Part shown: positions 1 to 64,000 of the stretch, piece by piece
How positions within the stretch are numbered: position 1 is the first letter of the stretch
Layout of the letters: each line of letters opens with the position of its first letter
Assembly: GCF_004217095.1 (NCBI RefSeq)
Contig: NZ_SHKO01000003.1
Coordinates: 1 to 64,000, forward strand
DNA from: Advenella incenata
GTDB taxonomy: Bacteria > Pseudomonadota > Gammaproteobacteria > Burkholderiales > Burkholderiaceae_B
Reading direction: 5' to 3'
Length of the DNA stretch: 64,000 bases
The notes under the pieces: generated by a model
What the model was told of the DNA's origin: nothing
Databases searched by the model: none
What the model saw: only the letters and a program-made list of their open reading frames with translations
Program-made: the position numbers and the translations under genes

Positions 1-2
1 CC

Positions 3-146
3 TACTGGGATGAATTACTCCACCAAGAACCTGATGGAGATTCAATCCTCTACGATCTGTCGCTGATATTCAAGATGGGTTTACCGGACGCTTACCACCT
101 GAGCTGTGCACCTAGCCTCGATCTCTCAATATATTTCATTCCCTGA
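3..146 (+). CDS. possible 3' end of an unrecognised gene entering from the left edge
   Basis: One frame is open from the first bases to a TGA at 144-146 and gives about 47 residues, with no start inside the window. The peptide (YWDELLHQEPDGDS near its start, SLDLSIYFIP at its end) has a plausible protein composition, but I do not recognise a family. An open frame this short occurs by chance fairly often, so this is a weak call. No clear terminator follows. Confidence 0.25.
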   Translation, partial: YWDELLHQEPDGDSILYDLSLIFKMGLPDAYHLSCAPSLDLSIYFIP

Positions 147-553
147 CGCGCCGCCTTGGCTAAAATTACACTAGCAATGGCGTTCGTGATTGCAACTTCT
201 GAACGATGCCTTCCAGGGCATTCGTTCAGCGGTGCACTCTACGTAGTTCTCCGCTTTGCTTAATGATTTGCTTTGGCTTTATTTTGTGTGAGGGTTTTGT
301 GTGACGTGGTTTGCTTAACAATCAGTCCTATCCACCGAAACTTACCGGCCGGCTTCACGGATCGGCATACATTGGCCCGGGCCCCAGTGGTTTCGCAGAC
401 TATTGCATTTGCCATAGCATGTGTTTGAATTCTGGCCAGCGGGCACACTGGGTGCGACCCATGTCAATGTGCTTTTTCATAGAGGTAGCGGCCTGGCAAC
501 CCATTGGTTGTCGACCTATGTGCTTGCGGCCGTTTGTGGCTTTATTCGGATTT
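147..553. other. gene-poor stretch left of the LacI gene
   Basis: About 400 bases with no reading frame I can support on either strand. Short frames exist (for example one that overlaps the 3' part of the repressor gene antisense) but lack ribosome binding sites and recognisable content. I see no tRNA, terminal inverted repeats or transposase remnant. It separates the edge fragment from the leftward repressor gene. Confidence 0.5.
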
Positions 554-1588
554 TTATTTGTTTGCAGAAATGGCGGTAGGCATCTTTGGCGGATGACTCG
601 TGGTGCCGCGGACAATCAGCTCGATATCCAGGCACACGGACACTGGCTGTACATCCTTTTCTATCCATTCCAGTATCGAATGCGCACATTCGATACCCAG
701 TTCATAAGTAGGCAATTGCACCGTGGTCAAGCCTGGAGGCAGGTGCGACACAATGGGTAGATTATCGCAGCCTACAATAGAAAGGTCTCGGGGCAATTGA
801 ACCCCGTGTTTCTGCGCTTCGAACATGCATCCCATTGCGAGTACATCATTGCCGCAAAAAATGGCCGTGGGAGGCACGGGCAATTGCATCAGGCGTGCCC
901 AGCCAGTGCGGCCACCGGCAAACCCAAAGGGCTGTTCGATCAGATTGCGTTTGTCAAATGCAATGTCGTTGCGGCGCAAGGTGTCGATGAATCCTTCAGC
1001 ACGTTGTCGCGCCCGGTCATTGTGGCGTGTGTAGCCCGAAATCATGCCAAATTGCCTGTGCCCCAGCGCAATGAGATGTTCGGCGGCCAATTGACCAATA
1101 AGGCGATTATCGAAAGCCACCGAAGGATAGCTTTCGTGAGCGGCCCAAGCGACCAGCAATGGGGTCCGACTGCGCCGCACCAGATCCCATGTTGTTTCGG
1201 CGTGATGTGTGCCAACCAGCACCAGCGCATCTATTCGCGTTTCCAGTAAGGCACGGACCTGCTGTGCTTCGGTTTCAAGATTATATTCATGAGCTGCGAT
1301 GAGTAGCTGGTAGCCGTGCGCTGCCAGCGTCGTTTGCAGGCCTTGGACCGCCAGCGCAAATATCGAATTATCCAAAGTGGGAACGACCATACCAACTGTG
1401 TGACCATGGCCTGAGGCCAGTGCGCGGGCCGACCCATCCATAAAGTAGTTCAATTCATCAATGGCGCGCTGGACCCGTTCGCGGGTAGCGGGCTTGACTG
1501 AGTCTGGATTCGATAGGGTACGGGATACAGTGGCAACTGACACTCCTGCCAAGGATGCAACGTCAGCGATGCGCGCCCGGTGTTTCAT
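554..1588 (-). CDS. LacI-family transcriptional repressor (HpsR-like by context)
   Basis: The 344-residue protein has the LacI-family layout. An N-terminal helix-turn-helix lies at about residues 6-27 (IADVASLAGVSVATVSRTLS), a hinge helix follows near residue 50, and a periplasmic-binding-protein-like effector domain starts near residue 65 (VGMVVPTLDNSIFA). It is transcribed away from the dehydrogenase/transporter genes that begin at 1830. Two similar 18-bp palindromes with a central CG, typical of LacI-family operators, lie in the 241-bp divergent region. Inference: it represses that operon and is released by the substrate or a metabolite. A LacI-type regulator, HpsR, occupies this role in the Cupriavidus DHPS cluster. 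Family assignment is firm; the effector is unknown. Confidence 0.9.
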   Translation of the reverse strand: MKHRARIADVASLAGVSVATVSRTLSNPDSVKPATRERVQRAIDELNYFMDGSARALASGHGHTVGMVVPTLDNSIFALAVQGLQTTLAAHGYQLLIAAHEYNLETEAQQVRALLETRIDALVLVGTHHAETTWDLVRRSRTPLLVAWAAHESYPSVAFDNRLIGQLAAEHLIALGHRQFGMISGYTRHNDRARQRAEGFIDTLRRNDIAFDKRNLIEQPFGFAGGRTGWARLMQLPVPPTAIFCGNDVLAMGCMFEAQKHGVQLPRDLSIVGCDNLPIVSHLPPGLTTVQLPTYELGIECAHSILEWIEKDVQPVSVCLDIELIVRGTTSHPPKMPTAISANK

Positions 1589-1693
1589 GGCTGGCCTTTG
1601 TCTTCGTTCATAAACAGAATGTATTATAAGCCGCTGCCGGGTAGAAATTTATTGTTTATACATTGACGCACTTGCAATCCTTCACTACAATAA

Positions 1694-1711
1694 AATGTAA
1701 GCGCATACATT
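1694..1711. promoter_or_regulatory. putative LacI-family operator O1
   Basis: AATGTAAGCGCATACATT is an 18-bp inverted repeat with one mismatch between the 9-bp arms and the GC/CG centre usual for LacI-family operators. It lies between the divergent repressor and dehydrogenase genes. A 16-of-18 match lies 106 bp downstream (1800-1817). Confidence 0.65.
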
Positions 1712-1799
1712 ATATAGATCAATAGCGCGAAAACTTATTCGAGACAATAGATAATATTCAACAAATACAATGCATTATATTAATTAAAGTATTCTCTTT

Positions 1800-1817
1800 A
1801 ATGAAAGCGAATACATT
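1800..1817. promoter_or_regulatory. putative LacI-family operator O2
   Basis: AATGAAAGCGAATACATT matches O1 at 16 of 18 positions. It ends two bases before the AGGA ribosome binding site (1820-1823) of the HisD-family gene, so bound repressor would sit over the 5' leader. Centre-to-centre distance to O1 is 106 bp, close to ten helical turns, which would suit looping by a multimeric repressor. Confidence 0.65.
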
Positions 1818-1826
1818 TTAGGATGA

Positions 1827-3143
<1,317 letters not shown>

Positions 3144-3163
3144 GCGACGGACAGGAGGCAATG

Positions 3164-3931
3164 ATGAAAAATCGAGCACTGTTCGATCTTTCCGGCAGGA
3201 CAGCGCTGGTGACCGGAGGCAACTCCGGCATTGGTGCTGCCATTGCCAGAGGGCTGGGACTGGCAGGCGCACAGGTGGTATTGGTGGCCCGTCGCGAACA
3301 GCCGTTGCGCGACCAGGTGGCGCTACTGGCTGAAGATGGCATAAAAGCGCGCTATTGCATCTGTGATCTGGCTGATCACTCGGCGCTGCAGGCTTGCGCC
3401 AGTGAGGCAGTTGGCAGCGCCGGGGCGATCGATATTCTGGTCAATGCAGCGGGGGTCAATCTGCGCCAGCCGTTTGAGCAGGTGGATCACGAATCCTGGC
3501 GCCTGCAGATGGAGCTTCATCTGGCGGCGCCATTTTTCTTAACCCAGGCGCTGGCACCGGCGATGAAAAAAAATGGCTGGGGACGCATCATCAACATTGC
3601 GTCGTTGCAGTCCTACCGCGCGTTTGCCCATAGCGCCCCGTATGGTGCGGCAAAAGGCGGCGTGGGGCAACTGACGCGTGCCATCGCCCAGGAGTGGTCG
3701 CCACATGGCATTACCTGCAATGCGATCGGGCCGGGTTTTTTTCCAACGGCGCTGACCGCGCCGGTATTTGGCGATACAAGCCTGAGCCAGCATCATGCTG
3801 CGCAAACGTGTATTGGTCGCAATGGTCAGTTGGAAGATTTACATGGTGTTGCCGTGTTTCTGGCCAGCCAGGCATCAAGCTATATCACCGGGCAGGTAAT
3901 CATGGTCGACGGAGGTTACACCGCGAAGTAG
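3164..3931 (+). CDS. short-chain dehydrogenase/reductase of the hps-like operon
   Basis: A classical SDR of 255 residues. The cofactor motif is near the N-terminus (TGGNSGIG), NAAG follows, and the catalytic Tyr and Lys lie in [12 protein letters not shown] 3164 is preferred because AGGAGG (3153-3158) lies five bases upstream; an ATG at 3161 is also possible. The gene begins 20 bases after the HisD-family gene and is clearly cotranscribed with it. In the Cupriavidus DHPS pathway two further dehydrogenases (HpsO and HpsP) interconvert the DHPS enantiomers by oxidation and reduction at C2. This SDR and the zinc dehydrogenase at 5431 are the candidates for those roles; which is which I cannot tell. 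SDR family is certain, substrate inferred. Confidence 0.85.
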
Positions 3932-4010
3932 GCAGTATTCTTGCGGCAGAATTTTGCCGTTCCTCAATATATATAAAAACAGAATAAAAGCGCTATGGAG
4001 CAGAGACAGC

Positions 4011-5378
4011 ATGAACAATTCAGAACATGGACAGGCCCGCACTAATCTACACCGGGCGACGATATCAAGCCTGTTTGGGTCGATTATCGAGTGGTACGAT
4101 TTTTTCCTGTACGGTGTGGTAGCCGGACTGGTGTTTGACAAGCTTTATTTTCCCGGGGAAAACGAGTTTATATCCACCATGCTGGCGTACGGAACGTTCG
4201 CGCTTGGATTCGTTGCCAGGCCCCTGGGCGGCATCATATTCGGGCATTTCGGCGATACGGTTGGTCGCAAGAAGATGCTGATGCTCACGCTACTGTTAAT
4301 GGGCGGTGCCACAGTCGCGATTGGCTTTATTCCAACCTATGCCCAGATCGGTATCTGGGCGCCGATTCTATTGCTGTTCTTTCGCATCGTGCAGGGAATT
4401 GGCCTGGGCGGTGAATGGGGCGGGGCGGTATTGATGACCTACGAATCAGCCCCGCAAGCGCGACGTGGATTTTTCAGCAGCATTCCCCAGACCGGCATGT
4501 CGCTGGGGTTGGTGCTCGCCTCTGGTGTGGTGGGGTTGTTGTCATGGCAACTGAGCAACGAAGCTTTTCTATCCTGGGGCTGGCGCGTTGCTTTTCTGTT
4601 AAGCGGCCTGATGGCGCTGGTCGGTGGTTATATACGCAATCATGTGTCCGAGACGCCTGAATTTGAAGCAATGAAACAAAAGGCCACTGCAGCAAAAAGC
4701 ACTGAAAAACCTGTGCTGCCACTGGTTGATACCTTGCGCCGATACCCTCGCATGATTCTGGCATGCATGGGCGCGCGCATGATCGACGGCGTATTCTTTA
4801 ATGTGTTTGGTGTCTATTCACTTAACTATCTGACGCGTGAACTGGATTTGCCGCGTACACATGCACTGCTGGGCGTGATGATGAGTGCAGTATTGATGAC
4901 GTGCTTTATTCCGTTCTGGGGAGCGGTTGCCGATCGCGTCGGTAAGGCTCGCGTATACGGACTGGGCGCACTGTTTGCATCGCTGTCAGCGTTTCCTGCG
5001 TTCTATGTGATGCAGACATTCTCCGACAACATCTATCTGGTCTGGCTTGCCATTATTATTCCGTTTGGCATATTTCATGCTGCGGTGTTTGGCACCATGT
5101 CGTCATTTTTCTCATCATGCTTTGATGCGAAGGTGCGCTATACCGCGATTTCATTTGTGTATCAGCTGGCAGGCGTTGTGGCGGGTGGTCTTACGCCCAT
5201 TATTGCTACCGTGCTGACCGATATCAATGGCGGCGATCCGTGGTTGTTGTGCCTGTATGTTCTGGCGGCCGGTCTGCTTAGTGTCGCATGCACTCGGTGG
5301 ATTGCCCGGCATGTGCCGGATCAGGTCACATATGCACGCCGTGAACCGGCAGGCGCCGCGCAAACGTCAATATCTTGA
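4011..5378 (+). CDS. MFS transporter, metabolite:H+ symporter (MHS) type, probable uptake carrier of the hps-like operon
   Basis: The 455-residue membrane protein has the MHS-subfamily signature: SSLFGSIIEWYDFFLYG at the start of the first helix, GRKKMLML after the second, and RIVQGIGLGGEWGG in the fourth to fifth helices. Relatives import organic acids and osmolytes such as shikimate, 2-oxoglutarate and proline/betaine. ATG 4011 is chosen because GGAG lies ten bases upstream and the protein then starts like its family; an in-frame start at 3954 would add non-homologous residues. It sits between the SDR and zinc-dehydrogenase genes, so it most likely imports the operon's substrate (compare HpsU in Cupriavidus). 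Confidence 0.88.
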   Translation: MNNSEHGQARTNLHRATISSLFGSIIEWYDFFLYGVVAGLVFDKLYFPGENEFISTMLAYGTFALGFVARPLGGIIFGHFGDTVGRKKMLMLTLLLMGGATVAIGFIPTYAQIGIWAPILLLFFRIVQGIGLGGEWGGAVLMTYESAPQARRGFFSSIPQTGMSLGLVLASGVVGLLSWQLSNEAFLSWGWRVAFLLSGLMALVGGYIRNHVSETPEFEAMKQKATAAKSTEKPVLPLVDTLRRYPRMILACMGARMIDGVFFNVFGVYSLNYLTRELDLPRTHALLGVMMSAVLMTCFIPFWGAVADRVGKARVYGLGALFASLSAFPAFYVMQTFSDNIYLVWLAIIIPFGIFHAAVFGTMSSFFSSCFDAKVRYTAISFVYQLAGVVAGGLTPIIATVLTDINGGDPWLLCLYVLAAGLLSVACTRWIARHVPDQVTYARREPAGAAQTSIS

Positions 5379-5388
5379 TTCGGTACCG

Positions 5389-5408
5389 GATCCGGCAGGC
5401 GCCGGATC
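5389..5408. repeat. intercistronic inverted repeat between transporter and dehydrogenase genes
   Basis: GATCCGGC and GCCGGATC form an 8-bp stem around a four-base loop. There is no U tract, so a transcript-stabilising or processing hairpin is more likely than a terminator. The 13-mer CCGGCAGGCGCCG inside it also occurs 46 bp upstream at 5346-5358. Confidence 0.45.
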
Positions 5409-5430
5409 TGCACACAAGGAGTTTTATCAA

Positions 5431-6435
5431 ATGAAAGCACTGGTTTATACCGCGCCCAACCAAATGGCGCTACAAGAGCGTCCCCTGCCCGAATTGCACG
5501 CGGGAGAAGTGGTCCTGCGTATCGAAGCCGCAGGCATTTGCGGATCTGATATGCACGCCTATCATGGACACGATCCCAGACGCAAGCCGGGCCTGGTTCT
5601 AGGGCATGAGCTGGCTGCCATCGTGGCAGAAAGCGCAACAGATGCAATCAAAGTTGGCCAGAGGGTGACGGTCAATCCGCTGATCACCTGCGGGGTTTGC
5701 CAATATTGCTTGCAGGGCAGAGACAATTTATGCAGTAATCGTGGCATGGTAGGAATGTCGCGGGCCGGTGCGTTTGCGCAATTTATGTCGGTGCCTGGCA
5801 AATCGGTGGTCCCCGTTCCTGCCGATATGAAGCCTGTGGTGGCGGCCTTGACTGAACCGGCTGCCACGGTGCTGCATGCATTGAACTTGGCAATGGAAAA
5901 GATGCATCGTCCTTTGCCGGAGGGCCGCGTGCTGGTGATAGGAGGCGGGGCAATCGGACTGCTGACGGCAATTTTACTGCGCGCATATGGCTGCAAACAG
6001 GTGGACCTGGCAGAAACCAATGCATTGCGACGGACATCGGCCGAGCAACATGCCGGGTGCGTGGCCATCGACCCGATGGCGACAACGCCTGAGCAGGATT
6101 GCTACGATCTGGTTGTGGATGCGGTTGGGGCAAAACCCACACGCAATACGGCGCTCAACAGTGTGCGACCAGGCGGCACGATATTGCATATCGGCTTGCA
6201 GGACTGGAGCAGCGAAATTGATATGCGCAAGCTGACCCTTGCAGAAATCACCTTGCTGGGAACCTATACCTATACGATGGCAGACATGTACGCCACCGTC
6301 AATGCCTTGCACAATGGAACCTTTGGGGACCTTTCCTGGGTAGAGACGCGTTCCCTTGATGAGGGTGTGACTGCATTTACCGAACTGGATCGGGGGAACA
6401 TTGCTTCGGGCAAAGTAGTATTGCTGCCGCAATGA
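5431..6435 (+). CDS. zinc-dependent medium-chain alcohol/polyol dehydrogenase
   Basis: The 334-residue MDR-family enzyme shows the catalytic zinc elements GICGSD and GHE, and a structural zinc loop with four cysteines (CGVCQYCLQGRDNLC). The Rossmann motif GGGAIG is followed by a typical sorbitol/threonine-dehydrogenase-like C-terminal half. ATG 5431 has AAGGAG ten bases upstream. A longer in-frame start would run through the end of the transporter gene and is rejected. It is the last gene of the hps-like operon. Inference: it oxidises or reduces the secondary alcohol of the imported substrate together with the SDR at 3164. Confidence 0.87.
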   Translation: MKALVYTAPNQMALQERPLPELHAGEVVLRIEAAGICGSDMHAYHGHDPRRKPGLVLGHELAAIVAESATDAIKVGQRVTVNPLITCGVCQYCLQGRDNLCSNRGMVGMSRAGAFAQFMSVPGKSVVPVPADMKPVVAALTEPAATVLHALNLAMEKMHRPLPEGRVLVIGGGAIGLLTAILLRAYGCKQVDLAETNALRRTSAEQHAGCVAIDPMATTPEQDCYDLVVDAVGAKPTRNTALNSVRPGGTILHIGLQDWSSEIDMRKLTLAEITLLGTYTYTMADMYATVNALHNGTFGDLSWVETRSLDEGVTAFTELDRGNIASGKVVLLPQ

Positions 6436-6642
6436 TTTGCAGGCGATCTGCTAGTGGTACGTGATGCACCTGCAGCCGCGACGTTACGTATCCGAAATAA
6501 CGCCGACGGTACTGCGGTACGATGCACCATAGACAGTGATTGACGGTGTGCTCAATGCCGGCGGCGATTACGGCATTAAATAGCGCAGCGTGATGCATTG
6601 GACGGTTGTCATTGCACGCTCAATTGATCGGGTTGATTGCCT

Positions 6643-8844
6643 CTAGAACTCCATTTCTGCCGACAGTAGTACGGTGCGCGGCGCGGCGGCCGTTGCGACG
6701 GTAAGCCGTGAGCTGCTCGATAGCCAGTATTTCTTGTTAAAGACGTTTTCGACGCTGGCACGCAATGTGAGCGGGCGGCCCTGGAAGGTCGTGCGATAAC
6801 GTGCACTCAGGTCATAGCGTGTCCACGATGGCAGTGTGAGGGTGTTTTCGGCATTATAGGGTGTTGCTGCGGTGTGAATGGCGCGTCCGCCCACGCTCAA
6901 GCCGGGTACCCACGGCAAGTCCCAATCAGCTGCCAGGTTGAACGTGCGCTTGGGCACACCATTGGCCTGGTTGCCCTGATTGACGCCACCTGCAGTGCGA
7001 CGCAGTTTGGCATTATAAAAAGTGGCACTGGCCATAACGCGCAGACCATCGGTCACTTCACCGACAGCCGACAATTCCACTCCGCGATTACGCTGCTCGC
7101 CATCGTAACTGTAGATATTGGTGTCCGGGTCGGTAATCGCGTTTGGACGATCTACCTGGAAAACCGAGACCGTGGTCATGACGCGACCCCAGTCGACTTT
7201 GACGCCGGCTTCGTACTGCTTGGACTTATAAGGTGCAAACACTTCGCCGGCATTGGCTGCATCGATGGGAGCCGTGCTACCCGTGCTCAGGCCTGATGTA
7301 AAGTTACCGTATATCGACACGTTGTCCAGCGGGCGTATAACAATACCGAAAAGCGGTGATACCGCGCTTTCATTGTACGAGGAGGTGACTGCGCCAGCGA
7401 GGTTGAAATTTTCCGACTTCACCTGTTGCCTGCGCAGGCCGCCGGTAACCAGGATGCGGTCGTTGGCAAACGACAGGGTGTCGGTCAGGGAAATGCTGGA
7501 GAGCTGGGTTTCCGAATTCTTGCTCGGCGACTGGCGATCGCCGGTCATTGGAATCAGCGGCACCGGATCGTAGATATTGGAGTCGATCTTTTGACTCAAT
7601 GGCGCTGACAAGTAGAAGCTTCCCGCTTCTGTTTTGAGAATAGAGCCGGACAGGGTGACCAGGTGGTTCACACCAAATGTACTGAATTTTGCGCGCGCGC
7701 CGATCTCGGCCGTTTTGTTGCGTGCGTAGGCGTCATACCACGAATTGATAACCCGCAAATTACCCAAATCGTCCACTGCATCGGTCGCACGCGCAGAAGG
7801 GAAATCCTGTTCGCTGGCGCCGGAGTGGTAGCCTGCCGCCGCATAGACCATGAGTCGGTCGGAGATATCGTATTCCAATCGTGAGGCGATGGTCGAGTCG
7901 CGAATCGTCAGGTCAGCACCTGAATAGATGGCACGATGGCCCGAAGGGGCTGATGGCACGTTTGCTGTATCAGGATGGAACCCGGTCTGCGCACGAAAGT
8001 TGTCAACGTTCTCACGTTGTGCATACGTGTCCAGGGACCACCGCAGTTTGGCCGAGCGGTAGTCCAGTGACAGCGCGCCAAGGGCAAATTTCTGGCGACC
8101 GTCGTCCAGACTTGTTTTGCCATTGCGGTATACGCCGTTAAAGCGGATGCCCCATTGCTTGTCATCGCCAAAGCGGCGTCCCATATCCAGGTGCGCGCCA
8201 AAAATTGATTTGCTTTCGTACGTTGTGGTGAGGCGGGTCAACGGTTCATCTTCGGCGCGCTTGGTAACGATATTGATGTTTCCGCCAATGCTGCCAGTGG
8301 GGCTGATGCCGTACATCAGTGTGCCCGGCCCTTTGAGAACTTCAACCCGTTCCATCATGGCTGTGGGCATGCGGTTGGATGAGGCCAGGCCATATAGTCC
8401 GTTAAAGCCGACATCGCCGCTTTCAACGTTGAAGCCACGGATCTGGAAATCTTCGCTGAAACTGCCCGTTGACGTCATCACGCGTACAGATGCTTCGTTG
8501 ACGACTACGTCAGCCAAGGTACGGGCTTGCTGGTCATTCAGAAATTGCGATGTGTAATTGGTGGTGCTAAAGGGCGTATCCATGACATCAGACGAACCCA
8601 GCACGCCCAGACCGCCACCGCGCGCGACCTGGCCGCCGGCGTAGGCAGTGGGAAGCGCATCGTCGGCGCCGCTTGCCATGATAGGGGTCAATTGCACAAC
8701 GCTGCTTTGAGCGTAAGCGGCCAACGGCAATCCCAGTACAGAAAGACTAAGGGTATTGATCACAAGCCGGTTCATGAGCGAGGGCGAGTTCGGCGACGTG
8801 GTTTCGCAGGCGGGAGCGAGTCTCGCAGGCTGAATGGTTCTCAT
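6643..8844 (-). CDS. TonB-dependent ferric-siderophore receptor
   Basis: A 733-residue outer-membrane receptor. A signal peptide (MNRLVINTLSLSVLGLPLAA) is followed by a TonB-box-like stretch, a plug domain with FQIRGFNVESGD and ERVEVLKGPGTLMYG, and a 22-strand barrel that ends in the aromatic terminal residue Phe. This is the siderophore-receptor branch (FhuE/FpvA/FcuA-like), not the heme branch. Two starts compete. ATG 8844 has AAGG seven bases upstream and adds 23 residues before the hydrophobic core. ATG 8775 gives a normal-length signal peptide but no visible ribosome binding site. A near-perfect Fur box lies about 50 bp upstream of ATG 8844, so iron repression is expected. The siderophore is not predictable. 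Confidence 0.92.
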   Translation of the reverse strand: MRTIQPARLAPACETTSPNSPSLMNRLVINTLSLSVLGLPLAAYAQSSVVQLTPIMASGADDALPTAYAGGQVARGGGLGVLGSSDVMDTPFSTTNYTSQFLNDQQARTLADVVVNEASVRVMTSTGSFSEDFQIRGFNVESGDVGFNGLYGLASSNRMPTAMMERVEVLKGPGTLMYGISPTGSIGGNINIVTKRAEDEPLTRLTTTYESKSIFGAHLDMGRRFGDDKQWGIRFNGVYRNGKTSLDDGRQKFALGALSLDYRSAKLRWSLDTYAQRENVDNFRAQTGFHPDTANVPSAPSGHRAIYSGADLTIRDSTIASRLEYDISDRLMVYAAAGYHSGASEQDFPSARATDAVDDLGNLRVINSWYDAYARNKTAEIGARAKFSTFGVNHLVTLSGSILKTEAGSFYLSAPLSQKIDSNIYDPVPLIPMTGDRQSPSKNSETQLSSISLTDTLSFANDRILVTGGLRRQQVKSENFNLAGAVTSSYNESAVSPLFGIVIRPLDNVSIYGNFTSGLSTGSTAPIDAANAGEVFAPYKSKQYEAGVKVDWGRVMTTVSVFQVDRPNAITDPDTNIYSYDGEQRNRGVELSAVGEVTDGLRVMASATFYNAKLRRTAGGVNQGNQANGVPKRTFNLAADWDLPWVPGLSVGGRAIHTAATPYNAENTLTLPSWTRYDLSARYRTTFQGRPLTLRASVENVFNKKYWLSSSSRLTVATAAAPRTVLLSAEMEF

Positions 8845-8891
8845 GAACGGGCCTTCAATTAATTTGGAAAGGGCAAATTATATAACAATAA

Positions 8892-8906
8892 TGATAATGA
8901 TTATCA
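8892..8906. promoter_or_regulatory. Fur box for the siderophore receptor gene
   Basis: TGATAATGATTATCA contains a perfect 6-1-6 inverted repeat (GATAAT-G-ATTATC, 8893-8905), matching the classical Fur consensus. It lies about 50 bp upstream of the receptor start on the minus strand, within an AT-rich stretch where a promoter would be expected. Confidence 0.85.
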
Positions 8907-9134
8907 GTAATCCTATCGTTTTTGTTGTCTGTGCATTTGTGAATGTGAATGTCGGCGGACGTCATTCGTCCTCTGAGGCTGGCCAGCTCAAATATTGAAA
9001 TGATGTCAGCGTGCTCGCCGGTGAAGTCGGTTTCGGCAACTGCCCCGGCTATTGCGGGAAGCAGGGGGCAAACGTGTGGTACTCGCACCAGGTGCTGAAC
9101 GGTGGGATAATGGTCTTTTTGAAAGTGAATTGTG

Positions 9135-9449
9135 ATGACTGATCAAGCTGTTCTGAAAGTGGTGCTTCATGCGCCAACCGCAGATGCTTTGCAGCGTGCC
9201 CGCAGCAATGCAGGCAATCTGCTGCGTGAGGAACCGGGCGCGCGCGTTAAAATTGTACTCAATGCCCAGGCGGTGATTGCTGCCCTGGATGAGCCACAGG
9301 AGCAGCTTGATGCCATTACCTGGTTATGTCCCAACACCCTGAAGCGGGCAGATCGGCAGAACAGAGACCCGCTGCAGGTACTCCCGCACGGCGCTATGGT
9401 TGAGCTAGCTCGGCTGCAGCAGGACGGATGGGTATACATTCGGGCGTAA
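9135..9449 (+). CDS. DsrE/DsrF-like small protein
   Basis: The 104-residue protein has the DsrE-like alpha/beta pattern. An N-terminal strand (KVVLHAPTADALQRARSNAG) is followed by KIVLNAQAVIAAL, and a conserved-position cysteine lies in TWLCPNTLKR, as in the YchN/DsrE family of sulfur-handling or hypothetical proteins. ATG 9135 is used; an immediately preceding GTG (9132) is the alternative. It is monocistronic: a receptor gene diverges upstream and a weak hairpin terminator follows. No partner sulfur-relay genes are adjacent, so the function is open. Confidence 0.7.
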   Translation: MTDQAVLKVVLHAPTADALQRARSNAGNLLREEPGARVKIVLNAQAVIAALDEPQEQLDAITWLCPNTLKRADRQNRDPLQVLPHGAMVELARLQQDGWVYIRA

Positions 9450-9471
9450 TCCCATTGCACCTGGGCCCCTC

Positions 9472-9491
9472 ACGCGCATGACGCGTTGTTT
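9472..9491 (+). terminator. weak hairpin terminator after the DsrE-like gene
   Basis: ACGCG, a five-base loop and CGCGT are followed by TGTTTTGT. The stem is short but GC-rich and lies 23 bases after the stop codon. Confidence 0.45.
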
Positions 9492-9684
9492 TGTATATGG
9501 CCCGGCACGCAGGGCAGAGGCGCCGGCAACGCTCGGACTTGTGGTTGACTGCAGCAGGTGATGCAGATGCAGACTGCGATCGTTTTTTCCGCGGGGCGCC
9601 GTGGTCTGTTTGCCGTTCGATAAAAATCTTATAAAACAGGCCGTTTAATGTGCTGATGTGTCATAGGAATGGCAAAGCAGGACG

Positions 9685-9716
9685 AAAAAAAACGAACCCA
9701 CGGGATTCGTTTTTTT
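9685..9716 (-). terminator. rho-independent terminator of the SWIB gene, bidirectional in form
   Basis: An 11-bp stem (AAAAAAACGAA with TTCGTTTTTTT) closes around a short CCC/GGG inner stem. Runs of A and T on both sides make it usable in either direction. It lies about 20 bases beyond the stop of the leftward SWIB gene. Confidence 0.85.
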
Positions 9717-9736
9717 AACCGGCAATGAACAGCTGA

Positions 9737-10012
9737 TTATTTCAGGTGTGTGCTGACCAGTTTTGTCATTTCGAACATGCTGACCTGATCTTTACCGAAA
9801 ATGGGCCGCAGTTTTGCGTCGGCATTAATGTTGCGACGGTTTGCTGGATCCTGCAGATCGTGTTTTTTGATGTATTCCCAGATTTTCTTGGTCACTTCTG
9901 TACGAGGTAACGGATCACTGCCGATTACTTGAGCCAGCTCAGCGCTGGGAGTCAGCGGTTTCATGAAAGCTGCGTTTGGCTTACGGGCTGGTTTTTCTGA
10001 AGTTGTTGCCAT
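9737..10012 (-). CDS. SWIB/MDM2-domain protein
   Basis: The 91-residue protein is almost entirely one SWIB/MDM2 domain: FMKPLTPSAELAQVIGSDPL, then RTEVTKKIWEYIKKHDLQD, NRRNINADAKLRPIF and a short C-terminal helix. Stand-alone SWIB proteins occur in many Burkholderiales and in chlamydiae; a DNA- or chromatin-associated role is suspected but unproven in bacteria. GGAG nine bases upstream supports ATG 10012. The tail MATTSEKPARKPNA is basic and probably disordered. It is monocistronic, with its own terminator. Confidence 0.88.
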   Translation of the reverse strand: MATTSEKPARKPNAAFMKPLTPSAELAQVIGSDPLPRTEVTKKIWEYIKKHDLQDPANRRNINADAKLRPIFGKDQVSMFEMTKLVSTHLK

Positions 10013-10494
10013 ATTTGTAAATCTCCATAAAGGCGTGTGTATATTCGTACATGGGAGAGAATAACGTGTAATTTGCCTCTTGCATAGTTTTTTTTTATGC
10101 GAAATTGGCGAAAATTACAGATATTGTTTTTTGAAAGCAAAATAAAAGATATTGAATGAAATAGAATGTCTTTTACGCGATTTTTGTGATTTTTTAGAAA
10201 ATGGCCGATTTGTTAAGAATTATTAGCATTGTCGTGCATAAGCCGCTTTGTGCGGGGCGCTGCGGCGTTTTGTTCAGCCCCCGGTCAGTGTAAACCATTG
10301 CTGCCAGCGGCAGCCGGCTGGATCTGCGGTGCTCGTATCTGGTGGTGCAAGCGCCGCACTTGCTCAAAGTTTGCTCAAAATGCTGCAGCCCGATTAGGCG
10401 ACTGTCTTTGCTTCTATATGCGACGGATGCGTCAGCACGAAATTTCCCTTCGGTTTTCTGTATAGTATTGGTCATCAAAAGGACATCCATCATT
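10013..10494. other. divergent intergenic region between SWIB gene and pyrC
   Basis: A 482-bp gap with no supportable gene. The left third is AT-rich and should contain the SWIB promoter. Nearer pyrC are a small hairpin (GCTGCC/GGCAGC, 10300-10314) and a direct repeat TTGCTCAAA at 10360-10368 and 10371-10379, an 11-bp period that puts both copies on one face of the helix. A regulator site for pyrC is possible, but nothing identifies the regulator. Confidence 0.5.
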
Positions 10495-11556
10495 ATGCTG
10501 ATTACAGATACTGCCATCACCCTTATTCAGCCAGACGACTGGCATTTGCATATGCGGGACCAGGAGGCGTTGCGAGCCGTGGTCGCGCATTCTGCGCGCC
10601 AGTTCCGACGTGCCATTATCATGCCTAATCTGCGACCACCCGTAACGACGGTGGAGCAGGCGGGGGCTTATCGTGATCGTATTGTCTCGGCCCTGCAAGA
10701 GGCCGGGCGCGATCCGGCTACCTTTACTCCCCTGATGACGTTATATCTGACCGAGGGCACGACGGCGCAGGACATTGCGCAGGCTGCCGCCTCTGATTTC
10801 GTACACGCGGTCAAACTGTATCCGGCCGGCGCCACCACCAATTCAGATGCCGGCGTGACCAATTTGCTGGATCAGTGCGACAAGGCGCTGGCAGCCATGG
10901 AAAAACACGGCGTACCATTGCTGGTGCACGGAGAGGTCACCGATCAGACGGTCGATCTGTTCGATCGTGAGGCGGTATTTATCGACCGGGTAATGATCCC
11001 GCTGCGTCAGCGCTATCCATCGCTGAAAGTGGTATTCGAGCACATTACGACCAAAGAGGGCGTCGATTATGTGACGCAGGCAGAGGGCCCGGTCGCGGCC
11101 ACGATTACGGCGCATCATTTGCTGTACAACCGCAATGCCATTTTCACCGGTGGGATCCGGCCGCACTATTATTGTTTGCCGGTATTGAAGCGTGAAACAC
11201 ACCGCCTGGCTCTGGTGGCTGCGGCCACGGGCGACAGCGATCGTTTTTTCCTGGGAACCGATAGCGCACCGCATGCCCGGGGGCTCAAGGAGCATGCCTG
11301 TGGGTGTGCCGGTTGTTATACGGCATTGCATGCGCTGGAGTTGTACGCCACGGCATTTGAACAGGCCGGGCGTCTGGATCAACTGGAGGCCTTTGCCAGT
11401 CTGAATGGGCCTGCCTTTTACGGGTTGCCTGTCAATGCGGGCACGGTAACGCTGGAACGCAAGGCGTTTGAGATTCCCTTTACGCTTGCCTATGGCGCCA
11501 CTGAATTGGTGCCGCTGGCGGCAGGTGAGACGCTGGGCTGGTCATTTTCCGATTGA
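10495..11556 (+). CDS. pyrC: dihydroorotase
   Basis: The 353-residue protein is a class II (E. coli-type) dihydroorotase that closes carbamoyl aspartate to dihydroorotate in pyrimidine synthesis. Metal-site motifs are in order: DDWHLHMRD near residue 15, MPNLRPPV, VKLYPAG with the lysine expected to be carbamylated, VHGEV, FEHITT, and GTDSAPH near residue 260. Length matches the family. ATG 10495 is chosen because the protein then begins like PyrC; an earlier in-frame start at 10342 would add an unrelated segment. It is not in an operon with other pyr genes. Confidence 0.95.
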   Translation: MLITDTAITLIQPDDWHLHMRDQEALRAVVAHSARQFRRAIIMPNLRPPVTTVEQAGAYRDRIVSALQEAGRDPATFTPLMTLYLTEGTTAQDIAQAAASDFVHAVKLYPAGATTNSDAGVTNLLDQCDKALAAMEKHGVPLLVHGEVTDQTVDLFDREAVFIDRVMIPLRQRYPSLKVVFEHITTKEGVDYVTQAEGPVAATITAHHLLYNRNAIFTGGIRPHYYCLPVLKRETHRLALVAAATGDSDRFFLGTDSAPHARGLKEHACGCAGCYTALHALELYATAFEQAGRLDQLEAFASLNGPAFYGLPVNAGTVTLERKAFEIPFTLAYGATELVPLAAGETLGWSFSD

Positions 11557-11846
11557 CCAGACAGGTTGATGGTCTGGGTCGTCAGTATGGAGGCCAGAGG
11601 TCTTCGTATGAATGGGGCAGGCCTGGATATAGGCGGATCCAGGCATGTGCCGGCCCTGATGAGTGCGGCGCTGCAGTCGTTATCTGGCCGCAGTGACTCG
11701 ACGGGCGCTGGCAAAGACGGCCTTGGCGGTTGAGTCAACCGATCTCGATGCCCTGTGCGCATTTCCCCGTGGCTTGCTCCCGCCGGCCTAACCTGTCCTG
11801 CCCGGCAATCGCTGCTGGCTACTTTTGTTATTAGAGTCTTAATGCT

Positions 11847-12527
11847 ATGAAAATTCAGATTACTCCCGAGCGTTACGTTGCGGTCGATGATTATTTCAAT
11901 AGTCTGCTGCTGGCTGACGATGCCATTCCTGCCAAGGTGCTCGCCCATTGCGAGGCGCATGCCATACCCGCGATTCAGGTCGCGCCCAATCAGGGCAAGC
12001 TGCTGAACCTGCTGGTGCGTATCAAGGGGGCAAAGCGTATTCTGGAGCTGGGCACGCTGGGCGCCTACAGTACCGTTTGGATGGCGCTGGGCATGGGGCC
12101 TGATGGCCGGCTGCTGACGCTGGATTTTGACGAAAACTATGTGAGAGTGGCGCGAGAGAGTCTGCGCATTGCCGCGGTGGATGACCGCGTGGAGATCCGC
12201 CTGGGACGGGCCGCCGATCTGATGCGGGCGCTCATTGATGAAGGCGCGGCGCCGTTCGATTTCATCTTTATGGATGCAGACAAGGAAAACAATCCTCGCT
12301 ATCTGGAATTGGCGCTAAAGCTATCGGCGCCAGGCACGGTTATCGTGGCCGATAACGTGGTGCGTCAGGGGCAGATTCTGGACGCCCATTCGGACGGCAG
12401 CAATATCAAGGGTTTGCGTCGTTTCTTTGATGACATGGCCGGCAATGAACGCCTGTCGGCCACGGCCTTTCAGACCGTGGGCAGCAAAGGCTGGGATGGC
12501 CTGTCAATTGCCATCGTCAACGGCTGA
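11847..12527 (+). CDS. class I SAM-dependent O-methyltransferase (family 3)
   Basis: The 226-residue protein resembles the catechol/caffeoyl-CoA-type O-methyltransferase family. The SAM motif I is LELGTLGAYSTVWMA near residue 67, an acidic motif follows (TLDFDENYVRVA), then the metal-binding aspartates in FIFMDADKENN and VADNVVRQG. The acceptor substrate is unknown. The 290-bp gap before it contains a GACCAGAC/GTCTGGGTC hairpin just after pyrC and no other feature I can support. The stop codon abuts head-on the stop of uup inside a 14-bp palindrome. Confidence 0.88.
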   Translation: MKIQITPERYVAVDDYFNSLLLADDAIPAKVLAHCEAHAIPAIQVAPNQGKLLNLLVRIKGAKRILELGTLGAYSTVWMALGMGPDGRLLTLDFDENYVRVARESLRIAAVDDRVEIRLGRAADLMRALIDEGAAPFDFIFMDADKENNPRYLELALKLSAPGTVIVADNVVRQGQILDAHSDGSNIKGLRRFFDDMAGNERLSATAFQTVGSKGWDGLSIAIVNG

Positions 12528-12542
12528 TCAGCCGCCTTTTTT
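12521..12542 (+). terminator. palindrome with U tract that contains both converging stop codons
   Basis: CGGCTGATCAGCCG (12521-12534) is a perfect 14-bp palindrome followed by CC and six T. It contains the TGA of the methyltransferase (12525-12527) and, directly adjoining, the TGA of uup on the other strand (12528-12530). It should act as a terminator for the rightward gene. Confidence 0.55.
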
Positions 12543-14348
12543 GCTTTCGAGCAATTCCCAGCGCTCCAGCTTGGCCAGCAGCGTTTCTTCAATTTCCAGC
12601 AAACGCTCGTGAATGCCGGCGGCTTTTTCCGGGCCATCGGCATACAGGTCGGGCTCTGACAGATGTTGGGTCAGCTCGCTTTGTTCCGTTTCCAATGCAA
12701 CGATTTCCTTGGGAATGCGGTCCAGTTCCTGTTGTTCCCAGTTGCTCAGACGGCCGGATTTGCCATCCTTGCGTGCGCTCGCCTGCGTCTGGCCCGATGC
12801 GTTCTTTGCTGACATCGATGTGCCTGCGTTATCCTCTGGCTCTTGTATGGATGCAGGCCGCTGGGCAAGCCAGTCGTCGTAACCACCTACATAATCGCGC
12901 CATTGGCCGTTGCCTTCGCAGGCAATGGTTTGGGTAATCACGTTGTTCAGGAATGTGCGGTCGTGGCTGACCAGCAATACGGTGCCGGAAAACTCCTGCA
13001 GCAGTTCCTCCAGCAATTCCAGCGTTTCAATGTCCAGGTCGTTGGTGGGTTCATCCATGACGAGGATATTGGCTGGGCGGGCGAAAAGGCGCGCCAGCAG
13101 CAGCCGGGCGCGTTCGCCGCCCGACAGGCTGGATACCGGCGAGCGGGCACGGGCCGGTGAGAAAAGAAAGTCGCCCAGATAGCTCATGACGTGCTTGCGC
13201 TGGTTGCCAATTTCCACCCATTCGCTGCCTGGATTGATGACGTCGGTGAGGGCGGCGCTGTCGTCCAGCTGTTCGCGCATCTGGTCGAAATAGGCCACCG
13301 ACAGATTGGTGCCCAGTCTGACGTTGCCGCTGTCTGGCGCAAGTTTGCCCAGAATGATTTTGAGCAGCGTGGTTTTGCCAGCGCCGTTGGGGCCAATAAT
13401 GCCGATCCGGTCGCCACGCATGATGGTCGTGGAGTAATCGCGTAAGACGGTTTTGTCGCCGAAAGCCTTGTTGACGTTTTCCAATTCGGCAACCAGCTTG
13501 CCCGAACGCTCGCCTGTGGCCAGGGCAAAGTTCACATTGCCTACACGCTCCCGTCTTTCAGTGCGCTCGCGCCGCAACTGCTCCAGCCGCTTTACCCGGC
13601 CTTCGTTGCGGGTCCGCCGGGCCTGTACGCCCTTGCGTATCCAGACTTCTTCCTGTGCCAGGACTTTGTCGAATCGTTCGTTCTGTACTTTTTCAGCGGC
13701 CAGCCATTCGGCCTTGTGGGTTTGCCACTGGCTGAATGTGCCGGGGTAGCTGTGCAGTTTTCCGCGGTCCAGTTCTACAATGCGTGTAGTGACGGCATCC
13801 AGAAAGCGCCTATCGTGGGTGATGACTACGCAGGCCCCACGGTTTTGCAGGATGCGTTTTTCAAGCCAGGCGATACCCAGGAAGTCCAGGTGATTGGTCG
13901 GCTCGTCCAGCAACAGGAGATCGGGCTCTTCGACAAAGGCGCGCGCCAGGGCAATACGCTTGCGCGTGCCACCAGACAGGCCGGCGATTTTAGCGTCTGG
14001 GTTCAGACCCAGGTCTTCGATCATGGCGTTTGCCCGTGTAGGACGCTGCCAGTCTTCTGTGCTCAGAAAATCACCAACAATGGCATCGTATACCGTACTT
14101 TCTTCGGGAAGCTCGGGTTCCTGTTCGACAGTCATCGAGCGCAGTGACCCCAGTCGAGATACCTCCCCGTCGTCCGGGTCGGAGCGGCCGTCCAGGATGC
14201 GCAGTAACGACGATTTGCCGGCGCCGTTGCGGCCGATCAAGCCTATGCGATCGCCCTCGATAATGGTGAGCGAGGCATGATCGAGCAGGGCGTGATGGCC
14301 GAAGGCCAATTGTGCGTTCAGAAGCGTGATGAGCGTATTTGCTGCCAT
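12528..14348 (-). CDS. uup: ABC-F family ATPase Uup
   Basis: The 606-residue protein has two ABC domains and no membrane segment. Domain 1 shows GRNGAGKSS, LSGGTRKR and LLLLDEPTNHLD; domain 2 shows GPNGAGKTT, LSGGERARL and LVMDEPTNDLD. They are joined by the charged ABC-F linker (about residues 245-300). The final 70 residues are a charged, coiled-coil-like C-terminal domain (ELDRIPKEIVALETEQSELT), which separates Uup from EttA-type paralogues. Uup proteins act on ribosomes and bind branched DNA. ATG 14348 begins the family-typical MAANTLITLL; an earlier ATG at 14432 would add an unrelated stretch. Confidence 0.93.
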   Translation of the reverse strand: MAANTLITLLNAQLAFGHHALLDHASLTIIEGDRIGLIGRNGAGKSSLLRILDGRSDPDDGEVSRLGSLRSMTVEQEPELPEESTVYDAIVGDFLSTEDWQRPTRANAMIEDLGLNPDAKIAGLSGGTRKRIALARAFVEEPDLLLLDEPTNHLDFLGIAWLEKRILQNRGACVVITHDRRFLDAVTTRIVELDRGKLHSYPGTFSQWQTHKAEWLAAEKVQNERFDKVLAQEEVWIRKGVQARRTRNEGRVKRLEQLRRERTERRERVGNVNFALATGERSGKLVAELENVNKAFGDKTVLRDYSTTIMRGDRIGIIGPNGAGKTTLLKIILGKLAPDSGNVRLGTNLSVAYFDQMREQLDDSAALTDVINPGSEWVEIGNQRKHVMSYLGDFLFSPARARSPVSSLSGGERARLLLARLFARPANILVMDEPTNDLDIETLELLEELLQEFSGTVLLVSHDRTFLNNVITQTIACEGNGQWRDYVGGYDDWLAQRPASIQEPEDNAGTSMSAKNASGQTQASARKDGKSGRLSNWEQQELDRIPKEIVALETEQSELTQHLSEPDLYADGPEKAAGIHERLLEIEETLLAKLERWELLESKKGG

Positions 14349-14482
14349 AGGGAAACTGCGAACCTGAAAGAGAAAGCCTGAGAGAGCTGAAATTGAACAA
14401 TACCAACATTGTCGCATTATTCGTGGGCCCACTTGTGGATATCGCTGGCTAGTGAGGCATTATCACGGTTACAATAGTGGCC

Positions 14483-14866
14483 GCAGGGAAGGTTGGGCAA
14501 TCGCGGTACTTCAGTATCGAGGAATGTCCGGACTCCGCAGGGCAGGATAGCGGCTAACAGCCGTCCGGTGGTTTGCGCCATCGAGGAATAGGGCCACAGA
14601 GACGAGACTGGCGCGCGGGCTTAACCGCACTGATACGGCGACTTCCGTACGACGTCATCCGAGAAGGGTGACAGCGCGTCAGGGTGAAACGCGGTAACCT
14701 CTATCCGGAGCAACATCAAATAGGCATGCGTGTGATTCGTCACGAAGGGCGGCTCGTCCAAGCATGCGGGTAGATGGCTTGAGTGCCTTAGTAATAAGGT
14801 TGCCAGAGGAATGATTGCCAACCGGGAAACCGGTTTACAGAATCCGGCTTACAGACCTTTCCTGTC
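14483..14866 (+). ncRNA. rnpB: RNase P RNA, bacterial type A
   Basis: The catalytic RNA of RNase P, which trims tRNA 5' ends. Conserved core segments are visible: GAGGAATGTCCGGACTCC near 14519-14536, the adjoining GGGCAGG, and AGAATCCGGCTTACAGACC near 14839-14857. The 5' CAGGGAAGGT (14484-14493) pairs with 3' ACCTTTCCTG (14855-14864) as helix P1, which fixes the ends at about 384 nt. TACAAT at 14470-14475 suits a -10 element; no good -35 is seen. The P4 strand reads GGAATGTCC rather than the usual GGAAAGTCC. Ends are good to a few bases. Confidence 0.95.
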
Positions 14867-15047
14867 TTCTTTTTCTCACATGTCGCTAATGTTAATAAAT
14901 GCTAATAATTATTCCGAAATTAGCGACTGTTTCTGACATTTTCCTGTAATTAATTTTAACTCCCTGATTTTTATAAACAAAAATTTCGCGTTTTCGGCGA
15001 AGTTGGCTAAGTCTTTGTTGTGATTGAAAAAAGTCACTAAATAGAAC

Positions 15048-15076
15048 TTGACCATTTACGCGCATTCACTTAAAGT
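15048..15076 (+). promoter_or_regulatory. sigma-70 promoter of the dcw cluster (Pmra)
   Basis: TTGACC (15048-15053) and TAAAGT (15071-15076) are separated by exactly 17 bp and lie 40 bp upstream of mraZ. The -10 hexamer overlaps the first MraZ box (15075). The 180 bp between rnpB and this promoter are AT-rich without other features I can name. Confidence 0.75.
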
Positions 15077-15110
15077 GGGAAAAAGTAGGATTTTGTGTAA
15101 AATTGTGGGA
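15075..15110 (+). promoter_or_regulatory. array of four MraZ boxes
   Basis: GTGGGA (15075), GTAGGA (15085), GTGTAA (15095) and GTGGGA (15105) repeat with an exact 10-bp period, each followed by an A/T spacer. MraZ of other bacteria binds direct GTGGG/TGGG repeats of this period. The array runs from the -10 element to six bases before the mraZ start, so binding would occlude RNA polymerase: autorepression of the cluster. Confidence 0.8.
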
Positions 15111-15115
15111 TAAAA

Positions 15116-15547
15116 GTGATATTTCAGGGAAACAGTGCGCTCACGCTGGATGCCAAGGGGAGGATGACCATTCCAACCCGGTATCGTGACGCCCTGACCG
15201 AGGCCGCAGACGGCGCCCTGACTGTCACCCGCAACTTTGACGGCGGTTTGCTTATATACCCGCGCCCGGTATGGGAAGAGAAACGCGAGGCCATCATGGC
15301 GTTTCCTATGTCGGCTCGCCACGTGCAGCGCATGTTGCTGGGTAATGCCCAGGATGTCGAAATTGACGGCTCGGGCCGCATTTTGATTGCGCCGGAATTG
15401 CGTATGGCAACCAGCATTGCGAAAGATGTGGTGCTGGTGGGCATGGGCAAGCACTTTGATTTATGGGATGCCACGATCTTTGCGCAGCAACAGGCACAGG
15501 ATCTGGCCAAGGGTCTGCCTGACAGTCTTGAGCATTTTTCACTGTGA
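15116..15547 (+). CDS. mraZ: transcriptional regulator MraZ
   Basis: The 143-residue protein has two AbrB-like SpoVT/MraZ domains with the paired motif [16 protein letters not shown] (near residue 12) and [13 protein letters not shown] (near residue 84). It is a DNA-binding ring protein that represses the dcw promoter in E. coli. It starts with GTG 15116, directly behind the MraZ-box array, and its stop overlaps the rsmH start by one base. First gene of the cluster. Confidence 0.96.
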
Positions 15548-16626
15548 TGGCAGAAGCAGGATACGAACACAAGCCGGTTTTGTATGAAGAAACCGTCAAC
15601 GCACTGGTACTTGCCGATTTTTACGCCAAATCTGCCGCTGTCAGGCAGTGGGCGCCACCGGCAAAGCGCGATGGTGTGTTCGTAGATGGAACTTTTGGTC
15701 GGGGTGGGCACAGTCGCCTGCTGTTGTCCGCCCTGAGCAAAAGTGCCCGGTTGTTTGTGTTTGATAAGGACCCGCGCGCGATAGAAGCGGCAATGCAGTT
15801 AAGTCGCGAGGATGCCAGGGTCACGGTAATTCATGATGGTTTTGCCACCATGGTGCCGGCGCTGGCCGAGCAGGGTGTGACGCAGATTGATGGCGTCATG
15901 ATGGATTTAGGCGTTTCATCGCCACAGATTGATGATGCAGCCAGGGGCTTTTCGTTCATGCGGAATGGGCCACTGGATATGCGGATGGATACAAGTCGCG
16001 GTCAGACGGCCGCACAGTGGCTGGCCCAGGCCAGTGTGGACAACATGAAGGAGGTCATTAAATATTATGGCGAAGAACGGTTTGCTTTCCAGATTGCAAA
16101 GGCGATTGATGCTCGCCGCCAATCCAGCCCTTTGTGCACAACGCTCGAACTTGCCGAGCTCGTCGCAAACGTCGTCCGTACGCGGGAAAAAGGCCAACAT
16201 CCGGCCACACGCACCTTTCAAGCTATACGGATTCACATCAATGAAGAACTCAAGGAATTGGCGGACACCCTCGCGTCAATTCTGAAGGTACTGGCTCCAC
16301 AAGGAAGAATGGCGGTGATCAGTTTTCATTCTCTTGAAGACCGCATGGTCAAGCAGTGTTTTGCCGCAGCTTCGTCGCTGCCGCCCGAGCTTGCCCGTAT
16401 GCCTTTGCGTGAGAGTGAAATGCCCGAGCCGGTTCTGAAGAATCTTGGCAGGGTATTGGCCGAAGAGGGTGAGGTTCGCGATAATCCGCGTTCGCGCTCT
16501 GCCGTGCTGCGTGTTGCCGAACGCACCGATGCAGCCTGGAATCAGGCACATGAGAATGCGATCCGCGCGGCGCTGCCCGGCGTGGATACACAGAAAAGGA
16601 GAGGATCGTGGCCCGCCTCGCACTGA
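15547..16626 (+). CDS. rsmH: 16S rRNA (cytosine1402-N4)-methyltransferase
   Basis: RsmH (MraW), 359 residues, methylates N4 of C1402 in 16S rRNA. It shows the amino-terminal [10 protein letters not shown], the SAM-binding [24 protein letters not shown] and [15 protein letters not shown], and the C-terminal [12 protein letters not shown] and [10 protein letters not shown] motifs. A roughly 18-residue insertion after residue 25 ([16 protein letters not shown]) separates the usual N-terminal motif from the SAM motif. ATG 15547 shares its A with the mraZ stop (TGATG). It overlaps ftsL by 19 bases. Confidence 0.96.
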
Positions 16627-16952
16627 TATTTCTGATCGGTTTTTTCATGTACAGTGCCATTTCTCTGGTGTCCAGCCGCTATCAGCAACGTTTACTTTAT
16701 ATCGATATTGGTCGGGCCCAGGCCGCCGAGCGCGAACTGGAAGTTGACTGGCGTCACTTGCTGCTTGAACGTGCGCAACTGACCACCAGCGCCAATATAG
16801 ACCGGGTGATGTCCGATAAGCTCAGCATGCAGACCCCGCAGATTAATCAAACCGTTTTCATCAAAGAATCAGAAATGAATGCAGGCATTGCCCGAGCGGC
16901 AACGGCCACGGAAAAATCTGCTGCCACACCGGCGCCAAGGGGAGCGCAATGA
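16608..16952 (+). CDS. ftsL: cell division protein FtsL
   Basis: The 114-residue bitopic protein has one N-terminal membrane segment ([20 protein letters not shown]) and a periplasmic coiled coil ([20 protein letters not shown]). It forms the FtsQLB complex that activates FtsWI. The GTG start at 16608 lies inside rsmH behind AGGAG-like sequence. The C-terminal tail is Ala/Thr rich and likely disordered. Assignment rests on topology, length and position between rsmH and ftsI. Confidence 0.92.
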
Positions 16953-18769
16953 AGCTGAATCTGGACTTGTTCAAATCAAAAAAAACAACACGCGGCGGTT
17001 ACCAGCCAGGTAAGCGCCCGTCCCAACATCACTACTACAGCAGCAGTCCGGTGCTGCATGTGCAGATACCCAAGTGGCGTGCGCGTTTGCTGTTTGTCGT
17101 GATCAGCCTGGGGTTCACCACCGTCATTGCAAAATCGCTTTACCTGCAGACGATGAACAATGATTTTCTGCAGGCCGAAGGCGGCAAACGCTATGAACGC
17201 ACCCTGGTGCTGCCGGCCAATCGCGGACGTGTGCTGGATCGCAATGGCGAATTTCTTGCGACCAGTATTCCGGCAAAAGCGGTCTGGGCTTCGCCTGAAG
17301 AGACCCGCAGCGCCACGCCTGAACAGCTGGCACGCCTGGCGCAGCTGCTGGATATGTCACTCAAAGATCTGACGACGCGCCTGAGCAGTTCGGATAAAAC
17401 CTTTGTCTACCTGCGCCGTCAGGTGGCCATGGAGCCGGCGACCGAGATCCAGAAAATGAAAATTCCCGGGATTGGACTGCTGTCCGAAACCCGCCGCTCT
17501 TACCCGCAAGGTTCACTGATGGCGCACATCGTGGGCTTTACCAATATCGAAGATCGCGGTATTGAGGGCGTAGAGATGGAATTTAACAAGCAGTTGTCGG
17601 GCCAGCCCGGACTGCGCAAAGTGCTGCGCGATCGCCTGGGCCGCATCATTGGCGACATGCAGGAAGTAGAGCCGGCGCGCGACGGGCAGAATCTGGAGTT
17701 GACAGTCGACAGCCGCGTGCAGTTCCTGGTTTCCAAGGCCCTGCAAAAGGCCATCGCGGATCATGAAGCATCTTCTGGTGCGGCAGTGGTCGTCGATGCA
17801 CAGAACGGTGAAATCCTTTCAATGGTCAGCCTGCCTACATACAATCCCAATATCCAGCAGGAGCGGCGGGGTGCAGCGCTGCGCAACCGGGCCATTACCG
17901 ATACGTTCGAGCCTGGCTCTATTGTGAAGCCGCTTGTGGCCGCGCTGGCGCTTGATGCGGGCGCTGTGACCACAAAAACCAAATTCAATACCGGACGCGG
18001 CACCTACCGTTACCAGGGTGCAACCATTACCGACGTGAGTACGCGCAACGGCGTACTGGACGTGGCCGGCATCATCCGCCGTTCAAGCAATATCGGGATG
18101 ACCATGATCTCCGAGCGTCTGCGTTCGGAACAAATGTGGACAGTATTCAATGCGCTGGGCTTTGGGCAGGCGCCCAATATGGGCTTTCCCGGCGCCGCTT
18201 CCGGACGCGTGCGTCCCTGGGAGCGCTGGCGGCCTATCGAGCGGGCGACCATGGCCTATGGCTACGGCCTGTCGGTCTCGTTGCTGCAAATGGCGCATGC
18301 CTACACAGCGCTGGCCCGTAACGGCGACATGATTTCGCTGTCCCTGGTGAAAAACCGGGCCAACCCGACCAGCATCCAGATTTATAAACCGGAAACTGCG
18401 CGCGCCGTGCGTCAGATGCTGGAGGATGCGGCCGGCTCTGAAGGTACCAAAATTCAGGGCAAGGTCATGGGATACCGGATTGGTGGCAAGAGCGGCACTG
18501 CGCGTAAAATTATTGATGGTCGTTATAGCCGTAAAGACTATAGGGGCTCATTCGTGGCCATGGCGCCCATTTCCAAGCCGCGGATTATCGTGGCCGTCAC
18601 GCTTGATCAGCCGCGCAAGGGCGGTTACTACGGCAGCGTGATTGCCGGGCCGGTGGCGGCTTCCATTATTGAAGATACGCTGAAGTATCTGGCCGTCCCA
18701 CCCGATGCGCCGATCGAACCAGCTCCTCTTGAGGCGCGTAATACCGTACCCAAGAGGAGCCAGGGATGA
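16949..18769 (+). CDS. ftsI: peptidoglycan D,D-transpeptidase FtsI (PBP3)
   Basis: The 606-residue class B penicillin-binding protein of the divisome. A basic cytoplasmic tail precedes one membrane segment at about residues 50-70 (LLFVVISLGFTTVIAKSLYL). The pedestal domain follows, then the transpeptidase domain with active-site Ser324 in EPGSIVKP, Ser379-Ser-Asn381 and Lys514-Ser-Gly-Thr. It works with FtsW on septal peptidoglycan. ATG overlaps the ftsL stop by four bases. Confidence 0.97.
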   Translation: MKLNLDLFKSKKTTRGGYQPGKRPSQHHYYSSSPVLHVQIPKWRARLLFVVISLGFTTVIAKSLYLQTMNNDFLQAEGGKRYERTLVLPANRGRVLDRNGEFLATSIPAKAVWASPEETRSATPEQLARLAQLLDMSLKDLTTRLSSSDKTFVYLRRQVAMEPATEIQKMKIPGIGLLSETRRSYPQGSLMAHIVGFTNIEDRGIEGVEMEFNKQLSGQPGLRKVLRDRLGRIIGDMQEVEPARDGQNLELTVDSRVQFLVSKALQKAIADHEASSGAAVVVDAQNGEILSMVSLPTYNPNIQQERRGAALRNRAITDTFEPGSIVKPLVAALALDAGAVTTKTKFNTGRGTYRYQGATITDVSTRNGVLDVAGIIRRSSNIGMTMISERLRSEQMWTVFNALGFGQAPNMGFPGAASGRVRPWERWRPIERATMAYGYGLSVSLLQMAHAYTALARNGDMISLSLVKNRANPTSIQIYKPETARAVRQMLEDAAGSEGTKIQGKVMGYRIGGKSGTARKIIDGRYSRKDYRGSFVAMAPISKPRIIVAVTLDQPRKGGYYGSVIAGPVAASIIEDTLKYLAVPPDAPIEPAPLEARNTVPKRSQG

Positions 18770-21564
18770 ATAGCCGACAGATAGCACAATGGCTTGCAGG
18801 CCATGTCACGGATAAAGCGGATTTAAGGCTAGACTCCAGAGACATCCAGAAAGGGGATGTCTTTGTTGCTTGTACAGGTAGCGTCGTTAACGGCCTTGCA
18901 TATATTCCCGATGCCATAAAAAAAGGTGCTGCGGCAGTGATCGCCGATGTTGCGAACACGGAGCAGGGCCAGGCATTGCTGGATGCCGGACATGCGGTGC
19001 CGGTATTGCCGGTGGTGGGCCTGCGAGCCTTTTTGGGCGAGATCGCCGATAGCTGGTATGGCCATCCTTCGGCAGCGGTCTCGGTCATTGCTGTTACCGG
19101 CACCAACGGAAAAACCTCTTGCGTCACCTGGATTGCCGAAGCGCTCAATGCCGTGGGCAAGTCCTGCGCGACCATCGGCACTCTGGGAACGGTGATGCCA
19201 GACGGAGCCAACCTGGGCGGCAATCTGACCACACCCGACGTGCTCACGCTACATCGGCAAATTGCCCAAATGCGCGACGCCGGCGTTGAGTATGTGGCCA
19301 TGGAAGCGTCTTCCATCGGCATCGAGCAGGGTCGCATGGACGGACTGCAGGTCAAGGTAGCTGCATTTACCAATCTGACGCTGGATCATCTGGATTATCA
19401 TCAGAGCATGGCGCGCTATGAGGCCGCCAAGGCGGCTTTGTTTGTCTGGCCGGGGCTCAGTCATGCCATTGTGAATATGGACGATGAGGCCGGCGAACGA
19501 ATTTTTGCGAAAACCACGGCGCATGCCAGGGCGGGCTATTCACTGAAGGCCGCGCCGCAGGCAACATTCACGGCAGTCGAACATGAGTTTCGCGATTATG
19601 GCCTGGTGTTTACGCTGCGCACGCCAGGTGGCGATGCGCAGGTGACCACGCGTCTGCTGGGTGAGCATTCCATTGCCAATATTCTGCTTGTCGTTGCCGT
19701 GCTGGATGCCTTGGGCATTCATTTGCGCCAAAGCGCCGGGCTGGTATCGTTGCTTACCCCGGTGCCCGGACGGTTGCAGACCGTTACGCCGGCAAGTGCC
19801 GACGCGGGGCACAAACGCCCGTTGGTGGTGGTCGATTACTCGCATACCCCCGATTCGCTGGAACGCGCATTACAGGCCTTGCAGCCGGTTGCCACGGCCC
19901 GTGGCGGCCAGTTGCTATGCGTTTTCGGTTGCGGGGGCGATCGGGATAAGTCCAAGCGCCCGATCATGGGGCAGATCGCCGCGAGTCTGGCTGATCAGGT
20001 GCTGGTGACCAGCGATAATCCGCGCACCGAAGCGCCCGGCGATATTCTGAACGATATTCTCAGGGGTATGCCGCAAGGCGCACGAGCTGAACCCGATCGC
20101 GGCTGCGCGATTATCGAAATGATCCTGAAGGCATCTGCTGCCGACGTGGTGCTGGTTGCCGGCAAGGGACACGAGACTTACCAGGAAATCAACCACGAGC
20201 GCCAGCCTTTTGACGATCTGGAGTGGTCGCGACTGGGGCTGCTGCTACGCGATCGGCCCGAGATTTCAACCGATTCCCGGCATGTTCCGGAGAACGGCTT
20301 GTTTATCGCCATTCGCGGCGAGCTGCATGATGGCCACGAATTTATTGGCGCTGCCGGGCAGGCTGGCGCTGTCGCAGCACTAGTCAGTCGCCGCGATCCG
20401 GCCGTGGATCTGCCGCAAATTCTGGTTGCCGATACCACGCTTGCCTTGATGAGTATGGGCCATGCCTGGCGTCGCCAATATTGTCTGCCGCTGATTGCCG
20501 TGGCCGGCAGCAATGGTAAAACCACGACCAAAGAGATGATCTCCTGCGTGCTGGCCGCTGGCGTGGGCACTGAACGTCGCTTTGCGACCGAAGGCAATTT
20601 GAATAACCAGTGGGGCGTGCCGCGCAGCCTGCTTAAATTAACCTCGGAGCATCAGATGGCTGTGCTGGAACTGGGCATGAACCATCCGGGTGAAATTGAG
20701 CAACTGGCCGTGTTATGTGAACCCAGTATCGCAGTCGTGACCAATGCGCAGCGCGAGCACCAGGAATTCATGCACACGGTCCAGGCCGTAGCCATTGAGA
20801 ACGGACAGGTGTTTTTGTCCCTGCCTGCCGACGGGACCGCTGTTTTTCCCGTCGATGAGCCTTACGCTGATTTGTGGCGGGAGCTGGCCGGCAAGCGTCG
20901 AGTGCTGACCTTCGGGCAGACGGCCGATGCCGATTTTTACGCCGAATCTGTTGTTCCCGATCCGCTTGGTATTTCGTTTGTCATGAAAACCCCGGCAGGG
21001 CAGATCGATGTGCGTCTGGCCATCGCGGGCACCCACAATGTGCGCAACAGTCTGGCGGCAGCCGCTTGCGCCTATGCTGCGGGCATTAGTCTGGCAGATA
21101 TCCGTGAGGGACTGCAGGCATTTGCCCCGGTCAAGGGACGAATGCGCAGCCATACCCTGTCCGGCGGCCTCACGCTGGTCGATGACTCGTATAATGCGAA
21201 TCCGGACTCCGTAATTGCGGCGATCGATGTTCTGGCCGCGCTGCCTGCGCCAACCGTGCTGGTTCTGGGCGATATGGCCGAAGTGGGCGAGAACGGGCCG
21301 CAAATGCATGAGGAAGTAGGGCAATACGCCCGTAATAAAGGCATTTCATATGTGTTTACATATGGAAATGCCAGTGCGCTGGCTGCGCAGGCGTGTGGCC
21401 AGACGGCAGAACATATGACAGATATACATGAAATCGCAGAAAGGGTCGTTGCAAGACAGCCCGCAAGCATATTAGTAAAGGGCTCTAGATCAATGCGGAT
21501 GGAACGGGTAGTACAGGATTTGCTGTCCTGGTCAGAAAAAAAAGAGGCCGGTCATGCTCTATGA
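18766..21564 (+). CDS. murE-murF: MurE-MurF fusion: meso-DAP-adding ligase and D-Ala-D-Ala-adding ligase
   Basis: A single 932-residue chain carries two Mur ligases. The MurE half (about residues 1-490) has TGTNGKTS, the carbamylated-lysine region and DNPRTE, the motif that selects meso-diaminopimelate. The MurF half starts at about residue 495 ([19 protein letters not shown]), with [11 protein letters not shown] near residue 580 and DSYNANPDS near residue 808. The first 20-25 residues usual for MurF are missing: the MurF domain follows the last MurE helix ([12 protein letters not shown]) with hardly any linker. I see no stop or frameshift at the junction. The same fusion is known in Bordetella. 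It carries out two consecutive cytoplasmic steps toward UDP-MurNAc-pentapeptide. It overlaps mraY by 11 bases. Confidence 0.97.
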
Positions 21565-22723
21565 ACTGACCCAGTGGCTCTCGCCCACATTTTCCGTCCT
21601 GAGTGTTTTTGAATACATTACGTTGCGGGCCATGTTTGCTTGCGCAACGGCGCTGTTTATCGGGCTGATGGCCGGGCCGCATGTGATTCGCAAGCTGACC
21701 GAGCTCAAAATCGGCCAGGCCGTTCGCAGCTACGGCCCCGAGACCCATCTGGTCAAAAACGGTACGCCGACCATGGGCGGCGCGTTGATTCTGATTGCTA
21801 TCGGGATTACGACACTGTTATGGGCAGACCTGAGTAACCGTTTCGTCTGGGTTGTACTGCTGGTAACCTTCGGCTTTGGCGCCATCGGCTGGGTCGATGA
21901 CTATCGCAAGGTGGTCCATCGTAATCCGGAAGGCATGTCCTCGCGCGAAAAATTCATGTGGCAGGCCATTATTGGCCTGATCGCCTCTGTGTACCTGACG
22001 TTTGCCGTCTCGGCGCCAGCCAATGCCGATATTTTCCGCCTCATGTGGGCCTGGGTGAGCAGCGGCTTTACCATGCCGCTGCCTTCCCGTGCCGACCTGA
22101 TCGTGCCGTTTTTCAAAAGCGTGAGTTATCCGCTGGGTGTTTTCGGCTTTGTGATTCTGACCTGGATGGTGATTGTAGGGGCCAGTAACGCCGTGAACCT
22201 GACCGATGGGCTCGACGGCCTGGCCATTATGCCAACCGTCATGGTCGGTAGCGCACTGGGGATTTTTGCCTACGTGGTCGGTCGCGTGGACTATTCCAAA
22301 TATTTGCTGTTTCCGTATATTCCAGGTGCGTCCGAAGTGCTGGTGCTGTGCGCCGCGCTGGGCGGTGCCGGCCTGGCCTTTCTATGGTTCAACGCCTATC
22401 CGGCCCAGGTATTCATGGGCGACGTGGGCGCGTTGGCGCTGGGCGGCATGCTGGGCACGATCGCCGTGATCGTGCGTCAGGAAATCGTGCTTTTCATCAT
22501 GGGTGGCGTATTTGTAGCTGAAACGCTGTCGGTCATGATCCAGGTGTTCTGGTTCAAATACACAAAGAAAAAGACCGGCACCGGCAGGCGAATATTGCGC
22601 ATGGCGCCGCTGCATCATCATTTTGAAGTGGGTGGCTGGAAAGAAACCCAGGTTGTGGTGCGTTTCTGGATTATTACGATGATGCTGGTTCTGCTGGGAC
22701 TGGCGACACTTAAACTGCGATGA
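21554..22723 (+). CDS. mraY: phospho-N-acetylmuramoyl-pentapeptide-transferase
   Basis: MraY, 389 residues and about ten membrane helices, transfers phospho-MurNAc-pentapeptide to undecaprenyl phosphate to make lipid I. Key motifs: [10 protein letters not shown], the Asp pair in [21 protein letters not shown], and [13 protein letters not shown] near the C-terminus. ATG 21554 lies inside the end of murE-murF, and the gene ends in an ATGA overlap with murD, so translation is probably coupled at both ends. Confidence 0.97.
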
Positions 22724-24252
22724 GTACCGATACAGACGGCGTGGCCGTTTTTCCTTCTCGTGTCCTGATTCTTGGCCTGGGTGAAACCGGGCTGGCTTCG
22801 GCATTGTGGTGCCTGCGCCAGAGTGCGGCACTGCATATTGTCGATACGCGGGACTGCCCGCCAGGGCTTGCCACGCTACAGGAGCAGGGCCAGGGCGAGA
22901 TCACACAATTTCTGGGCGCTCAGGCATTTACCGATGCCGCGCTCGAAGGCGTGCAGCAGATCGTCCTGAGTCCTGGACTCGCACCCTCGGAACCGGCACT
23001 GGCAGCCTTTCTGGAAAAGTCGCAGCAACGGCAGATCCCGGTCATCGGCGAAATCGAACTGTTTGCCCTGGCCCTGGGCGATCTTGCAACAACACAAGGC
23101 TATAAGCCGAAAGTACTGGCCATTACAGGAACCAACGGCAAAACCACGGTTACCTCGCTGACGCAAGCCATGCTGGAAACGGCGGGCAAAACAGCCATTG
23201 CAGCGGGCAATATCAGCCCTTCGGCGCTGACCGCGCTCATGCAGGCGCTGGACGCGCAGTCGCTGCCGCAGGTTTGGGTGCTGGAACTGTCCAGTTTCCA
23301 GATGCAGACGACGCAGTCACTGGCACCGGATGCCGCCACCGTGCTGAACTTGACGCAGGACCACCTGGATTGGCACCGCGATATGCAGGAATATGCCGCT
23401 GCCAAGGCGCGCCTGCTGGCGATCAGCAAAGTTGCCATTGTCAATCGCAACGACGCCGCCGTCGTGGCCATGATCGACGATATCAATGATGTGCAGGTGC
23501 GCAGCTTCGGTGTGGATGCCCCCGTATTGGTGGGCGATACCGGTATGGAAGGCGCGCACGGCGTGACCTGGATTACCGCCAGTGAAAAGGATGATTTCGA
23601 ATTGCCTGAAGCGCCGGGCGCCCGGCGCAAGAAAAATGCCGAAAAACCCCGGCGCAAACCGGGCCTGATCAAGCGCCTGATGCCGGCCGACGCCATGCAG
23701 ATTCGCGGACAGCACAATATGCTCAATGCCCAGGCCGCGATGCTTCTGTGCCGCGAGCTGGGGGTAGGCTGGGGCCCAATGCTCAACACGCTGCGGGATT
23801 TTGCTGCCGGTCTGTATCGGACGCAATTTGAACGCAGTATCCGTGGCGTTGATTTTTTCAACGACAGCAAGGGCACCAATGTGGGTGCAACCGTGGCAGC
23901 CCTCGAAGGTATGGGACGCGATATTGTGCTGATTGCCGGTGGTGTGGGCAAAGGCCAGGATTTTTCTCCGCTGGCTGCGCCTGTGCGCCGCTGCGCCCGC
24001 GCGGTCATTCTGATCGGTGAGGCGACGGCGGTGATTGAACAGGCGCTGGCGCAGACCGGCGTAGCATGTCATCGCGCCGATTCCATGGATGCGGCGGTCA
24101 GACAGGCCCTGGAACTCGCTCAAGAGGGGGACGCAGTATTAATGTCTCCGGCATGTTCCAGCTTCGACATGTTTAAAAGCTATGCGCATCGCGGCCAGGT
24201 CTTTTCTGCTGCCGTGCATGAGCTGGCGCTCGATAACGGAGAAGTGGCATGA
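22720..24252 (+). CDS. murD: UDP-N-acetylmuramoyl-L-alanine:D-glutamate ligase
   Basis: MurD, 510 residues. The N-terminal Rossmann-like domain begins [13 protein letters not shown], the ATP motif is T136-GTNGKTT, and [10 protein letters not shown] and [11 protein letters not shown] follow. A lysine/arginine-rich stretch (about residues 304-323, [15 protein letters not shown]) is an insertion relative to E. coli MurD (438 residues) and explains part of the extra length. It adds D-Glu in the cytoplasmic pathway. Four-base overlaps on both sides. Confidence 0.96.
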
Positions 24253-25469
24253 GTCTGCTGGGCGACCTGAGAGCAAGCGTCAATGCGGTCAAGCCTGGCC
24301 GCACCAGAATGCGCAATTACGACCTGCTGCTGGTTGCCGCGGTTGCCGCTCTCCTGATGTTCGGCTTGCTGATGGTGTTTTCTGCCTCGATCGCCCTGGT
24401 GGACGGACCCAAGTATTCCAATTCCACCCGTTATTATTTTTTCGTACGCCATGCCGTTTTCATTGCCATCGGCCTGGTGGGTTTCGCGATTACGATTTCC
24501 CTGCCCATGCACATCTGGGAGAAATTTACCCTCCCGCTGTTTTTTGTATCGCTGTTCATGCTGGTGCTGGTACTTATCCCGCACATCGGTAATGAGGTCA
24601 ATGGCGCGTATCGCTGGATTCCCCTGGGGCCGTTGAATTTTCAGCCGTCCGAGCTGACCAAGCTGGCCATGCTGCTGTTTGCCGCCGACTATACCGTGCG
24701 CAAGCAAAAGTACATGCATGATTTCTGGCGCGGCTTTGCGCCGATGATGGTGGCTCTGGGCGTGGTCGGCATATTGCTGTTGCTTGAGCCCGATCTGGGC
24801 GCCTTTATGGTCAGCGTCTCGATCGCGGTGGGGATACTCTTTCTGGGCGGCATCAGTGCGGTGTTGTTCCTGCTGCTGGTTGTGGTGCTGCTGGGCTGCT
24901 TTGCCTTGTTGATCCTGATGGCGCCTTGGCGCGTGAAGCGTATTTTTGCCTATCTGGACCCGTTCGATCCTGAAACGGTGCAGTCTACCGGCTATCAGTT
25001 GGCTCATTCGCTGATTGCCATCGGGCGTGGCGAGTGGTTCGGTGTCGGACTGGGGTCCAGCGTCGAAAAGCTGCACTACCTGCCCGAAGCGCATACCGAT
25101 TTCATTATGGCTGTAGTGGGTGAAGAACTGGGATTTGTAGGCATCATTGCCGTGGTGATACTGTTTCTGATTATTGTGCATCGTGGCTTTGAAATCGGCC
25201 GTCAGGCCATCGCCATGGATCGCGAATTCAGCGGCCTGGTGGCGCAGGGCGTGTCCATCTGGATGGGCGTGCAGGCACTGGTCAATCTTGGCGTGTGCCT
25301 GGGACTGCTGCCGACCAAGGGCCTGACATTGCCCCTAGTCAGTTATGGCGGCTCGTCCATTGTGATGAATCTGGTGGCCATCGCCATTCTGATGCGCGTG
25401 GACTATGAAAGTCGCTTGATGATGCGGGGAGAGCGCCCCGACCGAAGGCCCTTGCGAGAATATCGATGA
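24249..25469 (+). CDS. ftsW: SEDS-family peptidoglycan glycosyltransferase FtsW
   Basis: The 406-residue, roughly ten-helix SEDS protein polymerises lipid II at the septum with FtsI. Typical elements: [14 protein letters not shown] in the first helix, a large loop with [29 protein letters not shown], and the C-terminal [19 protein letters not shown]. Start ATG overlaps the murD stop by four bases, and the same ATGA arrangement joins it to murG. Confidence 0.97.
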
Positions 25470-26554
25470 ATAGCGTTCGTTCCGATTCACGTACGTTGCT
25501 GGTGATGGCCGGCGGAACCGGCGGGCATATCATGCCCGGTCTGGCCGTGGCCGCACAAATGCGTGCGCGGGGCTGGCAGGTCGTTTGGCTGGGTAATCCG
25601 GACAAAATGGAAGGTCGGCTGGTGCCGGCCGCGGCGATTCCTCTGCTGCCATTGCGTTTTGCCGGTTTACGCGGCAAGGGGCCGGTGGCGCTGCTCAAAT
25701 TGCCATTCATGCTGGGCAAGGCATGTCTGCAGGCGCGACGCGCCCTCAGGCAGTGCCGGCCTGCGGTTGTGCTGGGTATGGGCGGCTATGTTGCCGTGCC
25801 TGGCGGCCTGATGGCAAGACTGGCCAATATTCCGCTGGTAATTCATGAGCAGAATGCCGTTGCCGGTACAGCGAACCGGTGGCTTGCTAAAATGGCGGCT
25901 TTCGTATTGACGGGTTTTCCAGATGTGCTGCCTGGCGGGCAGATGGTGGGCAATCCTGTGCGCAATGAATTGGCCAATACGCCGGAACCGGGTGTGCGCT
26001 ATGGCGCGCGCGACGGTGCCTTGCGTATTCTGGTGGTGGGCGGCAGTTTGGGTGCGCAAGCCCTGAACACCGTGGTGCCTGCCGCCATGGCGTTGATTGC
26101 ACCGGGGCAGCGCCCACAAATTATGCATCAGGCCGGCGAGCAGCATATTGCCAGCCTGCAGGACACCTATAAGCAGGCGAATGTCAGCGCAGAATGCCTG
26201 CCTTTCATCGATGATATGGTTACGGCCATGATGTCGGCCGACCTGATTATCTGCCGTGCCGGCGCCATGACGGTGGCCGAAGTGGCTGCGGTCGGGGTGG
26301 CCGCATTGTTTGTGCCGTTGCCGCATGCCATCGATGACCATCAGACGGCAAATGCGGCATGGCTGACCAGCCGCAACGCGGCCTGGGCACAACCCCAGCG
26401 CGAATTTACCGCTGCCTGGCTGGCCCAATGGATACAAAGTCGTACTCGTGATCAATTGATGCAGACTGCAGTGGCTGCCAGAGCCTGCGCCAGAACGCAG
26501 GCCGCACAGACCATTGCAGATATTTGCGAGCGCGCGAGCGCAGGAAAAACATGA
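25466..26554 (+). CDS. murG: lipid II synthase (N-acetylglucosaminyl transferase MurG)
   Basis: MurG, 362 residues, GT28 family, adds GlcNAc to lipid I at the inner face of the membrane. The N-terminal acceptor motif is [16 protein letters not shown], followed by [12 protein letters not shown] and, in the donor domain, [10 protein letters not shown] and [15 protein letters not shown]. Length is standard. Four-base overlaps with ftsW and murC. Confidence 0.97.
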
Positions 26555-27966
26555 AACATCGGATTAGACACATTCACTTTGTCGGTATCGGCGGCTCCGG
26601 TATGAGCGGTATTGCCGAAGTTCTGGTGAATCTCGGATATAAAGTCAGCGGCTCGGATCTGCAGGAGTCGGCGGTGACCCGTCGTCTGGAACAATTGGGG
26701 GCGCAGATTTTCATCGGTCATCACGCTGAAAATGTCGGCGAGGCCGACGCCATTGTTACATCCACGGCCGTGGCCAACAGCAACCCTGAGGTCCTGACGG
26801 CCAGGGCCAAGCGAATTCCCGTGGTGCCGCGTGCCATCATGCTAGCAGAGCTGATGCGCCTTAAACGCGGCATTGCCATTGCCGGCACGCACGGCAAAAC
26901 CACGACCACCAGCCTGGTGGCCAGTGTGCTGGCCGCAGCTGGCCTGGATCCTACCTTTGTGATCGGTGGACGCCTGAATTCGGCCGGCGCCAATGCGCGG
27001 CTGGGTCAGGGTGAATATATTGTGGTCGAGGCTGACGAATCCGATGCCTCGTTCCTGAATCTGTTGCCTGTCATGTCCATCATTACCAATATCGATGCGG
27101 ACCATATGGACACGTATGGTCACGACATGACGCGCTTGAAAAGCGCGTTCGTTGAATTTACCCAGCGCATGCCGTTTTATGGCAGTGCCATCGTATGCGT
27201 TGACGACAGCAACGTTCGCAACATTATTCCGTTTATCTCACGCCCGCTGGTGACCTATGGGTTTGGTGAAGAAGCGATGTACCGGGCGGTCAATGTGCAG
27301 GCTCGGCAAACGCGCATGGCGTTTACCGTTGAACGGCGGATTACCCCGGCCAAGCGCCTGCCGGATCTGGATATCGTACTTAATCTGCCCGGCCGTCACA
27401 ATGTGCTGAACTCGCTTGCCGCCATTGCCGTGGCCACCGAGCTGGAGCTGGCCGACGAGGATATCGTGAGCGCCCTGGCTGGTTTCAATGGTGTCGGTCG
27501 CCGCTTTTCCTATGCCGGTGACTTTGCCGTCCCGCAGGATCATGGTGGCGGCACCTACACGCTGATTGATGACTACGCGCACCATCCTATCGAAATGGCC
27601 GCCACGGTTGAAGCAGCGCGCGGTGCCTGGCCCGAACGCCGGCTGGTCCTGGCTTTCCAGCCTCATCGATATACACGCACCCGGGATTGCTTCGAAGACT
27701 TTGTCAATGTGCTCAGTCGGGCTGATGCCGTTCTTTTAAGTGAAGTGTATGCCGCCGGCGAGCAACCCATTGTAGCCGCCGATGGCCGCGCCCTGTCGCG
27801 TGCATTGCGTGTGGCGGGCAAGGTAGAACCGGTTTTTGTCGAAGATGTGGCTGAACTGCCGCAAGCGATTATCAACTTTGTTCGCGACGGCGATGTGGTC
27901 ATCGTCATGGGCGCCGGATCCATCAACAAGGTGCCGGGGCAGTTGGGAGAGCGCAATGAGCAATGA
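26551..27966 (+). CDS. murC: UDP-N-acetylmuramate:L-alanine ligase
   Basis: MurC, 471 residues, first amino-acid ligase of peptidoglycan synthesis. It shows [18 protein letters not shown] at the N-terminus, [14 protein letters not shown] as the ATP motif, EADESDASF, and [10 protein letters not shown] in the C-terminal domain. ATG 26551 (CAGGAAAAAC before it) overlaps the murG stop; a start 27 bases earlier would lie within murG without support. Its end overlaps ddlB by 11 bases. Confidence 0.97.
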
Positions 27967-28918
27967 ATTTGGCAAGGTAGGGGTGCTGTACGGCGGCCAG
28001 TCCGCGGAACGGCCTGTGTCGCTGGTTTCCGGCAAGGGCATATACGAAGCCTTGCTCAGCAAGGGTATTGACGCCCATCTGTTTGATACTGCCGAGCATT
28101 CCCTGGCAGAGCTTGCTGCGGCCGGCTTTGACCGGGTTTTCATTGCCCTGCACGGCCGGTATGGCGAAGACGGTTCGCTGCAGGGGGCGCTGGAACTGCT
28201 GCGCATTCCCTACACAGGAAGCGGCGTGATGGCTTCCGGGCTGGCCATGGATAAAATCATGACCAAGCGCATCTGGATCGAGCAGGGCATTCCGACGGCA
28301 CCTTATTGCAAGGTGCGAACCCGCCAGGATATGGATGGCGCCAGCCAGATACTGGGCTATCCCTTTATCCTCAAGGCGCCCCATGAAGGCTCGACGCTGG
28401 GATTGAGCAAGGTGACCGGCCCGCAAGATCTGTCTGCCGCCTTTGACGAGGTGTTTCAGTTTGACAGCGAACTGCTGGCCGAAAAATTCGTCGTCGGGCG
28501 CGAGCTGACCGTTGCCATTCTGGGCAAGGGCGACACGGCGCGGGCGTTTCCGATTATCGAAATTGTGGCGCCCGATGGCAAATACGATTTTGAGCACAAA
28601 TATGTCTCGGACGAGACGCAATACCATTGCCCGGCGGACCTGCCACAGGATCTGGCCGCCAGCATCCGACAAACCTGCGAGCAGGCGTTTGTCGCCGTAG
28701 GCTGCGAGGGCTGGGGCCGGGTTGACGTGATGCTGGACAATGACAATCGCTATTTTCTGCTGGAGGTCAACACCTCTCCGGGCATGACGCCGCATTCGCT
28801 GGTGCCCATGGGGGCCAAGGCCGAAGGCGTCAGTTATGCCGATTTGTGCGTGCAGATTCTGGCGCAGGCCAGTTGCAAGATCCAGCGCACCAAACCCGTG
28901 ACGCAGGCAGGATTGTAA
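27956..28918 (+). CDS. ddlB: D-alanine:D-alanine ligase B
   Basis: DdlB, 320 residues, ATP-grasp enzyme that makes D-Ala-D-Ala for the MurF domain. Motifs: [17 protein letters not shown] at the N-terminus, [43 protein letters not shown] and [14 protein letters not shown]. The start at 27956 lies inside the end of murC, behind GGGAGAG. ftsQ starts on the base after its TAA stop. Confidence 0.96.
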
Positions 28919-29728
28919 ATGATTACGCCAAGCGCCCGAATTACCAACTTTGTCGCCAACCTGATCATGTTGTTGGCGGTAGTGGTATTGCTGGGCGCTG
29001 GCGGATACTGGCTGATTCACCGGCCCATGTTCAATCTGACCCGCATCGTGATCGAGCCGATGAAGGGTAACAAGCTTGAATATGTTTCGCCGGCAAGTAT
29101 CCAGCAAACCATTGCGGGCAAGTTGCAGGGCAATTTCTTTACCATCAATCTGCCCGAATCGAAAAAACTGTTCGAGCAGTCGCCGTGGGTGCGTCATGCC
29201 GACATTACCCGCGTCTGGCCCGATGGCCTGCTGCTCAAAATCGAAGAGCAGGAGCCGTTTGCCTACTGGAACGAGCGGCAGATGATCAATACCTGGGGTG
29301 AAGTATTTACGGCAAACCAGGCTGAACTGCCCGAGGATGCGGATTTACCACAGTTTAACGGCCCATCCGGATCCGAAATGCTTGTGGTACAACGCTATGC
29401 CGAACTGGTGCGCTGGCTGGCGCCGCTAAATTTGGGTGTAGATGAGATTACACTTAGTGATCGCTATGCATGGCGTGTAGAATTGAACGATAATACCAAA
29501 CTGGTATTGGGCAGGGATCCCGGGGCCGATGCATTAAACCCACATGGCGGGCAGGGTGCGGTATCATTCGCATCTACGATTGAACGTTTTGTTCAGGCGT
29601 GGCCTGTTTTAAAAGAAAAGGTAGCCGGCCGGCAGATCGCCCAGGTGGACTTGCGTTATACCAAAGGTTTTGCCATCACCTTCGAGCCGGCAGCGACAAC
29701 ACAATCGGATAGTAAAGAGAAAAAATGA
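28919..29728 (+). CDS. ftsQ: cell division protein FtsQ
   Basis: The 269-residue bitopic protein has an N-terminal membrane helix (LIMLLAVVVLLGAGGYWLI, about residues 18-36), then a POTRA domain (FNLTRIVIEPMKGNKLEYVS) and the FtsQ beta domain (WVRHADITRVWPDGLLLKIE). It recruits FtsL/FtsB to the septum. It begins directly after the ddlB stop and overlaps ftsA by four bases. Confidence 0.95.
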   Translation: MITPSARITNFVANLIMLLAVVVLLGAGGYWLIHRPMFNLTRIVIEPMKGNKLEYVSPASIQQTIAGKLQGNFFTINLPESKKLFEQSPWVRHADITRVWPDGLLLKIEEQEPFAYWNERQMINTWGEVFTANQAELPEDADLPQFNGPSGSEMLVVQRYAELVRWLAPLNLGVDEITLSDRYAWRVELNDNTKLVLGRDPGADALNPHGGQGAVSFASTIERFVQAWPVLKEKVAGRQIAQVDLRYTKGFAITFEPAATTQSDSKEKK

Positions 29729-30954
29729 CTCGTGACCTAAAGGACCTCATCGTTGCTTTAGACATAGGCACCAGCAAAGTGGTGGCAGTGGTGGCTGAAG
29801 CTTTGCCTGAAGAAGGGCGCTTTGAAGTAATCGGACTTGGACAGCATGAATCCAAGGGTATGCGCAAAGGGGTAGTGGTCAATATTGAATCCACGGTCAA
29901 TTCCATTCAGCGTGCCCTTGAAGAGGCTGAGCTGATGGCCGATTGCAAAATCCGTGAAGTATATACAGGCATTGCCGGCAACCATATTACCAGCTTCAAC
30001 TCCAGCGGCATGGTCGCGGTCAAGGACAAGGAAGTATCGGAAGCCGATGTGGCACGCGTGATCGAGACAGCCAAGGCGGTCAACATCCCCACCGATCACC
30101 AGGTGCTGCATGTGCTGACCCAGCAATTTATCGTCGATTCGCAGGAAGACATTCGCCAGCCGGTAGGCATGAGCGGCATCCGGCTGGAAGTGCGCGTGCA
30201 TATTGTGACCGGTGCGGTCAGCGCGGCGCAGAATATTGTCAAATGCGTGCGGCGCTGCGGCCTGGAAGTGCAGGACCTGATTCTGCAGCCGCTGGCCTCG
30301 TCCATGGTCTGCCTGACCAACGATGAAAAGGAACTGGGTGTCGTGCTGGTCGATATCGGCGCGGGCACCACCGACATCGCCATTTTTACCGGTGGCGCAA
30401 TTCGCCATACGACCGTGTTGCCGGTATCGGGAGATCAGGTGACCAGCGATATCGCGGCCATGCTGCGCACGCCGACGCCCGACGCCGAAGAGATCAAATT
30501 GCGTTATGGGATTGCCAAGCAGGTGCTGGCCAATCCCGATGAGCTTATCGAAGTGCCAGGCCTGGGCGATCGTGATGTTCGTCGCGTCAAGCGGCAGACT
30601 CTGGGTGCCGTCATTGAACCGCGTATCGAAGAGTTGTTCATGATGGTGCAGCAGGTTGTACGGGACTCCGGCTATGAAGACCTGATTGCCTCGGGCGTCG
30701 TATTGACCGGCGGCACTGCGCTTATGCCAGGCATTGTCGAACTGGCTGAAGATGTCTTTCTCAAGCCGGTGCGCGTTGCCGTTCCCGACTATCGTGGCAG
30801 TCTTGCCGACATGGTCCGCAACCCGCGGTTTTCCACAGTCATGGGGTTGTTGACCGAAGCGCGCGTGCAGCGTTTGCGTGGTGGTAAGATTAAGCAACAA
30901 AATGGAACGCTAAAAGATATTATTTCCCGCATGAAAGAGTGGTTTATGAATTAG
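29725..30954 (+). CDS. ftsA: cell division protein FtsA
   Basis: FtsA, 409 residues, actin-fold ATPase that tethers FtsZ to the membrane. Nucleotide motifs: LIVALDIGTSKVVAVVAE, LVDIGAGTTDIAIFTGGAI and ASGVVLTGGTALMPG. The C-terminus ends in a short amphipathic helix (LKDIISRMKEWFMN), the membrane-targeting sequence. Coupled to ftsQ by ATGA. It is followed by a 324-bp gap, the longest inside the cluster. Confidence 0.97.
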   Translation: MTRDLKDLIVALDIGTSKVVAVVAEALPEEGRFEVIGLGQHESKGMRKGVVVNIESTVNSIQRALEEAELMADCKIREVYTGIAGNHITSFNSSGMVAVKDKEVSEADVARVIETAKAVNIPTDHQVLHVLTQQFIVDSQEDIRQPVGMSGIRLEVRVHIVTGAVSAAQNIVKCVRRCGLEVQDLILQPLASSMVCLTNDEKELGVVLVDIGAGTTDIAIFTGGAIRHTTVLPVSGDQVTSDIAAMLRTPTPDAEEIKLRYGIAKQVLANPDELIEVPGLGDRDVRRVKRQTLGAVIEPRIEELFMMVQQVVRDSGYEDLIASGVVLTGGTALMPGIVELAEDVFLKPVRVAVPDYRGSLADMVRNPRFSTVMGLLTEARVQRLRGGKIKQQNGTLKDIISRMKEWFMN

Positions 30955-31278
30955 AATATGCAAGAAGCTGAGACGTTTGTTTCAGCAGTTGCAAAAAGGG
31001 GCGTGTTTCATGTCCCTTATGGTGTTTTGTTAAGGTGTTTTGTTAATGCGAAGTGAAGCACTTGCAAATCACCGCGACAGCAGTGCAGTAAAGCAGCAGA
31101 AGGTTGTCGATGTACCGCCGGGCAGGGCGGATCAACTGCCAGACAATGGCCGGGCAGGTGGCCATGGAGACGGTTCAAGTACGATGCGAGACAGGCGCTG
31201 GCATTGTTTTTGAGACGGTTTCCGAAAAACGCAGTGGCACTTTTCGTTAATACGTTTCGGAATACAGGAGTTGGGAAT
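30955..31278. other. ftsA-ftsZ intergenic region
   Basis: This 324-bp gap contrasts with the overlapping junctions elsewhere in the cluster. It contains a perfect 13-bp tandem repeat (31021-31046). An in-frame extension upstream of ftsZ (from 31204) exists but lacks a ribosome binding site and family resemblance. An extra ftsZ promoter, as found in other bacteria, is likely here, but I cannot point to convincing hexamers. Confidence 0.5.
31021..31046. repeat. perfect 13-bp tandem repeat upstream of ftsZ
   Basis: GGTGTTTTGTTAA occurs twice back to back (31021-31033 and 31034-31046), 230 bp before the ftsZ start. It could be a recent slippage duplication or a paired regulator site. Confidence 0.8.
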
Positions 31279-32499
31279 ATGGACTTTCAATTATTGGACG
31301 ATAGCAGTAACAGCGGTACCGTAATCAAGGTGATTGGCGTGGGTGGTGCAGGTGGCAATGCCATTTCACACATGATGCGGGCCGGCCTCAAGGGCGTGGA
31401 TTTCATCTGCGCAAACACAGACATGCAGGCGCTGATCGCGACCGAAGCACCGGTACAGATCCGTCTGGGCCGCAGTGGTTTGGGCGCAGGCGCCAAACCT
31501 GAACAGGGTCGTGCAGCAGCAGAAACAGCACGCGAAGAAATTCGCGCCGCGCTCAATGGCGCAAATATGGTGTTCATTACCGCCGGTATGGGTGGTGGTA
31601 CAGGAACGGGAGCAGGTCCTGTTGTGGCCGAAGTGGCCAAGGAATTGGGTATCCTCACCGTTGGTGTCGTTACAAAACCATTTTCGTTCGAAGGAACCAA
31701 ACGACTGCGCGCTGCCGAAGAAGGCATTGCCGATTTGTCCAAACACGTCCATTCCCTGATCGTGGTTCTGAACGAAAAGCTGTATGAACTGATGGGCGAC
31801 GACGCATCCCAGGACGACTGCTTCAAGGAAGCCGACAACGTGCTGTACAACGCCTGCGCAGGTATTGCAGAAATCATTAATGTTCAGGGTAATATCAACG
31901 TCGACTTCGAAGACGTGAAAACCATCATGGGCGAACATGGCCAGGCAATGATGGGTACCGCAGTCGCCTCCGGTCCGGATCGTGCTCGCATCGCTGCAGA
32001 AAACGCGATTGCCTGCCCGCTGCTCGAAGGCGTGGACCTGAACGGTGCGCGTGGTCTGCTGGTCAACATTACCGCCAGCCGTTCACTCAAAATGAGCGAA
32101 ACCCGTCTGATCAACGAAATCATCAGCAGTTACGCTGCCAAAGACGCCACTATTATCGTTGGTAGCGCTTACGATGACGACATGGCCGACGAGCTGCGCG
32201 TGACCGTTGTCGCAACGGGTCTGGGTCGTAAGCAGCCGGAACTGGTAGTCAATAACGGTTCCGATGTCGAGTTTGAAGCATTGACCGGGACGCATGGTGG
32301 CAATACCGATCTGTACGGCGGCAGCTTCCTGAATCAGCCTAGCGGTGGCCGTGCACCTGTGCCGCCTACCGTGATTCGTTCTGGTCGTGGCGGCGCTGCG
32401 CCTAACAAGGCGCAATTTGAACAGCAGGTTCGTGCAATGGAATCTTCGGGCGTCGAGCGTTTCGATATTCCGGCATTCCTGCGCAAACAAGCCGACTGA
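31279..32499 (+). CDS. ftsZ: cell division protein FtsZ
   Basis: FtsZ, 406 residues, tubulin-like GTPase that forms the division ring. The GTP motif GGGTGTG is at residues 105-111. The N-terminal GVGGAGGNAISHM and NVDFEDVKTIM are typical, and the C-terminal peptide FDIPAFLRKQAD is the conserved FtsA-binding tail. ATG 31279 has CAGGAG eight bases upstream. The strong terminator at 32585 closes the dcw transcript. Confidence 0.98.
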   Translation: MDFQLLDDSSNSGTVIKVIGVGGAGGNAISHMMRAGLKGVDFICANTDMQALIATEAPVQIRLGRSGLGAGAKPEQGRAAAETAREEIRAALNGANMVFITAGMGGGTGTGAGPVVAEVAKELGILTVGVVTKPFSFEGTKRLRAAEEGIADLSKHVHSLIVVLNEKLYELMGDDASQDDCFKEADNVLYNACAGIAEIINVQGNINVDFEDVKTIMGEHGQAMMGTAVASGPDRARIAAENAIACPLLEGVDLNGARGLLVNITASRSLKMSETRLINEIISSYAAKDATIIVGSAYDDDMADELRVTVVATGLGRKQPELVVNNGSDVEFEALTGTHGGNTDLYGGSFLNQPSGGRAPVPPTVIRSGRGGAAPNKAQFEQQVRAMESSGVERFDIPAFLRKQAD

Positions 32500-32584
32500 T
32501 CGCCGTTTTCTTCCCAACACGGCGTCCGGGCTGCTGCCCGGTCCGGACCCGTTTGCTCCTATGAAATGGCGCCCGTTAGCAAAA

Positions 32585-32608
32585 ACGACCCTTCGGGGTC
32601 GTTTTTTT
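32585..32608 (+). terminator. rho-independent terminator of ftsZ / the dcw cluster
   Basis: ACGACCC, a TTCG loop and GGGTCGT form a 7-bp stem with a UUCG tetraloop, followed by seven T. It lies about 85 bases after the ftsZ stop. Confidence 0.92.
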
Positions 32609-32612
32609 GTCG

Positions 32613-32991
32613 TTGTCGCCCCGTCCCGGTTTCAGATGTCAATTGAAACAGTTGTACTGTCAATCAAGGGCTTTTAAGCGCAAATCAGAGTAAAATACTC
32701 GGAAACGACACGTGTCTGCGGACATTGCGTATTGAAAATTGGCTTTAGCAGCCCGGCGCAAGCAACAAACCGGCTGCAATGCAGTATGGGCGCCACATTT
32801 GTTACAGGCCGCCACTATCTGCGCGTCGCACTTTGCTTGCTGTACATTCAAAGGACGGCGCCACATGTGTGTCTGGTTCCGTCATCAGGCAGCTTGCTCC
32901 CATCTTATTGGTGACAGTGAACGGCCAGCCACGCCATCCGTTTACGGGTGCTCCCATGAATATTGTTACATTTTTGTAAGTTGAGAATACG
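32613..32991. other. ftsZ-lpxC intergenic region
   Basis: A 379-bp gap between the ftsZ terminator and lpxC. Several short frames run through it on both strands, none with ribosome binding site, start context or recognisable product. The lpxC promoter should lie here; I cannot assign hexamers with confidence. Confidence 0.5.
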
Positions 32992-33915
32992 ATGCTACGA
33001 CAAAGAACCATTAAGAACCTGGTGAAAACCACCGGCGTCGGCATGCATTCAGGTCGCAGGGTTGAAATCACTTTACGGCCTGCCCAAGCCAATACCGGCA
33101 TTATTTTCCACCGGGTAGATACCCCCGAGGTCGTTGATCTGCCCGCCGTTGCGGACAAAGTGGGTGACACCCGGATGGCTTCGGTGCTGCAGAACGGCGA
33201 TGTGCGCGTGTCAACAGTAGAACACTTGATGTCGGCATTGGCCGGCCTGGGCATTGACAATATCCACGTCGATCTGAATGCTGAAGAAGTACCTATTATG
33301 GACGGTAGCGCCGGAACCTTTGTGTACCTGCTGCGCTCGGCTGGTATTGAAGAGCAGGATGCGCCCAAGCGCTTTTTGCGCGTTCTGAAAACCATTGAAG
33401 TGCAGGATGGCGAAGGAGAAAACGCCAAATGGGCCCGCCTTGAGCCCTATGCGGGCTTCTCCCTGGCCTTTTCCATCAACTTTCATCACCCGGCCATTGA
33501 TTCAACGGCCAGTTTTGCCGAAGTAGATTTTGCGCGCGATTCTTATACCCGGGAAATTGCCCGTGCGCGCACATTTGGTTTTGCACAGGAAGTGGAAGCC
33601 ATGCGCGCCCACGGTCTGGCGCGTGGCGGCAGCCTGGATAACGCCATTGTGATGGATGAGTTCCGGATCCTGAATTCGGACGGCCTGCGTTACGATGACG
33701 AATTCGTCAAACACAAAATTCTGGACGCCATTGGCGATCTGTATCTGATCGGCCATCCGTTGCTGGCCCGTTATGTGGCCTGCAAATCCGGCCATGCATT
33801 AAATAACAAGCTGGCGCGTACGCTGCTGTCGCAGCCGGATGCGTATGAAATTATTACCTACGATTCAGCAGCGGCAGCCGCCGATGCCATGAGTCAGGAT
33901 TGGCGTTTGGCCTGA
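32992..33915 (+). CDS. lpxC: UDP-3-O-acyl-N-acetylglucosamine deacetylase
   Basis: LpxC, 307 residues, zinc deacetylase of the committed step of lipid A synthesis. Zinc ligands: His78 in TVEHLMSAL, His241 and Asp245 in [12 protein letters not shown]. The catalytic C-terminal SGHALNN is present. It begins [21 protein letters not shown] like its family. Its 3' end overlaps the oppositely oriented DciA-type gene by 22 bases. Confidence 0.97.
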
Positions 33916-34397
33916 TTTTTTTCAAGAATCCGGGCCAGTGTTTCAGCCAGTTGCTGGTTGTCTGTGGTTTGTTGCAGTTCAAGCAAGGCGTCACGCGCTT
34001 GTTCGCCCAACGGGGGCATGTGGATCGGTGGTGTTGAGGTTGCCGTGATCGCAGCACTCTTGAGCCCAGCCTGGATTTTTATGCGGATTTGATCCACCCG
34101 TTGCCCTTTTGCGACCAGCAGCTGATGTATAGTTGTGGTCAATTGTCGAATTTTTGCTGCGTGGGCAGCGCTGGGAACGGCAATAATCAGTGTGCCGTTT
34201 TCCAGCCCGACCACGCGACACGCATGACCCACGGGAAGTTGCAGAGCCTGTGCAATCAGTCCCTGTATCAGGTTGAACTGTTCTGCTGTTTCCAGCAACC
34301 GGCCCCGGCGGGTGTCATGTCCCAACCAATTTGCGGCCGTTTTACCTTCGCCTCGATCGCGGCGCGAAGCACCGTTTTTTTTGTAAAACAGAGCCAT
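33894..34397 (-). CDS. dciA: DUF721/DciA-family protein
   Basis: The 167-residue protein contains a DUF721-type domain at about residues 35-110 ([20 protein letters not shown], then [20 protein letters not shown] and [14 protein letters not shown]). DciA is the DnaB-helicase loader in bacteria without DnaC. The order lpxC, dciA, M23 peptidase, secA is conserved in Pseudomonas and many betaproteobacteria, which supports the call; here the gene is on the opposite strand. ATG 34397 is preferred over an in-frame ATG at 34466 that would run through the peptidase start. Family is likely, the helicase-loader role is by analogy. Confidence 0.7.
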
Positions 34398-34417
34398 TAT
34401 TTTAAACAGGTACGAAA

Positions 34418-35497
34418 TTGAAAGAAGAGCAACATGCTTCGCAGAATACCACTCCTGTGAAGACAAAGAAAGTATGGACCTTTAGCGTGTCCATGCTCAG
34501 CCTGGGTCTGGCAGTTGCCGCCGGCGCCTTGCTGGAACGCCATTTTGGGCTGCCATCGCTGCCTATGCACGAACAAGTCGCTTCTGTAGAGTCTACACCC
34601 GAAGCGCTGCGTGATGCGGCCTTAATCCATCATAATCTGAATGTGATGGCCTCACAGATCGGGCAGTTGCGAGCCAAGGCAGACACCATCGCCCGGTTGG
34701 GTGAACGCCTGGCCGTCAGTACCGGTGCCGATGCTGAAACGTCGGAATTGCACAAGCTGCTCAGCCAGAACGCCCTGGCCAGTGACGAGCCAATGGAAGA
34801 TCTGGAGCCGGAGAACGACAGCGTCATGTCTGCCGAGGAACTCGGGCGTGAGCTCGACAGCCTGAAAGTGGCCTTATCGCGCGGCGATGATATGCTCAAA
34901 ACCGCCGATCTGGCAATGCAACTGCAAGGCGCAGAGCAGCAGCGTACGCCCACCGCCATTCCGGTTTCCATGAACAATGCACGAATTTCATCCACTTACG
35001 GCTGGCGCAAGAACCCGGTTACCGGGCGTCATATGCTGCACAGTGGGGTAGATTTTGCCGCGCCGGCCGGCACGTCCGTTTATGCCGCTTCGGCCGGCAT
35101 CGTGGTGGCCGCGGGCTGGATGAGTGCCTACGGCAACGTCGTAGACATCGATCATGGCAAGGGCGTGGTCACGCGCTATGCGCACAACTCAAAGCTGCTG
35201 GTCAAGGCAGGTGATCTGGTGGCCAAAAGACAGGTCATCGCCAAGGTCGGTAGCACCGGGCGCTCCACCGGCGCTCACGTGCATTTTGAAGTGCGGGTCG
35301 ACGGTGAGCCGACAGACCCGATCGCCTTTCTAAGTCAGATGTCGTCGTCCACCGCTGTGGCCAGCGCGACGCCGGACAGTCTGCTTAAACGGGCAGAGCA
35401 GGTGGGAGCGGCAGCGCTCAGTAGCAAAATCGTCACGGATACAAAAGAGCACGTCAGATTGCCTTCCGGAATCACTACCCGGCCTCGTATGCGTTAA
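34418..35497 (+). CDS. membrane-anchored M23 (LytM-type) metallopeptidase
   Basis: A 359-residue protein if TTG 34418 is the start. It has one N-terminal membrane segment (about residues 20-40, VWTFSVSMLSLGLAVAAGALL), a helical coiled-coil-like region (residues 60-165), and a C-terminal LytM domain with HSGVDFAAPAGTSV and GAHVHFEVR, the zinc-binding and catalytic histidines. It probably trims peptidoglycan cross-links or activates amidases. TTG 34418 has AGG seven bases upstream. GTG 34457 is an alternative, since an eight-codon leader frame (ATG 34434) with a good ribosome binding site ends in a GTGA overlap with it. The divergent DciA gene starts only 20 bases away. Confidence 0.9.
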   Translation: MKEEQHASQNTTPVKTKKVWTFSVSMLSLGLAVAAGALLERHFGLPSLPMHEQVASVESTPEALRDAALIHHNLNVMASQIGQLRAKADTIARLGERLAVSTGADAETSELHKLLSQNALASDEPMEDLEPENDSVMSAEELGRELDSLKVALSRGDDMLKTADLAMQLQGAEQQRTPTAIPVSMNNARISSTYGWRKNPVTGRHMLHSGVDFAAPAGTSVYAASAGIVVAAGWMSAYGNVVDIDHGKGVVTRYAHNSKLLVKAGDLVAKRQVIAKVGSTGRSTGAHVHFEVRVDGEPTDPIAFLSQMSSSTAVASATPDSLLKRAEQVGAAALSSKIVTDTKEHVRLPSGITTRPRMR

Positions 35498-35580
35498 ACT
35501 ATCGTGATTTTCTCGTGATGACTCACTAACCTGTCAGGAAGAACACCCATTGAAGTCTTCCTGATTACTCTGAAAGCAGA

Positions 35581-38331
35581 ATGATTTCTTTACTCAAAAA
35601 AATTGTTGGCAGCCGTAACGATCGCCTTCTGAAGCAGTATCGCAAAATGGTTACCAGAATCAATAGTCTGGAAAAAACCGTCGAAGCCCTGACCGATGAA
35701 GCGCTGGCCGCGAAAACCCAGGAATTCAAGGCTCGCTATCAGCAGGACGGAGATCTGGACGCCATATTGCCCGAAGCTTTCGCTGTTGTGCGTGAAGCCT
35801 CGCGTCGGGTGCTGGGTATGCGTCACTTCGATGTGCAGCTGATCGGCGGCATCACCCTGCATTACGGTAAAATTGCCGAGATGCGCACGGGTGAAGGCAA
35901 GACGCTGATGAGTACGTTGCCTGTTTATTTGAACGCCATGTCAGGCAAGGGCGTGCATGTAGTCACGGTCAACGACTACCTGGCGCGTCGTGATGCGCAG
36001 CAAATGGGTCGACTGTATAACTTTCTGGGCCTGTCGGTGGGTGTGGTGGTGCCAGAGCAGGACAGCACAGAGAAGGTCGCTGCATATCGCGCCGATATAA
36101 CCTACGGTACCAATAACGAATTCGGCTTTGATTATCTGCGCGATAATATGGAATACCGCGCCGAGGACCGGCGCCAGCGTGAACTGACCTACGCCATTGT
36201 CGATGAGGTCGATTCGATCCTGATCGATGAGGCCCGTACACCGCTGATCATTTCCGGCCAGGCCGATGACAATACCGAACTGTATGTCAAGATGAACCAG
36301 GTTCCGGCCATGCTCACGCGCATGGCGTCTGAACCCAAGCCGCAGGAACCGGAGCCGGAAGGCGATTTCTGGGTGGATGAAAAATCCCAGCAAATTTACC
36401 TGTCCGAAGCAGGGCACGAACACGCCGAAGAAATTCTGACCCGCCTGGGCATGCTGCCGCAGGGTGAGTCGCTGTACGAGCCGCGTCATATCACGTTGAT
36501 GCATCACCTGATGGTGGCATTGCGTGCCCACAATCTGTTTTTCCGCGACCAGCATTATGTGGTCAATGACGGTGAAATCGTGATCGTGGATGAATTTACG
36601 GGACGTTTCATGGCGGGGCGCCGCTGGTCCGATGGCCTGCATCAGGCTGTGGAAGCCAAGGAAGGGGTGGCGATCCAGAACGAGAACCAGACCCTGGCTT
36701 CGATCACGTTCCAGAACTTTTTCCGCATGTACAAAAAGCTGGCCGGCATGACTGGCACGGCCGATACCGAAGCCTACGAATTTCAGGAAATCTACGGTCT
36801 GGAAACGGTCATTATTCCGACCAACGTGCCAATGGTGCGAAATGACCAGAACGATCAGATTTTCAAGAACGATCAGGAAAAATTCGCAGCCATCATCAAG
36901 GATGTGCGCGATTGTCACGAACGCAATCAGCCGGTGCTGGTGGGTACTACGAGTATTGAAAACTCTGAGGTTCTCTCCGAGCTGCTGAAAAAAGAAAATC
37001 TGCCGCACGATGTGCTCAACGCCAAGCAGCATGCGCGTGAAGCCGAGATTATTGCCGAAGCGGGCAAGCCGGGCAAAATCACCATTGCGACCAACATGGC
37101 TGGCCGCGGTACCGATATTGTGCTCGGTGGCAGCATAGAGAAAGCCATTTCCCTGGTGCGTGCGGACGATACGCTTACGCCAGCCCAGAAGGAGGAGCGT
37201 ATTGCCGCTATCCGTGAAAAATGGCTGCCAGTCAACGAACAGGTCAAGCAGGCCGGCGGCTTGCGCATTATCGGTACCGAAAGACACGAATCGCGTCGTA
37301 TCGATAATCAATTGCGAGGCCGCGCCGGACGCCAGGGCGATCCCGGTTCATCTCGCTTCTATCTGTCGCTGGATGATTCGCTCATGCGTATTTTCGCGGG
37401 TGATCGCGTGCGCGCCATTATGGACCGCCTGGGCACCGATGGCGAACCGATAGAAGCCAAGATGGTATCGCGTTCCATTGAATCGGCGCAGCGCAAGGTG
37501 GAAGGTCGTAACTTCGACATTCGCAAGCAGTTGCTAGAGTATGACGACGTGTCCAACGACCAGCGCAAAGTACTGTACGGTCAGCGCAATGAGGTGCTGG
37601 AAGAGGCCGACTCCGGCCCGCTGGTGGCCAACTTGCGCGATGCGGCGATTACCGACTTTGTGCGCACGTATGTGCCGGCAGAAAGCATGGAAGAGCAGTG
37701 GGACATTCCTGCGTTGCAGACTGCACTGGAAGCCGAATGGCAGGTCAGCGTGCCCCTGATCGATATGCTTGAAAAAAACGACAGCATGGGCGACGAAGAT
37801 ATCGTAGAAGCGGTGCTGGCACAGGCTCGCGAGAATTACGAAGCCAAAGTGGCGCTGGTCGGCAAGGAACAATGGGTCTCTTTCGAACGCGCTATCCTGC
37901 TGCAAACCATCGATACACTCTGGCGCGAGCATTTGTCTTCGCTGGATCACCTGCGTCAGGGTATTCATTTGCGTGGTTATGCGCAAAAAGATCCGAAACA
38001 GGAATACAAGCGCGAAGCCTTCGAGCTGTTCTCCGGCATGCTGGAACGCATTCGGAACGAAACTGCACGCGTGCTCATGACCGTGCAGATTCAGTCGCCG
38101 GAGCAGGTTGAAGAGGCTGAGGCCGATGCCGCGCAGTCTCATGTGTCCAACATGCAGTTTCATCATTCTGACTACGATGAAGCGCTGGCCAATGCCGAAA
38201 TCAATGAACAGGGCGATGTGTCTGCCGGTGGTATCACCGTCAAGAACATGGTGGGCAGAGTTGGCCGTAACGATCCGTGCCCGTGTGGCAGTGGTAAAAA
38301 GTATAAACATTGCCACGGTAAACTGAGCTGA
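35581..38331 (+). CDS. secA: preprotein translocase ATPase SecA
   Basis: SecA, 916 residues, drives post-translational export through SecYEG. Walker A is MRTGEGKT at residues 101-108, [14 protein letters not shown] follows, then the second nucleotide-binding fold ([27 protein letters not shown]). The C-terminus carries the SecB/phospholipid-binding zinc motif with Cys in [17 protein letters not shown] SecM-like arrest peptide is not apparent upstream. A bidirectional terminator follows at 38479. Confidence 0.98.
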
Positions 38332-38478
38332 TCAACATCGGACTGGAAACCTGCACAGGGCGCGTGGACGTGTCAGTGCAGGGCGGTGCAAGTTTACAGA
38401 TCGACGGTAAAGATTGACGGCGCAAGCCGATGTCGACTGAAATAAAAGCCATGTCTTCCGATGGTATGCGTAAATGAA

Positions 38479-38513
38479 AATCCCTCGCGGCTTAAAACTG
38501 CGAGGGATTTTTT
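38479..38513 (+). terminator. bidirectional rho-independent terminator between secA and mgtE
   Basis: AATCCCTCGC and GCGAGGGATT form a 10-bp stem with an 11-base loop, followed by T6 on the plus strand and preceded by A4, which gives a U tract on the minus strand. It can serve secA and the converging mgtE. The rest of the 248-bp gap shows nothing else. Confidence 0.9.
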
Positions 38514-38579
38514 GTTATGCAAGATGTCCGCGAATAATCGGGGCCGCGCGTTGTGCCGGATAACGGTAGCTGACGCATG

Positions 38580-40061
38580 CTAGATAAGAAACAGATTTGC
38601 CAGACCCAGAAAGACAAAGAAGCCAAGCGAATCGGTGGCGAAGGTAAGCAGCACCGAAGACCCCATGGCTGGATCCTTGCCGAAGCGGTCCCGTGTCAAT
38701 GGGATCAGGACGCCCAGCATGGCGCCAATCAGCATGTTGCAGACCAGTGCCGCCATCATCACCGCGGCAATGGACAGGCTGCGTGAGACAAGCCAGGCAA
38801 AGGCGGCGGCGACCAGGCTGCCTGAGATACCTACCAGGAATGTCACCACAAATTCACGTCGCAGCAGCGACTTCACGTTGTTGGAGGTAATACGGCCCAT
38901 GGCAAGGGCACGAATGACAAGTGTCATTGTCTGGTTGCCTGAGTTGCCGCCAATGCCGGCCACAATGGACATCAGAAAAGCCAGGATCACAATGGTGCTT
39001 ACGGTTTCTTCAAACTGAGAAGCCACATAGGAGGCGACCGACGCCGTGCACAGGTTCAGGAACAGCCATGGCGCCCGGTTGCGGATCGCACTGGAGACGG
39101 GGGCGAAAATATCCTCTTCCTGCAGACCAGCGCGTGACAGATCCTGTTCCTGCGAGTCTTCGCGGATCACGTCCACCACTTCGGCAATGGTCAGCCGGCC
39201 GATCAGCCGGTTTTGCTGGTCCACCACGGGCGCAGAAACCAGATCGTAACGTTCGAACGCGCTGGCCGCTTCACGATCTTCGTCATCAGGCCCCAGTGAA
39301 AGGTAGTCGGTATTCATGACGTCTTTCACGATGGTATCTGGATCGCTGACCAGCAAGCGGGAGACGGACAGTACCCCCAGAATCTGATCACCGCGGTCGA
39401 CCACGAAAATCTGGTCGGTGTGATCCGGCAATTCATTAAGGCGGCGCAAATAACGCAGGACCACTTCCAGGGTGACGTCCTCGCGCACCCGGACCATCTC
39501 GAAGTCCATGATGGCGCCGACAGTACCCTCGGGGTAGCCCATCGCTTCGAGCAGTTGCGCCCGTTCGGCATCGGTCAGGCCTTTTTGTACCTCTGCCACA
39601 ATGTCCGGAGGCAGGTCGGCGGCCAGGTCGGCCAGCTCGTCGGCGTCCAGGTCTTCCGTGGCAGCCAGCAGATCGGCCCGATCCATGGACGCAATCAGCG
39701 ACTCCCGGACCCAGTCATCCACTTCCAGCAAAATGTCGCCGTCGTACTTGGAATTGACCAGGCCCCAGATAAGCTGGCGCTCTTCGGTGGGCAGCGATTC
39801 CAGAATGAATGCGATATCGGCCGGGTGCAGGGCATTCAGGGTATTGCTCAGTTCGGCTTCGTGCTGGCGCCGGATCAGGCCCTCAACCAGCGTTGACTGC
39901 TCATCGCCGGCTTCCTGGCGATGCACCAACTGTTCGACAATGGCGTGCTTTTTCAGCAGTTCCTGAATGCGCTCGAGCGCAAGCTGCGCATCCTCGGTGT
40001 CGAGTCTGCGCGGCACATGGACCAGGACGGCTTCGGACGGTTGCTGATTTTGTTGCGCCAT
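38580..40061 (-). CDS. mgtE: magnesium transporter MgtE
   Basis: MgtE, 493 residues. The N-terminal superhelical domain (about residues 30-165) carries HPADIAFILESLP and EVDDWVRESLI. Two CBS domains follow (about residues 170-310, FVVDRGDQILGVLSVSRLL and VDQQNRLIGRLTIAEVVDV), then five membrane helices (about residues 335-493) with the pore signature GIGGNSGNQTMTLVIRALA. Channel closing by Mg2+ binding in the cytoplasmic domains is known for the family. No M-box riboswitch is visible upstream; the phosphatase gene ends 20 bases before it, so both are probably one transcript. Confidence 0.96.
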   Translation of the reverse strand: MAQQNQQPSEAVLVHVPRRLDTEDAQLALERIQELLKKHAIVEQLVHRQEAGDEQSTLVEGLIRRQHEAELSNTLNALHPADIAFILESLPTEERQLIWGLVNSKYDGDILLEVDDWVRESLIASMDRADLLAATEDLDADELADLAADLPPDIVAEVQKGLTDAERAQLLEAMGYPEGTVGAIMDFEMVRVREDVTLEVVLRYLRRLNELPDHTDQIFVVDRGDQILGVLSVSRLLVSDPDTIVKDVMNTDYLSLGPDDEDREAASAFERYDLVSAPVVDQQNRLIGRLTIAEVVDVIREDSQEQDLSRAGLQEEDIFAPVSSAIRNRAPWLFLNLCTASVASYVASQFEETVSTIVILAFLMSIVAGIGGNSGNQTMTLVIRALAMGRITSNNVKSLLRREFVVTFLVGISGSLVAAAFAWLVSRSLSIAAVMMAALVCNMLIGAMLGVLIPLTRDRFGKDPAMGSSVLLTFATDSLGFFVFLGLANLFLI

Positions 40062-40081
40062 GACTGTAACTGCCGGTTAGG

Positions 40082-40933
40082 CTATCGCGGTTTGAGATGA
40101 GGGGTAATCATGGCCGAGAGCGCCGGAAACAGACCGTCGCCTGCGGCGACCACATACCCGTTGATGGGCCAGGGGTCTTTGCCGTACATATCCTCTGCGT
40201 GCCCGTGTGCTTCGCGTACCAGCAGGGCGCCGGCGGCGACGTCCCACGGCGCCAGGCCCATTTCAAAATAACCATCGAAGCGCCCGCAGGCGACCCAGGC
40301 CAGATCCAGTGCCGCGGCTCCGTTGCGGCGCAGGCCGCGCGTGGAGTGAATCGCCGTGTCAAAGATCGGCGTGTATTGGTCTTCGAAGGAAAAGTCGCGG
40401 AAGGGAAAGCCCGTTGCCAGCAGTGAGTCGGCCAGCGTGGCTGTTTTGGAGCAGGAAATGCGCTGGCCGTTAAGCCAGGCGCCTGCGCCTGCCACAGCCG
40501 TAAACAACTCTTCGCGGTTGGGGTCGTACACAATCGCAACGACCGGGGTATCGCGGCTCAGCGGTTCGGTTGCCTGAGGCAGGACCGTGCCGGCGTGGGC
40601 AATAAGCCCGAGCGAGACGGCATAGTGCGGAATGCCATGCAGATAATTGGTTGTGCCGTCCAATGGATCGATATACCAGGTGGCAACGCCTTCGGGCTTG
40701 CCGCCGGTTTCTTCGGCAACAATGCCAAAGTGGGGAGTCAACTGGGCGAAAGTGTCCAGAATGGCCTGTTCTGCTTCTTTATCGGCCTGGGAGACCAGAT
40801 CATTCCTGGCTTTGTGATCGATGATCAGGTCGGATCGGCGATGCGAATAGGCCTGCAGTACCGAGGCTCCCGCATGGGCTGCCTTGATGCCGGCATCAAG
40901 TGCAATACCGAAGTCGATGAGGGAAGAAGACAT
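40082..40933 (-). CDS. inositol-monophosphatase family protein (SuhB-like)
   Basis: The 283-residue enzyme has the family metal-site motifs EETGG, WYIDPLDGTTNYLHGIPHYAVS and WDVAAGALLVREAHG. The likely reaction is Mg2+-dependent hydrolysis of inositol-1-phosphate or related sugar/polyol phosphates. ATG 40933 is supported by GGAG eight bases upstream; an in-frame start 156 bases earlier would add a non-homologous leader. It could be SuhB itself or a paralogue, which the window cannot settle. Cotranscribed with mgtE. Confidence 0.88.
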   Translation of the reverse strand: MSSSLIDFGIALDAGIKAAHAGASVLQAYSHRRSDLIIDHKARNDLVSQADKEAEQAILDTFAQLTPHFGIVAEETGGKPEGVATWYIDPLDGTTNYLHGIPHYAVSLGLIAHAGTVLPQATEPLSRDTPVVAIVYDPNREELFTAVAGAGAWLNGQRISCSKTATLADSLLATGFPFRDFSFEDQYTPIFDTAIHSTRGLRRNGAAALDLAWVACGRFDGYFEMGLAPWDVAAGALLVREAHGHAEDMYGKDPWPINGYVVAAGDGLFPALSAMITPHLKPR

Positions 40934-41142
40934 GCGTGATACTCCGTCTGGATTTGAATCGGAACAGCAGCCGGGATAAATCCCGATAATCGGAAGATTA
41001 TAAAATGAATACCTTTGCCCGGGTTCGCATTGCGGCAAAACCGGGTATTCTTTATGTAAATGGCGCGACGGAGATGCAAGGTGGCTCAATGCTGGCCGCC
41101 ACGGGTGCGCCTGTCTGTTAAGTAGTGGTAGGGAGAGGGTTA

Positions 41143-43119
41143 ATGGAAGGTGCGCTGGACAAATTCAGTGCGGTGCTGGAACAGGCGATGGTGCATCTGC
41201 AAAAAAGCATGCAGCAGGAGAACACCTATACTGCCCTGGTGCTGGCCGCTGATGGCGCTCACATTGCGGCGAGCTTGCTGGCGCACTGGCAACGCCACGC
41301 GCCGGCTCAGGCACAGTTGCATCTGGTATTTTTTGAAGCTGCCGCGATCGCCTCGTCAGGCACGACAGTTGCGGCTGATGGTACATCGGCGTCTGCCCTG
41401 GCGCAGCAGCGCCCGCTCGCAGCAAACTGCGATGACCCACGTATAGTCCTGGATACGCTGCTGGCGGCCTCTGATGATGCCGGCGTGCCGTTGCTGCCCG
41501 GCGTGCATCGGTTTGATGCGCCGACGTACCGGCTCACGGTGACACGCCTGATTGGGGCGGTCGGGCAGACCTTCTCGCAGTTGGTTGCTGTTGTGGACCT
41601 GGTGTTGGTGGAATCGACCAGCCGGGTCGCCGACATTGCTCACTTTGCCGACAGTGTGTTGCGTATTGCCGGGCCCGATCTGGCCATGGTGGCACCACAG
41701 CCGGTGTTGGAGCAACTGCAGCAGGCGATCACAAGCAAGGGCTCGCGGGCCCTGGCTTTGCATCCATTGGCTCGGCCATGGCAAGTGCTGCTGGCGCGGC
41801 TGCATAAACCGGCCAAGCCGCCGCTTGCCTCGGCTCGCACGGCCTGGGTGGTGGGTGGCAGTCTCGCCGGCGCGGGGGTGGCCTATGCGCTGGCATTGCG
41901 CGGCTGGCATGTGCACGTGACCGACCCGGCACTGGCCTGTGATCAGTCAGGACCGCAGGCAGGCCATCTTGCCGCTGCCCTCACGCCGCTTATTTCCGTA
42001 GATGATAATTTCAAGGCGCGCTTGAGTCGGGCCGGCGTGTATCGCGCCCATCAGCGCTGGGCGGACTTTGACGCCGATATTATCGTCTCGCGTAGTGGCA
42101 CGCTGGAGCTGGCGCGCAGCAAAGGGCATGCGCGCGACCTGTTGCAGGCTGTGCACGCTATGGCCTATCCCGACGGGTGGGTCAGTCTGATCGCGCAGCC
42201 CCAGGCCGCCGCGTGCGCCGGCGTGGGCGTTGCCCGGCATGGCGCGTACTTTGCCAAAGGCATGACGGTTTCTCCCCCGAATTTGATCAGCAAGCTGCTA
42301 TCCCATTCCAATATTGTCTGTCATGGGCAGCAGGTCGATTCACTGCATAAAGGGGCGCAAGGTTGGCAACTGCGATCTCATCAGAACGGTGAACCCGTGG
42401 TCCTGGCCGAATGCGATACCGTTATCCTGGCGGCCGCCGCCCACACGCCGGCACTGTTGGCCGCAAGCGGTCTGGATCAGCATACCCTGCGTTCAGGACG
42501 CAGGCAGTCGATCATGCCGGCGATCATGTCCATGGATACGCTGGCCGGACAAGTCATGCACGTGCCGGCGGCCATGTTGCCGCAGGTGCCGGTCAGTGTG
42601 ATTGGCGCAGAAGGCTATTTTCTGCCGCCAGTGCAGGGACAGTGTGTGCTGGGCAGCACCTACGAACGGGAACCGGCCGGTCAGGGATGTACCCGTAGCG
42701 GCCAGCAGCAAATCGTGAGTAAACTGGCGCCGGCGCTGGGGCCAGCCGTCTTGCAGCCGGTGGTCGATGCAATGGCGGGGTGCGCACCCATTGCCGGATG
42801 GCCGCCCTTGGCCTCGTCCGGTGAGGCGGGCGATGCAAGCAGCGGAGAGGGGGGTGATGCAACGCCAGCCCGTGCGCAGGCAGTGCAACATAGCGATGCC
42901 CCGGTTTTTGCTGGCTGGGCCGGCAGCCGGGCGGTCATCCGGGGTCGGTTGCCTGCATTTGGCCCAATACGCCATGCGCCCGGCCTGTGGCTGGCCTGCG
43001 GCTACGCCTCCCATGGTCTGACTTGGTCGGCGTTGGCCGGCGATGTCATTGCCGCCATGCTCAACGCAGAACCGGTTCCGCTGGAGCGCGATTTGCTGCA
43101 TGCGGTGGCGCCGCGCTGA
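41143..43119 (+). CDS. MnmC-like FAD oxidoreductase with a degenerate N-terminal methyltransferase-like domain
   Basis: The 658-residue protein follows the layout of MnmC, the bifunctional enzyme that finishes mnm5s2U in tRNA wobble positions. The C-terminal two thirds (from about residue 235) form an FAD-dependent oxidoreductase that ends ASHGLTWSALAGDVIAAML and PLERDLLHAVAP, very like MnmC. The N-terminal third (residues 1-230) aligns in outline with the MnmC methyltransferase, but where the SAM motif GFGTGLNF is expected it reads AADGAHIAAS. The FAD dinucleotide motif is also unusual (VVGGSLAGAG, with Ser in place of the second Gly of GxGxxG). A Gly/Ser/Asp-rich low-complexity insert lies near residues 555-580. 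ATG 41143 has GGGAG seven bases upstream. A diverged MnmC or a new amino-acid oxidase are the alternatives. Confidence 0.65.
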   Translation: MEGALDKFSAVLEQAMVHLQKSMQQENTYTALVLAADGAHIAASLLAHWQRHAPAQAQLHLVFFEAAAIASSGTTVAADGTSASALAQQRPLAANCDDPRIVLDTLLAASDDAGVPLLPGVHRFDAPTYRLTVTRLIGAVGQTFSQLVAVVDLVLVESTSRVADIAHFADSVLRIAGPDLAMVAPQPVLEQLQQAITSKGSRALALHPLARPWQVLLARLHKPAKPPLASARTAWVVGGSLAGAGVAYALALRGWHVHVTDPALACDQSGPQAGHLAAALTPLISVDDNFKARLSRAGVYRAHQRWADFDADIIVSRSGTLELARSKGHARDLLQAVHAMAYPDGWVSLIAQPQAAACAGVGVARHGAYFAKGMTVSPPNLISKLLSHSNIVCHGQQVDSLHKGAQGWQLRSHQNGEPVVLAECDTVILAAAAHTPALLAASGLDQHTLRSGRRQSIMPAIMSMDTLAGQVMHVPAAMLPQVPVSVIGAEGYFLPPVQGQCVLGSTYEREPAGQGCTRSGQQQIVSKLAPALGPAVLQPVVDAMAGCAPIAGWPPLASSGEAGDASSGEGGDATPARAQAVQHSDAPVFAGWAGSRAVIRGRLPAFGPIRHAPGLWLACGYASHGLTWSALAGDVIAAMLNAEPVPLERDLLHAVAPR

Positions 43120-43277
43120 AAAAATCGCCTGAAAAACGGCCGCATCCGCTTTGTTTTTTAGCCAAAACACGAAATTGATTTTATTTTGTGTGCTAAATGA
43201 GTCAGAATAAGCGTTTTTAGGGAATCTCTTGCCCGTTTCCATGCTCCGGTATTTTCCCCTCACTGAAAAGAACTCAC

Positions 43278-45476
43278 GTGATTCAATTTGATCGTCTTGT
43301 ATTCAAGTCCGCTCATGCAACGCATGCCGAGTTTTCTACGGACACTGATTTATTATTGCGTGTCGAGGCTCATGGCCCGGGCGTATTCAGAATCCTGGCA
43401 GGGTTGCCCGACAGGCTCTCCGAAGAAAAACAAACCCCGCGCCAAAAACAGCGCCAGGCATTGACCGTCGCTCGTGAAGAGTGCATCGGCGACATGCTTA
43501 CCGAGTCGCTGATCGATGAGTCCGGCTGGCGTTTCACCCAGGGCGACGTCTCTCTGGTGATCTGCAACAGTCCGCTGACCATTTCGCTGTTCCGTGGCGA
43601 TTCATGTATTTTGCGCAGCGATGATGGCTTTGAAACGCCGCTGGTCATGGAGTCCGAAGCCGGACAGCCTGCCCATTGGTCGGTCATGTTCGATCTGCCG
43701 GAAAACGAACCGGTTTTCGGGCTTGGTGAAACCGCAGGCGACTTCAACCGCCGCGGCGTGGAAATTGTATCGGACTTGAACGACTTCCGTTATTTGCCGC
43801 TGGCCTGGAATCCCAAGGGCTGGGGCGTTTACGCGAACTCGCTTGAACGGGTCATGCACGATCCGGGCACAGAAGATAATCCGGGTACCTATCAGATTTT
43901 TATTGATGGTCCGGTCTTTGACCTGTTTCTGTTTGCCGGCGATGTGCCCGAAATTTTCAATCAGTATTCCGCGCTAACCGGTCGTGCCGGCCAGCCGCCG
44001 TTGTGGGCCATGGGTGCATGGCTCAAGCAGCAGACGGGCCAGTCTACGCCAGACTTTATTGCGCAGGCCGAGGCGCTGCGACAGTCCCAGTTTGCATTGG
44101 ACGTGCTCGATTTTGCCCAGCCTTCCATGGTGCAGTTCCAGGCGGACAAGCTGGTGCTGGAGTGGGATGATAGTCGTATGGACGATGCACGCCGCACGCT
44201 TGGCGCGTTGCGCGAAAAGTTTTTTGAAATCTGTGTGCCGTCCTTTCCAGGCGTACCGCGCGAATCGGTCCTGTTCGACGATCTGGAAGATCGCGGCTGG
44301 CTGCTGACCGGCGATGATGGCAATGCCTTTGTCTTTGACGGTGTACCGGAAAACGGCAATGCGCCGTTTGGCCTGCTGGACCTGACCTACAAGGATGCTT
44401 ATGCGTTTTGGGTGGAGCGGCATCATCAACTGGTGGACGAAGGCGTTGGCGCCTTCCACAGTTCGTTTCCGGTAGAGATTCCCGATGCGGTCAGTGCGCG
44501 CAATGGCGAATCCGGCGCGTTGCTCAGAGAGCTGTATCCGCTGTTGCTGCGTCGTGCGCTGTTCGATGCGGTTTCCATGAACAAGACACCGACAGAAGGC
44601 GTCGTGCCGTCTGCAGATCTGATTATGGCCGTGCAGCGCGTGGCCTGGCAAAAAACGCCGGCATCGGCCAATGACTGGGACGGACTGACGCAGTGGTTGC
44701 GCCAGGCGCTGTCGATTCAGGCCAGCGGCGTGATCGCGGTCACGCATGATCTGGGTAACCCCGAGCAACTGGATGGCGATACCCCGCTGGATGCGACGTT
44801 GTATCTGCGCATGCTGGGCCTTTGCGTATTTTCTGCCGGGTTTGCCTTTCAGGCCGCGCCGGCATTATTGCCCAGTGCCTATCCGGAAGACATGCAGACC
44901 AAGATCCGGACATTGCTTGAACTGCGCTATCGCCTGATCCCGTATATTAATGGCGTCATTGAAGATTCCGTACGCACCGGCCTGCCGGTACAGCGGATGA
45001 TGGCGCTGGCGTATCCGGACGATGCCAAGGCGCGTGCCTGGGACCAGCAATACATGCTGGGTCCTGCGCTGCTTGTGGCGCCGGTGCTGCAGCCGGGTTC
45101 GTCAGTGAATGTTTATCTGCCCGAAGGCGATGCCTGGTGGGATCTGAACCTGAACCAACGCTATGAGGGCGGGCAGGTGCTCACGGTTGAGTGTGGGCTG
45201 GACTCAGTACCAGTCTTTGGTCGTGAAGGCCATATGCTGTGTCTGGGGCCCGTGCTGCGGCATATGGGTGAGTTCAACTCTGCGCGCATTCTGGACGAAG
45301 TCTGGATGTTCGGCATGCCCATGCATAATCCGGTTGTCATGCGCAACAAGATTCGCGTCATGCAGATGCAAGGCTCCAGTTATATCAAAGGTCTGGAAGG
45401 ACTGAAGATTCTTCAGTCTGATGGCCTTGAAGTGAAACGTCGCGGCGCAGAAGTGCGTATCTCGCGCGAGCGGTAA
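43278..45476 (+). CDS. GH31-family-like protein with apparently lost catalytic residues
   Basis: The 732-residue protein aligns with alpha-xylosidase/alpha-glucosidase enzymes of family GH31. It shows FGLGETAGDFNRRG near residue 150, WNPKGWGVYANS, GQPPLWAMGAWL near residue 237, FGLLDLTYKDAYAFWVERH, and a C-terminal part with LLELRYRLIPYINGVIEDS and QYMLGPALLVAPVL. At the nucleophile motif (KTDFGE in YicI) it reads HSSFPVE, placing Ser396 where Asp is required. The acid/base segment and the HDIGGF motif are also altered (HDLGNPE). No signal peptide is seen, so it is cytoplasmic. Inference: a pseudoenzyme or a repurposed fold. It is not in an operon with sugar genes. Confidence 0.75.
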   Translation: MIQFDRLVFKSAHATHAEFSTDTDLLLRVEAHGPGVFRILAGLPDRLSEEKQTPRQKQRQALTVAREECIGDMLTESLIDESGWRFTQGDVSLVICNSPLTISLFRGDSCILRSDDGFETPLVMESEAGQPAHWSVMFDLPENEPVFGLGETAGDFNRRGVEIVSDLNDFRYLPLAWNPKGWGVYANSLERVMHDPGTEDNPGTYQIFIDGPVFDLFLFAGDVPEIFNQYSALTGRAGQPPLWAMGAWLKQQTGQSTPDFIAQAEALRQSQFALDVLDFAQPSMVQFQADKLVLEWDDSRMDDARRTLGALREKFFEICVPSFPGVPRESVLFDDLEDRGWLLTGDDGNAFVFDGVPENGNAPFGLLDLTYKDAYAFWVERHHQLVDEGVGAFHSSFPVEIPDAVSARNGESGALLRELYPLLLRRALFDAVSMNKTPTEGVVPSADLIMAVQRVAWQKTPASANDWDGLTQWLRQALSIQASGVIAVTHDLGNPEQLDGDTPLDATLYLRMLGLCVFSAGFAFQAAPALLPSAYPEDMQTKIRTLLELRYRLIPYINGVIEDSVRTGLPVQRMMALAYPDDAKARAWDQQYMLGPALLVAPVLQPGSSVNVYLPEGDAWWDLNLNQRYEGGQVLTVECGLDSVPVFGREGHMLCLGPVLRHMGEFNSARILDEVWMFGMPMHNPVVMRNKIRVMQMQGSSYIKGLEGLKILQSDGLEVKRRGAEVRISRER

Positions 45477-45491
45477 AAGTAGTTGTGCCCG

Positions 45492-45527
45492 TTGCGACAA
45501 AGAAAAAAAGTAATTTCTTTGTCGCAA
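45492..45527. repeat. perfect 14-bp inverted repeat between the GH31-like gene and tRNA-Lys
   Basis: TTGCGACAAAGAAA (45492-45505) and its exact complement (45514-45527) surround an 8-base loop, 15 bases after the stop of the GH31-like gene and 15 bases before the tRNA -35 element. It may terminate the upstream transcript, although the U-rich stretch lies in the stem and not after it. Confidence 0.7.
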
Positions 45528-45541
45528 TTATGCAAATAGTA

Positions 45542-45570
45542 TTGACAGCAGGTTCGAATTCCTTCATAAT
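45542..45570 (+). promoter_or_regulatory. consensus promoter of tRNA-Lys
   Basis: TTGACA (45542-45547) and CATAAT (45565-45570) are separated by 17 bp and lie 13 bases upstream of the mature tRNA 5' end. Confidence 0.85.
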
Positions 45571-45583
45571 CTTTTTCTTTCCT

Positions 45584-45659
45584 GGGCTGGTAGCTCAGTC
45601 GGTAGAGCAGTGGACTTTTAATCCATTGGTCGCGAGTTCGAGTCTCGCCCAGCCCACCA
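45584..45659 (+). tRNA. tRNA-Lys (anticodon UUU)
   Basis: A 76-nt cloverleaf: acceptor GGGCTGG pairs with CCAGCCC (45649-45655), discriminator A, encoded CCA end. The D-loop is AGCTCAGTCGGTAGAGC. The anticodon loop CTTTTAA has UUU at 45617-45619, and the T arm contains GTTCGAGTC. It has its own promoter and terminator, so it is a single-gene unit. Confidence 0.98.
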
Positions 45660-45685
45660 GGAAAATCTTGTAGAAAGAATATCTT

Positions 45686-45720
45686 AGCCGCTAGCCTAGA
45701 AATAGAGTAGCGGCTTTTTT
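45686..45720 (+). terminator. rho-independent terminator of tRNA-Lys
   Basis: AGCCGCTA and TAGCGGCT form an 8-bp stem around a 14-base loop, followed by T5 and further T-rich sequence. It begins 27 bases after the tRNA end. Confidence 0.9.
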
Positions 45721-45722
45721 AT

Positions 45723-46100
45723 TTTCCGACTCTACAACGTGCTGCAGCCCCCGATCGCGGCTTGTCCGCAGCTCCACTTTCTGCCTTGTATAACGAATAG
45801 CCGCCAGCAATGGCTGGTCAACGACGATCTGCGCAGTGGTCAATTAGCAGCGTGTATTGCCCCGCCTGCTACCTCATGTGGCGGACATATTCCTGGTCTG
45901 GTCAGCGTCCAAAATCGTTCCTCTAAAAGCGAGGCTGGTCTCCCCGGCAGCATAGAGCCAGTTGGGGAAAGGACCGCGTCACGGCCCGCGACAGGCGCCG
46001 CAAGCGCACAGCATGCGCCCAAAGACGTTCATTACTGCAACGATTACCCTGGCGCCGGGTAAAATAGCGGACATCATCAAGCGTTACGAAGGACACCCGC
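45723..46100. other. intergenic region downstream of tRNA-Lys
   Basis: A 378-bp stretch without a gene I can support. One plus-strand frame of about 100 codons has no ribosome binding site and an unlikely composition. No copy of the tRNA 3' end, hence no attachment-site duplication, is seen here. The MFS promoter presumably lies near its right end. Confidence 0.5.
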
Positions 46101-47297
46101 ATGGCGGACAGCAGTTTTAGTTTAAAAAGCATTGCCGTGCCTGCGTACGGTCCTTCGCTGCTGTTCGGTTTTGCCAACGGTGCGATTTTGCCGGTGATTG
46201 CATTGAGCGCCCGCGATCTAGGTGCTACGCCTGCCTTGGCAGGATTGATCATTGCGCTGATCGGTCTGGGTTCGCTGCTGGCCAATATTCCCGCTGCACT
46301 GATTACCTCGCGCGTGGGTGAGCGAAGCGCGCTGCTGGGAGCATCGGCGATTACCATTGTCGCGCTGTTGCTGTGCATTTTCGCCAATCATGCACTGCTG
46401 CTGGCCTTGGCGACGTTGCTGATCGGCGTGTCAACCTCTGTCTTCTTTCTTGCCCGGCAAACTTACATGATCGAGGCCGTGCCTTTTTATATGCGCGCCC
46501 GGGCGCTCTCGGTACTGGGCGGGGTGAACCGCATCGGCATGTTTGCCGGGCCGTTCGTGGGGGCAGGGGCTATGCACTTTGTAGGGCTGTCTGGTGCCTA
46601 CTGGGTGGGGCTGGCCGCCCTGGTCGCCTCAACGGTGCTGACCTACTATATGCCGGATCTGAAGGTCGAACCCAGGACGCCGAGCCTGTCGGCGGCCAAA
46701 CCCCGTATGGCGCGTATAGCCCGCGAGCATGCCGGTGTGTTCATGTCGCTGGGCCTGGCCGTCTTGCTCATCAGCGCCATGCGCGCGGCAAGGCAAATTG
46801 TGATCCCGTTGTGGGCCGATTATATCGGCCTGAGCCCGACTGCAACCTCGGTCATCTTTGGCTTGTCCTCGGCGGTAGATATGCTGATGTTCTATCCTGC
46901 CGGCAAGATCATGGATGAATGGGGGCGGCTGTGGGTTGCCTTGCCCTGCACGCTGATCATGGGTATTTCACTTGTGATCATGCCATTTACCACCACCGTG
47001 TTCTCCTTTATCGTGGTTGCCATGTTGTTGGGGCTGGGCAATGGTTTTGGTTCGGGGATCAACATGACGCTGGGGGCGGACGCCTCTCCCGATCATGGGC
47101 GCACCGAGTTTCTGGGGCTTTGGCGCCTCATCAGCGACGTGGGCAGCAGCGCCGGCCCCTTTCTGTTATCCGGCATGACCGCGCTGGTGTCACTGGGTGC
47201 TGGCGTCGCGCTGACTGGCGGCTTTGGTTTTATCTCTGCAGCGATTTTCTGGCATTTCCTGCCGCATGCACGAGGCACGAAAGTACGCGATCAGTAG
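46101..47297 (+). CDS. MFS transporter, 12-helix, probable exporter
   Basis: A 398-residue major facilitator with about twelve hydrophobic segments. The loop after the second helix carries TSRVGERSALLGAS, a variant of the MFS motif A. GGVNRIGMFAGPFVGAGAMH in the fifth helix resembles the motif C of drug-type antiporters, so export is more likely than uptake. It is monogenic; the next operon converges on it and a shared hairpin lies at 47359-47414. Substrate unknown. Confidence 0.85.
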   Translation: MADSSFSLKSIAVPAYGPSLLFGFANGAILPVIALSARDLGATPALAGLIIALIGLGSLLANIPAALITSRVGERSALLGASAITIVALLLCIFANHALLLALATLLIGVSTSVFFLARQTYMIEAVPFYMRARALSVLGGVNRIGMFAGPFVGAGAMHFVGLSGAYWVGLAALVASTVLTYYMPDLKVEPRTPSLSAAKPRMARIAREHAGVFMSLGLAVLLISAMRAARQIVIPLWADYIGLSPTATSVIFGLSSAVDMLMFYPAGKIMDEWGRLWVALPCTLIMGISLVIMPFTTTVFSFIVVAMLLGLGNGFGSGINMTLGADASPDHGRTEFLGLWRLISDVGSSAGPFLLSGMTALVSLGAGVALTGGFGFISAAIFWHFLPHARGTKVRDQ

Positions 47298-47358
47298 ACG
47301 CGCACATAGCGCAGATACCTTCAGTCTTGCGCCAGGCGCTCGTGCTAGCGACGCAACA

Positions 47359-47414
47359 TAAAAAAACGCTGCAGCCTGGCGTCGTTGATATCCATGACGA
47401 TGAGGCGCAGCGTT
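47359..47414 (-). terminator. rho-independent terminator of the leftward ABC/dehydrogenase operon
   Basis: Read on the minus strand, AACGCTGCGCCT (47414-47403) pairs with AGGCTGCAGCGTT (47377-47365) with one bulged base, and a run of T (complement of 47359-47366) follows. The loop has a further GACG/CGTC pairing. It ends about 80 bases beyond the stop of the substrate-binding protein gene. Confidence 0.75.
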
Positions 47415-47491
47415 GTTGCTTGCTGTCGGTTTTGTCAGGGCGTTAAGTGCAAAAGTGCTTCTATACGCCCTGAGTGTTGCTGCTGCGGATT

Positions 47492-48796
47492 TCAGTGATC
47501 GTACTGCTTGCCTTCTTCCGCCTTCAGCGCTGCCGGCTCGACGGTGCTGAGCCACTCCATGGATTTTTTACCGACCGGCGCGATCAATTTGTCGCCAGAA
47601 TAGATAATCATCTTGTCCAGCACCGCGAACGGGTACTCAGGCACTTTCTTGGTAATGCCGAGCAATTGCGCCTCGTAAGCCTGACCGTCGGCGCGATCGA
47701 TTTTCAGGCTGCGACCAAAGCCAGTAAATTGCACATCGTGCATGGCCGCGGCCACCTGTTCGGTGCTCGGCCATTTGCCGCCGTTATCCTTGATTGCTTT
47801 TTCGTAACCCGCTTTCAGGCCATGGATCGCCTGCACCATGTGGTACACCGAGTAAATCGGATAGGCATTGGTTTTTTCACGAAATTTCTTGATGAAGGCC
47901 TGGTGCTTCGGATCATCCTTGGTTTCCGGATGCAAGAAGTAGTGGTCGCCACGGGCGCCGACAATCACGCCTTCCGGTAGGGCGCTGCCCAGGCGTTCCA
48001 GCGAACTTTCTGCCAGCGGCAGCACGAACGTGGAGTTTTTGAACAGATTGCGCTGCGAAGCCTGCCGCACGAAGTTGTCCAGATCTCCGCCCCAGGAAGT
48101 GGACAGGATGACATCCGGCCGCAGTGCCTGCAAGCGGCTGATTTCTGTAGAGAAATCGGCGGCGCCAAATTTCGGGAACATTTCCGCGACGACACGCACG
48201 TCAGGCTTGAAGCGTTTTAGCGTTGCCAGGAAAATCTCTCTGGAATCACGGCCCCAGGCGTAATCCTGATTGACAATGGCCAGAGTCTTGAAGTCCGGCT
48301 TTGTCTTGAGCAGATACAGAACCGAGGCGACCATTTCAGCGGTGGCATTGGCCTGGGTTCGTACCACGTATTTATATTCTTTCTCTTCCAGTACCTTTTC
48401 GGTGCCGCAATCCCACAAAATATTGAGTGTCTTCAGGTCTTCGGCCACCGGTGCAATGATGTTGCAGTTGCCACTGGAAATGGCAGAAAGAAAGACGCGG
48501 GTGCCGTTCTCTGCCAGACGACGATACTCGGAAAGCAGCTTTTCGCCACCACCGCCTTCGTCAATATAGGTGGGTACGATCTTGACGCCATCGATGCCGC
48601 CGGCCGCATTGATGTCGCTGATCAGCAGATCAGCTGCATGACGTGCCGGTACGCCGAACACCGAAGCAGAGCCGGAAAGAAAAGTGGATATGCCCAGCTT
48701 GATCTCGGCTGGTTTTTCCTGGGCAAAAGCATTGGTACTCATGGCAATGCCGGCGAATGCCGCCGTCGCCATGAGCCGCATGGTTTTTTTTAGCAT
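47492..48796 (-). CDS. periplasmic substrate-binding protein of a branched-chain-amino-acid-type ABC importer
   Basis: The 434-residue protein has a signal peptide (MRLMATAAFAGIAMSTNAFA) and the two-lobed peripla_BP_6 fold: IKLGISTFLSGSASVFG, DINAAGGIDGVKIVP and LAENGTRVFLSAISSGN near the N-terminus. It is last in the eight-gene operon, 28 bases after the alcohol-dehydrogenase gene, although binding-protein genes usually stand first or next to the permeases. LivK relatives also bind amides, aromatic acids, alcohols and other small organics, so the ligand is open. Confidence 0.9.
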   Translation of the reverse strand: MLKKTMRLMATAAFAGIAMSTNAFAQEKPAEIKLGISTFLSGSASVFGVPARHAADLLISDINAAGGIDGVKIVPTYIDEGGGGEKLLSEYRRLAENGTRVFLSAISSGNCNIIAPVAEDLKTLNILWDCGTEKVLEEKEYKYVVRTQANATAEMVASVLYLLKTKPDFKTLAIVNQDYAWGRDSREIFLATLKRFKPDVRVVAEMFPKFGAADFSTEISRLQALRPDVILSTSWGGDLDNFVRQASQRNLFKNSTFVLPLAESSLERLGSALPEGVIVGARGDHYFLHPETKDDPKHQAFIKKFREKTNAYPIYSVYHMVQAIHGLKAGYEKAIKDNGGKWPSTEQVAAAMHDVQFTGFGRSLKIDRADGQAYEAQLLGITKKVPEYPFAVLDKMIIYSGDKLIAPVGKKSMEWLSTVEPAALKAEEGKQYDH

Positions 48797-48824
48797 GGTT
48801 ATGTCTCCTGATTGTTATTGCACT

Positions 48825-49949
48825 CTAAAAGAGGATGGTGTCTCTCAGTCCGTTACCCGACGCAAGGTGATCAAAACCTTCATTGATCTGGTCCAGTGTG
48901 AAAGTCTGTCCCATCAGCTTGTCTACGGGTAGTTTTCCAGCGACATACAGATCTATATATTTTTCAATGTCCCGCGACGGTACGCCGGACCCCAGATAAC
49001 TGCCTTGCACCGTTCTCTCCTCGCCCACCAGTTGCGCCAGCGGCAGCGCGAAATTTGCCCGGGGATTGGGCAGGCCGGATGTTATGGTCGCCCCGCCTCT
49101 TTTGGTGAGCGTATAGGCCGTCTCGAACGCCTGCACGGCGCCGGCCATATCAAAGCCGTAGTCTACGCAACCGCCGGCCTGCGCGATCAGCTCGCTCTTG
49201 TCCTGGACGGCTTTTGGATTGATACAGTGTGTTGCCCCCAGCGTTTTTGCCAGCGCCAGTTTATCGTCGCTCAGATCGACAGCCACAATCCTTCTTGCGC
49301 CAGAGGCGACCGCAGCGATCAGCGCGCTCAGGCCGACACCGCCCAGGCCGACGATGGCAGCGGTATCACCGGCCTGCAATCTGGCCCGGTTGATGACGGC
49401 GCCGGCGCCGGTGAGAACGGCGCATCCGAACAGCGATGCTTCCCTGTGGGAAAGATCGCGAGTGACCTTGACGCAGGAACGCCGGGAAACCACGGCGTAT
49501 TCTGCAAAGCACGAAACACCGGTATGGTGGTTTAGCAGCTGGCCATCCTGGGACAGGCGCTTGTCGCCAGATAGCAGCGTGCCCGCCGTATTGGCGACGG
49601 CACCGGGAATGCATAATGCGGGTCGCCCCTCGGCGCATGGTGCGCAGCAACCGCAGCTGGGCACGAACACCATAACCACATGGTCGCCTGGCTTCAGGTC
49701 GGAGACGCCGCGCCCGCATTCGATGACGGTGGCAGAGGCTTCATGGCCCAGCACGATGGGCATCCCCCTGGGGCGATCGCCATTGATGACCGACAGGTCT
49801 GAATGACAAAGACCACTGGCCTGCATTTTTACAAGCAGTTCGCCGTCGCCGGGCGCGCTCAGGTCCACCTCTTCAATACTTAACGGCCGGCTTTGCGCGT
49901 AGGGCAGCTGCGTGCTGATGGCCCTTAATATGGCTGCTTTGATTTTCAT
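48825..49949 (-). CDS. zinc-dependent alcohol dehydrogenase (class III-like)
   Basis: The 374-residue MDR protein shows GLCHSD (catalytic zinc Cys), GHEASA, the four-cysteine structural zinc loop CGCCAPCAEGRPALC, and the NAD motif GLGGVGLSALIAA. The C-terminal segment ERTVQGSYLGSGVPSRDIEKY is like class III and aryl/alkyl alcohol dehydrogenases. It begins 12 bases after the SDR stop. Inference: it oxidises the imported alcohol to an aldehyde for the aldehyde dehydrogenase encoded upstream. Confidence 0.9.
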   Translation of the reverse strand: MKIKAAILRAISTQLPYAQSRPLSIEEVDLSAPGDGELLVKMQASGLCHSDLSVINGDRPRGMPIVLGHEASATVIECGRGVSDLKPGDHVVMVFVPSCGCCAPCAEGRPALCIPGAVANTAGTLLSGDKRLSQDGQLLNHHTGVSCFAEYAVVSRRSCVKVTRDLSHREASLFGCAVLTGAGAVINRARLQAGDTAAIVGLGGVGLSALIAAVASGARRIVAVDLSDDKLALAKTLGATHCINPKAVQDKSELIAQAGGCVDYGFDMAGAVQAFETAYTLTKRGGATITSGLPNPRANFALPLAQLVGEERTVQGSYLGSGVPSRDIEKYIDLYVAGKLPVDKLMGQTFTLDQINEGFDHLASGNGLRDTILF

Positions 49950-49961
49950 CGCATGTTTTCT

Positions 49962-50714
49962 TTATACAGTTCGCCCGCCATCGACCGGCAACTCGACGCC
50001 GGTCAGGAACGCAGCGGCATCGCTGGCCAGAAAGACGGCAGCTGCGGCCACGTCTTTGGGCGTGGAAAACCGGCCCAGCGGGATGGATGAAATGAATTTG
50101 GCGCGGTTCTCGGGCGTGTCGGGCAGGCCCATGAACAGTTCGAACATGCCGGTGATCCCCATGACCGGGCAAATGGCATTGACCCGGATATTGTCGGGGC
50201 CCAATTCGACCGCCATGGATTTGGATAGCACATTGACTGCGCCCTTGGACGCGTTGTACCAGCTCAAGCCAGGGCGCGGGCGTATCCCTGCCGTTGAGCC
50301 GATATTGAGAATGACGCCGGCACCGGTCTGGCGCATAACGGGAACCACTGCCTGGGCCATATGGTAAATCGACTTGACGTTGACGTCGAACATCCGGTCA
50401 AACATCGCTTCGTCTACATCCAGCATGGGCTGGTTCTTGTGGGTAATGGCAGCGTTATTGACTACGATATCTGGGGGCCCGAAAGTGTCCACGCAATGGG
50501 CGACCAGGGCTCGCACCTGCTCTCCATTTGAAACATCTACGGTAAACGCACTGGCATTGTCCCCGAGTGCGCCGGCAACGCGCAAGGCTGCCGCTTCGTT
50601 GATATCGGCCACAATGACTTTTGCGCCTTCATTGATATAAGCAGTGGCAATGCCTTCGCCAAAGCCGCTGCCGGCGCCGGTGACAATAGCGATTTTATTA
50701 TCCAGAACAGCCAT
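49962..50714 (-). CDS. short-chain dehydrogenase (FabG-like)
   Basis: A classical SDR of 250 residues: TGAGSGFGEGIA cofactor motif, NNAAITHKN, catalytic Tyr and Lys in SWYNASKGAVN, and the C-terminal FLTGVELPVDGG. It sits between the aldehyde- and alcohol-dehydrogenase genes, 31 and 12 bases away. The substrate is probably a secondary alcohol or keto intermediate of the same pathway. Family firm, role inferred. Confidence 0.9.
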   Translation of the reverse strand: MAVLDNKIAIVTGAGSGFGEGIATAYINEGAKVIVADINEAAALRVAGALGDNASAFTVDVSNGEQVRALVAHCVDTFGPPDIVVNNAAITHKNQPMLDVDEAMFDRMFDVNVKSIYHMAQAVVPVMRQTGAGVILNIGSTAGIRPRPGLSWYNASKGAVNVLSKSMAVELGPDNIRVNAICPVMGITGMFELFMGLPDTPENRAKFISSIPLGRFSTPKDVAAAAVFLASDAAAFLTGVELPVDGGRTV

Positions 50715-50745
50715 GTTGTATGCTTCCTTTATAGAGTGAAGTGGA

Positions 50746-52179
50746 TTAACCGTGATAGTGAATGATTGTTTTGGTCGTGCTCATTTCCTCGAGCGCAACC
50801 AGACCTTTCTCACGTCCGTGTCCGCTGCGCTTGACGCCGCCAAAGGGCAGTTCAACACCGCCGCCTGCGCCAAAGCCGTTGATATACACTTGTCCGCATT
50901 TCACTTCTTTGGCTACGCGCTGCTGGATACCGCCGTTCTCGCTCCAGACAGCGGCCATCAAGCCGTAATCGGTAATGTTTGCCAGATGCACGGCTTGCTC
51001 TTCGGTATCAAAAGCCAGCGCAACCAGGACCGGGCCAAAAATTTCCTGCATCAACAGATCGCTGTCATGGTTGTCGGCAACAAACAGGGTCGGCGTTACG
51101 TAATAGCCTCCGTCCGGAACACCGGCTTGGATCTGTCCCTGCGCAAGTATTTTCAGGCCGTCCTTTTTACCCTGTTCCAGATACCGGTTAACACGGTCAA
51201 ACTGCGATTTGTTGATAACCGGGCCGCAATGCAAATCCATGTCCGGCGTGCCCACTTTCGTTTTGGAAAACTCTTCGGCAACAAGGCCGATGAATTCGTT
51301 GAAAATATCGCGCTGAATCAGCAGACGGCTGCCTGCGGTGCAGGTCTGGCCGGTGTTGGCGATGATGCCCTTCACAATGGCCGGGACGGCCAACTTCATA
51401 TTGACATCGTTAAACACCACATGAGCGGATTTCCCACCCAGTTCCAGGACACACTTGACCGCATGTTCTGCGGCTGCCTTCTGCACCAGCACGCCTACTT
51501 CATTGGAGCCGGTGAAGGTAACGAAGTTGATGTCCTCATGCGCCGACAGGCTGGCGCCGGCTTCTTCTCCCAGGCCGGTGACCACATTGAATACGCCGGC
51601 AGGCAGGCCGGCTTCCAGCGCCAGTTCGGCAACCCGGATCACCGACAGGCAGGCGTCTTCCGCCGGCTTGACCACGCATGCGTTGCCCATGGCCAGGGAG
51701 GGCGCAACACTTCTGCCTACCATTTGCGCCGGATAGTTCCAGGGAATGATATGCGCAGTCACACCCAGAGGCTCGCGGATGACCTGAACCGAGTAGCCAT
51801 TCAAAAAGGGAATGACCTCGCCGTGCACCTTGTCGGCCGCGGTGCCATAGAACTCGAAATAACGGGCCATCACCTGGATATCATTTCTTGCCGAGGAAAT
51901 TGCCTTGCCGGTATCCTTGGCTTCCAACTGGGACAGTTGCTCTGCGTTCTCCAGAATCAATCCGCTTAATTTGACCAGCAGTCGACCGCGTTCGAGTGCC
52001 GTGAATTTTTTCCAGGGGCCTTCAGCCGCAATTCTGGCTGCCTTGACCGCAAGGTCGACATCGGCCTCATCGCCTCGTGGAATTTGGGTGAAAACGGTGC
52101 CATCCACCGGCGAAATCACATCCAGCATCTGTCCGGATATTGCATCTGTCTTGCGTCCATTAATGATCATTTGCGGCAT
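50746..52179 (-). CDS. NAD(P)-dependent aldehyde dehydrogenase
   Basis: A 477-residue ALDH-superfamily enzyme. IIPWNYPAQM and FTGSNEVG form the cofactor site, Glu246 lies in VLELGGKS, and the nucleophile is Cys280 in NTGQTCTAG. It most resembles betaine/aromatic-aldehyde-type dehydrogenases. ATG 52179 has AGGA nine bases upstream; a start 48 bases earlier lies in the ABC ATPase gene. Its first 20 bases overlap the end of that ATPase gene, which ties the enzyme to the importer at the level of translation. Confidence 0.93.
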   Translation of the reverse strand: MPQMIINGRKTDAISGQMLDVISPVDGTVFTQIPRGDEADVDLAVKAARIAAEGPWKKFTALERGRLLVKLSGLILENAEQLSQLEAKDTGKAISSARNDIQVMARYFEFYGTAADKVHGEVIPFLNGYSVQVIREPLGVTAHIIPWNYPAQMVGRSVAPSLAMGNACVVKPAEDACLSVIRVAELALEAGLPAGVFNVVTGLGEEAGASLSAHEDINFVTFTGSNEVGVLVQKAAAEHAVKCVLELGGKSAHVVFNDVNMKLAVPAIVKGIIANTGQTCTAGSRLLIQRDIFNEFIGLVAEEFSKTKVGTPDMDLHCGPVINKSQFDRVNRYLEQGKKDGLKILAQGQIQAGVPDGGYYVTPTLFVADNHDSDLLMQEIFGPVLVALAFDTEEQAVHLANITDYGLMAAVWSENGGIQQRVAKEVKCGQVYINGFGAGGGVELPFGGVKRSGHGREKGLVALEEMSTTKTIIHYHG

Positions 52180-52855
52180 TTTCAGTTGTCCTTTGGTTTG
52201 CGTATAAGCTAATTTCTCCGCGTTCAATATTCCATATCTGATTTGGAATATCTCCCAGCAGCTTGATATTTGATTCTGTAATCACGATGCTCAGTTCGGG
52301 CTCTAGCTGCTTTAACCGGTTCAGAGCCTCGGTATATTCGGCGCCCAGTCGCGGCGCCAGGCCCTGAAAGGGTTCGTCCAGAAGCAGCAGTTTTGTGCCG
52401 ATCATCACCGCGCGTCCCAGCGCCACCATCTTGCCCTGTCCGCCCGATAAGGCCGACCCCGAGCGGTCCAGCATGGGCACCAGCTGTGGTATGGCTTGCA
52501 GCACACAGTCCAGGCGTGCCTTGATCGCGTTGGCACTCATATTCTGTACTTCACAGGGCAGGCGCAGATTCTGTTCCACCGACAAGGTCGGGAAAATAAC
52601 CCGGTTTTCCGGTGCATAGCCAATGTGCAACGCTGCCCTGGCATGACCCGCAAGCGCAGTCAGGTTGGTGTCGTCGAACCGGATCTGGCCGCTACGCGTC
52701 TTGACCAGACCCATCATGGCGCGCAGCAGGGTGGTTTTACCTGCGCCATTGCGCCCGACAATGCCTATCGTCAGGCCGCTATCGAACGTTGCTGTGATAT
52801 TTCTGAGGATCTGATTGCCGGCCAGATCGACACTGACGTTGTTCAGGCTGAGCAT
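52160..52855 (-). CDS. ABC importer ATPase, LivF-type
   Basis: The 231-residue ATPase has Walker A GRNGAGKTT, signature SALSGGQGKM and Walker B LLLLDEPFQGLAP, the LivF pattern. ATG 52855 starts MLSLNNVSV; a longer frame to 52945 would read into the LivG-type gene and is rejected. The start overlaps the LivG-type stop by one base (TGATG). Note GKM where LivF usually has QQM in the signature motif. Confidence 0.92.
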   Translation of the reverse strand: MLSLNNVSVDLAGNQILRNITATFDSGLTIGIVGRNGAGKTTLLRAMMGLVKTRSGQIRFDDTNLTALAGHARAALHIGYAPENRVIFPTLSVEQNLRLPCEVQNMSANAIKARLDCVLQAIPQLVPMLDRSGSALSGGQGKMVALGRAVMIGTKLLLLDEPFQGLAPRLGAEYTEALNRLKQLEPELSIVITESNIKLLGDIPNQIWNIERGEISLYANQRTTENAANDH

Positions 52856-53598
52856 CAATGGTCTCCAAGCACGGCGCTGCGCACCAGCGGATTGTTCAGT
52901 ACCTCGGACGGGCTGCCGTCGGCGGCGATTTTCCCGGAAATCCATGCCGCAACGCGGGTGGCATAGCAGGCAACGATGTCTTCATCATGTTCGACAAACC
53001 AACTGGTTACTTTGCGCTGCTCAAGCGCATCCATGACCAGTCGCATCAGGCTGTGTTTATCTTCTGATGCGACACCGCTGGTCGGTTCATCCATAATCAG
53101 CAGTTGCGGGCGCAGCGACAGGGCCATGGCTACATCCAGGAGTTTTTTCTTGCCTTCTGGCAGGTCCACCGAAAGCGCACTGGCGTCCTGCGACAGACCC
53201 ACCAGTTCCAGTGTCTCACCCACTTCACGGGCGTCGGCCAGACGGCTCAATGGCCGAAAATAGCTCAGGCGGGTATTTCTGCTTGCCGCCGCAATCTGAA
53301 TGCATTCGCGCACGGTATGTTCGGTAAATAGCTGAGGAAGCTGAAAGGATCTTCCCATTCCAAGCCGGACAATTTTCCGGGGCGACAGGGCGGTAATGTC
53401 CTTGCCAGCAAAGTAGACGTTGCCCGAATCGGGCTTCAGGTATCCGGTGCAAATATTGATGAAGGTGGTCTTGCCGGCGCCGTTCTGACCGATGACAGCC
53501 AGCCTTTCGCCTTCATGCAGTTCAAAATTGATCTGGTCGGCCGCGACCACGCCGCCAAAGGCGAGACTGAGATTTTGCGTCTTTACTAATGGTTGCAT
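52855..53598 (-). CDS. ABC importer ATPase, LivG-type
   Basis: The 247-residue ATPase shows FGGVVAADQINFELHEGE, Walker A GQNGAGKTT, and Walker B LLIMDEPTSGV. The signature region is atypical: VDLPEGKKKLLDVAMAL stands where LSYGQQR-like sequence is expected, a variant seen in some LivG relatives. It should form a heterodimer with the LivF-type ATPase. It begins 13 bases after the LivM-type gene. Confidence 0.92.
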   Translation of the reverse strand: MQPLVKTQNLSLAFGGVVAADQINFELHEGERLAVIGQNGAGKTTFINICTGYLKPDSGNVYFAGKDITALSPRKIVRLGMGRSFQLPQLFTEHTVRECIQIAAASRNTRLSYFRPLSRLADAREVGETLELVGLSQDASALSVDLPEGKKKLLDVAMALSLRPQLLIMDEPTSGVASEDKHSLMRLVMDALEQRKVTSWFVEHDEDIVACYATRVAAWISGKIAADGSPSEVLNNPLVRSAVLGDH

Positions 53599-53611
53599 CG
53601 CTTATGTTCCC

Positions 53612-54547
53612 CTAGGCTCGCTTCAGTTTGTGTTTTCGCATGATTTGGCCTACCACCCCGTTAGGCACGACGAAAATCACCAGGATCAGTGTCAGCCCCA
53701 GAATGGCTTGCCAGAAACCGGGGAAATAGGCCGACGAAATCAGCTTGACGGTTTCAAAGATAGCGGCACCGATAAATGCGCCGCTTACATGGGCGGCACC
53801 GCCCAGAATCGTGATGTACACATACTCTGCAGAGCGCAGCCAGGTGCCGATTTCCGGCGTGACCAGTCCCTGTATCAGGGCCAGGATGGCGCCGGAAAAC
53901 CCCACCACGGCGCCCGATAAGATATAACCCTTCCATAGTACGTGGCGCGGCGAAATGCCCAGATACTCAAGCCGGGTTTCGTTGGTCTTGATCGCTGCCA
54001 GCGCCTGGCCATTGCCCGAGCGGAAATAGCGCTGCACTGCCCAGGCAATAAGCAGCGAACCGGCCAGGGCAATGCACATCAGCGTAAACTCGAAGGCGCC
54101 TCGCTCAAGCACAATGCCCGCAACGGTCGGCCTGCTGACGCGAATGCCGTCGGTGCCACCGGTAATATCGTAGAATTTTGTGGTGAGGGCAAACAGCACC
54201 ATGCTTAACGCGAGATTGAGCATGCCGAAGAAAATCCCCCGGTACCGGACTACAAACATGCCGATTAAGGCGCTGAACAAGGTGGCAATGGCCACGCTGC
54301 ACAAGATGAGAACGATGACATCGGTCTCAGGTCGCAATCGGGTGATAAAGGCAATGCTGTACGCAGCGACTGATGCATACATGGCATGCCCGAATGACAC
54401 CTGGCCGGCACGCAGCATCACTGAAATGCCCAGCGCCGCAATGGCATAGGTCAGGCCGATAATCAGGGGGGTGATGGTCCAGGGAACCAGGTAGCCGCAA
54501 AGCAGCACGAGCAGTGCCGACACCAAACTGAGTGTATAAATTTTCAT
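53612..54547 (-). CDS. ABC importer permease, LivM-type
   Basis: A 311-residue membrane protein with about nine to ten helices and the LivM pattern (AIAALGISVMLRAGQVSFGHAMY near the N-terminus, ETRLEYLGISPRHV in the coupling loop region, a helix with LGLTLILVIFVVPNG at the end). Its start overlaps the LivH-type stop by four bases (ATGA). Confidence 0.92.
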   Translation of the reverse strand: MKIYTLSLVSALLVLLCGYLVPWTITPLIIGLTYAIAALGISVMLRAGQVSFGHAMYASVAAYSIAFITRLRPETDVIVLILCSVAIATLFSALIGMFVVRYRGIFFGMLNLALSMVLFALTTKFYDITGGTDGIRVSRPTVAGIVLERGAFEFTLMCIALAGSLLIAWAVQRYFRSGNGQALAAIKTNETRLEYLGISPRHVLWKGYILSGAVVGFSGAILALIQGLVTPEIGTWLRSAEYVYITILGGAAHVSGAFIGAAIFETVKLISSAYFPGFWQAILGLTLILVIFVVPNGVVGQIMRKHKLKRA

Positions 54548-55449
54548 ATTGTTCTGGCCTGTGCTACTTTGAATAATCCGTTTGGCCTGAAGATCAGCAC
54601 CAGCACCATGATGATGTATGGCACAGCCACTTCCACTTCCGGCGCCAGGTAGATAGAGAAAGACCGTATTACGCCTATCAGTATTGCGGCAATAAGTGCG
54701 CCGGTAATCTGCCCCAGCCCGGCGGTGGCGACCACGGCAAAGGACAGGACCACCATATCGGCACCCACGCCCGGCACGAGCGAGGTGGTAGGCGATGCGA
54801 GCGCTCCGCCAAGCACGCCCAGAATTGTGCCTATGACAAATGTGAAATAGCTGATGCGCCTGGCATTGATTCCCATCGCGGTGGCCACTTCGCTATTATG
54901 GGTAATGGCAACAATCTGTTTGCCAAGCCTGGTATACCGGAGAAAATAGACCAGGGCCACATACGCAACCAGGGCAGTGCCGGGGATGATCAGCAACTGA
55001 TAGGTGGTGTAGGTAATGTTGCCCAACTCTATATTTCCCAGGCGCCCGACAACTTCGCTGGCGGTATAGGGCTGCGCGCCCCAGATGAATTTTTGCAGAT
55101 CTTCAAAGATAAGAAAGGCGCCAAACGTTAACAGCAGTTTGAGAATGGGATCGTAGCCATGGGTCCTGCGTATCAGCACAAATTCGACAACCGAGCCCAG
55201 TATGATGCCCACAATAATGGCCACCAGAAACAACGAGAGCAATGGCAGCAGCGCCGACTCTGTGGTTGGTGCATAAACGGCGATGAGCGTTGCGGCTGCG
55301 TATCCGCCATAGGCATAGAATGCACCGTGGGCGACGTTCAGAATACCCATTACGCCAAAGATTAGCGTCAGCCCGAGCGACACCAGAAAGAGCAGGCCGG
55401 CGTATGAAAGGCCGTCCAATAAAGCGATCAGGATTAAATCCGAATTCAT
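54544..55449 (-). CDS. ABC importer permease, LivH-type; first gene of the operon
   Basis: A 301-residue membrane protein with the LivH pattern: LIFGVMGILNVAHGAFYAYGG near residue 28, HNSEVATAMGINARRI (coupling region, near residue 186) and LASPTTSLVPGVGADM. It begins with ATG 55449 behind GGTGGGG. It is the promoter-proximal gene of the eight-gene leftward operon; no regulator gene adjoins. Confidence 0.93.
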   Translation of the reverse strand: MNSDLILIALLDGLSYAGLLFLVSLGLTLIFGVMGILNVAHGAFYAYGGYAAATLIAVYAPTTESALLPLLSLFLVAIIVGIILGSVVEFVLIRRTHGYDPILKLLLTFGAFLIFEDLQKFIWGAQPYTASEVVGRLGNIELGNITYTTYQLLIIPGTALVAYVALVYFLRYTRLGKQIVAITHNSEVATAMGINARRISYFTFVIGTILGVLGGALASPTTSLVPGVGADMVVLSFAVVATAGLGQITGALIAAILIGVIRSFSIYLAPEVEVAVPYIIMVLVLIFRPNGLFKVAQARTI

Positions 55450-55797
55450 GTTGTCCCCACCTTAATTTTTAGCTATTAGACAGGATATATACAGTAATCC
55501 ACACAGGTAAAACCCTTAGCGTACGCTTTGTCTTTTTGAAACCCGGACTTTTCTATTCTGATAGTCGCGCCAGAACAGTTCAGGGTGGTGGCAAGCAACC
55601 GGCATTTTCGGTTCACCTTTTGGCTTGCGTGCCAGACCAAAATTTTCCGGCAATGACAGTTGCCATCAACAGTTGTGATTGATGCCGGTGTTCATGACAG
55701 ATTTGCATCCAGTTATAAGCAATTGAAACATTCATTTGATCGCTTCGTTTTGGATGTTAGCCTTTTACTTTGTTGATTTTCATTGAGGGAGTACGCC
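55450..55797. other. divergent intergenic region between the ABC operon and sodC
   Basis: A 348-bp region that must hold both divergent promoters. It is AT-rich near both ends. I find no strong inverted repeat or recognisable operator, and no reading frame with support. Confidence 0.5.
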
Positions 55798-56331
55798 ATG
55801 AAATTGGAAAAACTGTTACTGACCGGTATGTTATGTGCAGGAATGATATCCACGGCAAGTGCCGCCGAACTGAAAGTGACCATGAACGAGGCGACCACCT
55901 CGGGGGCGGGCAAGGCAATGGGCCAGGTGACCATCAGCGAGACACCTTTTGGCTTGCTCTTTACACCCGATATCAAAGGGCTTGAACCCGGCGTGCACGG
56001 TTTTCACGTTCACGAGAATGCCAGTTGTGATGCTGCTGACAAAGACGGCAAAACGGTGCCAGCCCAGGCTGCCGGCGGCCATCTGGATCCGAAGAAAACA
56101 GGCAAGCATGAAGGACCGTATAGCGAGCAGGGCCATTTGGGCGACCTGCCAGGGCTGGTTGTCGCTGCCGATGGCACCTCGACATACCCGGTGCTGGCTC
56201 CGCGACTCAAGGCCTTGTCCGATGTGCAGCAGCATGCGCTCATGATTCATGAGGGCGGCGATAACTATTCAGACCATCCCAAGGCGCTCGGCGGTGGCGG
56301 TGGACGCATGGTGTGCGGCGTGATTAAATAA
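55798..56331 (+). CDS. sodC: periplasmic Cu,Zn superoxide dismutase
   Basis: SodC, 177 residues, with signal peptide MKLEKLLLTGMLCAGMISTA. Copper and zinc ligands are in HGFHVHENASC, AGGHLDP, and HALMIHEGGDNYSDHP; the disulfide partner is in the C-terminal GGRMVCGVIK. ATG 55798 has GGGAG upstream with good spacing. It removes periplasmic superoxide. Monocistronic. Confidence 0.95.
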   Translation: MKLEKLLLTGMLCAGMISTASAAELKVTMNEATTSGAGKAMGQVTISETPFGLLFTPDIKGLEPGVHGFHVHENASCDAADKDGKTVPAQAAGGHLDPKKTGKHEGPYSEQGHLGDLPGLVVAADGTSTYPVLAPRLKALSDVQQHALMIHEGGDNYSDHPKALGGGGGRMVCGVIK

Positions 56332-56658
56332 ATTCATGCTCTATGGCATGGGCGGTCGCCGTTGTCCAGGGATTTCCGGCCTGCGGCCGGCTGCGTGCGG
56401 GCCAGCTTGTGGCGTTGATCACCCGCAGCGCTGCGGGTGATCGGCCGGCCTCGATTGTTGCCGATTGGAACGGGTGTTAGCGGGGCAGGGCGCATGGAGC
56501 AGGGGCGCCTTTACCTGATCACGCAATCGTGCGCCTGACAGGGGATCACTTTTACTGGATCACGCAGCGACACAGCCGGTGCAGGCGCCTTATTGAAAGA
56601 CGCTAACGGGTATTACGCGGTATGATCAGCACAGTTTCGAATCCACCAGGGGACGGTT
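56332..56658. other. repeat-rich intergenic region between sodC and the YnfA-family gene
   Basis: A 327-bp stretch with no gene. It contains a perfect 26-bp palindrome (56417-56442) and an imperfect direct repeat, TTTACCTGATCACGCA (56510-56525) and TTTACTGGATCACGCA (56551-56566). GATCAC occurs four times on this strand within 150 bp. No convincing T-tailed terminator for sodC is visible. Confidence 0.55.
56417..56442. repeat. perfect 26-bp palindrome
   Basis: GATCACCCGCAGC is followed directly by its exact complement GCTGCGGGTGATC, with no spacer. It lies about 85 bases after the sodC stop. It could form a stable hairpin in RNA or be a dimer binding site. Confidence 0.9.
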
Positions 56659-56991
56659 GTGCTGCGAGTTTTTTTTCTTTTCACACTGACTGCCATTGCG
56701 GAAATCGCCGGCTGCTATCTGTTCTATTTCTGGCTGCGCCGCGATGGCAATTGGTGGGTATTGATTGCATCGCTGGCCTCGCTTATCCTGTTTGCCTGGC
56801 TGCTGACCCTGCATCCGGTGGCCACGGGCCGAGTTTATGCGGCGTATGGCGCAGTCTATGTGGTGGTCTCGGTGATATGGCTCAATCTGGTGGACCGCAG
56901 TTCAATGTCGGGGCTGGAGTGGGCAGGGCTGCTGCTGGCGCTTGCCGGTATGGGCCTGATGGTGTCGGGTTGGACCATTGCACATAAATAG
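56659..56991 (+). CDS. YnfA/UPF0060-family small membrane protein
   Basis: A 110-residue protein with four membrane helices. It has the family pattern: TAIAEIAGCYLFYFWLR in helix 1, WVLIASLASLILFAWLLTL, RVYAAYGAVYVVVSVIWLN, and GLLLALAGMGLMVSG at the end. UPF0060 belongs to the small-multidrug-resistance-like fold; transport function is suspected. The GTG start 56659 has AGGGGA five bases upstream. The patatin gene starts six bases after its stop, so the two are likely cotranscribed. Confidence 0.9.
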   Translation: MLRVFFLFTLTAIAEIAGCYLFYFWLRRDGNWWVLIASLASLILFAWLLTLHPVATGRVYAAYGAVYVVVSVIWLNLVDRSSMSGLEWAGLLLALAGMGLMVSGWTIAHK

Positions 56992-56997
56992 GCTGCC

Positions 56998-58512
56998 ATG
57001 CGGATTCATAAATTTGTTTTCATTGTTTTGCTGTCGGCGCTTTCTGCCTGCTCGTCCCTGACGCCGTGGCGCAATCCGCCGCTGCCGCTGGGCACCCCTG
57101 ACACTGGCGTTGACACGGCGCGGCTGACCGAGAGAACCGATCCGTCTTTTATCATCATCCTGAGCATTTCCGGGGGCGGGGCGCGCGCGGCGGCATTTGG
57201 CTATGGGGTGCTCAAGGAATTGGCCGACACACAGATCCGGTGGAACGGTCATACCCAAACGCTGCTCAGCCAGGTCGATGTGGTGCGTGGCGTATCGGGA
57301 GGCAGTATCGTGGCTGCCTATTATGCGCTCAATGGCAACAAGACTTTCCCGGCGTTTAAAAACGAATATTTGTACAAGGATTTCCAGCAGAGTCTGGTGT
57401 CCGCCATATTCAGTCCGCAAAATTTTGCCGCGGCGGTCTCGCCTACGGTCGGTCGTGGCCATGTGCTGGCCCAGAAACTGGATTTGCTCTATGAAGGCAA
57501 AACCTACGATGACTTATATCGTAACCCGCATGCAGACCTGATCGTGCTGGCGACCGATTTATCCCAAGGCACGAGTTTTGAGTTTTCACCCGATCAGTTG
57601 GCGACCATGTGCGCGGACATCCGCAAGGTGCCGCTCTCGTTTGCGGTGGCATCCTCGGCCGCTGTGCCAATGGTACTGTCGCCGCTGACGCTGAAAAATT
57701 ATGCCGGACAATGCGAGTATTCCGCCCGAAAACGCGAGCAGGTATCCAGGCTGCAGGGCGACTACCGGATGCGTGCTTACCGCTCGGATGTCCTGGGTTA
57801 TCTGGACAGCAAAAACCGGCCCTATATCCATTTGGTCGACGGCGGCCTATCGGACAACCTGGGCGTGCGCGGCCTGATGGATCGCGTCACGCTTGGTATC
57901 GGCCAATTGCGCCGCGGTCAGATCAGCAAGGGCACTGTCAGAAAAGTGGCGTTTGTGGTGATCAATGCCGAGCGTGATCCCAGCGTCAATATCGACAAAA
58001 GCGAAAATGTTCCCACGCTGTCGGATGTTTTTGACACGATCATGTTCAGTACGTCGGGCCGGGTCACCACGCAGACCATGCAGATGGTGCAGGACACTGG
58101 ACGGCACTGGGCGACGTTAAGAAAATCGCTCAATCCCCAATTGCAGGGGTTGCTGGCGCCCGATGCGCAATTGCATGTTGTGCCGGTCAGTCTGCGTGAA
58201 GCGCCAGCAGGATTGTCGGTGCCACGCGGGCATTTGCTGCGCATTCCCACGCTGTTTACCGTCAATCGCAAGGATGTGGACGCGCTTATTGAGGCCGGCC
58301 GACAGACGCTGCGGCAGAATCCAGAGTATCAGGCGCTGTTGCAGGGGTTGGGCACGCAGATACCACAGCAGGCAGCTGCGGCAGGCTCGCCAATCACGCC
58401 TGTCGGTCCGTTGCCGCCCGCGTCATCGGCTTACGCGCCGCCAGGCCGATCAGCTTTGGCGCCGCGTCCTGCCACGGGTCGTGAGGTGGACGCCCTGTAT
58501 TCGGGAGGCTAG
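56998..58512 (+). CDS. patatin-like phospholipase, predicted lipoprotein
   Basis: A 504-residue protein with a lipoprotein signal (lipobox LSAC, Cys18). The patatin fold follows: oxyanion motif SGGGARAAAFGYG near residue 60, nucleophile Ser100 in GVSGGS, and Asp281 in DGGLSDN, giving the Ser-Asp dyad. A Pro/Ala-rich tail of about 60 residues ends the protein. Lipid-acyl hydrolase activity in the periplasm or at the outer membrane is likely. Secretion-linked patatins carry an Omp85 barrel; none is present. Translationally close to the YnfA-family gene. Confidence 0.88.
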   Translation: MRIHKFVFIVLLSALSACSSLTPWRNPPLPLGTPDTGVDTARLTERTDPSFIIILSISGGGARAAAFGYGVLKELADTQIRWNGHTQTLLSQVDVVRGVSGGSIVAAYYALNGNKTFPAFKNEYLYKDFQQSLVSAIFSPQNFAAAVSPTVGRGHVLAQKLDLLYEGKTYDDLYRNPHADLIVLATDLSQGTSFEFSPDQLATMCADIRKVPLSFAVASSAAVPMVLSPLTLKNYAGQCEYSARKREQVSRLQGDYRMRAYRSDVLGYLDSKNRPYIHLVDGGLSDNLGVRGLMDRVTLGIGQLRRGQISKGTVRKVAFVVINAERDPSVNIDKSENVPTLSDVFDTIMFSTSGRVTTQTMQMVQDTGRHWATLRKSLNPQLQGLLAPDAQLHVVPVSLREAPAGLSVPRGHLLRIPTLFTVNRKDVDALIEAGRQTLRQNPEYQALLQGLGTQIPQQAAAAGSPITPVGPLPPASSAYAPPGRSALAPRPATGREVDALYSGG

Positions 58513-58656
58513 CGCCGATGCGGCGGTTCGCCTGGTTGCCGTTCAGTCCGCTTGCCAGATCCCGAAAGCGGCCGGTTCGACAAAAGGGGATGCTTTTTGT
58601 AGCGCCGATCTGGTATAACAATGGCTGTTCAAGTCTACCCTTTACCGGAGTTTGCC

Positions 58657-59154
58657 ATGTCCGCTTCACCCCTTGCCGCGCTGATCACTTGCGATATTAT
58701 GGATCAGCACCCGTCGCTGCCGTCCTGCGATACCCAGTTCAGACTCTTCGGCCGTAAACGCGCCATTGCGGGACGGGTTCGTACGGTCAAAGTGTTCGAA
58801 GACAATACCTTCATTCGTCAGGTCCTGTCCGAACCGGGTCAGGGAGCCGTATTGGTGGTGGACGCCGCTGCTTCCCTGCATTGTGCGGTGGTGGGCGATA
58901 TGATCGCCAAGCTGGGGCAGGATAACGGCTGGTCCGGGATCATCGTGTATGGCGCGATCCGGGACAGTGAGCAGATTGATGCCATGGATTTTTGCGTGAA
59001 GGCGCTGGGCACCAATCCGCGCAAAAGCGGTAAAAACAGCCTGGGCCTGATCGATGTACCCGTTACTTTCGGCAATGTCCGTTTTGTCCCTGGTCAGTAC
59101 CTGTATAGCGATGCCGATGGCATTGTGGTCTCTGAGCAGGCGCTGTCGCTGTAA
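58657..59154 (+). CDS. rraA: RraA-family protein (RNase E regulator / HMG aldolase-like)
   Basis: The 165-residue protein has the RraA fold: FGRKRAIAGRVRTVKVFEDN, VVDAAASLHCAVVGDMIAKL, GWSGIIVYGAIRDS, and YLYSDADGIVVS at the C-terminus. Family members either bind RNase E or act as 4-hydroxy-4-methyl-2-oxoglutarate/oxaloacetate aldolases; GDMIAKLGQDNGWSGIIVYG-type sequence fits both. ATG 58657 has CGGAG six bases upstream; an ATG at 58621 has none. Confidence 0.9.
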   Translation: MSASPLAALITCDIMDQHPSLPSCDTQFRLFGRKRAIAGRVRTVKVFEDNTFIRQVLSEPGQGAVLVVDAAASLHCAVVGDMIAKLGQDNGWSGIIVYGAIRDSEQIDAMDFCVKALGTNPRKSGKNSLGLIDVPVTFGNVRFVPGQYLYSDADGIVVSEQALSL

Positions 59155-59214
59155 AAAGCAGTGGCCCCTGTTGGCACCCAACGCGACAGTGGAAAAGTAC
59201 CGGCTTAGTGCGTT

Positions 59215-59240
59215 GCAGGCCCAGCCATTGCCGGGCCTGC
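59215..59240. terminator. hairpin between converging rraA and pirin genes
   Basis: GCAGGCCC and GGGCCTGC form a perfect 8-bp GC-rich stem with a 10-base loop. There is no T run on either side, so termination efficiency is uncertain. Confidence 0.4.
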
Positions 59241-59250
59241 AGCCGCTTGG

Positions 59251-60141
59251 CTATTCGGTAGCGGAGCGGTCCCGGGCCTGTCCGATACGTCCGAACTGCC
59301 CGGCATTGAAGTCGGCCAGTGCCTGGCGAATTTGTTCTTCGGTATTCATAACAAACGGACCATACCCGGCTATCGGTTCTGCGATGGGCTCGCCACTCAT
59401 CAGCAACAGAGCGGCCGCCTCTTTCGCCTGAATGGTGATGGTGGTGCCGCCTTGGGCAAACGTGACCAGTTGGCTGGCCCCAGCGTCGGCACTGCCGTTT
59501 ATATTCACGGTGCCATGGCGCACCAGCAGCATGACCGTGTGGTTCGCAGGCAGCTCGAATGTGGCGCGGCTGCCCGGTGCCAGGCTGGTGTCCCATAAGT
59601 TGACCGGGGTGAACGTGGCTGCCGGCCCCTGATGATCTTTGTACCTACCGGCGATGACCCGCAATGTACCCGCCTCATCGGGTAGGGTGACGGTCGGGAT
59701 ATCGTCGGCTGTGATGCTCTGGTAGCGGGCCGGCGTCATTTTGTCGCGCGCCGGCAGGTTCAGCCACAGTTGCACCATTTCGAAATCTCCCCCTTTTTGT
59801 GAATACGCTTCGGAAAAGAATTCGTCGTGCATGATGCCTGCGCCGGCTGTCATCCACTGGACGTCGCCCGCGGCGATGATGCCGCCGCCACCTGACGAGT
59901 CCCGGTGCTCCACTTCGCCCTTGTAGGCGATGGTGATGGTTTCAAAGCCGCGGTGCGGATGCTCGCCTACGCCTCGCCGCTGCTGGCTGGGCGAAAAATG
60001 CCGTGGTTGCGCATAATCGAGCAGCAGAAACGGATCGGGATTCACGTTCCGTTGCCCATAGGAGAACATGGACCGTACGTGAAAGGCATTGCCGACCCAA
60101 TGGGGGGCAGGGGCGTGGTGAATAAGCGGGGTTTTGTCCAT
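59251..60141 (-). CDS. pirin family protein
   Basis: A 296-residue bicupin. The N-terminal cupin carries the metal ligands in GEHPHRGFETIT and GAGIMHDEFF; the C-terminal cupin ends with LLLMSGEPIAEPIAGYGPFV. Bacterial pirins such as YhhW bind iron or other metals and some cleave quercetin; others act as regulators. ATG 60141 has AGGAG seven bases upstream, and an in-frame ATG 90 bases earlier has no support. It runs divergently from the heme receptor, 402 bp apart. Confidence 0.92.
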   Translation of the reverse strand: MDKTPLIHHAPAPHWVGNAFHVRSMFSYGQRNVNPDPFLLLDYAQPRHFSPSQQRRGVGEHPHRGFETITIAYKGEVEHRDSSGGGGIIAAGDVQWMTAGAGIMHDEFFSEAYSQKGGDFEMVQLWLNLPARDKMTPARYQSITADDIPTVTLPDEAGTLRVIAGRYKDHQGPAATFTPVNLWDTSLAPGSRATFELPANHTVMLLVRHGTVNINGSADAGASQLVTFAQGGTTITIQAKEAAALLLMSGEPIAEPIAGYGPFVMNTEEQIRQALADFNAGQFGRIGQARDRSATE

Positions 60142-60543
60142 GATCGGCTCCTGGTTACCAATATATTCATATATTGGGCGCCTTTGCGCAATGACAATAT
60201 AAAAGCGAAGCTGTTGTTTTCTGTCGATCAAAGGATGGGGAGACGGCGACTAACATGCGCGCGTGCCCGCAAGTAACATCAAATCCCCCGCATTTGGACA
60301 CGGACTTGTCCTGTCTTTCCTGCATTCGTTTCGTCATTTTCTCTATTGCATGCAGGGTAGAGCGCAGCAACGGGGGGTGGCCCAATGGTTTATTGGATGC
60401 TGATATTTAATAAGAATGGTATTGATAACTATTATCATTCATAGTATTATTCAGTTTCAGTTATTTCAACATGTATCTCCGGCGTCAGGTTTCTGGTTTG
60501 GCACGTTCGGCATGCCGAGATCTTCTTTCCCTATCCTGCAACT
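60142..60543. other. divergent intergenic region pirin / heme receptor
   Basis: A 402-bp gap. The right half is AT-rich and contains a Fur box (60424-60436) in a suitable place for the heme receptor promoter, with a possible -10 TATTAT shortly after. I see no ECF sigma/anti-sigma genes (hurIR type) that control the heme operon in Bordetella. Confidence 0.5.
60424..60436. promoter_or_regulatory. Fur box for the heme-uptake operon
   Basis: GATAAC-T-ATTATC is a 6-1-6 Fur-type inverted repeat with one mismatch, inside TTGATAACTATTATCATT. It lies about 110 bp upstream of the receptor start. Confidence 0.75.
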
Positions 60544-62862
60544 ATGAAAACAGTCTCTTTCCCATTCTTTCGCCTGACGCTACTTGCATCGCTTCTGTGC
60601 ACTGGCGTTGCCCATGGCCAGGCCACGACTGGGAGCGGTAACGCGGTTGCGTCACCGAATCCGGCTATCCCCAAGCTGGGCGCGGTCCACGCGCAGGCAG
60701 AGGCTGCTGCTGCCAGTTGGGAAACCTCCACCAGCGCGGCCGAGATTGCCGACAGACAGGTTCAGAACTGGTCTGACCTGGGGCGGTTGATTCCCGGGCT
60801 GGATTTCAATCGCAGCAATAAAAGCGTCAATATGCGAGGGCTGGATGGCAATCGGGTCCGGATTCTGGAAGACGGTATTCCGCTACCATGGTTGAATGAT
60901 GGCAGCCGGGGCGTAAAAGGCGGCATGGAAACGATTAATTTCAATACGCTGTCGGCTGTTGATGTGGTGCGTGGTGCCGGTGCCGGCAATGCTGCTACCC
61001 TAACGGGTACAGTCATGCTGCGCGGACTGCGTCCCGACGATTTGCTGACAGAGGGCAAAAATATCGGTTTGCTAGTCAGGGGCACGCATGATGGGCTGGA
61101 TGACAGCATTGGTGGCGACATGGCATTTGCAGCCCGATTGGGGGCCTCAACGAAAATGCTGATTCAGTACGGTATCAGTACCGGCAGCGAAGAAGAGAAT
61201 GGCGGCGATATCGGCGGCTACGGCGCGGCGCGCACCAAGATGAATCCGGCCGACTACACCCGCAAGAACGTAGGGCTTCGCCTGGAGCATGAGCTGGCCC
61301 CAGGTCATACGCTCGGCCTGGGCGCCAGTACCTTCAGGCTGGACCGCGATATCGATCTACAGCATGAGCAGAACACCTCTACCTATGCGATTGGCAATAA
61401 CCAACTGACTGAGCGCCTGAAACGAGATCGTATATGGGTCGATTACAACTATCAATCCACACAGGCCTATTCCGCATTGGATCAGGCCGGCATCCAGCTG
61501 TACTGGAGCAAGACCCGGCTGGACAATAATCAGCATGCTTTTCGCAAGAAGGACGGGCGCGCTTTTGCCAGGCCAGGAGATCCTTTCATGTATGGCTATC
61601 CTAGCGGCTTGTATGAGCGCAATAACAGCATCGAACAAAAAGGCTGGGGTCTCAATCTGAGTGCGGGCGGCTATTGGGGCGATGCCGCGTTGCGCGGTCA
61701 CTGGACCGTGGCCGGCACTTTTGCTGATGACACCTATGAACAGTACTCGGCCGGGGTAGATAATTGTCCTGTCGTTCCCGCCGGGCTGCCTGCGCCCATG
61801 GGGCCGCGTACCTGCGACTTCCTGCATTCCAACCAGGGTGATACGCCCGAAGTCAAAAGCCGCGACTGGTCGCTGTTTGCCAGTCATGCGTTCATATGGA
61901 ACGACGGCCAGTTCGAACTGACCCCGGCCCTGCGTTACGATGGCTGGTCGCGCAAACCGCAGACCGGCGGCGGTTTTGCCTCCAACCAGAACGGCTATGA
62001 AAGTGAACTGCGAAATCGCAGCGGCAATCAGGTTTCTCCATCGCTCGAATTCGCCTGGAACGCTTCGGACATCTATCGTGTGACCGCCCGCTATGGTTAT
62101 GGCTATCGGGCGCCCACCGCACCAGAGCTGTTTCTACAGTATGGGTCCCCCGCCAACTACATGCGCAAGGGCGATCCCAATTTGAAGGCCGAGCGCAGCC
62201 GCGGCTGGGAATTGGGTTTTCAGGCCAGGGGGCAGATAGTCGGCGGTTCCCTGAATATATTCGAGACACGATATAAGGATTTTATCGATGAGGATGTTCC
62301 TGTCGGTCCTGACTCTCCGTTCTATGCCATGATGCAGCAGGGTCTGTATCCCAATGGCGTGACCACTTACGCCAATCGCGATCGCGTCCGGATTTACGGC
62401 GCAGAAGCCATGGGCTATTGGAACGTCAATGACAATTTGTACACCCGCGCGACGGTGGCATGGACGGTTGGCAAAGACCTGGAAACCGGCCAGCATCTGA
62501 ATTCGGTCGCACCGCTCAAAGGCACGCTGGCACTGGGCTACAGAACGCCGCAGTGGGGGGCGGAGACAGTATGGACACTGGCAAATAAACGCGATAAAGT
62601 GCAGTATCCGGAAGCTGCCGCAGGTGCTCCAAATGCGGATTTTCAGGCCCCCGGTTATGGTACGCTTGATGTACACGGATGGTGGGCGCCGGCCGGTTTG
62701 AAGGGCGTCAAGTTCCAGCTTAGCGTGGTCAATTTGTTTGACAAGAAATACTGGAATGCGCTGAACGTGCCTACCGCAGGTCCAACCGCCATCGCTCGTC
62801 CGGTCGATTATTATTCCGAAGCAGGCCGCTATGTGCGGGTGTCAGTCAGCTATCAATATTGA
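60544..62862 (+). CDS. TonB-dependent heme/hemoprotein receptor
   Basis: A 772-residue outer-membrane receptor with signal peptide (FFRLTLLASLLCTGVAHGQ), plug domain (MRGLDGNRVRILEDGIPLPW, VDVVRGAGAGNAATLTG) and a barrel that ends in Tyr. In the barrel, YRAPTAPELF and GDPNLKAE correspond to the FRAP and NPNL motifs of HemR/HmuR receptors. No histidine stands between them, although HemR-type receptors keep a heme-binding His there. The HemS-type gene follows 80 bases later, which supports heme as the ligand. A Fur box lies upstream. The Bordetella counterpart would be bhuR. Confidence 0.88.
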   Translation: MKTVSFPFFRLTLLASLLCTGVAHGQATTGSGNAVASPNPAIPKLGAVHAQAEAAAASWETSTSAAEIADRQVQNWSDLGRLIPGLDFNRSNKSVNMRGLDGNRVRILEDGIPLPWLNDGSRGVKGGMETINFNTLSAVDVVRGAGAGNAATLTGTVMLRGLRPDDLLTEGKNIGLLVRGTHDGLDDSIGGDMAFAARLGASTKMLIQYGISTGSEEENGGDIGGYGAARTKMNPADYTRKNVGLRLEHELAPGHTLGLGASTFRLDRDIDLQHEQNTSTYAIGNNQLTERLKRDRIWVDYNYQSTQAYSALDQAGIQLYWSKTRLDNNQHAFRKKDGRAFARPGDPFMYGYPSGLYERNNSIEQKGWGLNLSAGGYWGDAALRGHWTVAGTFADDTYEQYSAGVDNCPVVPAGLPAPMGPRTCDFLHSNQGDTPEVKSRDWSLFASHAFIWNDGQFELTPALRYDGWSRKPQTGGGFASNQNGYESELRNRSGNQVSPSLEFAWNASDIYRVTARYGYGYRAPTAPELFLQYGSPANYMRKGDPNLKAERSRGWELGFQARGQIVGGSLNIFETRYKDFIDEDVPVGPDSPFYAMMQQGLYPNGVTTYANRDRVRIYGAEAMGYWNVNDNLYTRATVAWTVGKDLETGQHLNSVAPLKGTLALGYRTPQWGAETVWTLANKRDKVQYPEAAAGAPNADFQAPGYGTLDVHGWWAPAGLKGVKFQLSVVNLFDKKYWNALNVPTAGPTAIARPVDYYSEAGRYVRVSVSYQY

Positions 62863-62942
62863 CCGACAAAAAATTTGAGACTGGCCGGGCCGTCGCAAGA
62901 TCGCCCGGTCAAAACCGTTTAGCTACTATAAGAGAGATATCC

Positions 62943-63980
62943 ATGACACAACAGAGCACTGATTTGAAAGCCCGTTACGATGCATTATTGCAGGATGAGC
63001 CCAAAATGCGCGTACGCAATGCGGCAGAAAAACTGGATGTCAGTGAAATGGAGCTGGTTGCCGCCCAATGTGGCGATATTGAAGCCACATTGCTGGAAGG
63101 CTCGGCGCAAACCATTTTCAAGGAGCTGCCAACGCTGGGCGAAGTCATGCTGCTGACACGCAATGAATGGTGTGTTCACGAACGCCACGGGCGTTATGAA
63201 TCGGTCAAGGTTGGCCATGGCCCGGTCGGCTTGGTATTGGGCGCAGATCTTGACCTGCGGGTGTTTTTCTCCAGCTGGAAATATGCCTGGGCCGTCACTC
63301 AGAACGGCCGCAAGAGCATCCAGTTTTTTGACGGCGCAGGCATGGCCCTGCACAAGGTGTATTGCACCGAAAATTCGGACATGGCGGCATATGATGCGTT
63401 GGTTGAAAAGTTTCGCGCCGCCGATCAGGAGCCAGCACCGGTTGACCGGACACCTGCAGCGCCAAAGGCCTATGCCAGCGAAGTGCCTGAACTTTTGCGC
63501 CAAGAGTGGCTGGGCATGACCGATACGCACGACTTTGCCGGCCTGTTGAAAAAATGGAATCTGCCTCGCGTGCAGGTGCTGCAAAGCGCTGGTGAAGATC
63601 TGGCGCAGCGTGTAGACAATGATGCCATCGAAGTCATGCTGCAGAAAGCGGCCGAATCGGATCTGCCCATTATGTGCTTTGTTGGCAATAAAGGCATGAT
63701 CCAGATTCACTCGGGTCCGGTCAAAAAACTCATGCGTACCGGCCCCTGGTTCAATATTCTGGATCCGAAATTCAATCTGCATCTGAATACCACGGCCATC
63801 CACAGCATCTGGATCGTGAACAAGCCCACCGAAGACGGCTGGGTGACCTCGCTGGAAGGGTATTCCGAAGATGGAGAACAAATTGTGCAGTTCTTCGGCG
63901 CGCGCAAGCCCGGCGTACCCGAGATCAGGCAATGGCGCGAGCTGCTTGAATCGCTTTGCAAGCAACCGCTGGCCGCCTGA
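62943..63980 (+). CDS. hmuS: HemS/HmuS-family heme-handling protein
   Basis: A 345-residue cytoplasmic protein made of two similar halves (about residues 20-165 and 185-335). His196 in DTHDF and Arg209, 13 residues later, fall exactly where Yersinia HemS has its heme ligand and support residue. IQIHSGPV, GPWFNILDPKFNLHL and VTSLEGYSEDGEQIVQFFGARKPG are family-typical. Function: heme transfer to, or degradation by, heme oxygenase. ATG 62943 is preferred over a frame start at 62859 that overlaps the receptor gene. Transport genes hmuTUV are expected to the right of the window. Confidence 0.94.
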   Translation: MTQQSTDLKARYDALLQDEPKMRVRNAAEKLDVSEMELVAAQCGDIEATLLEGSAQTIFKELPTLGEVMLLTRNEWCVHERHGRYESVKVGHGPVGLVLGADLDLRVFFSSWKYAWAVTQNGRKSIQFFDGAGMALHKVYCTENSDMAAYDALVEKFRAADQEPAPVDRTPAAPKAYASEVPELLRQEWLGMTDTHDFAGLLKKWNLPRVQVLQSAGEDLAQRVDNDAIEVMLQKAAESDLPIMCFVGNKGMIQIHSGPVKKLMRTGPWFNILDPKFNLHLNTTAIHSIWIVNKPTEDGWVTSLEGYSEDGEQIVQFFGARKPGVPEIRQWRELLESLCKQPLAA

Positions 63981-64000
63981 TGGCATGACCGAATCGACAA

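Follow-up and report, generated by a model that had tools for sequence, protein, structure and literature searches.

2,3-Dihydroxypropane-1-sulfonate (DHPS) is a sulfur compound of plant and algal origin. The window, the whole stretch of 64,000 nucleotides of Advenella incenata DNA analysed here, carries near its start a cluster that the initial annotation described as hps-like, for DHPS use, and without desulfonation genes. Two questions follow: does this cluster handle DHPS or another C3/C4 hydroxy compound, and, if it handles DHPS, where is the sulfolactate desulfonated? We are highly confident that the cluster is an hpsRNOUP operon for DHPS use, and that sulfolactate is split by SuyAB encoded on another contig. 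The basis is gene identity by homology, a protein motif, gene order, operator-like sites, and the presence of suyAB together with its co-occurrence with hpsN.

Gene content and order of the hps locus

All five hps genes are intact open reading frames within positions 554-6435 of the window (Table 1). Their Pfam families agree with the set named in the initial annotation, i.e., a LacI regulator, a HisD-family enzyme, an SDR, an MFS carrier and a zinc dehydrogenase. hpsR is divergent from hpsN-hpsO-hpsU-hpsP, and hpsN is adjoined by hpsO and hpsP, as expected of an hpsRNOUP operon. HpsU scores below the cut-off for the metabolite/H+ symporter family.

Table 1. Genes and operator-like sites of the hps locus in the window.
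Feature	Position	Strand	Basis or remark
hpsR, LacI-family regulator, 344 aa	554..1588	-	51% identity to the LacI gene adjoining hpsN in C. pinatubonensis HN-2
LacI-type operator-like site 1	1696..1709		One mismatch to pattern; directly 3' of the promoter-like pair 1663-1691
LacI-type operator-like site 2	1802..1815		One mismatch to pattern; just ahead of the hpsN start
hpsN, sulfopropanediol (R-DHPS) 3-dehydrogenase by homology, 437 aa	1830..3143	+	HisD family; PDB 8v35 match, motif, residues, tree
hpsO, SDR-family DHPS 2-dehydrogenase by homology, 256 aa	3161..3931	+	Pfam; 64% identity to C. pinatubonensis HpsO
hpsU, MFS carrier, 455 aa	4011..5378	+	Pfam; 67% identity to the carrier in C. pinatubonensis
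hpsP, zinc-type dehydrogenase, 334 aa	5431..6435	+	Pfam; 63% identity to the C. pinatubonensis homologue

The same five genes are found in the same order and orientation in the hpsRNOUPsuyAB locus of Cupriavidus pinatubonensis JMP134, compared here via strain HN-2 (NZ_CP080769.1). Because gene set and order are common to both loci, chance is of no concern. The difference lies downstream. In C. pinatubonensis, suyAB directly follows hpsP, whereas in the Advenella genome suyAB is on another contig with GntR, TctC and SlcC-like genes. The next gene past hpsP in the window encodes a TonB-dependent receptor (6643-8844, minus strand). No suyAB is present downstream of the hps genes, and the contig (C3) begins at base 1 of the window, the upstream side lying beyond it. 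At the hps locus of one relative (L112 in G006), suyAB is absent on both sides.

The gap between hpsR and hpsN contains two operator-like sites, a number reached in 0 of 2000 simulated gaps. LacI-type operators are also observed in the corresponding gap of C. pinatubonensis HN-2. At least one was found in all 17 relatives scanned, which have a divergent hpsR (>35% identity) no more than 600 bases away from hpsN and come from the best 80 of 532 relatives. Rfam gave no match in positions 1-1000 of the window.

Assignment of the HisD-family protein

The identity of the HisD-family protein as HpsN is strongly supported by sequence comparison, as is the hps assignment made in the initial annotation. 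The protein scores 773 bits against PDB 8v35, the solved C. pinatubonensis enzyme (CpHpsN); the best HisD reaches 243 bits. It has in common with CpHpsN (PDB 8v35, 8v36, 8v37, 9cp7-9cp9) the GRYAH motif, the length of 437 residues, and the zinc-binding and catalytic residues checked (Q248, H251, E318, H319, D352 and H411), along with K353 and H359 (paper numbering). About one fifth to one quarter of positions differ, with 77% identity to the HN-2 protein. According to PMC11382572, a GRY(A/S)H motif, whose His touches the sulfonate, is missing from HisD, and His126 and Lys353 are sulfonate contacts in CpHpsN. Both residues are kept in the window protein. In the tree, as the initial annotation had proposed to check, the protein falls inside the HpsN-motif group and apart from HisD, with support of 97/92 in a region where the tool flagged long branches; a 16-row set holding it has support of 100/99.

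NCBIfam hisD (TIGR00069) matches the protein with 436 bits against a cut-off of 243.8, as would be expected if the gene encoded a further histidinol dehydrogenase acting in histidine biosynthesis. This reading is extremely improbable. The protein shows 34-40% identity to eight HisD sequences from relatives, carries a different motif and is separated from them in the tree, and another HisD is located at 0.70 Mb of contig C1, among genes resembling hisG, hisB and hisH (names assigned by eye). Neither a HisD-type motif nor a his-operon context was found for the window protein.

It is also very improbable that the substrate of the cluster is a diol or polyol lacking a sulfonate group, oxidised through the same dehydrogenase logic. 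Trios of HisD-family, SDR and zinc dehydrogenases are generic, and the same genome encodes a related class that lacks the His in contact with the sulfonate; however, His126 and Lys353 are kept, the identity to C. pinatubonensis HpsN is 77%, and CpHpsN is inactive on histidinol and glycerol-1-phosphate as reported in PMC11382572. The suggestion of a different C3/C4 hydroxy compound lacks support, given that the reported sulfonate-recognising residues are retained and that SuyB is distributed as described below. A different substrate for the cluster is unlikely.

As a separate observation, a third, unassigned HisD-family class is encoded elsewhere in this genome, where a HisD-family protein is also found at 1.777 Mb of contig C1. 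This class is a more open lead than the hps locus.

Location of suyAB and probable fate of sulfolactate

The desulfonation genes that seem to be lacking are simply encoded elsewhere. suyAB is found at positions 412325-413841 of contig C2 of the same genome (G000), next to genes for a TctC receptor, an SlcC-like dehydrogenase and a GntR regulator. SuyB and SuyA are 85% and 74% identical, respectively, to the pair directly after hpsP in C. pinatubonensis. Both genes are present, the call of SuyA being made from its position and this identity only. The SAF search did not return SuyA, but this silence says little because the protein has no Pfam match either (E 0.001). The description as a cluster without desulfonation genes therefore holds for the neighbourhood, where the TonB-dependent receptor follows, and fails for the genome, where suyAB and xsc are present. 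The alternative offered in the initial annotation, desulfonation of sulfolactate elsewhere, fits these data. The genome search that it proposed recovered suyAB, the SlcC-like dehydrogenase and Xsc; for comC, four Ldh_2 (ComC-family) proteins were found, none of which was assigned as ComC.

Among 150 related genomes, SuyB is encoded in 44. It is present in 11 of 11 genomes with HpsN versus 33 of 139 without (p 5e-7, uncorrected for kinship; E cut-offs of 1e-150 and 1e-120). Two genomes (G042 and G049) have HpsN-motif proteins under the first cut-off (1e-150), and SuyB is found in both. Adjacency was counted in the best 80 of 532 loci of relatives; 42 of these 80 were left out for want of full 10 kb flanks, and the counts cover the remaining 38. 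With chosen thresholds of 35-60% identity and >60% of length, hpsO and hpsP are each present in 37 of them, hpsR in 34, suyA in 16 and suyB in 15, and an hpsU resembling that of the window in only 7. No suyB lies within the flanks in 23 of the 38. A missing neighbour suyAB is common among these relatives. In a published survey (PMC11382572), sulfolyases are likewise not always adjacent to hpsNOP, and adjacency was no requirement.

The plasmid p420573 of Paracoccus seriniphilus (NZ_CP067132.1, locus L156) has related genes, with identities of 59% for HpsN, 53% for HpsO, 66% for SuyB and 54% for the SlcC-like protein. As in the Advenella genome, its suy genes are accompanied by those for GntR, TctC and a hydroxyacid dehydrogenase, although the identities of GntR (33%) and TctC (28%) are low. 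Unlike in Advenella, the hpsNOP and suy modules are in one stretch, and a TRAP transporter takes the place of the MFS carrier.

The catalytic steps, substrate, inducer, repression and transport proposed here are taken from characterised relatives. HpsU would bring in DHPS, and HpsO and HpsP would interconvert S-DHPS and R-DHPS. HpsN would then oxidise R-DHPS to R-sulfolactate with NAD+ in a four-electron step. The operon would be controlled by HpsR acting at the two operators. SuyAB acts on the R form of sulfolactate, and here would convert R-sulfolactate to pyruvate and sulfite. The sulfite-related family PF00174 is matched at seven places in the genome, with no function assigned to any of them.

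Another route is that HpsNOP oxidise DHPS while sulfolactate is either excreted or reaches Xsc by way of sulfopyruvate and sulfoacetaldehyde, SuyAB serving external sulfolactate only. A true Xsc (1076 bits, over the cut-off) and the four Ldh_2 proteins would suit this route, as would a suyAB with its own regulator and SuyB in the 33 genomes without HpsN. However, the best ComE-type match reaches 154 bits against a cut-off of 221.5, xsc sits in a gene group of the taurine type, and all 11 HpsN-bearing genomes have SuyB. In addition, PMC11382572 reports R-sulfolactate as the HpsN product; ComC should be unneeded if HpsN yields this form. We consider the route improbable. The Xsc/ComDE branch is not preferred, Xsc being present but the ComE match lying under the cut-off.

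Implications for DHPS use in Advenella

The locus is an ordinary DHPS-feeding operon, a new representative of an already known pathway. A limited literature search of titles and abstract beginnings found no publication joining Advenella with hps or suy, and one on HisD-like proteins led to a single paper, about a Fusarium genome.

No perfect match to the operator pattern was found near suyA in L097, L098, L099, L110, L111, L114 and L116; this result therefore lends no support to HpsR controlling suyAB as well. Tentatively, Advenella and its kin may use DHPS by two separately regulated modules. HpsR would open the conversion of DHPS to sulfolactate, and GntR would open a shared suyAB/TctC/SlcC-like module serving external sulfolactate too. 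DHPS oxidation with sulfolactate release or uptake could then be independent of desulfonation.

When a sulfolyase is missing at an hps locus, a search of the whole genome should precede any proposal of a new pathway. DHPS dehydrogenases are concealed under automatic annotation as hisD (TIGR00069). An Advenella-like betaproteobacterium is likely to be a DHPS degrader via SuyAB, with a true Xsc also present.

HpsN and the hps cluster

The five genes assigned to hps families in the initial annotation are all intact ORFs, and their coordinates and Pfam families are as claimed. In Cupriavidus pinatubonensis HN-2, five hps genes show identical order and orientation, with identities of 51% (hpsR), 77% (hpsN), 64% (hpsO), 67% (hpsU) and 63% (hpsP). 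The HN-2 annotation reads hpsN, hpsO, MFS transporter and "galactitol-1-phosphate 5-dehydrogenase"; next to these come two UxaA-family genes. The window cluster is a further example of this known kind of operon. Among the best 80 of 532 relatives, the closest named HpsN is from Advenella sp. FME57 (97% identical), and on this basis the organism is treated as a relative of Advenella. In the 38 named-genome loci from these 80 with full 10 kb flanks, hpsO and hpsP are each found in 37, hpsR in 34, and hpsU of the window kind in only 7. One related genome, G009, has a complete hpsRNOUP (L113) and a second hpsN (79% identical; L005:8679-11314) accompanied by a separate hpsR-like gene and operator; hpsO and hpsP were not found within 10 kb of the latter.

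The best solved matches of the window HisD-family protein are four sulfopropanediol 3-dehydrogenase/(R)-2,3-dihydroxypropane-1-sulfonate (DHPS) dehydrogenase sequences (773 to 498 bits), followed by histidinol dehydrogenases at no more than 243 bits. The paper on C. pinatubonensis HpsN (CpHpsN) assigns HpsN the motif G-R-Y-A/S-H, in which His126 touches the sulfonate, and describes CpHpsN as inactive on histidinol (PMC11382572). The window protein has GRYAH and, counted as in the paper (one less than the window ORF position), keeps Gln248, His251, Glu318, His319, Asp352, Lys353, His359 and His411. A 53-row tree separates the HpsN-motif (24), GGKYP (20) and HisD (9) rows, each group making up one side of a branch, with support of 97/92, 99/100 and 100/100, respectively. 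A long-branch warning applied to the outlying rows L149, L152, L153 and L154 of the HpsN group, all of which were kept. The window protein falls in the HpsN-motif group, within a 16-row set (100/99) and separate from HisD, as the HpsN-like assignment had proposed.

The GGKYP rows are a third HisD-family class, ~45% identical to HpsN, represented in this genome at L099:9729-14689 (G000:C1:1.777-1.782 Mb), with homologues at L121-L139. GGKYP(L/M) is present in 19 of 20 rows and GGKFP in one; the His126 equivalent is absent and Lys353 is kept. At a threshold of 63% identity, 21 of 101 genomes have a member of the class. Its neighbours here are SDR, LacI, TctC and HpaI-type aldolase genes; in flanks of ~1.5 kb, 13 of the 20 loci have an SDR homologue (weak in two) and 10 have the LacI.

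Location of suyAB and other sulfonate genes

The genome (4.92 Mb, 10 contigs) has PF04295 in three places, two of which are long proteins with a SAF domain, like altronate/galactarate enzymes. The 391 aa and 93 aa proteins on contig C2 share 85% and 74% identity, respectively, with the two UxaA-family proteins encoded after hpsP in C. pinatubonensis. As a solved relative, SuyB has just a galactarate dehydratase (129 bits). The neighbouring hydroxyacid dehydrogenase is presumably SlcC-like, a name suggested by its position. For strain JMP134, the CpHpsN paper names SuyAB (sulfolactate sulfo-lyase) at that post-hpsP position (PMC11382572). The description of the cluster as lacking desulfonation genes thus holds for the hps neighbourhood and fails for the genome, where suyAB lies elsewhere, as one suggested alternative had it. 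The apparent lack of the desulfonation step is explained by gene location.

Features of the hps cluster, the suy region and xsc
Feature	Location	Strand	Remark
hpsR	window 554-1588	-	
hpsN	window 1830-3143	+	
hpsO	window 3161-3931	+	
hpsU	window 4011-5378	+	
hpsP	window 5431-6435	+	
suyB	C2:412325-413500	-	391 aa, third PF04295 place
suyA	C2:413560-413841		93 aa ORF adjoining suyB
TctC receptor and D-2-hydroxyacid dehydrogenase	downstream of suy		
GntR regulator	beside suy	divergent	
xsc	C2:529512-531254		1076 bits

For the alternative desulfonation branch (Xsc, ComDE), the proposed genome search found a true Xsc. The ComE search stayed below the cut-off, the best sulfopyruvate-decarboxylase-beta-like protein scoring 154 bits against 221.5; it lies at G000:C5:118980-119516 (L110), adjoining an aldehyde-dehydrogenase-like gene. 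The Xsc group (L098:799-19947; G000:C2:520-539 kb) also holds a taurine-type ABC transporter, MocR-like and IclR regulators, a Pta-like protein, a GMC oxidoreductase and an MFS carrier ~61% identical to C. pinatubonensis HpsU. We take this group to serve taurine and isethionate use. Advenella mimigardefordensis was isolated for its use of organic sulfur compounds, taurine among them (PMC5373536).

Co-inheritance of hpsN and suyB

Among 150 related genomes, HpsN (E ≤1e-150) is present in 11 and SuyB (E ≤1e-120) in 44. All 11 HpsN genomes have SuyB (one-sided value 5e-7, which ignores kinship). The two genes share a contig in three, 3.24 Mb (G006), 0.75 Mb (G007) and 31 kb (G030) apart, and lie on different contigs in eight. 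Among these eight, the contig stops only a few kb from hpsN in the window's own genome, G005, G036, G073 and G143, so judged by those assemblies alone the two genes may yet be adjacent. In G007, suyB reads as two overlapping ORFs (L116:7089-8263), which reflects either a genuine break in the gene or an error in the sequence.

With the cut-offs above, the congeneric genomes G002 and G008 show SuyB but no HpsN; the suy module therefore stands by itself. In Paracoccus seriniphilus, one stretch contains hpsNOP, GntR, two UxaA genes, TctC, a TTT permease and a hydroxyacid dehydrogenase. Identities are 59% (HpsN), 53% (HpsO), 45% (HpsP), 66% (SuyB), 51% (SuyA) and 54% (SlcC-like), but lower for GntR (33%) and TctC (28%). 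Thus, the suy module, separate from hps here, occurs joined to it elsewhere. A published survey reports 272 HpsN with 104 adjacent sulfolyases (58 SuyB, 34 CuyA and 12 Xsc), the remaining sulfolyases being sought by BLASTp (PMC11382572). These counts agree with suyB being seen in only 15 of the 38 full-flank loci.

Regulation and the proposed DHPS route

In the 241-base hpsR-hpsN gap, positions 1696 and 1802 mark a pair of near-palindromic LacI-type sites, both with one mismatch to TGNAANCGNTTNCA, which we take as the LacI-type operator consensus for the scan. The whole 64 kb window has four such sites, and simulating the gap with a first-order Markov model never produced two sites in 2000 runs. 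In 17 relatives with hpsR divergent and adjacent, at least one site with no more than one mismatch is present in all 17, and a perfect site in 16. A promoter-like pair (1663-1691) directly precedes site 1696, in a scan that was near chance overall (8 found, 6.2 expected); the putative site right after it is compatible with repression. A perfect operator match was not found in the pattern scan of the suy region, so control of suyAB by HpsR is unsupported. The window is the first 64 kb of contig C3, which begins near the hpsR end (window 1-553); an assembly break at rRNA is the probable cause. In two congeners, an rRNA operon starts ~325 bases (G009, L113:8314-13966) and ~396 bases (G007, L115:11339-14541) beyond the hpsR end.

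The genes for the predicted DHPS route are present in this genome. By analogy with CpHpsN and the pathways cited in its paper, DHPS would be taken up by HpsU and epimerised by HpsO and HpsP, HpsN would convert R-DHPS to R-sulfolactate by a four-electron oxidation, and SuyAB would cleave R-sulfolactate to pyruvate and sulfite.
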